This document shows positions 1-64,000 of a DNA stretch of 64,000 bases, piece after piece. The translations under genes were made by a program, and so were the position numbers. The notes below the pieces were generated by a model. It was not told the DNA's origin. It did not search any database and saw only the letters and a program-made list of their open reading frames with translations. Position 1 is the stretch's first letter. Each line of letters starts with the position of its first letter. Source of the stretch: Margaritispora aquatica (Eukaryota > Ascomycota > Leotiomycetes > Helotiales > Discinellaceae); NCBI GenBank assembly GCA_007644065.1, contig VJWN01000002.1, forward strand, positions 2,443,831-2,507,830. Direction: 5' to 3'.

Positions 1-672
1 GGCTTGGATGGGTTGGTTCGGTGATGGACAGTGATATTCATGATGAGGGATTTGAAACGGCATGGGATGGGTTTGATGGTTGGGAATTGGTGCATATAAT
101 TGCATAGCATAGCGTTGCTTGGAGCATTGCTTTGTGTTGACGTTGCGGAGAAAGCGTGTTAACGCTGCCGGTGACGATGATTATAATATCGACGAGTTTA
201 CGACGACAGAACAAGACGTGCGGTAGAAGGAGCAAAATTGTTTATAGATTCAGACTCAAAATACCACAATTTTATTTCCTAAATAATCCACTTTCAAAAT
301 GTGATCCTTGTGTTCAACCAATTTAGCTTAGCTGCAGGTGGATTTGGATCACAGCAGTATAAAACACACACCAGCCAACAAATACGCAAGGCATAGATCA
401 TGAAAGTACACACCAGTTGGATGAAGGAAGACTTGAGGTGGGAGAAATAGTTGGAGCCAGAGCTGATGACTGCGACGTGATAGTGTAGAAGTTTCTGGTG
501 TTAGATGCAACTAGGCTGGCCTTGAGAAGGGCTTTTCTTGTTTTATTATCTTCCTTTGAGAGAGTGGAGAGGATGGGAATGGAGGTGGTTTGATAGCAAT
601 AGTAGATTTGATGAGGAGGTGGGTGTTGTTGACAGTGAGAGGTGAGGTTATGGTGTAATATAGGTACCGAAG
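1..672. other. Left-edge intergenic region
   Basis: No supportable gene. Short open frames exist on the minus strand (near 38-235 and 398-676), but they are low in complexity and show no recognisable domain. The second overlaps the 3' end of the neighbouring gene and is probably its 3' untranslated region. Confidence 0.5.
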
Positions 673-2006
673 TCATGGAAACGCCTGTCTACCTTCAATA
701 AGCTCCCGCAATTTTTGGCTCACAGCTGCTTCCTTGTCAATTCGCCTCTTCACAGCTTCCTTCATAGGCTCTAAGAGGGCTGGTTCTTGGTAGACAAGGC
801 CATGGGTCTTTGCGAATACTATTGCACTGCGAAGTTGACGCTCGGCTTGAATGATATAGTCTATAAGTCTTTAGTGTTTTATCTTTGAAGGGGATTTCCT
901 ATAACAAAATAGATCGGCCATGGACGGCTTACTTCTGAGCTTCGTAACACAGAAATCCCTATAGACGATCTGCATGATCTTGTTGAAATGCTCAACCTCA
1001 GGCAAGGTATCATATGTTATTACCTTGGTCTTCATGGGTGAGGAATTCTCTCTATCGTCGTCTGAGGTAGATGTATCAGCTTAATTTTACTTCTAGATAG
1101 GATAAGCGAACCTGTAAAGACGCTTGCCCTGAATGCCTTTTCAATGGCGGTATCGTGTTCCGGTGGAGGAATCAACGCTGCGAGATTAGCTGCTACGGGC
1201 AACGCCCAGTGCGATCCGAAGAGCTGTGCAATATCAATTGCGATCCGCAGTTTATCTTCAAGTTTTTCTGGGTCTCTGATCGGATACAAATACAATTCCT
1301 TCCGGAGGTTGACTACCTTTTTTGCCCAAGGGGGTTTTCCGGAAATCTCCCAATTTGAAAATTCCTCAAATTCGTGCCGTAATTCACATAAACCCTTCTC
1401 GATCATCTGCTGAGCGGAGACGATTCGGCACTTATCCTCGATCTTCAAAGCACCCTGTGATAAGTATTCTCCAAAGTACCAGTCCGGTTTCAATCGGAGG
1501 CCTTCGAAATTCTTTAGGTCTGGATCGAATGGTGAATAGATTGTGATGAGGTCCATATCGCGAAGGAAAATGCCTTTAGGAAACTTATCAGTATCGATGA
1601 TACAAAGCTTGATATCGTCGAAGGATGATCCATCCCTAATATTCGCATGAAGGTGGAACATATACACAAGTGCAAATAACAATGAGCTAGTCCATGAAAT
1701 GAGGTTATCTTTGTCGCCCTCCCACCACCGGAGATGCCTATTCAGCATACTTGCTACTTGCTTGTCGTCCCTCGTAAAAATTTCCACTTGGCTATTTTTG
1801 TTGCCATCCCTCGCATCCATAGACTTTGTCCAGAATCTGTCAGTCATTCCGCGTGATTTTGGCGTGAAAACTCGGAATAGATAACGTGGGACATTGTCAA
1901 ACTTTTTTTCGAGCGGGGCTTTCTCTCCGCTAGGGCAGAACAAAAGGTATTCGGGGTTCGAAATACTCAGGGCCTGGAGTCCGTCTACTATCTCAGGGAT
2001 TGCCAT
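673..2006 (-). CDS. DUF7587-like hypothetical protein
   Basis: A 403-residue protein rebuilt from three exons: 1112-2006, 933-1061 and 673-860. Both introns (50 and 72 bp) have GT..AG ends and preserve frame. The N-terminal two thirds contain the pattern I associate with fungal DUF7587 proteins: YLFRVFTPKSRG near residue 42, then a stretch around SWTSSLLFALVY about 60 residues later. The C-terminal exons encode a charged helical tail (TLPEVEHFNKIMQIVYRD, then QAERQLRSAIVFAKTH). No signal peptide or membrane segment is visible. The biochemical role of this family is unknown; copies are numerous in Leotiomycetes, often in variable regions. If the first intron were not spliced, translation would stop at 1032 and lose the C-terminal helices; the clean coding signal downstream favours splicing. 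The domain name is from memory. Confidence 0.75.
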
Positions 2007-2746
2007 TATTTAGTCTTGCGAGAGAATGTTTGTCAGATGGCTTTTCAAGATACGTTGCTATAATTTTATATTGTCCTGTACAGTAGATGATAGGATGAAG
2101 ATATATAGTGTAGCCGTGTGGGGTAATATGAAAGGCAAGCATGTGGTAGAGATGTCATGTGTAATTAGGAATAGTTAGTATAGACTCTTTGGCCAAAAGC
2201 GGCGGTATTTTATTAAGCCTTTTACAATAATAAAAACAACCACTAATGGGAACTAGTCTCAATAAAGTATATCAAATTCAAACTCAATGAAAATAGAGAG
2301 AGTAATATTGAAATTGAAATTGAATGTACTTATAGAAATAATATTCTCGTTTTTATTATTGTACTCTGAAATCTAGCCCGATTGTTAAGCGGTATACGTG
2401 GAAAGTAATAAGTAGGTTTGGTAATGAGTTTGATTCCTAGAAAATCACTAACTGCTGCTCGGTCGAAGTTAAGGTAAGCCTAGCTTCGACCTGCCTAGGC
2501 AGGTACTATGTGGCCATACAACCCGTGACACCGATTATACAAAAAGAAAACCTTTAAAGATAAATCCTAATATAGAATACCAGTAGTTATACTTTATAAG
2601 TTTAATGCTCTATAAGGAAATTTTTCGTATATAACTTGGTCTTCTATAATTATAAGAAACATGATAATAGTATAGTATTAATACTTGTATACTATTTGAA
2701 TTTATTATCCATTCAATATCCTACAGTATTTCCCATCTTTCTATAT
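2007..2746. other. AT-rich intergenic region with inverted repeats
   Basis: No gene seen. The stretch is markedly AT-rich, especially 2200-2740. It contains an 8-bp inverted repeat (GGTCGAAG at 2461-2468, CTTCGACC at 2484-2491) running into a perfect 16-bp palindrome at 2489-2504 centred on CCTAGG. Both flanking genes are on the minus strand, so this is the promoter side of the Nudix gene's downstream neighbour and the 3' side of none. Confidence 0.4.
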
Positions 2747-4042
2747 CTATAACTTCACCTCTTTCGTCGTCCTCTCCTCCTCCAAAACCTCGATTCTTTC
2801 CCTGACGTCCACATCCCTCGGACCTTCTTTGCCGAACTTAACAAGCACAACCCTCTTCTCATCACCTCCTCTCCCCTTCCCACTCAACTCCGGACCTTGC
2901 TTGTCCAATCCTAACACGCTCCTCCCGTCGCTCTTCCGCATCATCAATCCAATGGGACTCATCACCTTATCCGCCCACTTAACACCTTTTCCATCACCTC
3001 CATCGTCCTTCAAGAACTCCAGCACCTGATCCCTCTGCTTTTGCAGCTCTTCTGATGATAGCGTCGTTCCTGGGGGAGGAGGGGTGAGGAAGGGTGCTAG
3101 TAGATACATGAGGTAGAACTGTGGCGGGAAAAGAATGATCTCATTTTTCCGAGCTTGTGAAAGCCAGGTTGAGCACGGTGCAAAGAGTGCAGCTGTATGT
3201 TCGAGTCCACCGTCTGAGGTAGGCACGGGGATGGATGATTTCGATGTGATGGATGTAGAGAGTGGGAGGAAATAGATGTACATCTGGGTTGTAAAGCGTT
3301 TAGGTAGGTTGGCTGGTGTGATCCAACGTGTGAAAGGTATTAAGGATTCTAAATCGGATCAGCACGACATTCGAGGATCCATATGAGTGTAATAGTAGGA
3401 CGAACCAGTATCCACGACTCCACCCTGCTGCTTAACCCAATCCCCAAACCTCATCTTGCCAGCATGCACATCCTTCCTCCCCTTCTCCCTCACCTCTTCC
3501 TCAACTTCCAGCAGCCCTCCATTTCCACCAGCGCTCTTCTTCGCCAAAAGTATGCCACTCTCCTCAAAACACTCCCTCACAGCCCCCATCCTGTACACCT
3601 CCCCATCTACATGTCTGTCTCCCTCTTCTGGACCAGGTATCCTCCCATCATGATCGGCCGACAGATTCCCACCAGGGAAGACGTGCCCGGATGCAAAGGA
3701 AGAGGCTGTGCGGACGCGATGTAGGAGCAAGATCTCGTTGTCTGGCGAGATGAGTAGGATGCTTGCGCTTGGGCGTGGTTCGGCGATTTTCTTCTTCGGT
3801 TGTGGCGAGGAGGTCGAGGACATGTATTGTTTCTCTAGATCTGGGCGGGGAGGAGGCGCCATTCTTGCTCTGAGTGATGGAGATGTACGGCGTGGATGAG
3901 GTCTGGTTGTGCTGGTGAAATGGCGGGGTTGGTGGGTTGATATTGGGCGTAGTTGGATTGTTGCTCTTGTTGCAGATGGATGGTATTTGTTATCGAAAAG
4001 GAAATTCCCTTGCAACGAGAACCTCAATCGATAGAGATGCAT
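2747..4042 (-). CDS. Nudix hydrolase, NUDT19-like
   Basis: A 412-residue protein from exons 3406-4042 and 2747-3348; the 57-bp intron joins VVDT to ESLIPFTRWITP in frame. The Nudix fold is indicated by PSASILLIS near residue 91, HVFPGGNL (120-127) and the helix core REcfEEsG (156-163), which binds the metal and diphosphate. As in NUDT19 (RP2p) relatives, the Nudix box is interrupted: about 25 residues rich in G, D and E lie between the glycines and the RE..EE helix. Known NUDT19 proteins hydrolyse CoA-type or nucleoside diphosphate substrates, often in peroxisomes or mitochondria. The first 60 residues are rich in R, S, T and H with almost no acidic residues, resembling a mitochondrial presequence, while the C-terminus is VKL, a weak match to a peroxisomal PTS1 tripeptide. 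Substrate is not predictable from sequence. A second in-frame Met at residue 61 could produce a form without the presequence. Confidence 0.85.
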
Positions 4043-4435
4043 TGAGAAGCATTGGGGCCGTCGACACCATCATGTCCATTGTCATCATCGTTCGGGACAA
4101 TAGCCGGTCGTGAGAAGATCTGGGGAGCCGAGGTCCGTTTTTGAAACCCTTGAAAGGCTTGCTTTCTGCTATTGTGTGACTTTACTTGTGCACAACCAAG
4201 TATCTTTACCTTGGCGAGACCTTGATATAGGTAGTTATATGCTCTCAACTAATAGCAGACATCAAGCAATTCGGTGGTTATGGCTCCTCTCAGCACAATG
4301 CCATGTGATCAAGGGATAATTCCGAAGTTGAAAGATCTTCACAAGGATTTTGATTCAGAGCGGCGCAGGCTTACTGTACTGGTGAATAGCTACGAGGGAA
4401 GCTCTCAGTTTCCAACACAGTACTCCACTTTGTTT

Positions 4436-4466
<31 letters not shown>

Positions 4467-4539
4467 TGTTTGGCGATACTTAGGTTGTCTGTGGTTCAAA
4501 AACTGCACACTTGTATCATAGGGATATCATCGTCGTAAG
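4043..4539. promoter_or_regulatory. Divergent promoter region, Nudix gene / membrane protein gene
   Basis: This 497-bp stretch separates two divergently transcribed start codons, so it must carry both promoters. The only conspicuous element is a pyrimidine tract of repeated CT at about 4436-4466, within roughly 100 bp of the plus-strand start. CT-rich leaders are common just upstream of fungal transcription starts. No specific factor sites are identified. Confidence 0.4.
4436..4466. repeat. CT dinucleotide microsatellite
   Basis: About 31 bases of nearly pure CT with one TTT interruption, located about 75 bp upstream of the membrane protein start codon at 4540. Seen directly; it probably lies in the promoter or 5' leader. 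Confidence 0.9.
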
Positions 4540-5640
4540 ATGGGTTCAAACGACATCCCACCAGCTGATGTCCCAGCTTACTATCAAGCTATTGCGAATG
4601 CTCTCCTCCAAGTTGGAGGTTCGCTTTGGACGATATGTTATATCCTCCTCGCTTACCAGTCTCGCAAAGACCATACTTGTATGTTCTACAATCTCAATTT
4701 TTTTGTCCGGTTTTGAGAGAGGACTCTATTTGATAGACATGAGCGCTCGCCCAACGTCACCAATGCCAGGTCTCATCTTTCGCTGTCCACTCATCTCATA
4801 TAAATTCTACACATCAGACTAACTCAATCAAAAAGATGGCATGCCACTCTTCTCCACAGCTTTCAATATAGCCTGGGAGATAATCTACGGACTCTACGTG
4901 GCCGAAGCACCCCTTGAGCGCATTGTCTTCACCATCTGGCTCGTCGTCGATATTTGGATCGTCTATGGTATTGTGAGGCACGGTAGAGAGGAATGGAACC
5001 ATGCACCACTCGTCAAGAAGCACTTGAGTACTATTTTCTTCGCAATGGTGGTGTGGTGTTGTGCGGCTCATTTCACCTCGGCGAAATGGTGGCTGGATAA
5101 TGACATTGGGAAGAAGGAGGGGAAGTTTTATCGGGGAATTGTTGGACCTGTATGTTTTTTCTTGTTTATAACGTGAGATCTTACATAGCCATGTACTGAC
5201 AAGATTGCGTAGGACACGACTGAACTCGGCTTCTGGTCAGGTGTGATAGCTCAAGTCAATCTCTCCGTTCAATCGTTATCTCAACTCATCATACGTCGTC
5301 ACACTGGCGGTGTGAGCTGGTCCATATGGTTTGTTCTCCCTCAATTTAGAATCCCATGCTTGTCAAACTGGTGACTAATTTCCTACTCAGGGCAACCCGG
5401 ACATTTGGCTCCATCATAGGTCTCCATCTGATTTACGCATGGATGTACTATCATTGGCCTGCAGCACACATGTACTTGCTGAACCCCTTCGCTGTCCTGC
5501 TTGTGGGTACGTCTCTGACAGCAGACTTTTTGTACCCGTTCTTCTTTGTTCATTTCAGGAAGACAGAACGTGTGCTCGAGGATGGGAGGAAAGTTGCTGG
5601 TGCAGAGACTGTGGTGGAGGGTGAGAAGAAAGGATTGTAG
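4540..5640 (+). CDS. Pyr4/PaxB-like integral membrane protein
   Basis: A 272-residue polytopic membrane protein assembled from exons 4540-4678, 4836-5149, 5213-5328 and 5391-5640; all three introns keep frame and have GT..AG ends. About seven hydrophobic segments are visible. The signature YGMPLF..AFNIAWEI (residues 47-62) and the C-terminal DFLYPFFF segment (235-242) match the fungal family that includes the small membrane terpene cyclases Pyr4 and PaxB. In Pyr4 an acidic residue in the second helix and an Asp near the C-terminus are catalytic; Glu61 and Asp235 here occupy comparable places (alignment from memory). No prenyltransferase, FAD epoxidase or polyketide synthase lies nearby, so a meroterpenoid cluster is not supported; many fungi have stand-alone members with unknown function. 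The C-terminus is short, charged and cytosolic-looking. Confidence 0.75.
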
Positions 5641-6220
5641 CGTCAGAGTCTTGCGATCACCAGCCATTTAAGCTATTCTTCGCGTCTTGTAATTTGGGCT
5701 TTGGGTCGTTTTATTTCGTCCGGAATTGTCGGGACACTCCCGTCCTGTCGAAGGGAGTGTAACACGTGATACTATTCAATTATGTCCCTCCCGAACATCT
5801 CAACTTAGGAAGCCATCTAAATACAGTAAGTGCAAGGACTAAAGATTCTATATCTAGAGAAGAATCTTCGCTACAAAATGATAGATCCATATCTACTTGA
5901 ATAGTCAAATAGCTGTCATCTCAAAGTAGCTGAGGCGAACTATCTCAAGACTAAAGTTAAGACAGACGAAAGACAAGTATTTGGTGTGAAAAGATCAGGC
6001 ATTATTCATGTTCAATTTGAGCTTAAGGTGGCAGTACTACAGTAATTATAACGATAGTATTACTGTCACTACACCAACCCAAATAATCAGTACTGTGTCG
6101 TGGTCATATTTGCTCTGTTCCCTCCCTTCTTCCCTCATGTTGATGCTCAAAATGCTGTTGCTCGACTCCTTCATTCCTGGTCCCTTTATCTCCCCACCCT
6201 TCAATTCTCCCTCCAATTCC
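5641..6220. other. Convergent intergenic region
   Basis: This lies between the 3' ends of a plus-strand and a minus-strand gene and should hold two terminators or polyadenylation regions. A plus-strand open frame at 6008-6436 is antisense to the final LysM exon and has no recognisable content, so it is not called. Confidence 0.5.
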
Positions 6221-7020
6221 TCAGCTCTGCCAAAGAACCCTCGACCTCCTTACTGTCTTAGCACCAGTCTTCTGCTTCTGCTTTTTAGGTGCCTTCTCTG
6301 TCGTCGTTCCATTTCCCTTTCCACCAGTAGCAGCACCACACAATGGCACGTTTATCACGTCTCCGACATTGATCGCGTCCAGGTTTGTGATCTGTGGGTT
6401 TGCTGCTACAAGAGCTGGCTAGAATGGTTTGGTTGAGTCAGCAAAAGTTACGTCTTTCTCTCATACATACTCCACTACCACTCCATCTTTCCTTTCGCTA
6501 AGCGAAGCGCAATTCAGACTTAACTGAACGGAAATGAAGTGTAAAAGGGCAAAGGACCAGAAGCAAAAGAAACACATACCAGCGTTATACCCAACTTCTC
6601 CTTCGCAATAATATTCAACGTATCACCCGTTACCACAGTTGTCGTTCCATTCTTCCCCACTCCACCCACACCCCCCTTCTTAGGATCAACACACGTAGCC
6701 GTCGGTTCCGCCAGCGGCGCCGCCGCCGGCGCGACGCACGCCGAGTTCGGAATGGCAATCATATCGCCGACGTTGATAGCTCGCGGGTTGGCGATCTTTG
6801 TGTTGACGAATAGCAGCTGCGCGAGCGTGGTATTGGTCGATGTCGCGATGTTGGCGAGGTTGTCGCCGGCTACGACGGTGCGGTTGGCGATTATGTTGCA
6901 GTTTGTGCCGACTGCGCCTGTTGCGGCTGTGGTGCTGTTGTTTTCGTTGGGTGTGGCCTTTTTGGCGGCCACGAGGGCTGTGAGGTAGAGTGAAGAGAGG
7001 AGGAGGGCGAGGGATCGCAT
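6221..7020 (-). CDS. Secreted protein with two LysM domains (copy A)
   Basis: A 212-residue protein from exons 6580-7020 and 6221-6418; the intron joins LGITL to PALVAANPQ in phase 0. The start at 7020 is chosen because it opens with a classical signal peptide (MRSLALLLSSLYLTALVAA); an upstream in-frame Met at 7083 would bury it. Two LysM repeats follow: CNIIANRTVVAGDNLANIA..INVGDMIAIP (about 42-93) and TTTVVTGDTLNIIAKEKLGITL..INVGDVINVP (about 127-173). The tail is lysine/arginine-rich (KAPKKQKQKTGAKTVRRS). LysM modules bind chitin oligomers; secreted LysM-only proteins of plant-associated fungi can sequester chitin fragments or protect hyphae. Several NxT/S sites suggest glycosylation. It is paralogous to the gene at 7984-8680, same strand. 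Effector function is inference. Confidence 0.9.
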
Positions 7021-7983
7021 GTTGGAGGTTTGGATGAAAGATTGTCTAGAGAATTTAGATGAACTCGGTGATTGCACTCGCAATTATCTTGTAGCAAGAT
7101 TGAGCTTGAGTTAAACAATTAGAAGCTTATGAAGTTGAAATGAGCAAAGAGTGAGAAGTGGTCGGAATTTCGAACGATGGGACGATGGCTGCTCATAACC
7201 CTAACTTCTACTTCATGAAGGTTCAACGCAGCCCAATAGTCCCAGGATGTATCTAGTTATCAAGTCTACTCCTTTCATCGCAACTACTGTTCCAGAATCC
7301 AACTCGCGCTGTCCCACTCCAAAAAATACCTACCTACCGAGTCATCCCAATGTCATGACAAGACCAGACCATAGGAACGCACCACTGAGAAATTCAGACG
7401 CATAGTCTGCCGAGCTAAGTAAGGTCGCTAATAGCAATTGCGTGCATGAGATGGGTTTGGAGATCGCATCCGATGTTTGATGTTATTATGTGGCTGGGCA
7501 ATTTAAGGTTAAGCTCAAACTTCTTGTCGGATTAAGCGAGTCCGGACGAAAACTTTCAATCGGATTGTCCGAGGATCCGGGGACCGGGGAGGTATTGTGC
7601 TGTGCTGTACAGTGAGGCGACTTATTTCTTGGTGAAAGGAAATGTGTTCTTGGGGATTTCCCAAGGATGTGCTGTTGAAGATCTCAGACCTGAAAGGGCT
7701 CGCAAAAATTGTTTCCTGATCCTCTCTTGAAAATCAGACAGTGTTACCATCAAGCGAGACTGAATCCAATGAAAAAGAAGAATATGATTCATTTCTACTA
7801 CTCTGAAAAGTGGTAGATAAATACCAAATCCTCTGTTTCTTTTTTTTCTTTCCCTATTTTGCGCCTCAACTGTCTTACTCACCATATCCTATAGTCTAAA
7901 TCATACACCACCCACAATGCTTCGATAACCTTTGGTAATAATGGCAACTAACTACTGCCAGGAGTTGGGTGCCGTCATACAAT
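7021..7983. other. Intergenic region between the two LysM genes
   Basis: About 960 bp upstream of LysM copy A and downstream of copy B, so it should contain the promoter of copy A and the terminator of copy B. An 87-codon minus-strand open frame (7622-7885) has no domain or signal peptide and is not called. Confidence 0.45.
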
Positions 7984-8680
7984 CTATGTGCAGAGTGGCA
8001 CATTAATCACATCCCCCACATTAATCACATTAACGTTCTCAATCTGCGGGTTTGCCACCACGAGCGCCGGTCTATGGCTTCATCAGCACACTCTCGTATC
8101 CACCTTAAAGGGGAGAAAACTCACAACGTAATACCCAATTTCTCATTCGCGATGATCGTCAACGTATCCCCACCTACAACGGTATAAGTTCCATCCTTAC
8201 CCGCTCCATCAACACCACCAGTCGTGGCATCGACGCAGGTAGCCGTGATCTCAGCCGTTGGAGTAGTTGTAGTGGTGGTGGGGACCTCGCATGCGGGGCT
8301 GGGGATGGCGATGATGTCGCCGAGGTTAATGAAGTTGATGTTGGTTATTTGCGGGTTGACGTATTGGAGTTGCGCGACGGAGGTGCCGGTGTTGTTGGCG
8401 ATTGCTCCCTATGGTTGGAGAATGAGTCAGTGGCTGTGCATAGGGGGAGGGAGCGATGTAATAACATTGCCGAGAGAGAGGAAGGGGGAAGAAAGGAGAG
8501 GAGACGTTTGAGTGTAGAGCTGTGAAGTTTGCGAGGGTATATGGAAAAACATACAAGTGTATCACCAGAGACGACAGTGTGATTAGCGACGATAGTGCAG
8601 TCCGTCGTGTCTCTTGCAACTGGTGCAGCTAAGCTAAGCGTCGCCGCTGCTGCTGCGAAGAGGAGGGTTGAGAAACGCAT
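7984..8680 (-). CDS. Secreted protein with two LysM domains (copy B)
   Basis: A 165-residue protein from three exons: 8555-8680, 8125-8408 and 7984-8071, all in frame with GT..AG introns. It starts with a signal peptide (MRFSTLLFAAAAATLSLAAP). LysM 1 spans the first intron (CTIVANHTVVSGDTL | GAIANNTGTSVAQLQ..INLGDIIAIPSPAC); LysM 2 spans the second (GTYTVVGGDTLTIIANEKLGIT..VINVGDVINVPLCT). A threonine-rich linker joins them. It lacks the basic tail of copy A and ends right after the second LysM at a Cys. Chitin-oligomer binding in the apoplast or cell wall is the expected role. Copies A and B share domain order and the position of the last intron, so they arose by tandem duplication. Confidence 0.9.
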
Positions 8681-9517
8681 GTTGAGGAACAAGATCTCAG
8701 ATAAAGAGCGAGTGTAAGTTTGATAAACCCTTGAAAGTGGGAAATGAGTGTGTTGAAGCAGTTGATGAGAAAGCTGGAAAATGAAACAATACCTTGGGAC
8801 AACCACAGCACTTTATACAAACACTCACTGATGAGGAGATTTAAGAACAATTTATTAAGCCAAGGATAGCGTGTTCTCTATATGACAATAGAAAGACACA
8901 TCATTGCCATATCTGTCTAACCTTCCAAGCCTCTCGCCTTTCTCGTGACATATGTTGATGATCCACCCAGAATGTTTATTTAGATTTGCCAACCGGTGTT
9001 CCGGAGGTCGTTCGAGCCCGAGAGGACAGGAGTGCATGAAACAATTTAGATAAGTTTCCCAATGCTATATGCACATCCGATCTTAGAGTTTTGGAGGGTG
9101 ATTTTAAGTTCGTCTTCAAACTCAAACAAGGACGAAACGAAGGGGGAAGAGGATAATATTATGCTTGGCATGAATTGACGATCACAATTGATGATCACAA
9201 TTGATGGAGGCTTAGAGCTAAAGCGAAAAGGGACCCTATGGGCTGTGGGTGATTTGATCTGGTCTGATTGCTTGTAGCTGGATAGAATGACTCTGCCATT
9301 GCGGGATGGTCTTAGGATTTCGTGCCTGGTAACGAATGACCACCTAATGACGCCTCAACCGCGGGATATATTGCCTCCACAACAGCACTAACACAATAGT
9401 ATCGGCTTCTCTCTTGACCGAGACACCGAGAGGAGTGGATTCAAGTCTTGAAGATACTATTAATTCAGAATAGATACCACTAGGAGGAGGCGGATGTATT
9501 AACGGAGTTGAGGAGTC
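8681..9517. other. Intergenic region
   Basis: Holds the upstream region of LysM copy B. A 12-bp motif (GATCACAATTGA) is directly repeated around 9180-9205. No gene is seen. Confidence 0.45.
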
Positions 9518-10206
9518 TTAGTTAACGCGAGTCCGACCCGACAACCCCCTCTTGGTGTCCTTCAACGAGACTTCCGTGCTATATCCTCCATCAAGAGGGC
9601 TTGGAGCATCGTCTCTCTCCAGCCTACGAACAGCCACAATCACGTTATACTTACACAGCATCATCATGTCCTCACCCATTTCGGCCCCATTTCTCCAATC
9701 CGTGAACTCTAGAGACTTCAAACGGCTCAGTGGATTGTGCCGGAAGAAATCAACAAATACATCGGACAGGATAGCACCGTAAGGTTCGATGTCGAACGCA
9801 CCTTCATTCTTAGGATTACGGTCCTCATTGACAAGACCATTGCTAATGTTTAGAGTTCGGATTTGGTTCAATTGACTGAGTGCGGCAAAGTATCCCATGC
9901 TTCGATCTCGAGATTGCGAATATAGTTCGATAAAACATCATTTGGGTCTAGAACTCGCTTGATGAGATTTGACTGAGTGCCCAGATCGATATTTGTCAAA
10001 TTGATTGTTTTGTAAATGAAGGACTCTGCAATTGCCTTAGTGGCTTTGAGGAATAACAAATTGAATACTGAAGATGGGGACGAAGCTTCAAGCTAAGAAG
10101 AGGTAGTCAGTTGATGCCTGAAATGGAATATTGACCAGCTTACAACATCAACGATATGCGTGACGGCTTCGACCGGCAGCCGTTCAAAAGAAGAATAGTC
10201 AGACAT
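9518..10206 (-). pseudogene. F-box-like protein gene, frame-disrupted
   Basis: The start at 10206 gives MSDYSSFERLPVEAVTHIVDV, and after an intron (exon 1 10144-10206, exon 2 from 10092) continues LEASSPSSVFNLLFLKATKAI. The LPvEav.hIvd pattern followed by a short helical stretch is F-box-like, so the product would be a substrate adaptor of an SCF ubiquitin ligase. Reading continues to LEIEAWDTLPHSVN and stops at 9868. Coding resumes in another frame at about 9898 (GYFAALSQLNQIRTLNISN) and runs to 9518; that segment resembles the variable C-terminal part of such proteins. No convincing intron bridges the two frames, so a small frameshift or an internal deletion is likely. A sequencing error cannot be excluded. 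F-box genes of this type are abundant and unstable in filamentous fungi. Confidence 0.5.
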
Positions 10207-12117
10207 CAAGGCTTTGTGGTGTTGTCAGCCAAAACAATGCGCGGTATGAGAATGGAGAGTCAGATTGATGTGTGAGCCTCATCACGTGAAACCAGCTGCA
10301 GCAAACCTGACATGGAACTTCCTTGAGCCACACATTTTAAAGTAAGCAAGCAGCTTGGTTTTCTAGACAGGCGACGAAGGGATGCTCCTTCACCAACCAG
10401 ATGGAAATACTGCTGCCAATATAGCTGATTTCTGTCTTTAATCAGATATTCTCGAAGGAAGAGAAACGTCCTTTCAGGTATCCATGGTCGCCAAAGTGGA
10501 GTTATAAGATGCAACAGGAAACCCAAGGACGTCTCAACTATTGGCTCGGAAATCATAGTAGCGGAGACCAGATGGAGTTCTTAAAGCTTTCTAAGGTTCT
10601 AACTTTCACGATTGGAAGATCATAACGAAAAGTCCAACGATTATACATTGCAGTTTTTCATTCTAATTTCCTCGATTTCAGCTGATACAAATATTGTGCT
10701 GCCTTTGATTCCTAGAGTTGATATCTAGTGCGAATCGATGGGGGGCTTTAGATCATGCCGCTCTGGCACCAACATCAACTTCCATAATCAATCAGTAAGA
10801 TCATATACCAATTGGGTAGCAACATATTTTGATCTGAGTATGGCCTTGAGGAAGCGTTCGATCAGCAATAGGATCAGGATGATGCTACAAAAGAACATTC
10901 ATAGCATACGAACCATCAAACATCACCTCAATAAGCGCGAACAAGCGCAGTCGAACTGTCTTGGAGGAAGAAGTACGCAAGTCCGATGAGTCAAGCGCGA
11001 GACACTCAATCCTCCCATTAGGATGGCGAGAGGCTTGGATCTGTGCCGTTTCCAAGCCTCGTGATCACATACATAGAGCTCTGACGATTGAAAAACTTCC
11101 TTCTTATTTATAGCAACGGAAAAATTCAGTATTACGAAGTGATGGTTCTCAACTTCTGATTATTACGATCATACTCTTGTTGGAGAGTCATGCTCGATGA
11201 GAATCTCAAAACTGTGCCTGAAGCCGGACATGTCCGTTGTCATGTGTGGGGAAACTTGTCCTCAGGTTGCAACAAACAGACAAGAGCTGACAGTGAGTGA
11301 TGTATAAAGTGGATAAGTTATGCACATTCTTGCTGCCTATCACATTGAATACCGAAAATCAAGGTACCAATCTGACACGCATGCACAACATTGCTGGTCG
11401 TGCAACCAGAAACGGATATGGCTTCAGCCTCACCAACTCAAAGGGTCAGTCTTCTGGCCTGATTTCTAAGAATCTTAGCCTTGCGTCGAGAATAACTCTT
11501 GGCCCTGGAAGGAAGAAGGAAGAATCCAAGGCAGAAAAGAACTGGGGTAGCGTGCATAGCCTGTCAGGTTACCAGGAGGAGGTGGAGGCTCAGCCTGAGG
11601 ATCGACATCAAGGCGAGACCCGCGTAGATGACCAGATTCCAGTAGCAAGAGCCTGAAACCCATCCAACTCTGGATGTACTGGGCCTGGAAATGGATGTGT
11701 TTGTTTGACGAAACTTCGTAGTTGGATCTTACATCAGCGAGGCTGCTAGTGAAAAGGACCAGATTCTCAACCTCCCAATTTGTCCTGCAGCTCTCGGTTG
11801 TCTGATTGGTTGAGGTTTACGAGAACACACGATCTGACTTGTTGATCTGAATAGGTTGAAGGAACTCGATAGCACTGTAGATATAAAGAAACAAGCAAAC
11901 ATGAGAAAGTCTCAAAACTTGAACTATACCTCTCCAAGAACTTCTTGCAATTACTTAGACAAAAACACTTCTCAGACATACAACAGATCCAACACCAAAA
12001 AGACATAGCAATATCATCGCTCTACTTTCGCAAGTGCCATCAAAACTTGGCGTCTGGTGGTCTTTTTAAAAAAAAAGACTATTGAAAGCCAAGAGAAAGA
12101 AAGCAAATACCGTCTCA
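10207..12117. other. Gene-poor region with weak coding traces
   Basis: About 1.9 kb with no intact gene. A minus-strand open frame at 10260-10556 (98 codons) is not recognisable. Around 10,880-11,010 on the minus strand a coding-looking run (IECLALDSSDLRTSSSK followed by LFALIEVMFDG) is soon ended by a stop, which suggests an old gene fragment. A plus-strand open frame at 11297-11656 has no domain. The last 100 bp precede the Zn2Cys6 regulator and contain its promoter, including an A-rich run at about 12066. Confidence 0.35.
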
Positions 12118-14028
12118 ATGAATCAACCGCTACGTCCGATAGATAGAGAAGCATCGAGAAGACCAAGAAGTTCACGACCGAAGGTGAAGAGTGGCTGCAA
12201 GACCTGCAAGGAAAGGCGAGTGAAATGCGATGAGACACATCCGTAAGTCTTCACCTGTTCTTTGTATAGTGAGTCGAAGGAACCAAGAGGTCTCATCACA
12301 GCAAAAAAAAAAAACTTCCCCATCCATAGTCCACTATATACTTTCAGTGATCATACAAAACTGACAAGACGATCAAATAGATTTTGCCACAGATGCATCA
12401 ATTTTGGAAGGAAATGTGCTGGATATCCATCCAAAGATGACACACCACGAAAGGAAGTTGTTCCTGTTCAAAGGAAACTTCTCTCGAAGCCAACCCTCAC
12501 TCAAACACATACAACACAAATATCAGCACCAGCAGGAAGGGCTCAGCAATTTGAACCACTAGGCTCAGCCGTGTCGGGTTTTCCTACAGTCAAAACTCAA
12601 ATTCCTGTGGGAACTGTGTTTGAGGATGACAGGGAGTTCCGCTACTTCTGCCATTTCCGAGACGTGACAGCTATCCAGCTAGCAGGAGGATATGAACCAA
12701 CATTGTGGGCCACGGTGCTTGAAGCATGTTCAATCCCGTCACTCAGGAGACTTACGGTTGCAATCGCAGCAATGAGTATGGCTTTGACCGAAAATGCCTC
12801 AAATTCACAAAGTCGGACTAGTGATGGACATGCTGCTGCCACTCATCGACAATATGCTCTCCAGAAATATGGAGAGGCACTCAAAGACATTGGGCAAAGC
12901 CTCGTCTCTGGCGAGGACTCAATCAAAGTTGCATTGATCAGTAGCCTCCTGATCTTCTGTTTTGAGAGTCTGCTTGAGGACATCACGGGAGCGATTTTCC
13001 ACATCCAAAGTGCAATTGAGATAATCGTCAAGTATATCTCAAGTCTGCCTCGAAACTGCTGCTTCCCCCACGTAGGATCACTGGGGCCTCCAAACTCAAC
13101 AGTGATAAATGACGATCTTCTGGCAGCCTTTATGAGACTTGATCGGCCTTCGCTTGCTTTGCTAAGTCAAAGGAAAGGTTTACCGCCAGGACCTGTGAGC
13201 AGAATATTCAATTTGGTTTTCGCGTCGGAAAGCTACACCATACCAGATGTGTTCCACAACATCACTGAAGCAAGAAGATACTTAGATGACATCAAATGGC
13301 GCACACTTCCAAACGATCCCACACCATCACCTGTGGAGCGGCTGTGTCTGACTGCTTCAGCAGCAAATATCCCGCAGCTCGAGGCAGTTCCAGTCCTCAT
13401 TGCAGTCTGGTATGAAAGTGCTAAAAAGGATGACTCTTCTGGGTATCTTAGCGAGAGATTTGTACAATGGCATGATGCTTTTGCGCCACTGTTGAATTAT
13501 GCTATGACTCCGGCAGGTGATTCAATGTTCATCGCGGCAGTCACCATGCATATCCAGGCACTCTCTGCGGACTTGCTTTTGACCGGCTACATTGCCCCAT
13601 CCTTCAATCGGTCGCGGTCTTCATCCTTTACGTCAAGGCAATCCTCCCCTCCACATTCGCGTCGACCATCGGATTCCGAATTCCCGCTGTTGAGCTTGGC
13701 AGTACCTGGCCACGTCAATTCGTTGCGTCGCTCATCTTCTCAGCGCTCTACTCCGGGTTCCTCTCCTGAACGAGATAATTTCTCAACAGTTTATGCCATT
13801 CTAGAGTTTTCGCGAAAGCTCCTCCAGCATCCAAACTTCAGCAGAGGGTTTGTATTCGACGTTGGAATAATTCCATCTCTTGTGACTGTTATGACTTCGT
13901 GTCCAGACTTCGGTTTGAGGCGAGAGGCAATTAAGTTGCTCCGAGAAATGGAGCCACGGCGCGAGGGTATATGGGACAGCAGAGTGTGTGCAGAGGCAGG
14001 TGAGAAATCGATGTCGACCGAGGAGTAA
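12118..14028 (+). CDS. Zn2Cys6 fungal transcription factor
   Basis: A 590-residue protein from exons 12118-12242 and 12381-14028; the 138-bp intron interrupts the zinc cluster between the third and fourth cysteines and splicing restores the motif. The cluster is C27-x2-C30-x6-C37-x6-C44-x2-C47-x6-C54, the classical binuclear zinc cluster that recognises CGG-type half sites. The basic stretch SRRPRSSRPKVKSG just before it fits a nuclear localisation signal. The rest resembles the fungal-specific transcription factor domain of the PF11951 type (LEACSIPSLRRLTVAIAAMS near residue 195; AIFHIQSAIEIIVKY later), with a serine/arginine-rich linker near residues 490-520. Target genes are unknown. The nearest genes are a decayed SDR and a broken F-box gene, so context does not point to a pathway. 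Confidence 0.9.
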
Positions 14029-14928
14029 ATTGTTGGGGGTGGCAGAGCATAGTGGCTGAGTCTGACTCCAACGACGAAATCTGAGCGCTGGCGCCTGAAG
14101 AGATTGAGGAGACTTTTGGTTTAAGATGGGATTTCAGAGTCGCAAATTCGGTGTGATGTGGTGATGTGAAGAAGATAAGGTAGCTCAATATCAATGAATG
14201 AATATGGAAGTAACTTTCTCGGCAAATCTGTTTCTCCGCTCCGAGCTTGTATCAACCTCGACTCCTCCTCTTGAGCTCTGATAAATCCTAGAGATATTGC
14301 TATGACACCAGAGAGTTTCTCACCCTTGCAAAGCGCTGTCTATGCTTCCCAGACGCTCATAGTCAAGATATACCTACTCGTGGCAATGCTCTAGCAGCTG
14401 TCACCATTTCAAAGTATCCCTAATAGCTTTCCTCGATTCAACCTTAAAGTCGTGAGGTCAAGAATTTCAGAAAGAGCAGCTGGTGCAGCTATAATTTAGT
14501 CAAGCTTCTACATAATTCAGCTTGTTCGAGAAGTACTGTTACTAGGAGATTTTGAAATCCGAAAAGCTAGCTGGCCATCTGGATTCAGCTATCCGGGACA
14601 ATCCTAACAAGTCTCAAAAGTTGTTCAGTAGATTCAGGAGAGAAGTTTTATAGGAAGAGCAAGTGCTCAGTACGAAATTGGTTTGCATATTGGTTTGCTC
14701 TGGCTTTTATTTCTCCAAAATTTCCCACAAACTTCATGATACTGGACAAGTGAGAGCTGTTGTTCAGCTCTAGAACAACACTTCTACGTACCTGCACGGA
14801 ATGTCTTTCGAGACGCATATCTTTTACCTTACTGGAGGTTTAAACTCAGGTACCGATGCTAATAGTTATAAACCTGCATCGACTATCAACTTTTACTGAA
14901 CAAAGCCGAGGGAAGTGTCTCAAATACT
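14029..14928. other. Intergenic region
   Basis: About 900 bp downstream of the Zn2Cys6 regulator. No open frame with recognisable content was found on either strand. Confidence 0.4.
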
Positions 14929-15680
14929 TTGCTGTATCAGATCATAAGAAGCCAACGACGTCCAAACAAACCTATTGTATCTTCAAAGTCTTTGCAATAC
15001 ATCTCCCACTTCTCATCTCGTAGCCATAACAGGCATCCTCGCCATATCAGCAGCGGTCCCTCCTCAGCTCCAACTCCTGCTGTACTCTTCCCACTCCTAC
15101 CTACTTCATTAGCGCGCACCACAACCACACTCCACGGCTTATACACGCTCAAATACTCCCTCCCAGGCTAAATAACAACCCATCCGATACATTCTACGCG
15201 ATCAAGAAACCAGACGCCACAGATGAGATCGTGTTCCATAGATCGCGCGACTTCCCTCTCGGTATTCATGACGAACATCAAGGCGCTCTAGATGTGGTCG
15301 GTGGTAGTAATTCTGTCGCTACTGAGGACGTTACAAGTAATGGGGCTACGAAGAAGGATCTTGTACTTGGAATGGATCTATAACTACTAGGCCAACGTAA
15401 GTTCTCTAAAGATACGGTGACAAGGTAGTTCCGTGATCGATTTTGGCTTAATGGTTGTGCGTATAAGATGATCAAGTCAGGAGACGTGACATTCCCTACA
15501 CAGACGCCAGCTTAGCCAAGTCTACGGGCGAGCGAACGCGAATTTGTGTGGGCTGCGCATCACCAGATGCTTGTGAAACACACGAAATGGCTAAGTTGTC
15601 AATTGCTTTCGAACTTCCTCGTGGAGAAACAAGACAAATGCTGAATTATGAAATTTAAGAGTATCAGTTTTGAATCACTC
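14929..15680 (+). pseudogene. Decayed coding sequence of unknown family
   Basis: Plus-strand coding-like segments lie in different frames. One reads TTLHGLYTLKYSLPG and stops at 15171. A shifted frame continues without a gap (LNNNPSDTFYAIKKPD, then EIVFHRSRDFPLGIHDEHQG) to a stop near 15382. Further segments, DRFWLNGCAYKMIKSGDVTF and REFVWAAHHQMLVKHTKWL, follow after more stops. The continuity across frames and the sensible amino-acid composition suggest a former gene of roughly 200 residues broken by frameshifts and stops. I do not recognise the family. It might instead be a multi-intron gene, but I could not find introns that restore it. Confidence 0.3.
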
Positions 15681-15856
15681 AAATCTATTGTCAGAGCCCG
15701 ATGAGCTCTTAGTATGACAGCTTACCACAAGTCCCATCACTTCCAAGAATCATCCCATCAACACTTCACCCCAGCGCCGTACACAGAAACAACACTACAC
15801 TCGCCACTTCTCTCGCGTATTCAACGGCATAACCGCCTTCATTTCTGTACTGGCTA

Positions 15857-16730
15857 TCAGCTTCTCCCTTTTCTCGGCTCCAAGGAAAAGGAAGACACCA
15901 ACCTCTTCGCAGTGAACTCGTCAATATGGCTTTGCAAGTCTGCAAGCGAGGGCAATGTCTCTTCCACGGAGGAAGTTACTTGAATAAGTAGGTATCAGCT
16001 CATGGAAGGAAATCCCGTCGTGGAAGGACAAATACTTACGAACTGGCAAAAAAGCATTGCATCTTACTCCGCTCCCTTTGAGATACTTCTTGGTTTGTTT
16101 CGCCATTGAGATCCGTCAAACTAGTTAGCACATCCCATTCTAAATTTCATCCTGAGTATCTCTGAATCTTCACCACATCCTCACTCCCACCCTTCTCATC
16201 CCCAGAAACAAGAAACACCGCTCCCTCCCTTCTACCCATCATAACCCTCAATACCACCTCTAGCCCTCCCATTCTAATCCCACCATCCTCTCCTACCTCG
16301 CCATCACTATAACCACCACCGCCTAAAACCAACACCACAAAATCCACCACCTCCCTCACAAACACCTCCCTCGAATAGCTCATCGCACCACTCCAATCCG
16401 CATCCCCCACCTCCTCCGCCTTCTCTTTCTCACCACCAGACCTAAAGAATTGGAAGTGGCTTCCCCTAGCGCACCGCGTGCTGTCATGCGGCTTATCGAC
16501 ATCGATACCAAGGACGAAGGCATTGCTGTTCAGCAGGGCGCGTGAGATCGCTGCGCCTGTTGGGGAGGCAGCGGGGTTGATGAGAGCCACTTTGGAACGT
16601 TAGTCTGTTTACTTATTGCTAGAGAGAGATGAGAGATGAGGGATGGAATTAGGCTGGATAGATGGAGAAAAGGGTGGGATTACCTACCTTTGCCGATTAA
16701 ATTTAAATTGTGAGTGCCGATGCAGTTCAT
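15857..16730 (-). pseudogene. Short-chain dehydrogenase/reductase-like gene, disrupted
   Basis: Exon 1 (16688-16730) joins exon 2 (from 16589) to read NLIGKVALINPAASPTGAAI then FVLGIDVDK, the Rossmann N-terminus of an SDR with a TGxxxGxx-like turn altered to SPTGAAIS. Downstream, VDFVVLVLGGGGYSDGEVGE and GRREGAVFLVSGDEKGG occupy the places of the NNAG strand and the catalytic-serine strand, but both motifs are degraded. The frame stops near 16147. A final segment reads MAKQTKKYLKGSGVRCNAFL (from 16106), a typical SDR late helix and strand, and an intron leads to a last exon ending at 15857 (TSSVEETLPSLADLQSHIDE). The last segment has an in-frame TGA just upstream, and one extra base in CTCAATGG would explain it. 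The YxxxK catalytic motif is not found. I read this as a decayed SDR. Confidence 0.5.
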
Positions 16731-17953
16731 TGTACGGTCTCCTCGCGGTCTCTTCGCGGTCTCTTCGCGGTGTTCAGCTATGAGTTGAGTGATCCGACAA
16801 TCCAGTCAAATTTGAAATTCCGAATCAGAAGAAAAGAAAATCACATCTCCCTTCTAGAAAAACCCGAACGATTTCATTCACTTAGCTGTAGCGAAAGACA
16901 GGTATCAATGCAAAAGTCAATTTAAGCTTATCCGTAGCTACGTACCGTACCTACCTAGTGCAGAAATCATCGCTATGAACTGCTCACCCGAGGGAGGGTA
17001 TGCACCCCCGCACTTGACAAGACATCAATCAAGTCTATTCCTGAGCACCGCATTCGTAATAGCATGGAAATGGAAATACAAATTAGGAGATACATAAGTT
17101 TCATCGTTCATACCAACATCTTCAGGAGAAAACGTATGAATTGCACGAAACAAAAATGGCACGCGATGCTACCTTTTCAATTCTCCCGTGCATGAATCAC
17201 ACTTCACACTCAAAAAGCACAACCACAGACCACAAAATACAAAGGCAAATCATTATCACGTATCTTTCATTCTCAATTCCTGTCTCTATCCACAATCATT
17301 TGCTTGCTCCCATCTACGCCACGCCATGCACCTGCCACCTCCCGACCTATCTCTGCTCAACCCGTCATGCAAATAAGCGAGCAGAGTAAGAGCAAAAATA
17401 GCACTACTGTAAAACGTGGATAACCCGCGAAGCACCCATATGGAAAAAAGCAGAACGAAAACTATTTTACATCCCCAGGTGTATCTCTCTTATCCGAGTA
17501 GACCATCCGTGCTGTGATTTTTTTATTTTTGGTGTATTGCGTTCCCATCCTAACCCTTTAATCTTATTCCTTGCTGATGTGTAGAAACCAACGCATCATC
17601 TGACTCGCAGGTTCTAATTTCAATTTAAAGAAATTGTGCCAAGACAGTGGATTGCGGTGGGATGTAAAGCGGTGAACGCGAAAGAGATGGTACAAAACTG
17701 CTCGATCTTTCCGATTAATTTATGGCGAGCCAATATGTAGGCCGCTTGATATTCGGAAGATGATATGTGTGTAAGAATCCAGGGCATCGCAAGACGTGAT
17801 GTGGTGTAAAACAGAGAGATCTATGAGGGGAAAACCGTAAAGCCAATGGAAACCAAGAGGTGTGATTGAGTCTGATGATGAAGACATGCTTCCAAGCCGA
17901 AATGAACAAGATAGGTGACGACCATTCAATTTTCAAAGAAACTGTGATGGCAT
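16731..17953. other. Intergenic region
   Basis: About 1.2 kb lies between two minus-strand genes. At 16736-16772 there is a short tandem repeat of about 12 bp (consensus GGTCTCTTCGC, three copies). No gene is seen. The part next to 17953 is the 3' region of the TFIIA gene. Confidence 0.4.
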
Positions 17954-19801
17954 CTACCACTCATATTCGCCAGTAGCCTTGTGAAAGACATACTCTTTGC
18001 CATTCACGGTCAAGACACCATCCTTCATGACGCACTTCCTGCTTCTCGTTAGCACATACTCAGATCCTGCTCTAGCGACCAACACTTACCACTTGTTCTT
18101 GACTCTCTGCACCTTATCATACATGCAAAGCATGATATGACCCATTCCCTCGTCCTCATCCTCTTCGTCATTTACTGTGTCATCAGGATCATCTAAATCA
18201 GAATTGATCGCATCTTCATCAACTTCGTCGTCTTCATCCTTGATATCGACATCCTCATTTCCATCGGCTTGAACCATGGTACCCTCTGGACGAGATGATC
18301 TCACCCTGGTTTTCCGCGATTTCGAGGTTGAAGCCTGTTTAAGTGGTAGCATGAGTCCACCACCCTCCATACGTGTGCCCATAGCCTCGATCTTAGCACG
18401 GAGAAGGTTATCAATCTCGATACGGCCCATGGATGCCTCTTCACCATTTGGTCCGAATTGCTTGATGACACTCATGCCCTCTACATCATCACCAGCACCG
18501 TCAGTCTGAGCTCCTCCAACCCCATTTTGACCCTGGGGTTTCTGGCCATTTTGACCATTTTGAGGAAGAGGTTGAGCACTTCCGGTGACCCTTTGTAATT
18601 GCCCAGCTGTCGTCTGTGCTATCATGTGCTTGTACTGCTCGGTACTCATTGCTCCTTGTGGACCATTACCTTGGCCTTGACCCTGACCTTGTACTGGACC
18701 TCGCTGTTGCTGATTTTGTTGCATACCATTAGCTGCAGCTTGGCGCTGCTGGTTTTGTTGATGTTGCTGCTGTTGCATCATTGCAAACTGTTGTTGCATC
18801 TGAGGGTTTCCATTGGGAGCATGATGACGGCTAGCAGTTTGCTGAATAGCATTAATAGATGCATTTGCTTGTGGTCCGAACGATTGCTGAAGATGTGCTT
18901 GAGCACGAGCAGCAGCATTGATAGTTGGGTTCATTGGCTGAGTGTTTTGATAAGGCTGTTGCTGAGGTGCACCATTTTGGTGCATACCCATATCAAGACC
19001 TGGCTCCATCTTAACACGAGGTTGATTCATTTGCTGATTCATCTGCTGACTCATCTGGGGCATCTGAGGCATAGTAAGACCACCTTGTTGCTGAGGCATA
19101 GGAGGAGTGCTCATGTTCTGAGGATAATGCATAGCATTTGAGGGAACAGTAGGAGGGTTGGACATTGCTGGGGTTGGTTCCGGCTTGGGATCCCAAGGGA
19201 AGGTTGCAACACCAAGTTGCGACAGCTTTTGTTGCCATCCCTATTAGACAGTCAGCTTCAATTTCCATAAGTCTTCGTAACTTGAGATGTAAGAACATGA
19301 AAGAAGAGAATATCAAGTTTCAAGAGAAAGATGAACAAGATGAGTGTGGTTATCCTGCATATCACGTGGACTCTTCCGATGACCAAACGGTGCTAGCGCT
19401 CGGTGCAATTTTCACAAGCGAAGGGCTGGGTATAAAGCCAAATACTGAGGGTCGCCCACCCGCTGAAAACGAAAAATGGCCAGAAATCGACGCACAGCCG
19501 ACGCAGGCAGCAGCCCTAACGATGCAGCTCAAAGACAACCATAATGCCTTCGATCAGGACAACGACTTTCTTCGACTAGAAAATGATATAATGATGGAAA
19601 AGAAGTGGAAAGATAAACAAATCCACCCTGTGGATGGATATTTCCTGATGCTCGACAAAGAAAGGGAGAGGTCAAACGTACACTGCGCAACGCATCCAGA
19701 ACTTGGTCATCAACTCCACCCTCCTCGAAATCAACTCTCGATGCATCGACCACATCACCGATGATGGTGCTGTAAATGTTTCCGACCTGTGCATTCGACA
19801 T
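17954..19801 (-). CDS. TOA1: Transcription factor IIA large (alpha/beta) subunit
   Basis: A 451-residue protein from exons 19682-19801, 18090-19240 and 17954-18038, all in frame. The N-terminal helical domain begins MSNAQVGNIYSTIIGDVVDA, and the first splice yields LRSGWQQKLSQLGVATFPWD, the conserved end of the TFIIA four-helix bundle. A long glutamine/methionine/proline-rich linker (about residues 65-270) is followed by an acidic stretch (DDPDDTVNDEEDEDEG). The C-terminal beta-barrel segment reads HIMLCMYDKVQRVKNKWKC then VLTVNGKEYVFHKATGEYEW. The protein pairs with Toa2 to stabilise TBP on TATA DNA during RNA polymerase II initiation. The first intron (441 bp) is unusually long for this window. 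An antisense open frame covers that intron and is not called as a gene. Confidence 0.95.
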
Positions 19802-21292
19802 ATTGGCGGCGGCTCGTTGTCGTAGTCGTTGACGAGTTGGTGATAACTAGATCTGTGGGGGCAGAATTGCTTCCTTCAACTTCAACCTGGCTGGCACGAT
19901 GCACACGCTTCAAATATCTTGAGAGATAACGAACAAGCTTGCACAATATCGTGGGCTCGTCTCTAAGGGTTGGTTCGAAAGGTAGGTAGGTAGGGTGGTT
20001 TCGCAGATGGTCTGGTTGTTCTGCGAAGTTCTGTTGCTTGCGGAATTGATCTGACAAGAGCTTTGAATTCACTTCCACCGCAACCGCAACCTCAACCCCA
20101 ATGTAAAAGCGTAGATCAATGTGTAACAGTCTATGCAGTGCGTCTGATACTTTGCTCGAGCACTCTGCAGATGTATTTCTTTGTGTTCTGTTGTAGAAAG
20201 TGGACTTTCGCAGTCCCGACGGTGCGGAGATGTTTTTGGATGGTCGCTTTTGCTAGGTAATGGCTCTTGTGTCGCCCTTAGCTTCGCTTACTAAGCACCC
20301 TTTTGAGCCGCAGTCCAATTCACTTTCACAAGACAAAGCTGAATGCGCGGAAGTATAGAGAATAACAACCTTTTTCAATTCCTCTCTTGAATCGTTTGTC
20401 ACGAAGATCAAGAAGATATGATGCGGCAGGCAAAGTAAGGGGCATCAAAGCTTCAGAAGCTTCAGATATTTGTTCCACAATAGCTTTGTCTCTCAACATC
20501 AGCATCAACATGAATACCGTATAGATCAATGCGTAATTCAGGATGTAAGCTGCTCTGATGAAGGACATTTAATCTTCATTGAACTAGCATGCTATGCGTT
20601 TCCTTCCCTCGAATTATTTCACCTCTTTGAATGTTGAACACCAGCTGGAAAGTTGTCAAGGACAGATGTTTCAATCGTGCGGTTGAAGTCATCTTATCTA
20701 CTTCATATTCGACCCACCAACTCGAGATGGGTGGTTGTATTGAAAGCACGATGAACTCCCGAAATCCGTTTCTAGTCAAGCGGATGCTACCAGAGGGAGG
20801 GAAAGAGTGTTGTAGCAGGAGAGGATTTTGAAAAGCTTGGAGATTAGACAGATTTTCGTTGCACAATGTCCTATCCCGTCAACAGCGGCATCTAGATCAA
20901 ATGTCAAAGGTAGAGAGCTAGATCAAGGTTTCAGGTCATTCCCGCAACATAAAAACAGGTACGAAGGATTCACGTTTTATATGGTTCATTTATGCAGTTA
21001 TCCTTTCCCACCAGCCTAATACCCTAATACAATATTTTAGCCATGACCGTGGTCACTAGCAATGGACAAATAAGTAGTACCCTTAACCCCCATCCAGTCA
21101 TCCATCATCAAGCATAACTCGCACCAGGTGAAGCACTTTCGGCCATGGGCATTGAGAGAGATCAATAACAAACTCCCCGACACCTTGATGCAATCCAACC
21201 GCTAAAGTTCAGGAAGGAATTGTGTTGTATACTTTACCCTGCTCTCTTGGAAGCCCGAACACTTCACAGAGCCTCGATGACCTATCCCACGC
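19802..21292. other. Intergenic region
   Basis: About 1.5 kb contains the promoter of the TFIIA gene at its left end and the 3' region of the Cdc20 gene at its right. Minus-strand open frames at 20326-20568 (80 codons, hydrophobic N-terminus) and 20576-20866 (96 codons) lack any domain I recognise. A short gene there is possible but not supportable. Confidence 0.35.
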
Positions 21293-23118
21293 TTAGCGGA
21301 TAGTCATTTGCTTGACCATGTCAGCCTTTGCTGAAGAGCCTGCACTGCCAACTGCAGAGCTAGCACCAGCTTTCTTCTCGAAAACCTTCCAGAACTTCAA
21401 GCTCTCATCGGCAGCTGAAATGTGTTAGCTACGAACCAGCAAAGAATGACGCTAAACTTACCAGCTGTGGCCAACATTTGTCCATCTGGGCTGAGGCAAC
21501 TGTGGAGAACACGAGTCTCGTGGGCTGGAATCTCAACATTTCGGACCAAAGTTGGGTAGCTCCAGATGCTGATGGAGTTGTCGGGGAAACCGCTAGTGCT
21601 AACAATCTCGCGGTAGTGAGGGCTCCATCGGAGGGAGGTGACCTGAGAGCCAGTATCGATGCTGTTAACGCGAGCACCAGTGGTGGTATTCCAGAAGTGA
21701 ATGTGACGGTCGTATGATCCACCACCAGTGGCGAGGACATTGGGAGCCCATGGGCACCAGCTAAGAGCCTTGACAGCTGCCTTGTGGTTGGTCTTGGTGA
21801 ACTTAGGAACAGCCAAAGAACGAGCATCCCAGATTGAGACAAGGTTATCGTTACCACCAGTGGCCAATTGGGCACCATCAGCGCGCCATTCGAGACCACA
21901 AACTTCGGAAGTGTGGGAAACGAGCTCGGCAATCTTGTGTTGGGCAATGCGAACATCGTGGTTGTAAACAAGACCAGAGCGGGCACCGGTAGAGAGAGTA
22001 TGTTTGTTCCATCCCATGACACCAACGCGAGTATCGTGACCGTGCATGCTGCGGAGCTTAGTTCCCTCCTCGACATCCCAAATTTGGACTTCTCCCGTTC
22101 CGAGACCAACACTGACATAAGCTCCGTCACCAGACCACTTCACACTGCTGACATAGGTATCTGGGCTTGTCTCGAGCAGGGAGCTGACGGTTCCAGACTC
22201 AGCTGACCAGACATAGACGTTACGCTCAAGGCCAATGGCAACTTGGTTTCCTGAAGACCAATCGAGAAGGTTGAGGTAATAATCATCAACAAGGCCAGGG
22301 GCGTCAAGGACACGTTCCGGTGCAGTTGCAACACGACGTCTGAACTGAGCCGAGGCAGCATTGGAGTTCTTAAGAGGTCTGTTGTATTGTGAACGAAGGT
22401 CAACAGGCTTTGAAGACTCAGGTGGTGCTGGTTTGAAGGCAAGAATACGTTGGTTGAGAGAAACACCACACGCTGTGGCAAGTGAATCTTGATAAGCGAC
22501 AGTGTTTGGAGAAGGACGAGTGTAGGTAGATGGCTCATCGTCATCGTTCAGGGACAGAGATCCCAAAGCTGCGAGGGCATCATCTGCGGCAGAAGCAAGA
22601 ACTGAGGAGCTTTCGCCTCCATTGCTTGTCTTTGGTCGCTTCTCACCAATTTCAAGCTTTCCGGAACCGATTGTGGCAATTGCAGATGATGCAGTGCGAT
22701 TAGGAATGAATCTGTCGCCATATGATAAAGTTGTCTTGGTGGAATTTTGTCTGATGGATTTCTTGGACCGGTTGCTTTTAGGGGTCTTGCCGGTACCAGT
22801 AAGGGCAAAATCAGAAACACCAAGCTCAAGGGCACGACGAGGTGTAGAAACCCCCTTGGCAATGTTGGATTTTGGAGAATCGCGGTGGGTTTTTGAAGCT
22901 GATCTGAAATGCGAAGAAAGGTTTCCACCGTATGTTGAGGATCGAATGCCTTTAGTGTCGTAGCTCTTGCTCTCTGGTGTGAATGGAGAAGATGCGTTAT
23001 TGGTGTTACCAGCTTGTCGAGTACGAGGAGAAGGGGTCAAAGGCATGCGTCCGCCAGCGGTACGAGTGGAAAAGATTCCAGTATGGGACTTCAATGGGGT
23101 TGATATTGAGGTTGCCAT
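21293..23118 (-). CDS. cdc20: Cdc20-family WD40 activator of the anaphase-promoting complex
   Basis: A 592-residue protein from exons 21462-23118 and 21293-21414; the 47-bp intron joins LSPDGQMLATA to ADESLKFWKVF, completing the last WD40 blade. The C-box DRFIPNR (135-141) contacts the APC/C, the RILAFKP motif near residue 226 matches the KILR-like element, and the C-terminus ends MTIR, giving the IR tail. The WD40 propeller runs from LDAPGLVDDYYLNLLDWS (about 268) to the end. The N-terminus is rich in S/TP sites suitable for CDK control. Cdc20 recruits securin and cyclin B to the APC/C at the metaphase-anaphase transition and is the spindle checkpoint target. The RILAFKP element and C-box context favour Cdc20/Slp1 over Cdh1. 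Confidence 0.93.
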
Positions 23119-23898
23119 TTTTGAAATAGCAAGGTATGATCTCGGTCGAAAGACAAATCAATGTATCGATCGATAATGTCGAGTGAGCTCCAAGAGAGTC
23201 AAGCTAATGGTTCCTGGAAATTTTATGGTTAGTATGTTCGTATGTTGTACTCGATATGACGAAAGTAGCCTTCGAAGAATGGCTCTAAGTCGGAAGGCGA
23301 TCAATGGCGGGGTACTGTATGTGAGTACCAGCTGAAAGATCTAGTGGACTCGGATGTATTCTTTGGAAGCTTTGGAATGATGTACGCAAAAATGCAAAGA
23401 GTTTAGAGGGGTTGTAGGTAACAGAGGTGTGCGATATTGTAGAGTGCAGTGTGCATGAGAAGTTGAATAGGTTGGAGGTTGAAGTCTTGCTTTAAAGAAA
23501 ACAAAGAAATTAGCGTGGCGACTCTGGCACAGCAACCACATCACGTGTACATGGGTCTGAACCAGCACTACTGCAAGAAGCACCTCTGACCGGCACTAAT
23601 TTAAATTAGGTTTAGGTTCATATTTGGGAAAACTTAAGGTCATGCAAACGGCCCCAGCCTCCATCATACCAAGTACTGGAAGTTTCAAGATCACCGGAGT
23701 ACTGTACCACCACTATACCAGCATCAGCTCAGCAGAGAGCAAGCAATCTAGCAGCCTCACTTCACTGCATCCGTTCCCAAACTTCTGCTTAGGGCTCAAG
23801 TTTGATTGTGCCTCTACTTTTCTCTTTTCTCTCTCTGCAGCAAGCTTCTGCTGCTTTTTCTTTACTTTTTAGCATGCTAGTTTAGGAGAATCCTCAGA
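23119..23898. promoter_or_regulatory. Divergent promoter region, cdc20 / Kelch-BTB gene
   Basis: This 780-bp stretch separates two divergently transcribed genes and must contain both promoters. The right end, before the start at 23899, is pyrimidine-rich (TTTTCTCTTTTCTCTCTC around 23818), a usual feature of fungal leaders. No specific factor sites are identified. Confidence 0.45.
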
Positions 23899-26283
23899 AT
23901 GGCGCAGCCTTCAACTCCAGGTGGTGCTCCTCCCTCGATTTTTGGAGGTGGTGCGGCCGCAGTACTTCAACCCACCATCAGTAATGCACTGGTTGCTCCA
24001 GGTTCTGCTGCTTCCTCGAACAACACTTTTCTTATGCCCAATTCTCCTGTGAAGGGCAGAGTCAGTTTCGATGGCTATCGTCCCAAAGTGACTCGGACTT
24101 TGGGCCAACGTCCAGCATGTCTAGTCAATGCCTCGGTCACATATTGTGGCAATAACCAGATCTATGCATTCGGTGGATTTGACCAGTACACTGACGAGGT
24201 TTACAATCATGTGCTGAAGCTTGACCTGGTCAGTCATCAATGGAGTTTGGTAGATAATTATGGCGATATTCCAGGAGTGCGAATGGGTAGGTATCTGTGT
24301 GAAGTATTTTGGTACATGGACTAAGTGTTGATCAGGACATACCGCAACTTTGTACCAAGGCGACAAGCTACTGATATTTGGTGGCGAAAACGAGCATCGA
24401 ACATACCTCTCGGATCTTATTATATTCGATTTGAAGACTGCCGTCTGGACTCAGCCAGCAGTCAGTGGACCTATACCTAAGGGTCGAGCAAGGCATGCTG
24501 CGGTTCTTTATGAGGACAAATTATTCGTAATTGGTGGAATTACTGGCCACAACAATTACGTTCTCGACGATATTTGCTACCTTGATTTGAAGACGTTCAC
24601 CTGGTCAAGAGCATGGAGGTTTGTGGGCAGATTCGATCACTCGGCTTACCTTTGGGGTGACAGAGTCTGGGTTTTTGGAGGATTGAGTGAGGATATGGAC
24701 AAGATTGGTGATATATGGTGGTTAGATCTGAAGGGCAGTCCAGCTTTTGAATCTCCTCCACCATATGGATCCATGGAACGTCACTCAATGCGCATGGCTG
24801 GTTCACCTCGACCATCCTATGCATTAGCACCAGCGCCCGCTGTAGGAAGCACTGGATATGCTGCCAATTCCAGCAGCGCCCAAGTGAATCCACCATCATT
24901 TCAACTCACAAGTGCTCCACCTATTGCCCCAGGAACTATTTCCTCCTTGAAATTTGTTTCCGGTCCAAATATTCCTGCTCAAGGATCTGGAATGCATTTT
25001 CATGTTTATACGTCCGGTACTTTGCTTGACTTTGTCACCCCTGCTGCAACAATCACTCCTCATGATTGTTCTCTGTCTTCGCTCGATCTTGAAACTCTTC
25101 GATGGCAAAAACTTGCAGAGGGACGTGATATTTTCAAGCCAGGATATCGATGGCATTACTGCACCATGAACGAGGATGGTACAAAAGCGTGGCTCCTTGG
25201 CTGTCCGACTGACCCCACTTCCACAGATCTTGGCCCTGGTGGGTTTGAGGAGTATTTGAGGTAGGTTACTCGTGACTCTAGAAAAAATTCATATTGACAC
25301 ATTTAGTGATATCATGGAAATCGATCTCCGTCGTTATGGAATTATTGGCAACAACCTGACTCCAGAACCACGACCTGAAACTTCGAGACCTTCAGCTGAA
25401 CGCATATTGATACCACCATCTAAAGGTTTGGGAGCGGATCTTTCCAAATTATTCAATCAACCACCAGAAAGTGGCAGCGGGACTGACTTTACCATTACTG
25501 CTTTGAAAGAAAACGATGATGGATGGGAAGATGAAGACATGATATCTTCTTCCTTTACGCATAGCAATGACCAAAACCAGCAGACATGGCTGGATCCTGA
25601 TGCCTCTACTTCACAGCCTATTCATGTACACAAACTCATCCTCCAAGCTCGCTGGCCTCACTTTGCCCGTCTTTATAATGCTCAGATGGCTGAATTTCAC
25701 ACAAAGAAGATGCACATCCCCGAGCCGTACACTGTTGTCAAGGCTTTCTTGCGTTATCTCTATACCGATAGCATCCAGCATGAGGACTCTCCTAAGCTGT
25801 CCGATGTAGCTGGACTATTGGTGGTTTCCAACATCTACAACATCCCCCATCTTCGCCTTCTCTGCGTCAACAGGCTTTCCAAGGAGCTGGATGTTGACCA
25901 TGCCTGCATAATCTGGCATTGTGCTGGTACTGCGAACGAGGAATGGCTCAGAAAGCGTGCTGCAAGTTTCTGCCTGATGCACTGGGGTCGTGTTGTACGA
26001 ACAATTGGGTTTTCAAAACTCCCACGCCAAGCACTTGTCGAACTGAGTCAGGAAATCGATATGGAGGGTCGTGTTGTCGGAGGTTAGTAAACACCAACCA
26101 CTTGTCTGCCCCTATTCTAGCTATACTAATCTCCTTCTAGGTGAAGAATTGGAATATGTCGGTGGCCTAGGTGGTTCACGCTTTGGCTTTGGTGGTGTGA
26201 CCCGCAAAGCAAGCATAAGCAGCAACCAGACCCAGCAAATGGGCTCGGAAACTGATGAAAACGAGGAGATGGAAATGTCGTGA
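23899..26283 (+). CDS. Kelch-repeat and BTB protein, Ral2/LZTR1-like
   Basis: A 743-residue protein from exons 23899-24286, 24336-25260, 25307-26082 and 26141-26283, all in frame with short GT..AG introns. A Kelch propeller spans about residues 70-430, with blades such as NQIYAFGGFDQYTDEVYNHV, DKLLIFGGENEHRTYLSDL, DKLFVIGGITGHNNYVLDD and DRVWVFGGLSEDMDKIGDIW. A long low-complexity insertion rich in P, S and A follows the fourth. A BTB/POZ-like domain lies around 540-650 (IHVHKLILQARWPHFARLYN, then VVKAFLRYLYTDSI). This order, Kelch then BTB, matches fission yeast Ral2, which is needed for Ras1 activation, and animal LZTR1, a CUL3 adaptor for RAS GTPases. The role in this fungus is inferred from family. 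The C-terminus is glycine-rich then acidic (ETDENEEMEMS). Confidence 0.85.
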
Positions 26284-28021
26284 TGATGACGAGCGATGCT
26301 TAGATGATGCACAATATGTCGATATGTCGATTTTGCTGGCTAGGCGTCTGGATCTCTGGGCTTTGGGCTGGGTCGGTAACTGGAAGGGAGAATATCTTCT
26401 CTTACGTGAGCGAGTGATTTGAATTTGTTTGATTGTGTATCCGGAATAAATAGCGATACTCCATATTTGAGGCGCGATTGGGGCATTGCATTGGTGTTCT
26501 TGAGGGCTTTGATATTCACTAGATGATCAGGGTAGATAAATGATTACGCCATTATCTGAATACGAAAACTTTCTACCTTGTAGTTCCTCTGCTTGTGCTG
26601 CGTCTTGTGGCACATTCTTATCACTCGCAATTCCAAGCAATTCCAACGGGAGATCTCACACAACTGGTGCACTGGATGAAATCTATGCTTGGTTGAGATA
26701 GCTCAGATGATAACCTCTTCCTCTATGTGTCTGGGAACGAAGGGATCTTAACTGTAAGCACGAGCTGTTGTTGATTGCGAGTGAGCAGTAGCTTCTCACA
26801 AGAATAGTCTTTTCCAACAGAACTCCTCCTGTATCCTCTTCCCTTTACTATCTCTTTTTAATCATAGCTGGGCTTGCGTTCATCGTTTTGCTTGGTATTC
26901 GCTAGGCCCGGCCTTACTACTTTGATTAGTTCTTCGTCCTTAATGTTCACTTAAGCTAAGTGCCAACCGCATGTAGAGTGTTTTTCTAGACGTAAATTGA
27001 AGTTTCTATGAGACACATAACGTCTGGACTCGGGGAGTATGTGATGGCTAAGCTGTCGCTTAGTGATTGCTATGGCTGGTAAGGAGAGACGCTGCATTCT
27101 TCTGCTGCTGAGGCTAAGCATGTGACATGATTGGTTTGATAGGATGGATTATCACTTGTTTTGATACCTCAAATGCCATGTTTGATGAACGTTGAGACAA
27201 ATGATCTTAGGCATGAGGTCGGTCGATTGATGACTACATGCGAGTGGCAAGCCGTTTCGAGAACAAGCAACAGCCTTAATGAGAAGATGGGGCTCTGAAT
27301 GTAGGAGAAGCTGACGCAATATATTTGAGATTTATTTTCTACTCTATACATGCTTTGTATTATTGTAAGCATGTAGTGCCATTTCATGTCGTAATAATAG
27401 CGTGTTTCTAGCTAGGAAAACTGCTACACATCTTCTCGCACAGGCCAAGAAAGCAAATAAAAGTAAGTAGTAACAGGGTTACTCCATGTCAATACTTTGA
27501 AGCTGATAGCCAAAGAAAATATACAGAGCACGAAGCATGAAGTAAAACCGAGAAGTGTTCCATCACCTTACTTTATGCCGCAATCACCATGATAGACTAG
27601 CCAGCAGCTATGAGATGTGCTGGTAAGAAAGAACCAAACGCAGATAAAAGATCTTGTGCTGCGATCCTTCGAGGTACTACATGCAGATATGCTCTACGTC
27701 TTTGATCTTTGGGACACAAACATGAGATAGAGTTCGAGCCGTTAGGTAAATGTGCGAATGTAGAAGATTGAGCTCGCTTAAATTTCACCAGCGAGTTGAA
27801 CGCATACACAAGAATGACACTGCGAACAAAATAATATCTGGCTTTATCCCGCCTTGTGTCTTCGTCTACCGCTCAAGGCTTCATCTCACAGGCAATTTCT
27901 GCCCCAGAACGTCTGCTGCCTCCTCCTCAATCCCACAATATTAGGATACCAGCCTCGCCACACCATGGTAGATCGGCCTCATATTTCCTAAACACCACTT
28001 TATCCTCGATGCCTTAAAACC
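26284..28021. other. Large intergenic region
   Basis: About 1.7 kb between two plus-strand features. Open frames on the minus strand (27169-27387 and 27597-27809) are short and unrecognisable. I see no tRNA, transposon end or other repeat here. Confidence 0.4.
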
Positions 28022-28609
28022 ATGGCAACCGTCGTCAAATTCACCTGGCCTGGCCTGGCCTCAAGCCGGATGTGCGTCTAAAGGTCTTCAACAACCATGA
28101 ATACTATGTCCACTCGGTCATTCTCAAACTGCACAGCGCTTTCTTTCGTGCTTTTCTCGGTTCTCCTGACAAGATTGTACCTGCTTCAAGAGAATTTGCT
28201 TACGAATGGGTCACTGAGATCGAAGAGGGTAATAATGAAGTTCCGAAAACTAGCACAACGTACATATGATGGAATCTGAGGAAAAATCGGCTACATACAT
28301 CAAAAAATATTAGATTAAATCAAAGAGTCTAAACCTGTACTCTGATTGGCGCAGCAGAAAGCTATCGGAAGCGTGCTGTCGTTGGGTCTGGATGTTGATG
28401 AACCCACCTCAGTACCACGATACTACAGAGCGCTCAGAGATGCTCTTTTTTCCCCATCGGTGAATGATCTTTTCTACAGAGGTATGGGAAATTTGTTAGA
28501 TAATAATTTGAGGCTTCTCAGACCTTCTTTCACTCCTAAGTATGCAATCATCGGGGATGAGACGGACTATTTCTTTTGTGGAGAGATCGACGACGAAGAT
28601 CTACCATAG
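28022..28609 (+). pseudogene. Truncated, frameshifted BTB-domain gene (copy of the gene at 29089)
   Basis: It starts MATVVKFTW at 28022 but stops at 28081. In the next frame coding continues PDVRLKVFNNHEYYVHSVIL and SAFFRAFLGSPDKIVPASRE, nearly matching the BTB domain of the gene at 29089 (PDVRLKVFNTHEYHVHSAVL). The frame change sits at a run of three CCTGG units (28044-28060), so slippage is a simple cause. After about residue 60 the similarity stops. Roughly the middle half of the neighbour's protein is missing, and only a C-terminal part survives (SVPRYYRALRDALFSPS, then CGEIDDEDLP at 28607), matching SLPSYFRALCEAKAS and FIDDEDLPWD in the intact copy. It is therefore a decayed tandem duplicate. 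Confidence 0.8.
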
Positions 28610-29088
28610 GATATTAATCAAGAGCATTAGTAGGCTCGTTATAGAAGAGGGGAAATGATCGGGTATATCGAGTCGAGTCGTCAATCTCGCACTCCAGAGT
28701 ATCTATGCTGACGCAGAGGTGGTTGTGTGGAATTTGGTGAAATTCGGTGGTGGTGTGTTCGCGCTGGAATGCTTTGACCTGGAGCCTAAAGCTCAAGCTT
28801 ACTGTAGACAAATACTTTGACATTCCCTACAAAGAAAACTAAATAAAAATATCCACTCTGCGAAACATTCCTCTGTGACAAGCCCTGAAATGATTACCCA
28901 AGAAACGAACTTCTGCCCACACTCTCGCTTAGACGCTCCACTTATCCTAAAAGTCGCCAAACAGCAGGTCCATCTGCAGCTTCCTCTTTCAACAACAACC
29001 CAAACCCTCAAATCTGCAATTAATCCGCGATTTAGAAAAAGGTACCACGAAATATCTCATTCTTCAGTCTAACATAACCGCAGACGAT
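28610..29088. other. Intergenic region between the BTB copies
   Basis: This contains the promoter of the intact BTB gene. Minus-strand open frames overlapping here are short and unrecognisable. Confidence 0.4.
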
Positions 29089-30328
29089 ATGGCAGCCATC
29101 AACAGTATGCATTATGCGACGGAACCCAGAATTGAAGTTGAAGTCGTCAGGTTCTTGCTTCCAGACCAGAAGCCCGACGTCAGACTCAAAGTCTTCAATA
29201 CGCATGAATACCATGTTCACTCTGCGGTTCTGAAGATGCATAGTGCGTTCTTCAGGATGTTTCTGAAGTCGCCAGACAAAATCCTGCCTGCCTCGAAGAA
29301 ATTTGTGTATGAGTGGGTCACAACCATCGGGAGTGATGAGAAAAAACCATGGCGTTTGGTTACTGCTGGTAATGAAGGAGTAAGTTCGACTGTGGGTCCC
29401 TATTACTGAGATTAGTCTGCTGATATATTGTTTAGGTTGTCGATTTCTCTCTCGCTGCTGTGGACACGGAAGCAAGATACGAACAATATGTGCAACAAAA
29501 GGCATTCAAAAATATTCTTTGCGCGATGTATCACAATCGTTACAGCATTGACATGGGCGAAGAGATCTTGGCAATGACAAAGCTTGCAAAGTAAGTGATT
29601 TCATGTTTAGTTTCTATATGAGTACTTGGTAATTCCCAGACCGATTTCATTTCTTAACCACATTTAGTTCTCCATGATAGAGCTTTGACTGACGATTCAG
29701 TGATTACGGCGCCCTTCGCGTGGTTTCTCGCAGTTTGGATGCATCACTCCGCGACGATGAGGAGTGTCAGATATCTGCAAGTATCTCTGATAACCCGGGC
29801 ATCTTCTTAGCTGCTGCTATAAAGCTTAGAAATGCCATCTTATTCAAAGACTGCATGAGGATATTGTCGTTTGGACCAGCCGACCGCTTTCCTTGGCGCT
29901 CATACGATCCTCTTCCCCAAGAACGTCTCCTCAACCTCCACAAGAAAATGCATAGAGAAATTAATGATACTGTTGCTATGCTTCAAGGCCAGGTCATTCA
30001 CTCCATGAAATCAGACTCAAACAACGAACAAATTTCCAAGGATAAGCTTGTTGATGAGATGAGCAAGGCCCTGATTTCCGCGACCATGAACTCGACAGGC
30101 CACGGAGTTCGAAGTCTACCTTCGTACTTTAGAGCTCTTTGCGAGGCTAAGGCTAGCGATGGATCAGCCCTTTTTGGTGGCTGTGCTTGGTTTCTTTTGA
30201 TGGGCAACAGTCTTGCGCTTTTCCCACATGCAAAGGCGGGCGAGAAAGGAGAGTGGGAAGAGTATTTCTTGTCTGCGTTTATTGACGACGAAGATCTCCC
30301 TTGGGATATTACCGACGAAGACTGGTAG
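29089..30328 (+). CDS. BTB/POZ domain protein
   Basis: A 357-residue protein from exons 29089-29379, 29436-29590 and 29701-30328, joined in frame (GNEG|VVDFSLAAV and LTKLAN|DYGALRVV). The N-terminal BTB fold is visible in DVRLKVFNTHEYHVHSAVLK followed by HSAFFRMFLKSPDKI (about residues 28-62) and the AFKNILCAMYHNRYSI segment (about 120). The C-terminal part (about 150-357) is helical and ends acidic (DDEDLPWDITDEDW). Such BTB-only proteins form large, rapidly changing families in filamentous ascomycetes. Some serve as CUL3 adaptors, most are uncharacterised. No signal peptide is present. A broken tandem copy lies 480 bp upstream on the same strand. Confidence 0.88.
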
Positions 30329-31142
30329 GTGGGTGTTGCATAGCTAATGCTATAGCTCACATCTCGTTAATTTTACAATGGATTGTGGTACCCTCGGTCA
30401 CCCTTCGAGATCCTCTCACTTGTTAAGGAAAGGTTGAGGATTATGTCACTTTGGTTCCCAGTAAGCTATGGAGGGATGGCAGGGGCAATAGATGGTCTTT
30501 AGACTCACTCGAGCCTTGCTACCACCCTAAAGCTAGGTAGCTATCATGTATGTAGGACTAGGGACAATGAAACCAGACTCAGTAACAACTGAAACATGCT
30601 CAAGTGCCTCTGTATAATCTTTTCAAGAAGATCCGACGTATAAGTTCCTGTGGCGGTCAAACTAAACCTGATGACTATTTGTGCTTCACTGGAACACCTT
30701 GGATTTCATGTCCGGCCCGTATCTGTGCTTTGACGAGTTCCTTAAACGTCACAGCTCATCATAGACTAGAATTTATCAATCTCCGGCTGCACAGCTACCG
30801 AGGTAGCAATCTGACTCCTCGAACAATTGGGATCACTCGAGAGTGGGTACGAGGAGTTTCGAAGAGCCAGTACATTTGTCGGTCCAGGACGGATAACATG
30901 TGGCACAAGCATAAGAGACGTATTTTTTCTGAGTGATGGTGATCGAATTCTGATTTCACATGCGAAGAATGGCGACCTCAGCAATGCCAAATCCCGCCCA
31001 TTGTACCCCGCCCATCCATGATCGTATCCCCAATCCCCAGATCCAGCCCAATAAACCGCAAATCTGTAGAGCTAAGATTAGCCTCGTTCCAACAAAATCT
31101 CGTGTTGCAGGTTTCCGTACCAAGTAACTCCTTGTTAATGCT
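30329..31142. other. Convergent intergenic region
   Basis: About 810 bp between the 3' ends of the BTB gene (plus) and RPS21 (minus). Plus-strand open frame 30604-30936 has no domain. No gene is called. Confidence 0.4.
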
Positions 31143-31475
31143 TTATCGCTGGATGCTTCCGCTCCAAACGCTCTTGAGGAGACCATCACGTTGTGCCAAT
31201 CTGTTCAAGGAATCGTCGCTCTCGCCCATTGCTCGTACGAAGCCGCAAAGCGCATAGACTTGGCTCTCTCCGGTGAATCTGCCGTTCTCGTCCACCTTTC
31301 CGACTGAGATCTGAACTGAAGCATGGTCCTTGGCCTTGATGATTCTGTTGGTAGCGCTGCACTTGCGTGGAACGTAACTGCACAAGATAAATTAGTTCTG
31401 GCCAGGGCAATCCGTGTCGCAATCGAATTTCGAGATAACTCACAGATCGACGAGTTCTCCCTTATCGTTTTCCAT
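31143..31475 (-). CDS. RPS21: 40S ribosomal protein S21
   Basis: An 88-residue protein from exons 31444-31475 and 31143-31377. The 66-bp intron falls after the first ten codons ([11 protein letters not shown] | [18 protein letters not shown]), the usual early intron of fungal ribosomal protein genes. The rest ([17 protein letters not shown], then [20 protein letters not shown] and [16 protein letters not shown]) is strongly conserved eS21. The protein sits on the small subunit and acts in 18S rRNA maturation and translation. Its last three residues (IQR) extend slightly beyond the common end. It is transcribed divergently from SLX4. Confidence 0.97.
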
Positions 31476-31836
31476 TTTGACGGTAGTTTTGTAGTGAGGT
31501 TTTGATGGTCACTGTTCGTCGATGAAGATTTGGAGGGGCGTAGTTTGGCGTCGTGGATTTTTGGAAATGTCGTTGTAAAGTTCCGTGGGCGGGGATCCAC
31601 TTCTAGGCGAGCTCATGCCTCAGGCGAAAGGCATGTGACTTGGCGCTCAAGCTAATGCACTCCGCGACAACCATGTTTACTTTTGAATAACTCGGGATTT
31701 CGACAATCTGGTGTATATGCGCATTCAAGGAGGAAGATACAAATGTTCAGGTGACAACGACAAAATAGCGACGGTGTCGTGCCTTCCATTTACGAGGATA
31801 TGCGCTCGGCGCTGGATGGACTTTGGAACCTTCACA
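31476..31836. promoter_or_regulatory. Shared bidirectional promoter, RPS21 / SLX4
   Basis: Only 361 bp separate the RPS21 start codon from the probable SLX4 start at 31837, so both promoters must overlap in this stretch. An in-frame extension of the SLX4 reading frame reaches back to 31711 but has no ATG until 31717 and reads like leader sequence. Specific factor sites are not identified. Confidence 0.45.
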
Positions 31837-34491
31837 ATGGCTGCAATTGACTTTCTTTCAATCACTTCCTCGCCACCAAGGGAGCTCTTCAACCTCGACA
31901 TGTCCTCCTCGCCTCCATTGCCATCGCTGGCCGAATTAGTGCAGAGGAGACCTGGGGCTATGAAAAGTGGCAGCCGACCAACCCCAATTCCTGCGACTGC
32001 AAACCTGTCCTTTAACAGTGCAGCATCACTTCTTAAATCGACCACAAATTTTTCACAAGGCATTGATACGATTCGTTCACCCATGCTCGAGTCAGATAAG
32101 GAGCCAAAGACAGAGCTTGAGCAAGTGACATCCGCGAAGCCAAAACCACGTAAGGTCGTAACAAAAAATAAACCGGAGGATCGAAACGAAACAGCAATCC
32201 TTAGGAAAACTGCTGTCAAGCCCAAGAACACCGAAGGTATTACAGCCACCCTAGAGCCAGAGCAGAAACAAAAGCCGAAGAAGCCAAGGAAATCGAGGGC
32301 AAAGAAGATACTGGAAGGTGATGTGATAGATGGGCAGGAGAAAGCTGCGGTTCCTCAAAAACCACGAGCCAAGAAAGCAGAGAAGAGTGCAATATCGGAA
32401 GATGTACCTAAAGAAAAGCCAGCACGGAAGCCGAGGGCGAAGAAAGCAGATTCGAATGATACGCAACCAAAACTGCCCAAAGGCAAAGTCACCAAGGTGA
32501 CGGCGAAGTCTAAGTCTACTGAAGCTCTATTGCCCAAGATCGACCCATTTATAGACGCTGCGGGATTCGGATTGGCTGATGCCGTTAGACGGAGAGTTAA
32601 TTGGACACCTCCTCCACCCGATGCTGGAAGTCTCTTAATTACAGCACAGGATGATGAAATTACCGGAACTGTATTGGCTTCGGGGAGCTCTGTTACCACT
32701 TCAAGTGGCAAAGCGAGCTTCACAGACCTGATAGGTAGCTTTAGTTTTGCATTACCAGACGAGCCAATCTCTAAGAAGTCTTCGGTTCGCGCTGCGACTA
32801 ATAAACGGAAACTTATTGAACTTGTCAAAACAAGTATTGCAGCACCTAGTAATACTTCCCCAAACAAGGAAAAGGCACCAAGGAAGAAGGCTAGGACAAT
32901 CACTGAACAAGCCACGTCTGCCTATCTCGATGTTGAAGATCAAGAGCTCCCTTTCAACCCTGCACCTCTATTACAGTACCTTTCCAAAGATATATTAGAC
33001 CAGACAACGATTGACGGTTTCAAAGTGCCTTCTAAGTCGCGTAGTAAATGTCCTGTCAAAGGTCAACCCAAGGCGAAGAAGGGTAGTGCGCAGGCACCAA
33101 TTCTTCTTTCTCCTGAGTCTGCATTGAAACAAGCACGAAATCAAGATTACGTTTTTGGTACTTCGAGTCAGCTTGCCCGAGAAGATTCTCCCACATTACT
33201 TCGAGATTTGCATGAGGCTATGCAGGCATCAAATGAAGCAGACGGAATTGATGATTTTCTAGAAGACTTGAATCAGCTAGACTTCCCAGTCCCAACCAGA
33301 AAATTAGCAGTGGCTGCAAAGAGAAACCTATGGTCTGCGGCAGCTCGTGATTCTGGTGGAGAATTGATGGAAGTTGAGATGCTCGATCTTGCGAATCCTT
33401 CCCCAGTAGCTGCAGGGACGTCCCATTCCAAGGTCACTACTACTGTCCCACCGTTGGAAGCTATCGACAACAGGTGGCACGATGTTGACGCTGACGATCC
33501 ACAGCCGCAGAGATGCATAATTTCTTCCAATGACGTCGTAGAGAAAGGAGTAGTAGGGACAAATATTCATGGGCCATCGAGCAGGCCGCAAAACAAACAA
33601 GTCCCCAAAAAATCACCTTCCAAAATACACGTGGCTCGCGACCCGGAGCCTTCAAAGAAACCCCAGACTATTGAAAAATCAGTTGCAACAGGAAGGCTGA
33701 AAATGCCAGACTTCTCAGAGTATCCAACTGCTAGGTTGGAGAAAGAAATTAAGTCATATGGCTTCAAGCCAGTGAGAGGCAGGAATCAGATGATTGCGTT
33801 GATGCAAAAGTGCTGGGAGGGTAAGCATGGAGGTGTGCTGGAAGATTTAGACACCAACACAGCCCTCATTACACCAGCATCATCTAGGCCACCGCCGTCG
33901 AGTCAGGCTCCTGCTGCATCTCCGAAACGTCCTCGTGGACGTCCTAAGAAAGACGTTGGCTTGGCATTGCCACCGAAAGATAAGAAGATTCCGAAAAGTA
34001 GGGCAAACAACACCGTTTCAAGTTTGGAAATGGATAGTGATATACCATTATTTCAGATTAGGACTCCCAAAAAGTCGACGAAGAGAAGGAAAGGTCCGCT
34101 AGAGGATATTGAGGATCCCGACGGTTCCTCGACCCCATCTCCGCCTCACCGTCAAGCTTCTCAAGCTGGCACTCTTCAGCTTTCTGGAGACATTGATGCC
34201 GATCTCTCGCCAAATTCGCTTCAAAACCTACTTTTTAAACACATTTCGCGTGCTGTGACAGGTGCCTCAGCAGGGACAGATTCCAAGACACCAAGTTGGC
34301 ACGAGAAGATCTTGCTCTATGACCCTATCGTTCTTGAAGACTTGACAGTCTGGCTGAATACGGGTGCACTGGGCAAAGTAGGCTGGGATGGCGAAGTTGA
34401 CCCAAAAGAGGTGAAGAAGTGGTGTGAAAGTAAGAGCATTTGCTGCTTGTGGAGGGAGAACTTGAGAGGTGGGGCTAGGAGTCGTTATTGA
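31837..34491 (+). CDS. SLX4: Structure-specific endonuclease subunit Slx4
   Basis: An intronless 884-residue protein. The start at 31837 (MAAIDFLSITSSPPREL) is chosen because fungal Slx4 proteins open with a short SSPP-rich segment; in-frame ATGs at 31717 and 31816 would add up to 40 residues. The N-terminal half is disordered and full of K/R-P-K/R motifs (AKKILEGDVIDG, PRAKKAEKS). A SAP-like motif is seen in DFSEYPTARLEKEIKSYGFK followed by PVRGRNQMIALMQKCWEG. The C-terminal conserved domain, LYDPIVLEDLTVWLNTGALG then VDPKEVKKWCESKSICCLW, is the Slx1-binding CCD. Slx4 activates the Slx1 GIY-YIG nuclease for cutting of branched DNA in replication and recombination repair. An AT-hook-like RPRGRPKK lies just upstream of the last third. 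Confidence 0.93.
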   Translation: MAAIDFLSITSSPPRELFNLDMSSSPPLPSLAELVQRRPGAMKSGSRPTPIPATANLSFNSAASLLKSTTNFSQGIDTIRSPMLESDKEPKTELEQVTSAKPKPRKVVTKNKPEDRNETAILRKTAVKPKNTEGITATLEPEQKQKPKKPRKSRAKKILEGDVIDGQEKAAVPQKPRAKKAEKSAISEDVPKEKPARKPRAKKADSNDTQPKLPKGKVTKVTAKSKSTEALLPKIDPFIDAAGFGLADAVRRRVNWTPPPPDAGSLLITAQDDEITGTVLASGSSVTTSSGKASFTDLIGSFSFALPDEPISKKSSVRAATNKRKLIELVKTSIAAPSNTSPNKEKAPRKKARTITEQATSAYLDVEDQELPFNPAPLLQYLSKDILDQTTIDGFKVPSKSRSKCPVKGQPKAKKGSAQAPILLSPESALKQARNQDYVFGTSSQLAREDSPTLLRDLHEAMQASNEADGIDDFLEDLNQLDFPVPTRKLAVAAKRNLWSAAARDSGGELMEVEMLDLANPSPVAAGTSHSKVTTTVPPLEAIDNRWHDVDADDPQPQRCIISSNDVVEKGVVGTNIHGPSSRPQNKQVPKKSPSKIHVARDPEPSKKPQTIEKSVATGRLKMPDFSEYPTARLEKEIKSYGFKPVRGRNQMIALMQKCWEGKHGGVLEDLDTNTALITPASSRPPPSSQAPAASPKRPRGRPKKDVGLALPPKDKKIPKSRANNTVSSLEMDSDIPLFQIRTPKKSTKRRKGPLEDIEDPDGSSTPSPPHRQASQAGTLQLSGDIDADLSPNSLQNLLFKHISRAVTGASAGTDSKTPSWHEKILLYDPIVLEDLTVWLNTGALGKVGWDGEVDPKEVKKWCESKSICCLWRENLRGGARSRY

Positions 34492-35198
34492 TGTGAAATT
34501 TTGTGATGCTATGATACCACGAACTCAGTTTTTTGTATAAACAGTTGTTGGTTTAGAAGTGTAGTTTGGCTACGTATATGAATACCCAGGGCTTTCTTTT
34601 TGTGGTTACAAACTCAAGATCTCTCAACCTGCCTCTATCGTGAAGCCCTTGTTGTGAAACTAATTGTTACACACCCTCACATGTGCGTAATATTACGGTC
34701 AGAGAAGGTCAAGAATAACGACACAGTTGCTCCTCGTTCGATCTCGATGATCATGTGCTAATCGTTTGGAAGACTTCAAAGTGCGGAAATGAGCTTGAGG
34801 TAATTGCCCAACCCAAGTGATATAAGTCCGAAGTGATTTTCATCCACCCACAATCACCTTTTCATCCACAGGCACATCATCTACCTATATCCCTTTGCTC
34901 TCGAACTTATGATCTGAATCGGCACTCATGGGCTTTAGTTCGGAGGCGTAACTTCGCTGGGAAAAGGCCGTTGCGGAGCCGAAAGATCTGGAAGATTACA
35001 TTAAATGCATGCGAAATACACACTCTACACTTTGTCTTGAATGAGTTGCTGTTCGTGGCTGAGTCATATATTATGCTTACGAGGAGTGTAGGGAAAGCCC
35101 AAGGTATGCAGATTACCAGTGCAGTTCCCAGTTATTTTGTTAGAAGATATAGTGTGAGTTGGTGTTTCATAGTGTCATTGGGATGGATATATTAATAT

Positions 35199-35246
<48 letters not shown>

Positions 35247-35534
35247 AGGGAATACATTTATACGTTTTTTTGTACCACTGTGGCAATCTTGGAGAACACC
35301 AGACAGAGGCTTACTTGATGTGTGATACTAAGCCAGAAGCTCCATGAGGTAGGTGTCCGTATAGTTGCTACTAAAATATCGTGTGGCCGCTAAGTTAGCT
35401 TCATATAATTCATGTTCATTCAAAAGTTAAGACATTAACTATTTCGCATTACACATTAAACATTACCACCACCCACCATTCCCGTCTCACCTTTTCCTCG
35501 ACCATCTAAACCATTAATCAACCACATACCGACC
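34492..35534. other. Convergent intergenic region with GA microsatellite
   Basis: About 1 kb between the 3' ends of SLX4 and the membrane protein gene. It contains a GA tract at about 35199-35244. The plus-strand open frame 34833-35195 has no recognisable content. Confidence 0.45.
35199..35244. repeat. GA dinucleotide microsatellite
   Basis: About 46 bases of nearly perfect GA with one ACA interruption at about 35208-35210. Seen directly. It could be used as a polymorphic marker and has no coding content. Confidence 0.95.
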
Positions 35535-37187
35535 TCAAACCCCCTTACTCACAGTCTCAAACCCCCCGAAAACCACTGCCTTACCAGACACATTGACGAA
35601 CCCTGACCCCAACGACTCCACCAACAGATACTGCTCTCCCAAATTTTCCGGCGCGCCATATGGCTTCGCATACACTATATCCAGTGATGCTATTCCCTCT
35701 ATTTCGGGATGATTGCCGAGGGCATCGACTGATACGCTTCTGTTCCAGCGTTCGTTCCAAGTCGAGGCGGCGATGAGACCGGGTGTTGTGATGGCGGTAG
35801 GGAAATTGCGAAGTGGGTTGGGGTCTGGAAGTGGGTGTTAGTTGATGGAGTAAGATAGGAGGAAAGGAGGTAGCGGAGCGGAATGGAATGGGAGGAGGAT
35901 GGTTAAGACGGTGCGTACCATATGCGGTGAAATTCGCTGAAGTGGTATTTCTGCTCATGCCGAGGGGGACAGAGGATGCGACTTGGTTCACGCGATTGTT
36001 GGAGATGTAGTACAGCAAAGGCACGGTGATGTTCTCGTAAACATGTGGAATGACGGCTGTGAGCTTGCTCATGCTTGCGTTCAGATAACTCGTGGTTGTT
36101 GCCATTTTCTGAACTGTAATCGAGTTAAAAAGATGGACTATAATATGGGAAGTCGTGTATTTCTCACCTCTATGCCAACCCACATTGCGCGTATACATGA
36201 TCCTACAGAGGTGCCCATGGGCGTCGCCGTAATAGACGTTGATCTCCTGGAATCCTGCGGGATCGTTTGGGTACGGTTCAGCGACCGCGGCTGCAAGTGG
36301 TGCTCTGATGTCACGAACTCCCGAGGCTAGGATGGAAGGTGAAGTAGAGGTTAAATTGGAATCGAGCGAAGATTGACTTCGAATTTCAAAGAGGTAGGTT
36401 AAGCCTGCTGTGCCTGGCGCAAAGTGATAGATTCTTGGACCTTCAGAAGGCACGTAGATTGCAGATAGTGAAGTTGGTGATGAGTGGTTGGAGAGCTCGC
36501 GTACGGTGGTGAATGTTGATAATGGGGATGGATAGTTGAAGTCGTCGATGCCGTAAGGAAGACTGAAGATTACTTCATTGAGAACATAGTTGAACTGTCT
36601 TTCTGAGAAGTAATAGAGATAAATTCGCTACAAAGGTCAGTAAGTAATGATAGAGAGGCAATGACTTATATTACCGCGCCAGGACTGGTCGAATTTGAGG
36701 AGCACACAGCCGTCAAATTTGTCCCCGACATCGGTTTTGCATCACCTGTCATGTTTAAACTTGTTGTGACATGGTCGCTGCCGGGAATGCTAGAGGGGCG
36801 ATTTCGGAATTGTCCTTTGATATTGATGGTGCTTGTGTTGGTCTGGTAGAAAATGAAGGAACCAGCTCCGCATTCAGCTGATGCTAAAGAGGTTGTATTC
36901 TCTAGCGACCTGAAGTTTTGGAGTTTGGCCGCTGCTTCTGCTCGTGTTTTCGCATTACTGGCAACAACCCCACCTGTTACGGCTCCTATTATGGCAACAG
37001 TGCCTACGATGAGCCATATCAACCAGGTTTTGTGTCTTTGCCAAAACGACCTCTGAGGTGTGGCATTTCCCTTCTCTGGAAGATGCGTATATACCGGAAG
37101 GACTTCGTCTGGAGATGTCTTAACTGCAACTTTGGGGTTTACAACTTTCTCGTAAGATGGAGGTTCATCCTCAGGAGATTGATTCAT
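35535..37187 (-). CDS. Single-pass membrane protein with extracellular lectin-like domain
   Basis: A 485-residue protein from exons 36675-37187, 36168-36627, 35919-36113 and 35535-35824, all in frame. The start at 37187 opens a cytosolic segment with a PPSYEKV motif (a PPxY WW-domain/ubiquitin-ligase binding site). One membrane helix follows (TWLIWLIVGTVAIIGAVTGG, about 54-77), then a large outside domain with many NxS/T sites. Repeated short sheets such as IYLYYFSERQFNYVLNEVIF, IYHFAPGTAGLTYLFEIRSQ and EINVYYGDAHGHLCRIMYTR recall fungal fucose-specific-lectin beta-propellers, but I cannot confirm the fold. The second intron (36114-36167) is 54 bp and free of stops, so retention would add 18 residues. 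Function is unknown; cell-wall sensing or glycan binding is inference. Confidence 0.75.
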
Positions 37188-38617
37188 GATAGTTGAAGAT
37201 GTAGGAATTGTTATTGATTCGCTTAGTTGCCGATTTGAGCCCAACACCAATTATTTTCAGATTTCTAGATGTGATTAGAAACAAATCACAAAGGAGCAAA
37301 ACATAAAATCTCATGCGGTTTATTCACAACACTTCTGCGATGAGATGGGATTTGGGGTCTTGATAATGATGGTTGTGAGGCGGGGAAAGCTGGGCATTTG
37401 GGCTGTGCTAATCGTCTTGGCATGTTGGCCAAGCTCGTAGCCAGAAAGTTTTAGGTCAAACAAGCACAACAAGCACAACAAGCACTACGAATCATGTCAA
37501 CGCTCAGCTTCCAAGCAGCGAAGGATCTGACATCGATTGTCAACATCTTGGATTTTGACAATCGCAACGATAACTAGTGACGACGCCTTGCTTGGCGAAG
37601 ATCTACGTCTTTAGTCCGAGGTTCATGATAGGGCAAATGTTATGAGTGAAGACCAACAAACACAAGGTTCAGTCTTGAGATCTTAAGACTCGTTCCTAAT
37701 GATTATGGAAACAATTGAGCTGATATAAGCTAGCATGCTAGCTGCCCTGTCGACATATGTGCGGCCGCAGTGCTCTTAATTCACAAATCAACAAAGGCGA
37801 TGAAAAAGATAAAAGAATAACAACAATGGATTCGTACCTGCCCTTTTCATATCCTCTGCAGACATTACTTAAAGCACAATTGCACCCACAAGCTAGATCA
37901 GAATCGCAACAGCAAGAATGGAGATACGCAGTATGACACTAAGTGACAGACACATCCAATATAGCGGAAAGGATATCCTAACAGTACTTTATTTAATTCT
38001 CTTCTTCTCAAGAATTGGCATTCTAGAATACGTGCCAATATAGTCTGTAACTCCTCGAGAACTTCTCGGTGTGTCGATATCTAGGATTCTTGTGTGCAAA
38101 CCTCTCCTCGACTATCCAGCTATATGCATCAGCAAGTAGCAAGGAAATACCAGCTGAAACCCAATGGCTGAACAGTATCCACGGAAAATAAGACTAGAGA
38201 AGAAAGATAAGATCCCAATTCCGCGAATACCTATTCACGTTGGAATCAGGTCGTAGTAGACAAGGGTTCTCGGACCCGATGGAGTTTCTTCTCTGCATCA
38301 AGCGCAGTACCAGATCATCGACAACTGCTTTGGCAGATCTGCTCGAATTATAATGCCCCACTTGGAGTAACGAAATCCAAAAGAATGATCGCATAGGCAA
38401 GAATCGAGAAGTTGAGGAAGATGACCAACAAGAAATCCGCTAAGCACACGAGGTGCGCATTTAGTAAAATCACCCCCTTTACAGCCGAGACATGGAACTG
38501 GAAACTGTGCCTCGAAAACGCATGAGAGCTCTCGACGACAAGGTCTATTTTTCAGATTCCAACGTCACACCTATTATCTCGCATTTCTAATTCATCACCC
38601 ACGCATTCTTCCAGCTC
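37188..38617. other. Large intergenic region
   Basis: About 1.4 kb. A perfect 16-bp palindrome (AGCTAGCATGCTAGCT) lies at 37728-37743, and a 9-bp unit, CACAACAAG, is repeated three times near 37457-37483. The minus-strand open frame 38194-38400 is not recognisable. No gene is seen. Confidence 0.4.
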
Positions 38618-39601
38618 TCAATAGGAAAATTCCGCCGGCGCCGTACTATTCGTCCACGGCGTAGCAGGCAAATCAGGGAAGATGTATTTCCCCTTCTCAA
38701 TAGCCTTCACAATCGTTTGATTTCCACTGGTAAACTCCTTTGCCTCCTTGACGCTCTTCTCCATCAGCTCGCTGACCATGTTGCCAAATAGCATCGCGCC
38801 ATTGGCATTCAGATGCGTGTAGTCCGTCGGTATCAGGTTGTACGTTGCTGACATGTTCCTGCCGATGGCGTTGGCGTAGGCCGTCGACGCGCGGTTGAGG
38901 TCAATGTACGCGACGTGCATGGCTTTTGCAACGGCGATGGTTGCGTTGACTTGTGGGATGAGGTCCTCGACTACGACCTCTGAAGCGTTGAATCTTCGGC
39001 GCGTGAGTGAGGTTACGAGGATCTGTGGTGAGGTAGGTGAGTTTCGGTTTCTTGTTTTCAGAGATATGGAAAAAGGAATAGTTAGTGCTTACTGGTATTC
39101 CACCGGCTCCTTGGACATCTAGTACCATTTGCTTCAGGTTGCTCTTAAAGAGGTCGACGCTGATGTTTTTCGCGGGCTTCTGGTCATTATGTCCAAACTA
39201 CTCTTTCGTCAGTCTCTTCGCACTTCTTCCCATATCCTCTATTCCTCTTCAATACACAAACATACCTGTATGGTAACAAATGCCTCATAATCCAGCCCAA
39301 CCGACTTGTTCACCTGCGCCAACACTCTTCCCCAATCACCACCTGCACGGAACGAATTCGTATCCGCTCCATTATGTCCATAGTTCATGCCAAACGATCC
39401 ATTCTTGATAGTAGTCAAGAAGCCATTTCCCCACCCACCGCCCCCAACAGCGGTTTGGGCAGTCGTACTATCGCCTGCTAAGAAGAAAGCAGCTTTCTTA
39501 TCGCAGTCTTCCTTGTGGCCTGGCTTGTTTCCTTGCTTGTTTCCGGTTGGGAAGGCCATTGTGCTCGCAAGGAGTGTGCTGAGGGTGAGAAGGAGCTGCA
39601 T
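38618..39601 (-). CDS. Rhamnogalacturonan acetylesterase-like SGNH hydrolase (CE12)
   Basis: A 281-residue secreted protein from exons 39266-39601, 39093-39197 and 38618-39022, all in phase 0. It opens with a signal peptide (MQLLLTLSTLLASTMAFP). The SGNH/GDSL signature is complete: nucleophile Ser45 in FFLAGDSTTAQ, the Gly of GGWGNGF with NGADTNSFRAGGDW nearby, Asn in FGHND (113-117) and the Asp214/His217 pair in PTDYTHLN. This arrangement matches fungal rhamnogalacturonan acetylesterase, which removes acetyl groups from galacturonate residues of the rhamnogalacturonan I backbone so that other enzymes can cut it. The neighbour about 1 kb away on the same strand is a GH28 enzyme of the same polymer. 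Five NxS/T sites suggest glycosylation. Substrate specificity is inferred from family. Confidence 0.9.
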
Positions 39602-40631
39602 CTTGAAGATCGTTGGACTTATGAACGGATATCACGAAATATTTTGGGATTACAGCTACGATTATATACTCAATTCCCCATTTGCAAAGCTGGCCAGCTC
39701 GCAGTATTCATCACTTCCCCAGGATAAAATCGCACCTCCACCAAATCCATCTTGGCTCCTCTAACTCGCCACCTCCAAGACGGATTCTCTCGATGCACCG
39801 CACGCACAACCCCACCATGCGGAACAAATTTCTCCACCATCTCGTGATTTGCTCCATTGCTCCATTTGCCCATTATACACCTATCTACCTAGGTACTTTA
39901 CTCTGCAGATTGAGCAAGGAGGGGTCACGGCCAAACTCACTCGTGACCTAATCCGAATACCGCCAAATCTATCCCTTTCGCCGTGATCTATAGTGTTCTA
40001 TATACCGTGCGTGATGTGGGCCTGCAACAAGCATGTAGACAGGCATCTAGATGAAAGTTTGCGGACTCGGCGGGATTTCGCCCGAATTACTATGTACCTG
40101 CGGTAGATAAAACGTGGACGTGGAGATACCCCGTTACCCCGTTACCCCACGATCTGTGAAATCTCGCCTAAATGCCATGCGCTCTCCGAGATGAGGTCGA
40201 GAAATGCGAGGATGTCTCTGCAAGATGTGAGATGAGATCTTTTAATGTCATGGGATTTGAATTATAGCGGCATTTGTCCCGAGCGTGAAAATTGGGTTTT
40301 ATCTACGTATCTGACGTAGGGGGAAGCTTGGAGAATTCGGTCGTGGCTCTGCACTGGCTTATATGGCAATACTCATTGCGAAGACTTGACCATTATTCTA
40401 CAACATTTTGTTTCTGTTAGTTTTCGCTTTTATGCCTCAAAATTTACCGACACATACCGGTAAGTGTGGTTCAATACATTCGCAGTTGTAAGAAGGTGTC
40501 TCATTTCATAGGAATCTCGCTTAGCAAAAGTTTCTGGCACAAAATTCAAGCACAACTTTTTTCCATTCTAATGTTATAACAGACATATCCCCTTCTGCTT
40601 TGGAGCCACCTAACAAACAACCACTCCGGAA
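39602..40631. other. Intergenic region between the pectin-enzyme genes
   Basis: About 1 kb holding the promoter of the acetylesterase gene and the 3' region of the GH28 gene. Open frames 39670-39951 on both strands are unrecognisable. An 8-bp unit (CCCCGTTA) is directly repeated at 40129-40144. No gene is called. Confidence 0.4.
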
Positions 40632-42091
40632 TCAAGCACAAGTGAATCCTGAGTAATTGATCAAGTTCGAGCAGCTATACCTCGACAATTGCGCACCAGA
40701 CGTCGCGTTCTTGATATCGAAGTTCTTCAGCACGATGTTCGGGCACTTGATCGCAGCACACTTCATGGTCGCGACATTGCTAACGAGCGAGGTGCCGGAG
40801 AGCCCATCGACGGTGTAGTTCCGGATCTGGAAGTGTGACGAGGTGCAGTTCCCTACAACACCCGAGAAGGTCGTGCATTGTCCGAGGACGAAGGGCGCAT
40901 CGCGAGAGCCGGTGATGGTTGAGTTGGTCATGACTACATTCGAGGTGACTGGTTTGGTTAGCTGGCTGGTTGGTTTCGGGGAATAATGGATTGGGGTACA
41001 TACAGCCGAGACCGCCACCACCTCCGTTGGGTGGGTAGCCTACTTGCTCGCCTGTCCAGGTCTTGACGTAGAGCTGGGAAAGGTCAGTTTTTGTGTATTC
41101 AATGTGTATTTTGAGCTTACAGCATGCAGAGTCTTCACGAATTTCACTCTGGTGACGAAGATTCGCTCAATGGTCTCATAAGCACCGATGTATTGGCCAA
41201 TACTTCCAATTGCAACACCAAGGCCACGGTAGAAGGTGCAATCTCTGATGATCATATCAGTTGAGTTGGCCTTGAACGAAATGCTGTCATCTCCGTTATC
41301 GACGATCCAGTTTGAGAATGTCAGATTGGAGGAGAAGAATGTGTCTGCTCCATCGGTGTTGCCTGATTTCCAGTTAGTACGAGCCCAAAGCTAACGCAGA
41401 AAAACTTACGAGCAGGGTTGCTGTTACTAGTCGAGCTGTTGACATAGATGGAGTCAAAGAACGTGGCCGTAGAGTTAATGATAGACATGGTCCTACCTCA
41501 CATTAGCTTCGCTAAATAAAACCTCAGACTCAAACATACCACATCTGACTTTGAACGAATCTCAGACCTTTTACGCAGGAATTGGTCAAGGCCAAGGTGA
41601 TTCCATGCGGTCTTCTCGGATAATTCGAGGCGCCTTTCACGAAATCGTACCAAGTCTGTCCGTTACCATCAAGAGTACCGGTGCCATAACCGTTGATTTT
41701 CATGTTGTCACCACCAAGGATCCAAGCTGTGGACTGGTTTTGGTAGCCAACAGGCAAAGAAGCACCAAGCCAGTATGTGATGTTCTTGGACCACTGTATG
41801 GACTGTCAGCACAAGAATATGGTGGGGTGAACGAAAAAGACTTACGACCATGGTTCCAAGGATATCAAGGTCCACACTTTTGAGGCCAGTGATTTGCATC
41901 ACGGAATTGATGTAATACGTAGTATTAGTCAAAATGACCTTTCCCTTGTGCAAATTGCACTCAGCAAAAGCCGACACAATCGCAGGCGCATCGTCAATTG
42001 TGCTGGACCCAGAAGCAGGAACCGTGCATGTCCATTGTCTACAAGAGACCTGGAGACAGAGTAACAAAGGAGCCAAGAATGAAAGACGCAT
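40632..42091 (-). CDS. GH28 exo-acting pectinase, alpha-L-rhamnosidase (RgxB)-like
   Basis: A 403-residue secreted protein from six exons: 41846-42091, 41540-41793, 41410-41492, 41121-41362, 41004-41073 and 40632-40948, all in frame. A signal peptide (MRLSFLAPLLLCLQVSC) is followed by the right-handed beta-helix of GH28. Catalytic acids are in NTDGAD (196-201) and DNGDDS (216-221), a splice joining R to NTDG exactly. The usual GHG motif is replaced by GLGVAIGSIG (241-249) and the RIK position by VKTWTG. These changes, and CTTFSGVVGNCTSSHF near the end, are what I remember from Aspergillus RgxB-type enzymes, which release rhamnose or rhamnogalacturonan units from chain ends, rather than endo-polygalacturonases. 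Its neighbour is a rhamnogalacturonan acetylesterase. Exact substrate is inference. Confidence 0.88.
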
Positions 42092-43387
42092 TTCGAATAC
42101 TTGTTGGTGAGTGTAGCGAGATCCAAAGCTTCTCCAGGGCAGGTTCAACTTTTATCATGCCTCCTCGCCGTGTTTTCTATCGAGATCTCCATTGGATAAT
42201 AGCATCGCTCCGAGCATGTCACTCGGCTAAGTTCCTCATAGGGCAAATGGAGATTGAAGGGACATCATCAGCCTCAATACAGGTCGAGTATTGGTTGCCG
42301 GCCCCCGAAATGCTGGGGAGTGGGTTGAAGAGCACAAGTCCGGGGGGTAAAAGTATGGGGCTCGGGAATGCGGGGTACTGCAATTTTCCGCCACTCGCGA
42401 TGGAGTTTGATACCTTGTGAGTTTTTCACCTGGAACAGTTTTTATTCTACATACTCAAAAGAGATGCCATAACAGCATTCTCCATAGCGGAGAGCTCACC
42501 TACTATCTCATCATTTTAATCCTTAAAAACAAGGCTTGTGCGAAGACAATACCCAAGTCTCGTTACAACACTCTCGCTTAACTTGCAAAGATCAAAGTCA
42601 AAGTCCGTGTTTAAGTACTTTGAAGGTGCAACTTGTGTTCTCAATCTACCAGCGACTTCTAGCCATTGGCTTTCATGAAGACAAGGAAGAACAGCCAATC
42701 ATGGGTACTGAATGTCAAAAGCTTGTTTCTCTTGCGAGATGCGATTGAGAGTTTGAAGTGCCTGTGCCTGCATTACCTCATCGATCAAGAGAGTTTGCAA
42801 CCGCAGTTGATGCCCGTTCGGCCGAGCATTCTAGTACGCATATCCCTATAAAATAGAGGTATGAGTAAGATAAATGAGAAACATCGCATACTAGTCTGAA
42901 CCGTAATCATGCATGCGAATCGAAATCTCCATGTTGGGCATAGTCACCAACAAGTCTTTAGAGGCGTGTCAAGGTCTGCAAAGTGCAAGTTATAGATACT
43001 CTACTAGAGAAAATCAAAATCGAGTAGTCCAAAAGCACGTTGATATTTCCATACCTTGAGCTTTGTTTTTGCTTTTGACACAACCACGAAAATACGCACG
43101 CACCATCGGCAGCTGCAAATTATCACTATATCACAGAAAACTTACCGAGAAGACAAATCAACATGAAACACTCGAAATCAAACAACCATGACAGGAGTTC
43201 AATCGGTACATACAAAGGCATTGAAGTCATGTTTTATTTCCGAAATTGAGGGTCGGCACGTGCCGACTAAGTGCCGTTGCCCACACTACCTACCTTAAGG
43301 TAGCACAAAAGCAAAACAAAATGTGAAACCTCTCGAACATTTCTATCTTTGCCAAAACGATATTGACAAACAAAAGGCAAAAGGATT
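42092..43387. other. Intergenic region
   Basis: About 1.3 kb upstream of the GH28 gene, containing its promoter. Open frames at 41998-42420 (plus) and 42516-42698 (minus) are unrecognisable. No gene is seen. The region ends at the tRNA-Arg gene. Confidence 0.4.
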
Positions 43388-43468
43388 CGACTCGGACGGG
43401 ACTCGAACCCGCAATCTCTAGCAATCATCAGATCGGAAGCTAAAGCCTTACCATTAGGCCACCAAGCC
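43388..43468 (-). tRNA. tRNA-Arg (anticodon CCG), with short intron
   Basis: An 81-nt cloverleaf on the minus strand. The acceptor stem GGCTTGG pairs with CCGAGTC, the D arm reads GGCC..TAATGGTAA..GGCT, and the T arm is GCGGG TTCGAGT CCCGT. The anticodon stem (TTAGC with GCTAG) encloses 16 nt instead of 7: the loop TTCCGA carries CCG, and about 9 nt (TCTGATGAT) form an intron after position 37. The D-arm GGCCTAATGG is typical of eukaryotic tRNA-Arg. Intron borders are approximate. The B box GGTTCGAGTCC is intact. Confidence 0.85.
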
Positions 43469-44442
43469 AGATTATAACCAATCATAACGACCAGGATCAA
43501 ATATCAATAGATATTGCTTACACGATCACGTGATACGGTTTGAATGGCCATTCATCCGCTTGGGCTGAACTTGATATAGATCAACAGTCTTAAGGCTCAT
43601 CTTTTACAAAGACTCGACTCATAATCTACTTCAATAATCGAAAGATAAGTCCCGAAGATGTGTTACTTTAACATCAGTGAATAATTCTCATCATTCTCTG
43701 CCTCCATACGTCAGGTGGTCGGCAACATCCTCAGGAACAGCTGCAGATGGTCGCGTTTGATGTTGCATACGGAGGTAATGTGATACGGCGCCCAAGAAGT
43801 CTTCAAATGAAGCCGGAGAACAGGGGGGCACAAACTCCGAACATTGTAAATAAACACAATAAACTCGAATGTCCGAGTATCAAAGTGAAGACTCCTCTCA
43901 CAGCAGCAATCGTTTCACAAAGGTTTGTTTTTAAGGTAGTTCTACACTTCCTTCAGTCATTTTTCATTTTGTCACCCTATCCATCTTCTTCCCCAAGTTC
44001 AAACGGAACGAACTTGGCTGCATAATCTCGCCATTTCTCTCTGCATTTCCTTAGCCTCAAAGGAAGTCCATGACGGGTCAACCAACTGTCCGCGAATCTC
44101 TCGGCCACCCACCTCTCACCTCTGCAGCACGAGATAGTGAGCCATTGATTCCTTTGACAAACACTGAGGCTTATGTGCTTTGATTCACTGCATGCATTGC
44201 ACTGCCATTCACTACACGCGTCCTGTCCGATTGTCCGTCCTGAGCAATACACACGTTTGGCCCGATTGCCCATCTTGAGCAATGACATTGCACTGCATCT
44301 CATACCAAGCCATTTAACCAACTTGGCGTGATGGATGTTCTGGAATACGAATCTTAGCACCTCTAGAAGTACTTGACCTTCGTCTCTCGTTCTCTAATAT
44401 CTCTCTTTCTCTTTACATCTTGTTCTTTGCCTTGTGGCTGAG
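43469..44442. other. Intergenic region upstream of the ABC transporter
   Basis: About 970 bp with no gene. The last 60 bp before the start at 44443 are pyrimidine-rich. Related segments (GATTG followed by CCGTCCTGAGCAAT, and GATTGCCCATCTTGAGCAATG) occur at 44230-44286 as an imperfect direct repeat. Confidence 0.4.
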
Positions 44443-47400
44443 ATGGCGCTCCTATCGCAGTCATGGACTCTAACTCGGAAAAATCTACTCATTGCGCTCT
44501 TTCGCCATGGGTTTGCGACGTCCATTCGTGCCTTTCTACTGCCAGTGGCGTTGATGATCTTTTTGAGCTATGCTAGGAATCTTTTTATCCCACCTTCGAA
44601 TTATGGAATTGGATCTGCGACACCAATAAGATCGTTGGCGCAAGGCCTCGGGGATGCTGGTGGTGGGAGGCATATAATTGCATTCGTCAACAATGGGCAC
44701 TCTGGCGGCAACATTGATCGGGTCATCGATACCTTGGCCGCCACTGCGACTGCTGCAGGAACAACCGTAGCACGAATCGAAACCGAAACACAATTGCTCG
44801 ATACATGCAGGAGTAGCTTGCGGGGCGCAACAAGCTGTTATGGAGCCGTGGTGTTCTTGTCTTCTCCTAATGAAGGGACTGGTGGACTATGGAACTACAC
44901 TTTGCGAGCCGATGGGAGTTTTGGCGAGAAGATTGATGTAAACAAGGACACAAATGATGCGCAAATATATCTTCTACCCCTCCAACGTGCGGTCGATTAT
45001 GCTATCGCGGGAATCAACACAACCATCAACCAAGCAGCTCTTCCAACAACTGTACTTGAATATCCTTTCACTTCGATCACCCAGGCGCAAAGAACTATCA
45101 ATATCCGGGTCAATTATCAAGGAGCTATTATCAACATTCTTGGTGTGGCGTTTTTGATTGCGATGGTTGGTATCACATACCATATGACAGGCTTCATCGC
45201 TTCCGAGCGAGAGCTCGGGATGTCTCAGTTGATCGAAGCTATGATGCCAAATCTTAAGCGATGGCAACCTCAAGCTGCAAGATTGGTCTCGTATCATCTT
45301 GCATTTGACATTATGTACGTCCCGGGCTGGGTGGTGAGTGGACTTGTTTTAGGTGTTGGAGTTTTCGCCGAAACTTCTATGGCAATTGTTATCCTATTTC
45401 ATGTACTGACGGGGTTGGCTTTGGCCTCCTTCTCAATATTGGGCGCTTCTTTGTTCAAGAAAGCTCAGCTCAGCGGTATTACCATGGCTATAGTCACACT
45501 TTTGTTAGGCATCTTGGCACAGGTGCTAAAGGCCAACGGCTCAGGAACTGTTATTATCCTTTCCTTGCTCTTCACCCCATGTAACTATGTATTCTTCATC
45601 AAATTCATGGCAAGATACGAGCGACAGAAGATGGCCACAGATCTCATCCATGCTGCTCCACAGAATCCATGGACTCTACCAGGCATTGCATTATGGGTCT
45701 TCCTGATCATACAAATTTTCGCTTATCCTGCAATTGGTGCGATGCTAGAACGATACCTGTTTGGAACAGCCTCCAAGGGCCGATCAGTAGTCGGGCACAG
45801 TATAGAAGGGGTGCAATCACCAGAAACTGTGCAACTCCAAAACTTCACCAAACACTATACACCCAATTGGTTCCGACGGAAGTTTGCTGGCTTCACTAAA
45901 ACTCCGAAGGCAACAGTAGTAGCTGTCAATGATTTAACATTAAGTGCTAGGAAGGGTCAGATATTCGTCCTTCTTGGAGCAAATGGTAGTGGGAAAAGTA
46001 CCACACTCGATGCTATAGCTGGCCTCAATACTGTCACAAGTGGAACCATTACAGTAAATGGCACTGGTGGCCTGGGAATTGCCCCTCAGAAGAATGTCTT
46101 GTGGGATGAACTGACAGTCGAAGAACACATTCGTATCTTCAATCGACTGAAATCGACCGGCAAGCGAGAAAGTAAGGAAAGCCTCCGAGAGCTGATTAAG
46201 GCCATCGATCTTGATCGTAAGATCAAGGCCAAATCTAAGACGCTATCCGGGGGGCAAAAAAGAAAATTACAGCTTGGAATGATGTTTACGGGTGGTAGCT
46301 CCGTGTGCTGTGTCGATGAAGTAAGCAGTGGCCTGGACCCTTTGAGCAGAAGGAAAATTTGGGACATTTTGCTGGCAGAGAGAGGCTCACGTACCATCAT
46401 TTTGACTACCCATTTTCTTGACGAGGCTGATCTCTTAGCTGATCACATCGCGATCTTGTCAAAAGGCACTCTTCGAGCGGAAGGATCTTCTGTTGAGTTG
46501 AAAGACAAACTTGGTGGTGGATATCGCATTCTGTTGCAGACTGGTCCTAGCCATGAGAAAGCGCCTGAAATTGAAGGGGTTCGCACTCATCCTTCGTTTG
46601 GACAGACCAAATATCTTGCCGAAAGCTCGAGTCAGGCTGCTCAAATTATCAGAAAATTAGAGTCACTTGGTTTGACAGATTATCAGTTGTCCGGACCAAC
46701 TATCGAAGACGTTTTTCTTCAGCTTGCGGACGAAGTGAAGGCTGAAAGCACCAGTTCAGTTGATAAAGCTACCGCATCTCTGACCTCCGAATATAATGAG
46801 AAGAATGCTGATGGGAAGACATCGAAAGCCCTGGAGTCTGCTGGATTGGAATTGCATACTGGACAGAGCATAGGCTTCTTCCGACAAGCTTGGGTTCTTT
46901 TCAGAAAAAGATTCACGATCATTAGGCGCAATTATCTACCATATACGGCAGCTTTTCTGCTTCCCGTAATTGCTGCTGGATTGGTCAGCTTATTTCTGAA
47001 GGACTTCAAAGCCGTCGGTTGTGCACCAGAACAGACTGTGTCATTGTCTGATATTGAAAGTCTCTTCTCCCAAGTGAAGTACAGTGTCGTAATTGGCCCG
47101 GCATCTCGATTTACAACCGCTGCTATTACCTCACTCTATCAGCCAATTCTACCAGTTGTGTCACCACAGAGCTTGCATTTGGTTGATACGCTGGCTGACT
47201 TCAACTCATACATCGATACCAAATTTGCCAATGTAACTCCTGCTGGCTTCTTTCTGGATGGTACACGAACAACTCTCGCTTACAAGGGCAATGGAAATAT
47301 CTACAATTCTATTTTCGGGCAAAATATCATGGATGTAGCACTTACAAATATCAGTATTGGAACGCAATACGCATCTTTTGATATTCCTTGGGCACCATCG

Positions 47401-49320
47401 ACAGGAAAGAGTTTGCAACTCGTGGTGTACTTTGGCCTTGCTATGGCCGCATATCCAGGATTCTTTGCTCTGTATCCAACCATCGAGAGGACTCGCAATA
47501 TCAGAGGCTTGGAGTATTCTAATGGCGTACGATCGCTTCCTCTGTGGCTTGCATATCTCACATTCGACTTTGTCATTGTCCTCATATCGAGTGCGCTGGC
47601 AATTATCATCTTCGCCGCAGCATCGTCAGCTTGGTATCATATCGGATATCTGTTTGTGGTCTTTATGCTTTTTGGCCTGGCTTCTATCCTGCTGTCGTAT
47701 GTCGTATCACTATTTTCAAAGACTCAACTGTCTGCATATGCCTTCACCGCAGCTGGCCAGGCTGTCTTCTTCCTGATCTATCTTATTGGATATCTGGTCA
47801 CCTTGACTTATGCCCCAGTCAACAAAATTGACAGCGATCTACTCATTGTGCATTTTACCATATCTCTGGTAACGCCAATGGGAAGTCTGGTCAGAGCATT
47901 GTTTGTAGCCTTGAATCTTTTCTCCACTACATGCTCAGGCAAGGAAATCGCTGCATATCCAGGAGGCATCCTGCAATATGGGGGCCCAATACTTTATCTG
48001 ATTCTGCAGATCTTCTTCCTTTTTGCTGTTCTTCTCTGGTACGACTCAGGATCGGTAACAGCATGGTACAGACGGATGCGTGGTGTCCCGGCTACCAAAG
48101 GTGACCTGTCAGCTGGTGTTGTGGAAGATGAGGAAGATTTCGCGGCAGAATTATCCAGAGTCAACAGTACTAATGATGGTTTGAGAGTCCTTGGTTTGAC
48201 GAAGAGCTTTGGAGCAATCACAGCTGTCGAAAACTTGACATTTGGTATCAGGCGTGGCGAAGTGTTCGCGCTTTTGGGACCCAATGGTGCAGGAAAGAGT
48301 ACAACAATCTCACTTATTCGTGGTGATATCCAGCCAAGCAAAAATGGTGGTGAGGTGTTTGTTGAGAATATTGAAATCAACCATCATCGTGCCGAAGCGC
48401 GATCCCACCTTGGTGTTTGTCCTCAATATGATGGTGTGTGCCCCTTGCTTCAGAAGTGAATTTTGCTAACATGAATAGCGATGGATCAAATGACAGTGGT
48501 GGAACACCTTCGATTCTACGCTCGAGTACGTGGAGTCGCTGATATCGAATTTAACGTTGATGCTGTGATTCGAGCCGTGGGACTACAAGCCTTCTCCTCA
48601 CGCATGGCAGCAAAGTTATCAGGAGGAAACAAGCGCAAGCTATCACTTGGTATCGCACTCATCGGCAACCCCACTGTCCTTCTTCTCGATGAGCCCAGTT
48701 CGGGTATGGACGCAGCAGCCAAGCGGGTCATGTGGAAGACGCTGGCAGCAGTTGTTCCAGGACGCTCACTTCTTCTCACCACACATAGTATGGAGGAAGC
48801 AGATGCCCTTGCGAACAGAGCAGGTATTATGGCCAAACGCATGCTGGCTATGGGAACGAGCGACCACTTGCGAAGCAGATTCGGAGGCGCATTTTACATC
48901 CATCTTGTGATGAAATCTGCCCCTCATACTACCGACAGTGAAATCGATAACGTGAGAGCTTGGATCATGGCCGAGTTCCCGGGGGCAAAATTCGAAGACA
49001 AGACTTATCACGGCCAAATTCGATTCTCAGTCCCGATCACCTCGTCGCCTGCCACTGCGAAACACGTTGTGGAAACGAGTGATGACGATGAGATTCTGGG
49101 AGGTAGAGAGAAGGATGTGCAGTGCACTGATGGGATAGGGAAGATTATCATGCAGCTTGACGAGCGGAGGACAGAGATGGGATTGGAGCATTACTCTGTT
49201 AGTCCTACGACGCTGGATCAGGTGTTCTTGGATTGTGTCGGGAAGAATAATGTGGAGGAGGAGGGGTATACGAGGCCTGAGGAGAAGCGAGGATTGTGGA
49301 TGAGGATTATGAAGAAGTAA
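44443..49320 (+). CDS. ABCA-type full ABC transporter
   Basis: A 1,610-residue protein from exons 44443-48433 and 48479-49320. The 45-bp intron joins VCPQYD to AMDQMTVVEHLRF at the Q-loop of the second ATPase domain. The start ATG at 44443 is followed by a helix. Architecture is TMD1 - NBD1 - TMD2 - NBD2, with large soluble loops after the first helix of each TMD, as in subfamily ABCA. NBD1 has Walker A GANGSGKST (about 512), signature LSGGQKRKL (about 601) and Walker B VDEVSSGLD. NBD2 has Walker A GPNGAGKST (about 1279), signature LSGGNKRKL (about 1377) and Walker B LLLDEPSSGMD. Both sites keep the catalytic Glu. ABCA transporters move lipids across membranes. Substrate and location are unknown. 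Fungal ABCA proteins are uncommon but known in filamentous species. Confidence 0.93.
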
Positions 49321-49989
49321 TTCGAGCTGAGCAAGGGAAAGGGTGGGGTGAGGAGAGGGGATGGGAGGTGACTGGAAACGAGTCACGAATTGTAATATAC
49401 CAAGTCATGGTGTTTCTAGTTGAGAGTAGAGTAGTGTTTATAGATACCAAGTACTCAGAGAGCAAGTGAAGGATTTTAACTTCCAACAATAGAATTTGTG
49501 CGTCTTGCTTGCACTAGATTTTAAAAGGGAATGAGAGAACGGATGATATCCTTTTTCTCCTGGAAATAAGATGTTACTTAAATTTATTTGTATTGGTTGA
49601 CTACTGTATTGTATCTTACTTTACCATTGAGTTTGTGGTCCAGCCCAATGGAAGTTCTGTAAACGCCAAATCACGAACCCTCGTCCCGAGCTCGCGTCTT
49701 TCTCCCAAAAATAATTTCACCCCGCCAAAGCTTCAATCCACCACAACATCAACGACATCAATTCTGCACAACCAAGGTGCCACTCTCCCCGCAGACCCTT
49801 GATACAAGCAAACATTCGAGCACTACGCGATTCAAACCTCAATTTCTCGGTATTACTACAATTACCCTTCCCACTACAACACACATACATCTACAACACC
49901 CAGCACAAGCCCAAAGAAAAGCATTGCCATTATCTACCACCAGATACACACACAAACCTGGACCCCCTAACGCCCAACGCAACCTCAAG
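49321..49989. promoter_or_regulatory. Intergenic region upstream of RRP41
   Basis: About 670 bp between the ABC transporter stop and the Rrp41 start. The right half is rich in CA and AC runs (ACACACATACATCTACAAC near 49880), which is typical of leader sequence. An open frame runs in phase from 49777 into the Rrp41 start, but its residues resemble translated leader. Confidence 0.4.
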
Positions 49990-50957
49990 ATGCCACTTGA
50001 TACCTCGACGTACGCGCTCTCCCTGCTCCGGCTCGACGGCCGGCGGTGGAACGAGCTCCGGCGCCTCACAGCAAGCATGAGCACGCAAGCGTCCGCGGAC
50101 GGTTCATCGTATCTCGAGATGGGCAACACGAAGGTCATTTGCACTGTTACGGGGCCTACGGAGCGGGGGATGGTGGGTCAGAAGCAAGGCGGAGGAGCAG
50201 GAGGGAGTGGGGGATTGGGCGCGCAGGGTGAGAGGGCTGAGGTCATTGTTGGTGTTAGTGTGGCGGGCTTTAGTGGTGTTGATCGGAAGAGGATGGGGAG
50301 GAATGACAAGTGAGTTGATTTTCTCTTTCCCTTTCTCTCCGTGATGTTCACAAGGAATACTCGCTCGTGCAGCACAAAGAGCGCCACGCCAAAGAGGGCG
50401 AGAAGAGAACATAGCTAACCTCCCACCCCCTCTATAGACGCATAACAGAACTCCAATCCACACTCTCCTCCACGCTCTCCACAACACTTTTCACAGCCCT
50501 CTACCCACACTCCAGCATCACCATCTCGCTGCACATTCTCTCGCAAGACGGCGCCTTACTAGCAGCATGCATCAACGCCTCCACCCTCGCTTTAATCGAC
50601 GCCGGAATCCCAATGCGCGACTACATCTGCGCCGTGACAGCCGGTTCAACCTCAAGCTATTCAAGCAACGACGAGAGTGCGGACCCGTTGTTGGATCTGA
50701 GTGGGCTCGAGGAGGGCGAGTTGCCGTTTTTGACGGTCGCTACGCTGGGTGGTAGGGCTGCTGAGGGAGGTGGGGATGGGGAGGAGGAAGAGGAGGAGGA
50801 TAAGGTTGTTTGTTTGGTGCTGGAGACGAGAGTGCAGGTGGGCAGGTTGGAGGGCATGTTGGCAGTGGGCGTGGATGGGTGTAAGCAGGTGAGGGAAATT
50901 CTGGATCGGGTTGTTAGGGAGAGGGGAGAGAGAGTTTTGGAAGGGAGTCGGATGTGA
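49990..50957 (+). CDS. SKI6: Exosome core subunit Rrp41/Ski6 (RNase PH fold)
   Basis: A 279-residue protein from exons 49990-50309 and 50438-50957, joined in frame (RMGRNDK|RITELQSTL). The start MPLDTSTYALSLLRLDGRRW is conserved among fungal Rrp41 proteins. RNase PH-fold strands are evident: MSTQASADGSSYLEMGNTKV, AEVIVGVSVAGFSG, ITISLHILSQDGALLAACIN and ASTLALIDAGIPMRDYICAV. Rrp41 is one of six RNase PH-like subunits of the RNA exosome ring, catalytically inactive in eukaryotes, that threads RNA to Rrp44 and Rrp6. Two low-complexity insertions are notable: a glycine-rich loop (QGGGAGGSGG, about 62-75) and an acidic loop (GDGEEEEEEDK, about 222-232). Both probably lie outside the ring core. 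Confidence 0.93.
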
Positions 50958-51292
50958 GTGTTGGTTGTGGCTGTGGTTGTGTTGTGTGTGATCATGGTGC
51001 TAATGATGAGGGAGCGAGACCGCTTGTGGTGTGTGGTTTAGCGAGGTGGTAGAGAATCTGCAAGAGAAGTATTGTAAAGCATGATACCCAGGCGTTTTGG
51101 GGAATGGAAAAGTGTTAGACTACAAAATCATGTGCACAATCATGCATATTGACGAGAGAAAGACAAAGAGCATATCGAAGCAAGATAAATTGGACGCCCA
51201 AGATCCTAAGATACTTTACTTTCATCACGCGAACCCGCTAAGCCGCTAACCACTAATTTTACAAGCAGCAAATCAATCCCAAAATCGTCCAC
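50958..51292. other. Convergent intergenic region
   Basis: About 335 bp between the 3' ends of RRP41 and the protein disulfide isomerase gene. It should hold both polyadenylation signals. Nothing else is seen. Confidence 0.5.
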
Positions 51293-52880
51293 CTAAAGCT
51301 CATCATGCTTCTCCTTCTCAGCAACAGCCTCCTCAGTCTTCTTAACCTCCTCAACCACAGCCGTGACGGTTGTAGCCTCAGCTTGTTCAGTCTTGGTTAC
51401 AGGAACCTCAACCTCTGGCTCGGCCTCAAGGATGACCTCCTCGACTGGTAGCTCTTCGACCTCTGGCTCTTCAATCACCAATCCTTCTGGGAGCTTGGAC
51501 TTAGCGCCCTCGCCGAGCTTGATGGACTCAACCCAGTTGAAAAGTGCCTCTTCGGTTACGTCCGCGTGGTCTACCTCAGTTCCAGCAATAGGAAGCCTAC
51601 GGTACCATCCCCTGCGAGCGTTGATGGCGATAAGCTCGGTCTTGCTGCCCAGGTTCAATGCCTTGCTAAGGAGGGTGTAGCCCGGATTTCCATCTGGAAC
51701 AACGTAAAATGGGAAAAGGTTGAGCCTAAGTGCCTTTCCTCTGTGAGCAATCTGAGACAGAGCAGAAACGGCGGTGTAGGCGATGGTGTCTGGTTGCAAT
51801 GGTAGGATGGCCAAGATACATGTTCCTGTCTTTGGGCCAAGACACTCTTCACGGAGAACCTCTTCTGTTGGGAGAAGACCAATTGGCTCAGCCTGTGCAG
51901 GCTCAGGCTCAGGCTCGACGACGGCAGGCTTCTCGGTATCGACTTCTGGAGACGGCGACTCGGTGGCTTCAGGGATGAGAGTCTCTTCGGTTGCTGATGC
52001 TGCAGCTGCCTTCTTAGACTCCTTTGCCTTGGGCTTCTTGGAGTCCTTGGCCTTAGGAAGCTTGACCTTTGCCGGTGATGGATCTGGGTTTGGAGAAGCT
52101 ACTTGGGACAAAAACTTGACCATGGCATCCTTCTTGAGCTCGCCATCATAAACAATCCCTTCGGCATCCTTTCCTCCTGGAAGTAATAGGAGAGTTGGGA
52201 ATTTGGTGATGCCGAACAATTCTACAGACGCCTTTTGTGTATTTCTGATTTGTGCAACACTGATGCTTCCCTTAAATTCGATTGCTACAGCCTTGATCAA
52301 AGCAGTAGTTGTGCCCTTCTCAGTGAACAAAATCGCCTTTGCCGTATCGTTTGCCTCAGCCAAAAATGCCTCCAATCCCTTGTCCTCGACCTTCTTCACA
52401 ATGTTTGGAATCTTGTCGATCACTGAATCGACTATGCCCTTAGCTGTCCTGGCTCCATTGTAGTCCTCGACGACTGGCTTTCCGGGCTTGCTTCCTGGCT
52501 TGACAATCTTCAGGGTAGGGAAACCCTTCACACCCATAGATCCGCAGAATTGCTTGTTGGTTTCCTCATCGCAGTCAATTGCTGCCACCTTGGCCAGTCC
52601 CGCGAGACTCTTTGCAGCTTTCTCATAGGCTGGTTGGAGGTTCTTGCAGTGTCCACACCATGGGGCGTAGAACTCAACAATCTAGGTGTGTTAGGTCAAG
52701 AAACCTAATAATCAAGAGGATCTAGCATACCGAAGTATAATTGGACTGAGCAATCAAACGATCATAGTTCTTGGCGTCGAGCTGTATAACTGGAGAGCTC
52801 TTAGAATAGAGGCCAGCATGAACGGGTAAAGCAGCAAGCAGAGAGACTGCTGCAACAGTGAGGGCTGTTGTGTGAACCAT
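51293..52880 (-). CDS. Protein disulfide isomerase-like ER thioredoxin protein (HDEL)
   Basis: A 512-residue protein from exons 52731-52880 and 51293-52681, joined in phase 0 ([16 protein letters not shown]). A signal peptide ([14 protein letters not shown]) precedes a first thioredoxin domain with active site C59-GH-C62 in the context [12 protein letters not shown] second thioredoxin-like region (about 165-260, [17 protein letters not shown]) keeps the cis-proline but has no CxxC, so it is structural. A lysine- and then acid-rich linker follows, then a C-terminal domain of unclear fold, and the protein ends KEKHDEL, the ER retrieval signal. It resembles fungal Mpd1/P5-type isomerases, which form and shuffle disulfides in secreted proteins. 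Having only one CxxC is consistent with an Mpd1-like enzyme rather than Pdi1 (two). Confidence 0.92.
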
Positions 52881-53364
52881 TTTGAGAGTTGGATTGGAAA
52901 CAAACTACTGTTGAAGCTGTAGCAGCTGGTAGAGATGTAGAGACTGAAAACTCCAAAGGGATTGGGCGAATGGGTGGGAGTTTATTCGAATTGGTGATCT
53001 GAACAAGCTGTCCTGATCACTGAGGCCACTTTGTGTTCGACAGAAATCCGGGGTAAGAAGGGAGGGGCAGTAATGAGCAGGGGTGATTAATTGCTTGATT
53101 GAGCGATTTCTAATTACCCTAGATTTAATTCACCCTTTGGGCAATTAAATACTCCACCTATCCAGGTCAAGCCGCTCATACAGAGCTCTCCACTCTCAGC
53201 CCACCTTCAGTACCTATTCCTATCCTACACAGGCCAGCTGCTCAACCTCGTTTTGATTCAAATCCCCCACCAAGCTGCGCGTGCGTCATAGGCAGCAATA
53301 GCAAGAACAGCCTTCTTTTCCTTCATTGATTCTTCCAAAATTGTCTCCAACTATACATCATATC
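52881..53364. promoter_or_regulatory. Divergent promoter region, PDI / VTA1
   Basis: About 480 bp separate the two divergent start codons, so both promoters lie here. An AATTA-rich block lies near 53090-53150. A CCAGCGTG-type unfolded-protein element is not seen. Confidence 0.45.
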
Positions 53365-54807
53365 ATGGCTGCTAATGTCCCCGACAAGCTCAAGGCGGCT
53401 GATCTGACCCGCTTCATCGTGAGAGCTACCCAACTCGAACATGCGAAACCAGTTGTCGCATACTGGTGTAAGTGATATGGGTCGCAGATCTTACAGAAGC
53501 TAATACGAGTAGGTGAATACTGGATCGTCAATCAAATACTTGCGAAAGGCTTGCACAATGCCGACTCGGAATGTTTTAGCTATACCATGGCCTTGATGGA
53601 CAAGCTCGAGAGAATCAAGGCCGAAAATGCGACCAACGATGCGATTGTGGACGACACGGCTGGTCGGGCTTATGTTGAGCATTTTGGGCTGGAGACCTTC
53701 TTTCGAGCAGACAGGACTGTAAAAGCGAATAAAGTTACAAAGTAGGATACGGAGATCATCTAGAGAATTTGTCTAATGATAAACAGACAAACAGCAGATA
53801 CATTTCAGGCTGCAGCGACATTTCTCGAGCTCATCAACATTTGGGCGCCCCCAGATACTGATACTCAAGCAAAAATTCGATACGCAAAATGGAATGCTGT
53901 GCGCATAGTAAAAGCGATCAAAGAAGGCAAAGATCCAAATGAATCAAACCCGAAAATCGAGCCTGAGCCAGAGGAGGAACTTCCTGCACTGGATCCAAAT
54001 GATCCAGAGGTTCAGGCATTGGGTTTAGAGAAACCAGCACTCCAAGCTACAGTCGAGGATGTGCCAGACGAGCAAGATAGGATAGAGGCAAAGCTTGCTC
54101 GACAGAGCTCGATTGATCAATCTCTACATCCTTCAGCACAAGTGTCAGCAAGAGTTTCGCCAGAACCAAAAGGCTTTGACCCATATCCAAAGGACGGGTT
54201 TCCGTATACCGCTGTTCAAGACGATAATGTTTCCCCACTGGAGCCATCACCTACGACAAGAAATGGATCAGTGGGTGGAGGATATTTCCCCGAAGTCCCA
54301 GGTTCTATTGCACCAGCCCAGGATGATATCATTGATCTGGGCCTGCCTCAACAGCCTTCTGCGCCTCCAGGATTGAACGACTTCGAGTCGTTTCCTCCGC
54401 CATCTATACCAGATGATCCACCTCAAGAATTCTACAGACAATCACCTCCCCCACAACAACCTCCACCACCTGTTCGACAATCTTCACCTCCACCAACACA
54501 CCCGCAATTCCATCAAAAACCTTCATACCAAGCACCACCTGCAGTGCAAGCTCCTACTTTCGCTCAACCACCACCTAGCACTTATTACATACCACCTCCC
54601 CAACCCACGCCACAGTTCCAGCAACGAAGCCATCAAGGTAGTGCTGCACCGTCAGCTGCTGTGCAACAACAATTGATTATCGATGACGTTGCTATAGCCA
54701 AGGCTCAGAAACATGCAAAGTGGGCTATTTCTGCATTGAATTTTGAGGATGCAGAAACTGCCGTGAGAGAGTTGAGGGAGGCGTTGAAGACGTTGGGCGC
54801 ATCGTGA
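53365..54807 (+). CDS. VTA1: Vacuolar sorting cofactor Vta1
   Basis: A 450-residue protein from exons 53365-53467, 53513-53741 and 53787-54807, all in frame. The N-terminal domain has two MIT-like bundles: DLTRFIVRATQLEHAKPVVA then YWCEYWIVNQILAKG, and TADTFQAAATFLELINIW near residue 112. The C-terminal VSL domain is present: IDDVAIAKAQKHAKWAISAL, then DAETAVRELREALKTLG. A proline- and glutamine-rich linker (about 200-390) joins them. Vta1 binds and stimulates the AAA ATPase Vps4 and links it to ESCRT-III (Did2, Vps60) during multivesicular body sorting. The linker is longer than I would expect in yeast. Confidence 0.94.
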
Positions 54808-55525
54808 TGCATATTGAAAAAAGCGGATTGTGTAATGTTTATTTTAGGCGAATACCCAATTTGTTCATAACGCTCAACCCCTTGGCTTTATAAGTCTTTT
54901 CTCACTTAAAACCTCGAGTCGTAGCGTAACGACCAACACATGCATGTGGGTAACGGACGGCGACATAAAAATTTGGAATCTTGGCTATCTGTAAGACTCG
55001 GAATTGAGCTTCAAGCAGGCTGGCAGGTGACATGAAGCACGACAGAGTAGCATATATGAGAAATTGAATTACATACCGTGGAAGGCTTTTGCATATCATA
55101 ACTAGATTTTCTTTTTACTGTTGCTTCGGTAAACGATAGCTAAATGGTACTTCGCACATCACAAATCACAAACCATTCATCCTAAACAATGCAACGTGGG
55201 TAATTTTAGCTAAAACAGGTATCGCTATCAATGAATGAAGAATGTCAAAGCCAATGCAAATGGAAGTAAAAACATCTCAAAGACCTTCAAGCTACTATAC
55301 AAAAGATCTGTGGAGAGAATCTCTTAATATACCCACTAACAAACACAATCACACCAAAATAAAACTAGGCATTTCGACCAAGAGCCCCACCATTAGCCAT
55401 TAGGGTCAAATCTCTTCCCCTCACCTCCCTCTACCTCTGCATTTGCAAAGGACGAAAAAGACTCAGAAACAATTAACGTGGGGTATGGTTCGATGAAATT
55501 GGCAAAAAGAAAGCATCATTAGGAT
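54808..55525. other. Intergenic region
   Basis: About 720 bp downstream of VTA1. No gene seen. A minus-strand open frame (54902-55099) is short and unrecognisable. Confidence 0.4.
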
Positions 55526-55609
55526 CTCTCCCACCAAGGCTTGAACTTGGAACCTCCCGATGTACTGCCGATAACAGTCGGACGCGCTAGCCAATTGCGC
55601 CATGGAAGA
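55526..55609 (-). tRNA. tRNA-Asn (anticodon GTT), with short intron
   Basis: An 84-nt cloverleaf on the minus strand. The acceptor stem TCTTCCA pairs with TGGGAGA, the D arm is GCGC..AATTGGCTA..GCGC, and the anticodon stem TCCGA pairs with TCGGG around the loop CTGTTA, with anticodon GTT. About 10 nt (TCGGCAGTAC) after position 37 form an intron. The T arm reads CCAAG TTCAAGC CTTGG. The GCGCAATTGGCTAGCGCG block is a strong match to eukaryotic tRNA-Asn. Intron borders are approximate. The discriminator base is G. Confidence 0.85.
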
Positions 55610-55941
55610 TGCTTGAATGAATCTGATTGCTCTGATTGATTGATGTCAATCTCACTTTGTTCTTATATGAATGCTACAAATCTTTTGATAATTTCCCGGG
55701 AATTTAGCATTTCTCTCTGAGTTGGATGATTCGACTCCCAAGACAGCATTTCTTCCAATCATTGCAACACATTTCTATGCTTTAGATCAGATGAGCTCCT
55801 TATATCATCGAAATGTAACAAAGAATATTTCTATTAGTTATGTTCTACTCTGGTGATCTAGATCTATCTCTGATTCTAGCTATAACTCTTCCGAAAACAA
55901 TTCTAGTAACCAAGTCTAAGCAAAACAGTCAACGCAATCTA
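55610..55941. other. Short intergenic region
   Basis: About 330 AT-rich bases between the tRNA and the 3' end of the LRR-kinase gene. No feature is seen. Confidence 0.5.
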
Positions 55942-57276
55942 TCACAACCCATCTAACTCATCAAACACCTCCTGGAAAGACGGTCTATCCAACACCACGG
56001 GATTCGAACACTTCCAATGCAACACATTCAACCCCTCCACTACACTCGCATCCTTCTCACTCAGCAAATCATCGCCCTCGATCTTCCTCTCCACCAGGCC
56101 CAACAAGTCTTCCACCAAATGCCCGAAAGCAAAAACCTCCATCCTCTCCAGTCGCGGCGCAATCTCGTTGTCCTTGCCGTAGATGGTAGCCGCGCCAAAG
56201 TCACCAAGCAGCGCATGTCCCTTGTCGTCAATGAGGATGTTATGCGCATACAGATCGCCGTGAGCGATGCCCCGCTCGTGGAGATGAGTCGCCGCAGCTG
56301 CAATGCCAAGGAGGATAAGTTTGCACTTCTCGAGCGTGAACACTGCTTCAGGGTGGAATGCGTCACGGGTGCATGAGTCCAGCGTAGGCGGGAGTCCGAG
56401 ATTGGTGTAATGAGGAGGGATGAGCTCGAGCACGAGACCACGCTTCTCCGGATGGCCGTGGATTTTTCCAATGGGATCAATGAGGTTGGAGTGTTGACCT
56501 GCGGCGATGCAGGCGTTCATCTCATCGGCTGGGGAGCCATCGGATGTCACTTCGCCTTTGAACAGCTTGATCGCAACATGCTTCTCATCTGTTTCGGCTT
56601 TCCAGGTTCCTTTGGAAATGATGCCTGATGCACCTTCACCGAGAAGCTGGTGAACCGAGAGTTCGGTCCATGTGATGTCGCTTAGGATGGGATTGTCTGC
56701 GAATGTGGGTGTACATGGGTTTCCAGCGAAAGACAGGAATGAAAGCTCTGGCAAATCGAACAGCCAGTTGGGGAGAGTGTCGAGCTTGTTTGCTGACAAT
56801 CTCAAAAGCCCTAGTTTCCTACAATGGGACATCTCGTTTGGAAGAGAAGTAAGACGATTTCCAGCCAACATGCATTTCTGCAATCGGTGGCATTGTCCAA
56901 TACTCGTTGGCAACGAAGGAATCTCATTGTTGGTTAGAATCAACCATCGGAGCTTTCTTGGGAATGAGCCCTCAGGTATGGTTGACATCTTATTGCCCTT
57001 GAAAGCAATCATCTCGAGAGAACGACAATGTGCCAATTCCTTGGGGAATACTGTAAAGTTGCAGTCTGAGAAGAATGCCACTTTCAGCTTGTGGAGACGA
57101 CTGATGTCCTTGGGTAGAGATGAGAGAGGGTTTCCAGACAGGTCGAGGATCTCAAGGGTGGAGAATAGGTCTAGAATCTCGCGAGGAAAAGAGGTGAGGC
57201 CACATGAGAGCTTGACACGCTTGGCTCCTTTGTAGAGACCAGACTTGAGTCCCTCGAGGGTCTGAGGTGCTGACAT
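55942..57276 (-). CDS. Intronless LRR-protein kinase of bacterial type
   Basis: A 444-residue single-exon protein. Leucine-rich repeats occupy about residues 20-185, with seven or so units of about 23 residues (LEILDLSGNPLSSLPKDISR, LRWLILTNNEIPSLPTSIGQ and similar). A protein kinase domain follows: glycine loop LLGEGASGII (211-220), Lys237 in VAIKLF, helix-C Glu252, catalytic loop HGDLYAHNI (339-347, HRD changed to HGD) and GDFGAA (358-363). There is no membrane helix or signal peptide, so this is not a plant-type receptor kinase. The layout and the segments TSDGSP, LDSCTRD and HGDLYAHNIL match, as I recall, a bacterial family of LRR-containing kinases found in proteobacteria. No intron is present, unlike most neighbours. 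It is a candidate for transfer from bacteria. Substrates are unknown. Confidence 0.85.
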   Translation of the reverse strand: MSAPQTLEGLKSGLYKGAKRVKLSCGLTSFPREILDLFSTLEILDLSGNPLSSLPKDISRLHKLKVAFFSDCNFTVFPKELAHCRSLEMIAFKGNKMSTIPEGSFPRKLRWLILTNNEIPSLPTSIGQCHRLQKCMLAGNRLTSLPNEMSHCRKLGLLRLSANKLDTLPNWLFDLPELSFLSFAGNPCTPTFADNPILSDITWTELSVHQLLGEGASGIISKGTWKAETDEKHVAIKLFKGEVTSDGSPADEMNACIAAGQHSNLIDPIGKIHGHPEKRGLVLELIPPHYTNLGLPPTLDSCTRDAFHPEAVFTLEKCKLILLGIAAAATHLHERGIAHGDLYAHNILIDDKGHALLGDFGAATIYGKDNEIAPRLERMEVFAFGHLVEDLLGLVERKIEGDDLLSEKDASVVEGLNVLHWKCSNPVVLDRPSFQEVFDELDGL

Positions 57277-58320
57277 GGTTGAGGATACGGTGTAAGAAAG
57301 GGGTAAACTTGTCGGATCAGTATGTTGTTTCCACCAAGAATCGACGACTTACAAAGTGGAAATCTATACGCTTGTAAATTAGTAAGCAAGCGGAGTCTAA
57401 GGGTATATCATTGTCGTCTAAAGCGTGGATAAAATCAAAAGCAAGGAGATGAGTGAGATGGGATTATTCAGGAGAATGCCAAGGACGGATTGGTTATCAT
57501 TCTCTTATCCTGGCACGTGCATTTAGAGCTTTCGGTGACCAGTGACATTGGTCATTTTCAATCTGTCCCTACCTGCATCTCGATCAATCATCTTCATCTA
57601 GAAAGCTATCAGCTACTCATATGTTAAATGGTATTCAGACAGTTGTCAGGTCAAACATAATGTTGCAAAAGTCATGTGTTGATATACTGGAGTCGACAGG
57701 AATGTTGTCCTCTACCGATCGTGATATGATCGAGTATTTGCACCTCGAGGCTTTCTCTGTTCATCGATCTTTCTCAACTTCGTTCTTAGATTCCTCGCTC
57801 CTGGATATTTTATGGGCATCAGAGCATCAAGAACATTAGTCAACACGTCACGAATGGTTGAATCTAAGCTTGAAAGCCAAAGCTAAGAACCAAGCGTTTG
57901 TTTCTCCTTTTCATGAAATGTGTTTATGTTTGTTTTCTTATATCTTCCTACTCAGTACCTCTCGGTTTTAATTGCCACTCATTTTCCCTGCTAAGGGGTC
58001 ATAATTTTCCTGATGAATCGCTCATTCCAAACTTCACTAGCGAGTTTCTCTATTGTGGCAAGGTGAACGGTAGCAGACTTTTCTCCGGACTGTGTTCTAT
58101 TTGGCTGAATCTCGATTGCATAGCAAACATTGCAAGCGGAAGAATAAAGGTATCAGACTGATATTCGTATTATTTTCCTTCGTTCCTGGTATCATATTTC
58201 GTCACTATATAAACAAATATCCATCCATCTCTCGTCTCGTATGCGTATGTGTATGCTCATAAAATCCCACCCGAGCCCAAACACCAAAAATACCAGAAAT
58301 CTGTCACACTCGCTCTTCGC
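57277..58320. other. Intergenic region
   Basis: About 1 kb containing the upstream region of the LRR-kinase gene at its left. The plus-strand open frames at 57621-57839 and 57898-58161 have no recognised content. Confidence 0.4.
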
Positions 58321-58872
58321 TCACAACTCCTTTGCACCTCCAATCGCACACGCAAACTCACAGCTCCAGCTTTCCCTCCCCGCACTAATGACCACACTGC
58401 CCGCCGTGCAATTATCCGTACTCCACTCCGCACCGCCCTGGACCTTAAAGTGCAGCTTTACCTTCGTCTTCCCGGTATCCATACTGCTTATACTCGCATT
58501 CAGCTCTTGGCTCCCATAGTCGAACACTACCGCATTATCAACATTCGTGATAGTCAGCGGTGCGATAGATGGCGAGGTGACGGTGATGTTTTGTCCTTTG
58601 TCCATCGGTGCGTTGCGTAGTGTGCCGATGATGTTGTTGTCTTGTCGTGCGGGTTGGGGAACGTTGTAAACTGTTACATCCCAAGAGGTGGAGCCGAATT
58701 GGCGACCAATGCCGAGAGAGCAAGTTGTTGATGCGCGTGCGTGAAGACTGGAATTTATTAGTGTTTTGTTCCGTATGTGAAGCTTTGAGGAATGAAAGGT
58801 AAAGACTTACTCTTCCGAGGCACCGCAAGAGCTACACAGTAGCGCAACGGGTATTATGGATTCGAACTTCAT
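58321..58872 (-). CDS. Small secreted cysteine-containing protein
   Basis: A 162-residue protein from exons 58811-58872 and 58321-58747, joined in frame (GASED|LHARASTTCSLG). It opens with a signal peptide (MKFESIIPVALLCSSCGA). The mature part is beta-rich by composition, with segments STTCSLGIGRQFGSTSWDVT, NITVTSPSIAPLTITNV and KTKVKLHFKVQGGAEWS. Four Cys remain in the mature chain (TTCSL, DNCTA, WSCEFACAI), enough for two disulfides. Two NxS/T sites are present. The family is not recognised. It could be a cell-wall-associated protein or an effector; neither is shown by sequence. Confidence 0.75.
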
Positions 58873-60882
58873 TTTCACAATATTTCTTCCTCTCTGCCTA
58901 TTATCCTTCTTCTCTTCGTTTGAGTCGAATCAATTCAATTCAATTCGTTCGCAATATGTATACAAAACAATAAGAGAAGGTTGAGTCGCACAGAAAATAC
59001 AGCCACTTCACAGACCAGAATTTCCAACAGAAGACGACCAGCTCTGCCAACGGGAATGGCTGGATCAAGTATCCCATCCCATCCTGTCCCATGCCTCACT
59101 TCCAAGCTGACACCGAACACACCCGCCGGATAAAGATAGAGAAAGATCAGCAACTCTATCCACCCATGAACCCACCCAAGCCTGGTTTGCATACCATTCT
59201 CCTCCCATTCCCTCTAATTGGCCCTAGAGGCGCGCAATCTGACTACTCGCATACGCCCCTGCGGTCGTACAACCAATGATAGAGGGGAAGCGCCAGCATC
59301 AGGTAAGGATTGGACTTGGGACCAGCTGTGTGTCTTGATTTGACGCGACTAGGAGGGCGTGAGACATGGTCGTGTTCTGGGCCGGCGAGTGATGAGGGAG
59401 ATGAGCCGAGACAATCTGGAAAACGAAGAAGAGAATTATTTTGGTACCGGCGTTTGCGCGGGTGGTTGGTTGGTTGGGTGGTATGGATGAGGAGGGGATG
59501 GATGTCTTGCATTCGGGTGGCGGGGAGAAGCTCGGATGGATGACTCCGATGAGGAAGAGTTCCCGAGCCCTTATGGTGGTAAGTCTTGGCGTTTACCGAG
59601 CTATTTTGGGATTCGAGGATGTAATGTGGAACAGCCAAATCTTGCGAATTGATGAACTCAGCAATATCAGAACAACGGTGAATTCTGGTGCAAAAATTCA
59701 AGCTCCGGAGAATTGTGAGATCTGGCTGTAGCTTGTCATACCAGGAAACCGATTCCGTCCAAGAGAAAGTCACATTTGTGCGACTAGATGGGGTTATGTT
59801 TTTGAAATATGTGTTTTGGGTAGCCATCGTTCTATCTAATTATGCCAGAATGGCTGAAACATTGCTAATATCCTCTGAATGTATCGAGTCAACATTAGTT
59901 GGGTTCTTATACGCTGAATGACAACCAAAATCACCAACCTCGCTGGGAGCTGTAACAACGACAGTAGAGGTACAGTTACCACCACTACAGACTTTCTTTT
60001 CGTTAATCGTATTTTAATCCAGTACACGCGCCTTTAAATAGATAGCAATTAGCAGCCATTAGCCACACATAAGAAAGTAACTTATCATTGACTCTCAAGT
60101 GGTTGATTGGGAACCAGTGGTGTTATGGTGTAGGAAACTCGCTTCGCGTCCTTGAAAAGTTTCGAAGGGAAAAAGGCCAAAGGAAGCATACCCAAGGCAA
60201 GCAAAACTCCAGGACTCCTGCAGGAGTCCCTTGAAAACCCTTAGAGGATTTTAAAGTCCGTGAAGCTTGGCGTGTGTTTGTCGTATTATATATGCCTTGT
60301 CGAACCCAGGCGTTTGTTGATCCACCCTATAACAGCCTTGACCTGAACCTCGACGCCTACCCATTGCGCTACATGAGATCTGCCAGCTGTTATGTGTTGA
60401 AGGTGCAGAGCTTAGCGGGATATCTAAATTTCAAGATTGGTTCGACATCAATGCTTCAACAATTTTTTGTTTCGCCAAGTATATGCTTAGCCATGCCGTG
60501 GGAGAGACGCTGCACAAGATTCGAATACCACCGTAGCTTCTTCTATCACCAAGGTAGTAACATTTTTCATAGTGTGTAGTTACTTGCGACAATTCCATAA
60601 AAGACCACTGTGCCGAACCTATACAAAGCAACAAGACAAGCCATCATATCCTCCAACAATAATTTCGGTCAAAGTCTGTGTAGATCGATATTAAAACCCA
60701 AAATTTGGCCAACTATCCTTATTCGGTCGATTTCTTTCAATATGAAATTGAAAAGCGCACATTGTGTAAGGTCTACAATGGACGAATACCCACTTCCTAG
60801 ACGATCTCTGCATATCAAAAAAGTATTGTTACGAAAGTACCCAAAACAGCCCAAACCCAAAAACCAAAGAAGCCACACCACC
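58873..60882. other. Large intergenic region
   Basis: About 2 kb. A minus-strand 194-codon open frame at 59243-59827 starts with ATG (MATQNTYFKNITPSSRT) but shows no domain, no signal peptide and low-complexity composition later, so it is not called. A plus-strand open frame at 60274-60579 and others are unrecognisable. No tRNA or transposon end is seen. Confidence 0.35.
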
Positions 60883-61331
60883 CTAACGCGACACGTCTTG
60901 ACGAGCCTGTAGCCATAGTTCCGACGTGCTCATCTTCGGCATCGCCCCTTTCTTCCCCTTCTGCATCTTAATCAGAGCTCTTAATCAGAGCATATAATGC
61001 GCAACCCTTCCCAACACTCAGCCGTCTCTTCCACTCCTCCTCCGTGCGTACGTACACGCTTGGACCCCAGCCTTCAATTTTTCGCGCTTCTCCCGTGGCG
61101 AGATCCGCCGGGTATTTGAGGTACTTGGTGAAGACGGCAGCGTACCATTCTTGGCATTAGGACTGCGTCCACTCCCATTGAGGCGCGTCTGAGGCTTGGA
61201 TACGCTGCTTGGTGGTTGAGTCTGTCGTTGGAAGGAACGGCGATTTCGGTGTCGGGATATGGCGGTGGCATGTGGTCTTGTTTGTGGTCTGCGCTGCCTT
61301 TTCGGCTTCGAAGGAAAGAGAGGAACCCCAT
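60883..61331 (-). pseudogene. Small conserved hypothetical gene with three lesions
   Basis: It starts MGFLSFLRSRKGSADHKQDH at 61331 and continues PPPYPDTEIAVPSND. A frame change then occurs; the other frame continues TTKQRIQASDAPQWEWTQS and hits a TAA at about 61159. After the stop the same frame reads CQEWYAAVFTKYLKYPADLA then IEGWGPSVYVRTEEEWKRRL to another stop near 60970. The last stop lies in a 13-bp direct duplication (60966-60978 and 60979-60991, TCTTAATCAGAGC on the plus strand). With one copy the frame runs on as ALIKMQKGKKGAMPKMSTSE to a stop at 60883. The three lesions (indel, C-to-T-type stop, duplication) show a recently decayed gene. The family is unknown. Confidence 0.65.
60966..60991. 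repeat. 13-bp tandem duplication inside a decayed gene
   Basis: Two perfect adjacent copies of TCTTAATCAGAGC. The unit length is not a multiple of three, so its gain breaks the reading frame of the pseudogene that contains it. Confidence 0.95.
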
Positions 61332-62892
61332 TGTTGTGGATGTGGTGTCGCTGGTGGATAGATTGGATAATAGATGAATAATTTTATCTTTAAATGATTT
61401 GGCTGGAAGTCAAATTCTTGTCTCGTCTTACAGAAGAGGGGGAAGGAGAGTGTCAATAGGATTTTATAATTTGAATAATGTGGTCCGAAGAAACTAGCCA
61501 GAATCTGCCCTTACAACTAAAAACTAGACGGCTAAGCCTTTGAGAGACTACAAGATGATGTGTGTCATATTTGGATCCTTTACCGACAAGTCCTTGTGTA
61601 GCATGAATAGCCATCCGGTCATTCATTAAGCGAGCCGACGATTTAGTTTTTAACGCTCAGAGACTATGTCTCTATATCGGCAGCGCCAGAACCATTGATC
61701 ATATTGAGAGTGTCTGGATTTTTTAGAACCCCTTCATCGTTTTCTTTCTCGCGCAGAAAGCTATGTCATCGTATTACTTGAACGTCAGCACGTATGAAAG
61801 CAGTCAGCTTATCTCTCAGACTGTCGTTTCACAATGCCAAGCACTAAATGGGCGGTCACAACGACAACTAACTGTAATCCTGCTATTCCTATAAACTAGA
61901 AGAAAAATAAGGCACGATGTTTGGAGGTATTCTCTCGCTTGTCCCACTTAGTATTTGACGATGAGATAGTTCTTAAGATGGAATGGGCTTCTCAGTATTG
62001 TAGTCCGCGATGATCAAACTTGAGAGGAGATTGTTAAGCTAGGGAGTAAATATAAGCTAAGTAATTCTAGATTACAATTTATGCTAGGGGGCCTATTCTC
62101 TTCATGAATCTCGAACTCTAGAAAGCGACCGCAGAGCTTTCAAGCTTGGCTTGAATTGAGATCCAAAGCAAAGATAATCAAGAAATCTGCTTGTAAGAAT
62201 GGAACCTACTGAGCTTACACTCAAGTTAATAAATCTAGATTATTCAAAATTCTTGGCTCGCTCGCTACAAATCAAACATAGACAATGCAAAGCAACAAAA
62301 GCGCTGATAACATTTTCATCAGCATATACTTAGGCTGTTTGGCGGTGCGCCGAATAGGAGATGTGAAATCGGTGTTAAAGTGTGGGAAACAAGATCTAAA
62401 CGAAAAAGGTAGCTTTAGATGACATGTAGACATCAGTCATACTATATGGGTGTGGGCTTCGCAAAGGAAATGTAGAGTTTCTTAATGACAGTCGTCTGAT
62501 TCGGTCAGCTTGGTTATCTAACGTTCTGACAAAGAATGAAACTACTCAGTGACTTGAAGAATATCAACTTCTTGAGTGCACCCAGATATTGTTCGATGAG
62601 GAGATCTGATAGAAATTTGTTCAAACATGCCAAGTAACTTTGACGTCAAAGCTTGGCATCAAACAAGTCAACATTACTCAAGATTCTGAATATCCAACAA
62701 CCAGTCTTTCTCCTTGTATTGCTCGCAGACTTCCATAAGCTATGAAGTGAGCTATTGTTTTACAAAAACCCGACATTGGACCAATTGGAGGCGATATATC
62801 GCCTTGAGGGACTTCCTTGTGCCTCAATCCCATAGACAATGCGATGGCCTACCAAGCAATCCAAAGACAGCTCTTCCACTTCGAAGCTTACC
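61332..62892. other. Large intergenic region
   Basis: About 1.5 kb of AT-rich sequence with no open frame of note. It contains the upstream region of the decayed gene at 60883-61331. No transposase, terminal repeat or RNA gene is visible. Confidence 0.35.
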
Positions 62893-63263
62893 GTTCTGGC
62901 ACATACAATGAAGGCTGCGATCGCAGATCGAATTATAAGATGATTACGAGAGGTAATGCACGAAGATGCTCAAGTTAATGGGCGGTCAGATTGGCAAGCT
63001 GTGGCTTACCTGCTTGTGTGTAGCCAAAGCCTCGTGCTTATGAGATGGTAGTACAAGATGACGAAAATATTTGGGCAGTTCTGGCACATGCAATGAAGGC
63101 TGCGATCGCAGATCGAATCATAAGATAATTACGAGAGGTAATGCACGAAGATGCTCAAGTTAATGGCGGTCAGATTGGCAAGCTGTGGCTTACCTGCTTG
63201 TGTGTAGCCAAAGCCTCGTGCTTATGAGATGGTAGTACAAGATGACGAAAATATTTGGGAGGG
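62893..63263. repeat. Tandem direct duplication, 186-bp unit, two copies
   Basis: Copy 1 spans about 62893-63078 and copy 2 about 63079-63263. Both begin TTCTGGCACAT and share long identical blocks, including AATGAAGGCTGCGATCGCAG and AGCCAAAGCCTCGTGCTTAT. Only a few differences are seen (for example ACATAC versus ACATGC, AATTATAAG versus AATCATAAG, and GGGCGG versus GGCGG), so the duplication looks recent. Neither copy encodes a recognisable protein. Confidence 0.9.
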
Positions 63264-63645
63264 AGAGTTTACCGCTTGTGAATCCAGAAGATGCAGTATC
63301 GTGCCGCTCCACACAGAGCCAGACAGTGACATAGCAATCCGAGGCGGAATAAGAGCCATGATAACCCGGTAATGGCCTTCAGTGTCGCTGGGATTAAGCT
63401 GAGACGGCTGCAGATATACTTTCAGCATCTGCATGATGCTCAGGTGGAGGGCTGAATAGCTGTTAGATCTTGGCAAGGAAGCATGAGATCGAGAATCAGC
63501 TGAGAATCAACATATTCTGCATGTCTTACCCCAGCCTTGGTTATATTTTCCTATAATTGCCAATGGTGCTATGCATGTTCGTTTTCTTCTTTGATGTTTT
63601 CTTAGTACCCTAGCTACATTTTTGATTTCGTTTCAAAGCTCTATC
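63264..63645. other. Intergenic region upstream of the right-edge gene
   Basis: About 380 bp likely holding the promoter of the plus-strand gene that starts at 63646. A minus-strand open frame (63222-63476) is unrecognisable. Confidence 0.4.
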
Positions 63646-64000
63646 ATGATGAATTTTGATCTCCTTGAATATCGCAGGCGAAAGTTCGTTCTTTGGATAC
63701 CTGAATACACAGCTGGAGCGACCCCTCCTCACTTGGTACTGGGAACTTTGAATCCTAACCCTCCTGCCCAGGTCACTCAAATTTTCAAAGGTCCATTGAT
63801 ACCCGCTAACAGGAAGGATGTGTGGGAGCTCGATCCAAGAACCATACAGCCAGCTCTTGTCGATGGTATCTATCACTACTGGTTCGAGATTACAGATTCA
63901 TCACCTGAAAGCCTTGGCACTATTCAAGTAACAGATCCGATCGCTTATACCATTGATTATCGAGCCACTCAAGGTCAAAAGGACCATGTTCAGCCAGCAT
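63646..64000 (+). CDS. N-terminal part of a GH13-like carbohydrate enzyme (cut by window edge)
   Basis: An open frame runs from ATG 63646 to the end of the window without a stop, giving 118 residues so far: MMNFDLLEYRRRKFVLWIPE, later PPHLVLGTLNPNPPAQVTQI, LIPANRKDVWELDPRTIQPA and DGIYHYWFEITDSSPE, then VTDPIAYTIDY. The pattern of beta strands, including VDGxYHYWFEx and IQVTDPIAYT, is what I associate with the N-terminal starch-binding-type domain of fungal pullulanase-like or alpha-amylase-like proteins (GH13). The catalytic domain, if present, lies outside the window. The first ATG could be replaced by the second two codons later. An upstream intron and earlier exon cannot be excluded. The family call is from memory. 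Confidence 0.6.
   Translation, partial: MMNFDLLEYRRRKFVLWIPEYTAGATPPHLVLGTLNPNPPAQVTQIFKGPLIPANRKDVWELDPRTIQPALVDGIYHYWFEITDSSPESLGTIQVTDPIAYTIDYRATQGQKDHVQPA

Follow-up and report, generated by a model that had tools for sequence, protein, structure and literature searches.

Leucine-rich repeats (LRRs) and a kinase domain are joined in one chain in the plant LRR receptor-like kinases, and this layout recurs in the fungal protein considered here. The XopAC/AvrAC effector combines LRRs with Fic. Among bacteria, a leucine-rich kinase family termed BLRK was reportedly recognized by Kannan et al. 2007 and placed in the ePK cluster, and bacterial members of the family treated below carry the annotation "leucine-rich repeat-containing protein kinase family protein". 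The text of that paper gives BLRK a single mention, as one of the families counting fewer than 100 members (PMC1821047). As for genes passing from prokaryotes to fungi, the accessible part of a 2024 survey covering 57 Leotiomycetes genomes stresses metabolic functions, reports signal-transduction enrichment in some groups, and mentions one unnamed serine/threonine kinase with a Ka/Ks above 1 (PMC11708051); the supplement to that survey may list the gene described here. No account of the fungal gene was found in the titles and abstract openings of the open-licence literature, and the case is apparently undescribed, though its general kind is known.

The gene lies at 55942-57276 on the minus strand of a 64,000-nucleotide stretch of the Margaritispora aquatica genome (the window; contig VJWN01000002.1, positions 2,443,831 to 2,507,830). 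Its minus-strand reading is one open frame of 444 codons followed by a stop, as the initial annotation had described for a single-exon gene of 444 residues, and the plus strand of the same interval holds 17 stops. In the searched genome (42.36 Mb, 49 contigs), 17 matches were found among the best-scoring candidates, of which this gene is the only full-length one and thus the single full-length instance of the one-protein LRR plus kinase layout, the remaining 16 being pieces of 40-158 residues. The host contig is at least 2.5 Mb long, and the gene is flanked by eukaryotic genes (Vta1, PDIA6-like, ABC transporter, SLX4, CDC20, and TFIIA alpha/beta). Its GC content is 0.515, compared with 0.463 for the window, and its GC3 is 0.58-0.59, with other window frames spanning 0.34-0.70; by these measures, base composition shows no foreign signature. 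SLX4 and the kinase gene had been put forward as the only intronless genes here. This does not hold, as CDC20/Fizzy (21400-23157, minus strand) is apparently intronless too, with its WD40 domain (profile positions 1-288 of 292) contained in one 586-codon stop-to-stop frame. Because CDC20/Fizzy also sits in one frame, intron absence is weak evidence in this window, and intronlessness was rejected as an argument for bacterial origin. Rfam gave no family at the gene. About 330 bases past its stop codon, ARAGORN placed a tRNA-like sequence (55526-55609, minus strand) that falls below the Rfam threshold and is possibly an intron-bearing tRNA. Another tRNA gene, at 43388-43468 on the minus strand, was found by both Rfam (52.6 bits) and ARAGORN.

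The protein consists of LRRs leading straight into a kinase domain, as detected by Pfam (LRR_8, E 3.5e-15; PK_Tyr_Ser-Thr, 5.2e-16; Pkinase, 8.5e-16) and outlined in a predicted model with a pLDDT of 94.9 and a pTM of 0.91. The repeats occupy residues 16-189 (56710-57231, minus strand); they match LRR_8, LRR_14, and LRR_4 and, counted by eye with the strands and helices of the model, amount to seven and a cap, which agrees with the initial description of about seven LRRs fused directly to a kinase. They are of the SHOC-2/Leptospira type, with matches to Leptospira proteins, SHOC-2, and LRRD1. The kinase domain spans residues 199-444 (55945-56682, minus strand), delimited by Pfam, the predicted model, and VIA-align, which placed this half nearest to RIPK3, ACK1, TNNI3K, KIT, and RAF, that is, to the TKL/TK kinases. 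The VIA-align comparison covered the Foldseek top 1000 chains of a library in which eukaryotic kinases are abundant; the kinase half filled the list, leaving room for kinases only. From residue 373 on, the model contains only three helices (373-392, 407-423, and 434-443), which appear to correspond to F, H, and I, so that helix G is apparently lost. Kyte-Doolittle hydropathy, with a top 19-residue mean of 1.59 and a mean of -0.64 over the first 20 residues, suggests neither a signal peptide nor a membrane helix, again in line with the first reading of the sequence. ROC-COR domains, the mark of Roco/LRRK proteins, were not among the 13 Pfam families matched at E <= 1, and no NCBIfam model reached its cut-off. 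Identity with the XopAC/AvrAC effector was considered and rejected, as NCBIfam NF041381 scored 99.6 bits against a cut-off of 450, with its best stretch at residues 40-137.

Residue conservation was counted in an alignment of 81 rows (51 bacterial and 30 fungal), from which L035 was left out because its range held a stop; its open frame was used in the trees. The catalytic lysine, glutamate, HxD, asparagine, and DFG of ePKs are invariant throughout, except for the phenylalanine of DFG. Between the beta-3 lysine K237 and the alpha-C glutamate E252 lies a TSDG motif (residues 244-247; 56536-56547, minus strand) found in 81/81 rows, and the loop from the hinge to alpha-E carries CTRD (residues 302-305; 56362-56373, minus strand), in which C302, R304, and D305 are invariant and T303 is kept in 80/81. 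The catalytic loop reads HGDLYAHN (residues 339-346; 56239-56262, minus strand), with H339, D341, Y343, H345, and N346 in every row. DFG itself (residues 359-361; 56194-56202, minus strand; D359 and G361 in 81/81, F360 in 78) is followed by a very short activation segment: 19-23 residues separate D359 from E380, the acidic residue of alpha-F, in all 81 rows, and [AGS]PE strings occur within this stretch in five of them. The extended segment ending in APE, a feature of ePKs, is absent from the aligned rows. Near the C-terminus, C423 and R431 are invariant, as part of a C..RP.F motif that we take to be TK/TKL-like. At residue 382 (56131-56133, minus strand), which lies in the helix F region, the site of a W-[SA]-X-[G] motif in ePKs, arginine is present in 47 of 51 bacteria, and leucine, phenylalanine, or tyrosine in 28 of 30 fungi.

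The substitution of HGD for HRD noted in the initial annotation is real, yet it is normal for the family and no fungal oddity, since G340 is found in 30/30 fungi and 49/51 bacteria. Likewise, the bacterial segments LDSCTRD and HGDLYAHNIL cited there are borne out, as C302, R304, D305, H339, D341, and N346 occur in all 51 bacterial and all 30 fungal rows. LRRs followed by a kinase with TSDG, C-x-R-D, and H-x-D-x-Y-x-H-N thus define the family in all 81 rows, including the 51 bacterial ones. In the proteins of the fungal lists (P0001-P0130), the catalytic-loop and TSDG patterns were present in 130/130 and C[TS]RD in 129, the one without it being P0130, with 417 amino acids.

Relatives were sought in three protein searches, each giving the best 120 of 7,999 scored candidates. 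Pooled, these yielded at least 129 related clusters besides the query, the second and third searches adding eight and one among the matches listed, none of which carries an organism name. All matches listed fall in the fungal clade by similarity, and even the lowest of the best 120 rank far higher than the bacterial relatives do. Among the best 120 of the main search, 33 rows carry an organism name, namely 32 fungi and the liverwort Calypogeia fissa. Eight of these fungi were checked for class and all are Leotiomycetes: Venustampulla, Hyphodiscus, Amylocarpus, Chlorociboria, Hymenoscyphus, and Botrytis in Helotiales, Claussenomyces in Leotiales, and Scytalidium in Leotiomycetes incertae sedis; the other 24 presumably belong to the same class. 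Judged from the best 120 matches, the gene probably does not occur in fungi of other classes or in other eukaryotes. It is fixed in a fungal lineage, as had been suggested, yet M. aquatica is not its only carrier. A restriction of the best hits to fungi had been named in advance as grounds against a bacterial origin, and among the best 120 the hits are so restricted, one liverwort row apart; the matter is decided by the trees. The liverwort copy (P0110, on a 13.7-Mb contig) is 66% identical to the window's protein and groups with ten rows of the fungal lists (SH-aLRT 91). It may stem from a contaminating or symbiotic fungus or from onward transfer from fungus to plant. The fungal gene is easily overlooked, since its public labels mislead ("outer arm dynein light chain 1", "volume-regulated anion channel subunit LRRC8A", "L protein").

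Full-length bacterial relatives show 39-57% identity. At least 594 stretches were confirmed in a bacterial genome collection, of which 80 were kept, and in a plasmid collection 93 records matched, 15 of them over at least 80% of the query; among viral contigs, 30 pattern matches yielded no confirmed relative. Counting the centre genome, the gene was present in 49/398 sampled genomes of Pseudomonadota, 4/296 of Bacteroidota, and 2/194 of Cyanobacteria. Across 86 bacterial loci, several of them on short contigs, no neighbour was widely conserved and no operon clue emerged, the widest clusters being ABC ATPases (six families) and response regulators (five). A 3.2-kb record titled as a Bifidobacterium breve MAG (L015) holds a family member that falls among Bacteroidota and was probably mis-binned.

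Trees were built from the whole protein and from each half, leaving out L078, whose open frame covers residues 175-444 only, and L001, the window's own gene (identical to P0001). One tree dropped 38 of 108 loci (near-copies, repeats, the cut-off L049, and L011-L013). Proteins of the fungal lists, chosen for spread, were represented by 35 of the 130, by 17, or by eight (50-row and half-protein trees among them). In every tree holding bacteria, whether of the whole protein, the LRR half, or the kinase half, the fungal rows form one strongly supported clade. In the 50-row tree, the fungi share one side of a branch with support of 100/99 with 30 bacteria (Bacteroidota, Cyanobacteria, Mariprofundus-type, and others); on the other side are 12 mostly beta/gamma-proteobacterial rows, counting one alphaproteobacterium and two Bacteroidota (L046 and L062). 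Those 12 are likewise set apart in the LRR half (98/97) and the kinase half (100/99), and a beta/gamma-proteobacterial donor was rejected on these grounds. A second branch of the 50-row tree (96/91) unites the fungi with 19 bacteria, namely 17 Bacteroidota, the Leptospiraceae MAG L022, and L015, and the kinase-half tree recovers the same fungi plus Bacteroidota-rich group at 99/97. The proteobacteria singled out initially do share the domain order and segments, but the nearest relatives are mostly Bacteroidota, and the beta/gamma set lies across the 100/99 branch. The immediate sister of the fungi varies: three trees give L023, the 50-row tree L020 (85/79), the kinase half L034 (94/88), and the LRR half a group of Bacteroidota with weak support. 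Because of these shifts, the donor is named only as Bacteroidota-type, which we consider probable, although the rarity of the gene in Bacteroidota (4/296) relative to Pseudomonadota (49/398) fits this poorly. The LRR and kinase halves are placed alike at the broader scale, so the fusion was probably transferred as a single gene. Five columns are fixed on the fungal branch (N72C, W180F, G91A, I97M, and E156G), and these fit a single entry.

The direction of transfer is read from rooting by distant bacterial rows. An arrangement forcing the fungi to group with L012 and L013, two of these distant rows, was rejected in an AU test (p = 0.006) that superseded an earlier one (p 0.0005) that had bundled L098; the latter was rejected as an outgroup, being more distant than L012 and L013 and changing position between trees. 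With the fungi forming one clade nested inside bacterial diversity in the whole-protein and both half trees, the phylogenetic check proposed at the outset bears out the bacterial origin and fixation that had been suspected, and we consider the fungal gene very probably bacterial in origin. This confidence was lowered slightly because eukaryotes were visible among the best 120 matches only. The patchy bacterial spread (4/296, 2/194, and 49/398 genomes), like that of mobile genes, could also be expected if an ancestral fungal gene had spread to bacteria. Yet the sampled fungi are a single clade among several bacterial phyla, the named ones are of one class (8/32 looked up), and their union with L012 and L013 is rejected, which makes transfer in that direction highly improbable. 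An old eukaryotic LRR-kinase, inherited vertically and lost from the remaining fungi, would account for the fold of the kinase half, closest to that of eukaryotic TKL/TK kinases, and for repeats that match not only Leptospira proteins but also SHOC-2 and LRRD1. Such descent is hardly more credible, as the fungi lie within the bacteria and not outside them, and the sole named non-Leotiomycete among the best 120 matches of each search is the liverwort row. Bacterial contamination of the assembly, to which the lack of introns and the bacterial relatives might point, is practically negligible given a contig of at least 2.5 Mb with eukaryotic genes on both sides and closest named relatives, among the best 120 matches, in many separately sequenced Leotiomycetes.

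Under the favoured bacterial origin, a cytosolic LRR-kinase gene would have passed in a single event, still an intact fusion, to an ancestor of the Leotiomycetes and would have been kept since with its active site unchanged, selection being judged by protein conservation. As the main catalytic residues are invariant in 81/81 rows, the enzyme is likely to be an active phosphotransferase, and a dead enzyme is unlikely; origin and activity taken together are held with good confidence. A substrate protein or a regulator may dock on the LRR solenoid, and whatever the LRRs present would be phosphorylated by the kinase. With its shortened activation segment and apparently missing helix G, the protein would have neither the usual peptide grip nor a loop-phosphorylation switch, so its substrate would have to be recognized by other means, most obviously by the LRR face; TSDG and CTRD, both conserved across the family, may mark a pocket for substrate or regulator. 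The chances of an LRR-docked protein substrate are about even. An enzyme of the same origin might instead, as APH, choline, and Kdo kinases do, phosphorylate a lipid or a small molecule, with the LRRs only regulating it. The short activation segment, the lack of a visible helix G, the HGDLYAHN loop without the lysine usual in Ser/Thr kinases, and a weak Pfam Kdo match (PF06293; 24.2 bits against a gathering score of 21.3, best stretch residues 320-356) all point this way. Still, the best fold matches are protein kinases, although eukaryotic kinases abound in the library compared, and the TK/TKL-like C..RP.F motif is kept with C423 and R431 invariant; a small-molecule substrate is therefore possible but doubtful. 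It could further be speculated, though this is rather unlikely, that a eukaryotic TKL/TK kinase passed to bacteria, where it shed the activation segment and helix G, before returning to the Leotiomycetes as a one-protein cytosolic sensor, with ligand binding by the LRRs coupled to phosphorylation, and perhaps moving on to Calypogeia fissa.

Gained once and then retained across no fewer than two orders (Helotiales and Leotiales) of a single class, a regulatory kinase would show that a foreign signalling enzyme can be worth keeping, and the fungi offer a eukaryotic host for learning the role of a bacterial kinase family. That bacterial family may be BLRK, judging by the name. Members of the bacterial family are close counterparts of the fungal protein: Paraburkholderia largidicola BEI72309.1 and Vitreoscilla filiformis WP_089418300.1 are 50% and 40% identical over the whole protein, respectively, and share domain order, length, TSDG, C[TS]RD, and HGD, the five columns fixed on the fungal branch setting it apart from the bacterial leucine-rich repeat-containing kinases. 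The DFG aspartate of PKA is D184. Counted from there to the alpha-F acidic residue, given as D220 in the accessible text of PMC1821047, PKA has 36 residues, against 19-23 in the LRR-kinase family. The same text gives [LI]KPx as the catalytic-loop motif of Ser/Thr kinases (PMC1821047), whereas DLYAHN has a tyrosine in place of the lysine. The TKL/TK kinases RIPK3, TNNI3K, ACK1, and KIT likewise differ from the LRR-kinase in its stretch of 19-23 residues from DFG to alpha-F and, as predicted by the model, in the apparent lack of helix G. Finally, while plant LRR receptor-like kinases share the single-chain layout, the fungal protein differs from them in having, as judged by hydropathy, no signal peptide or membrane helix, and in its short LRR region and truncated activation segment.
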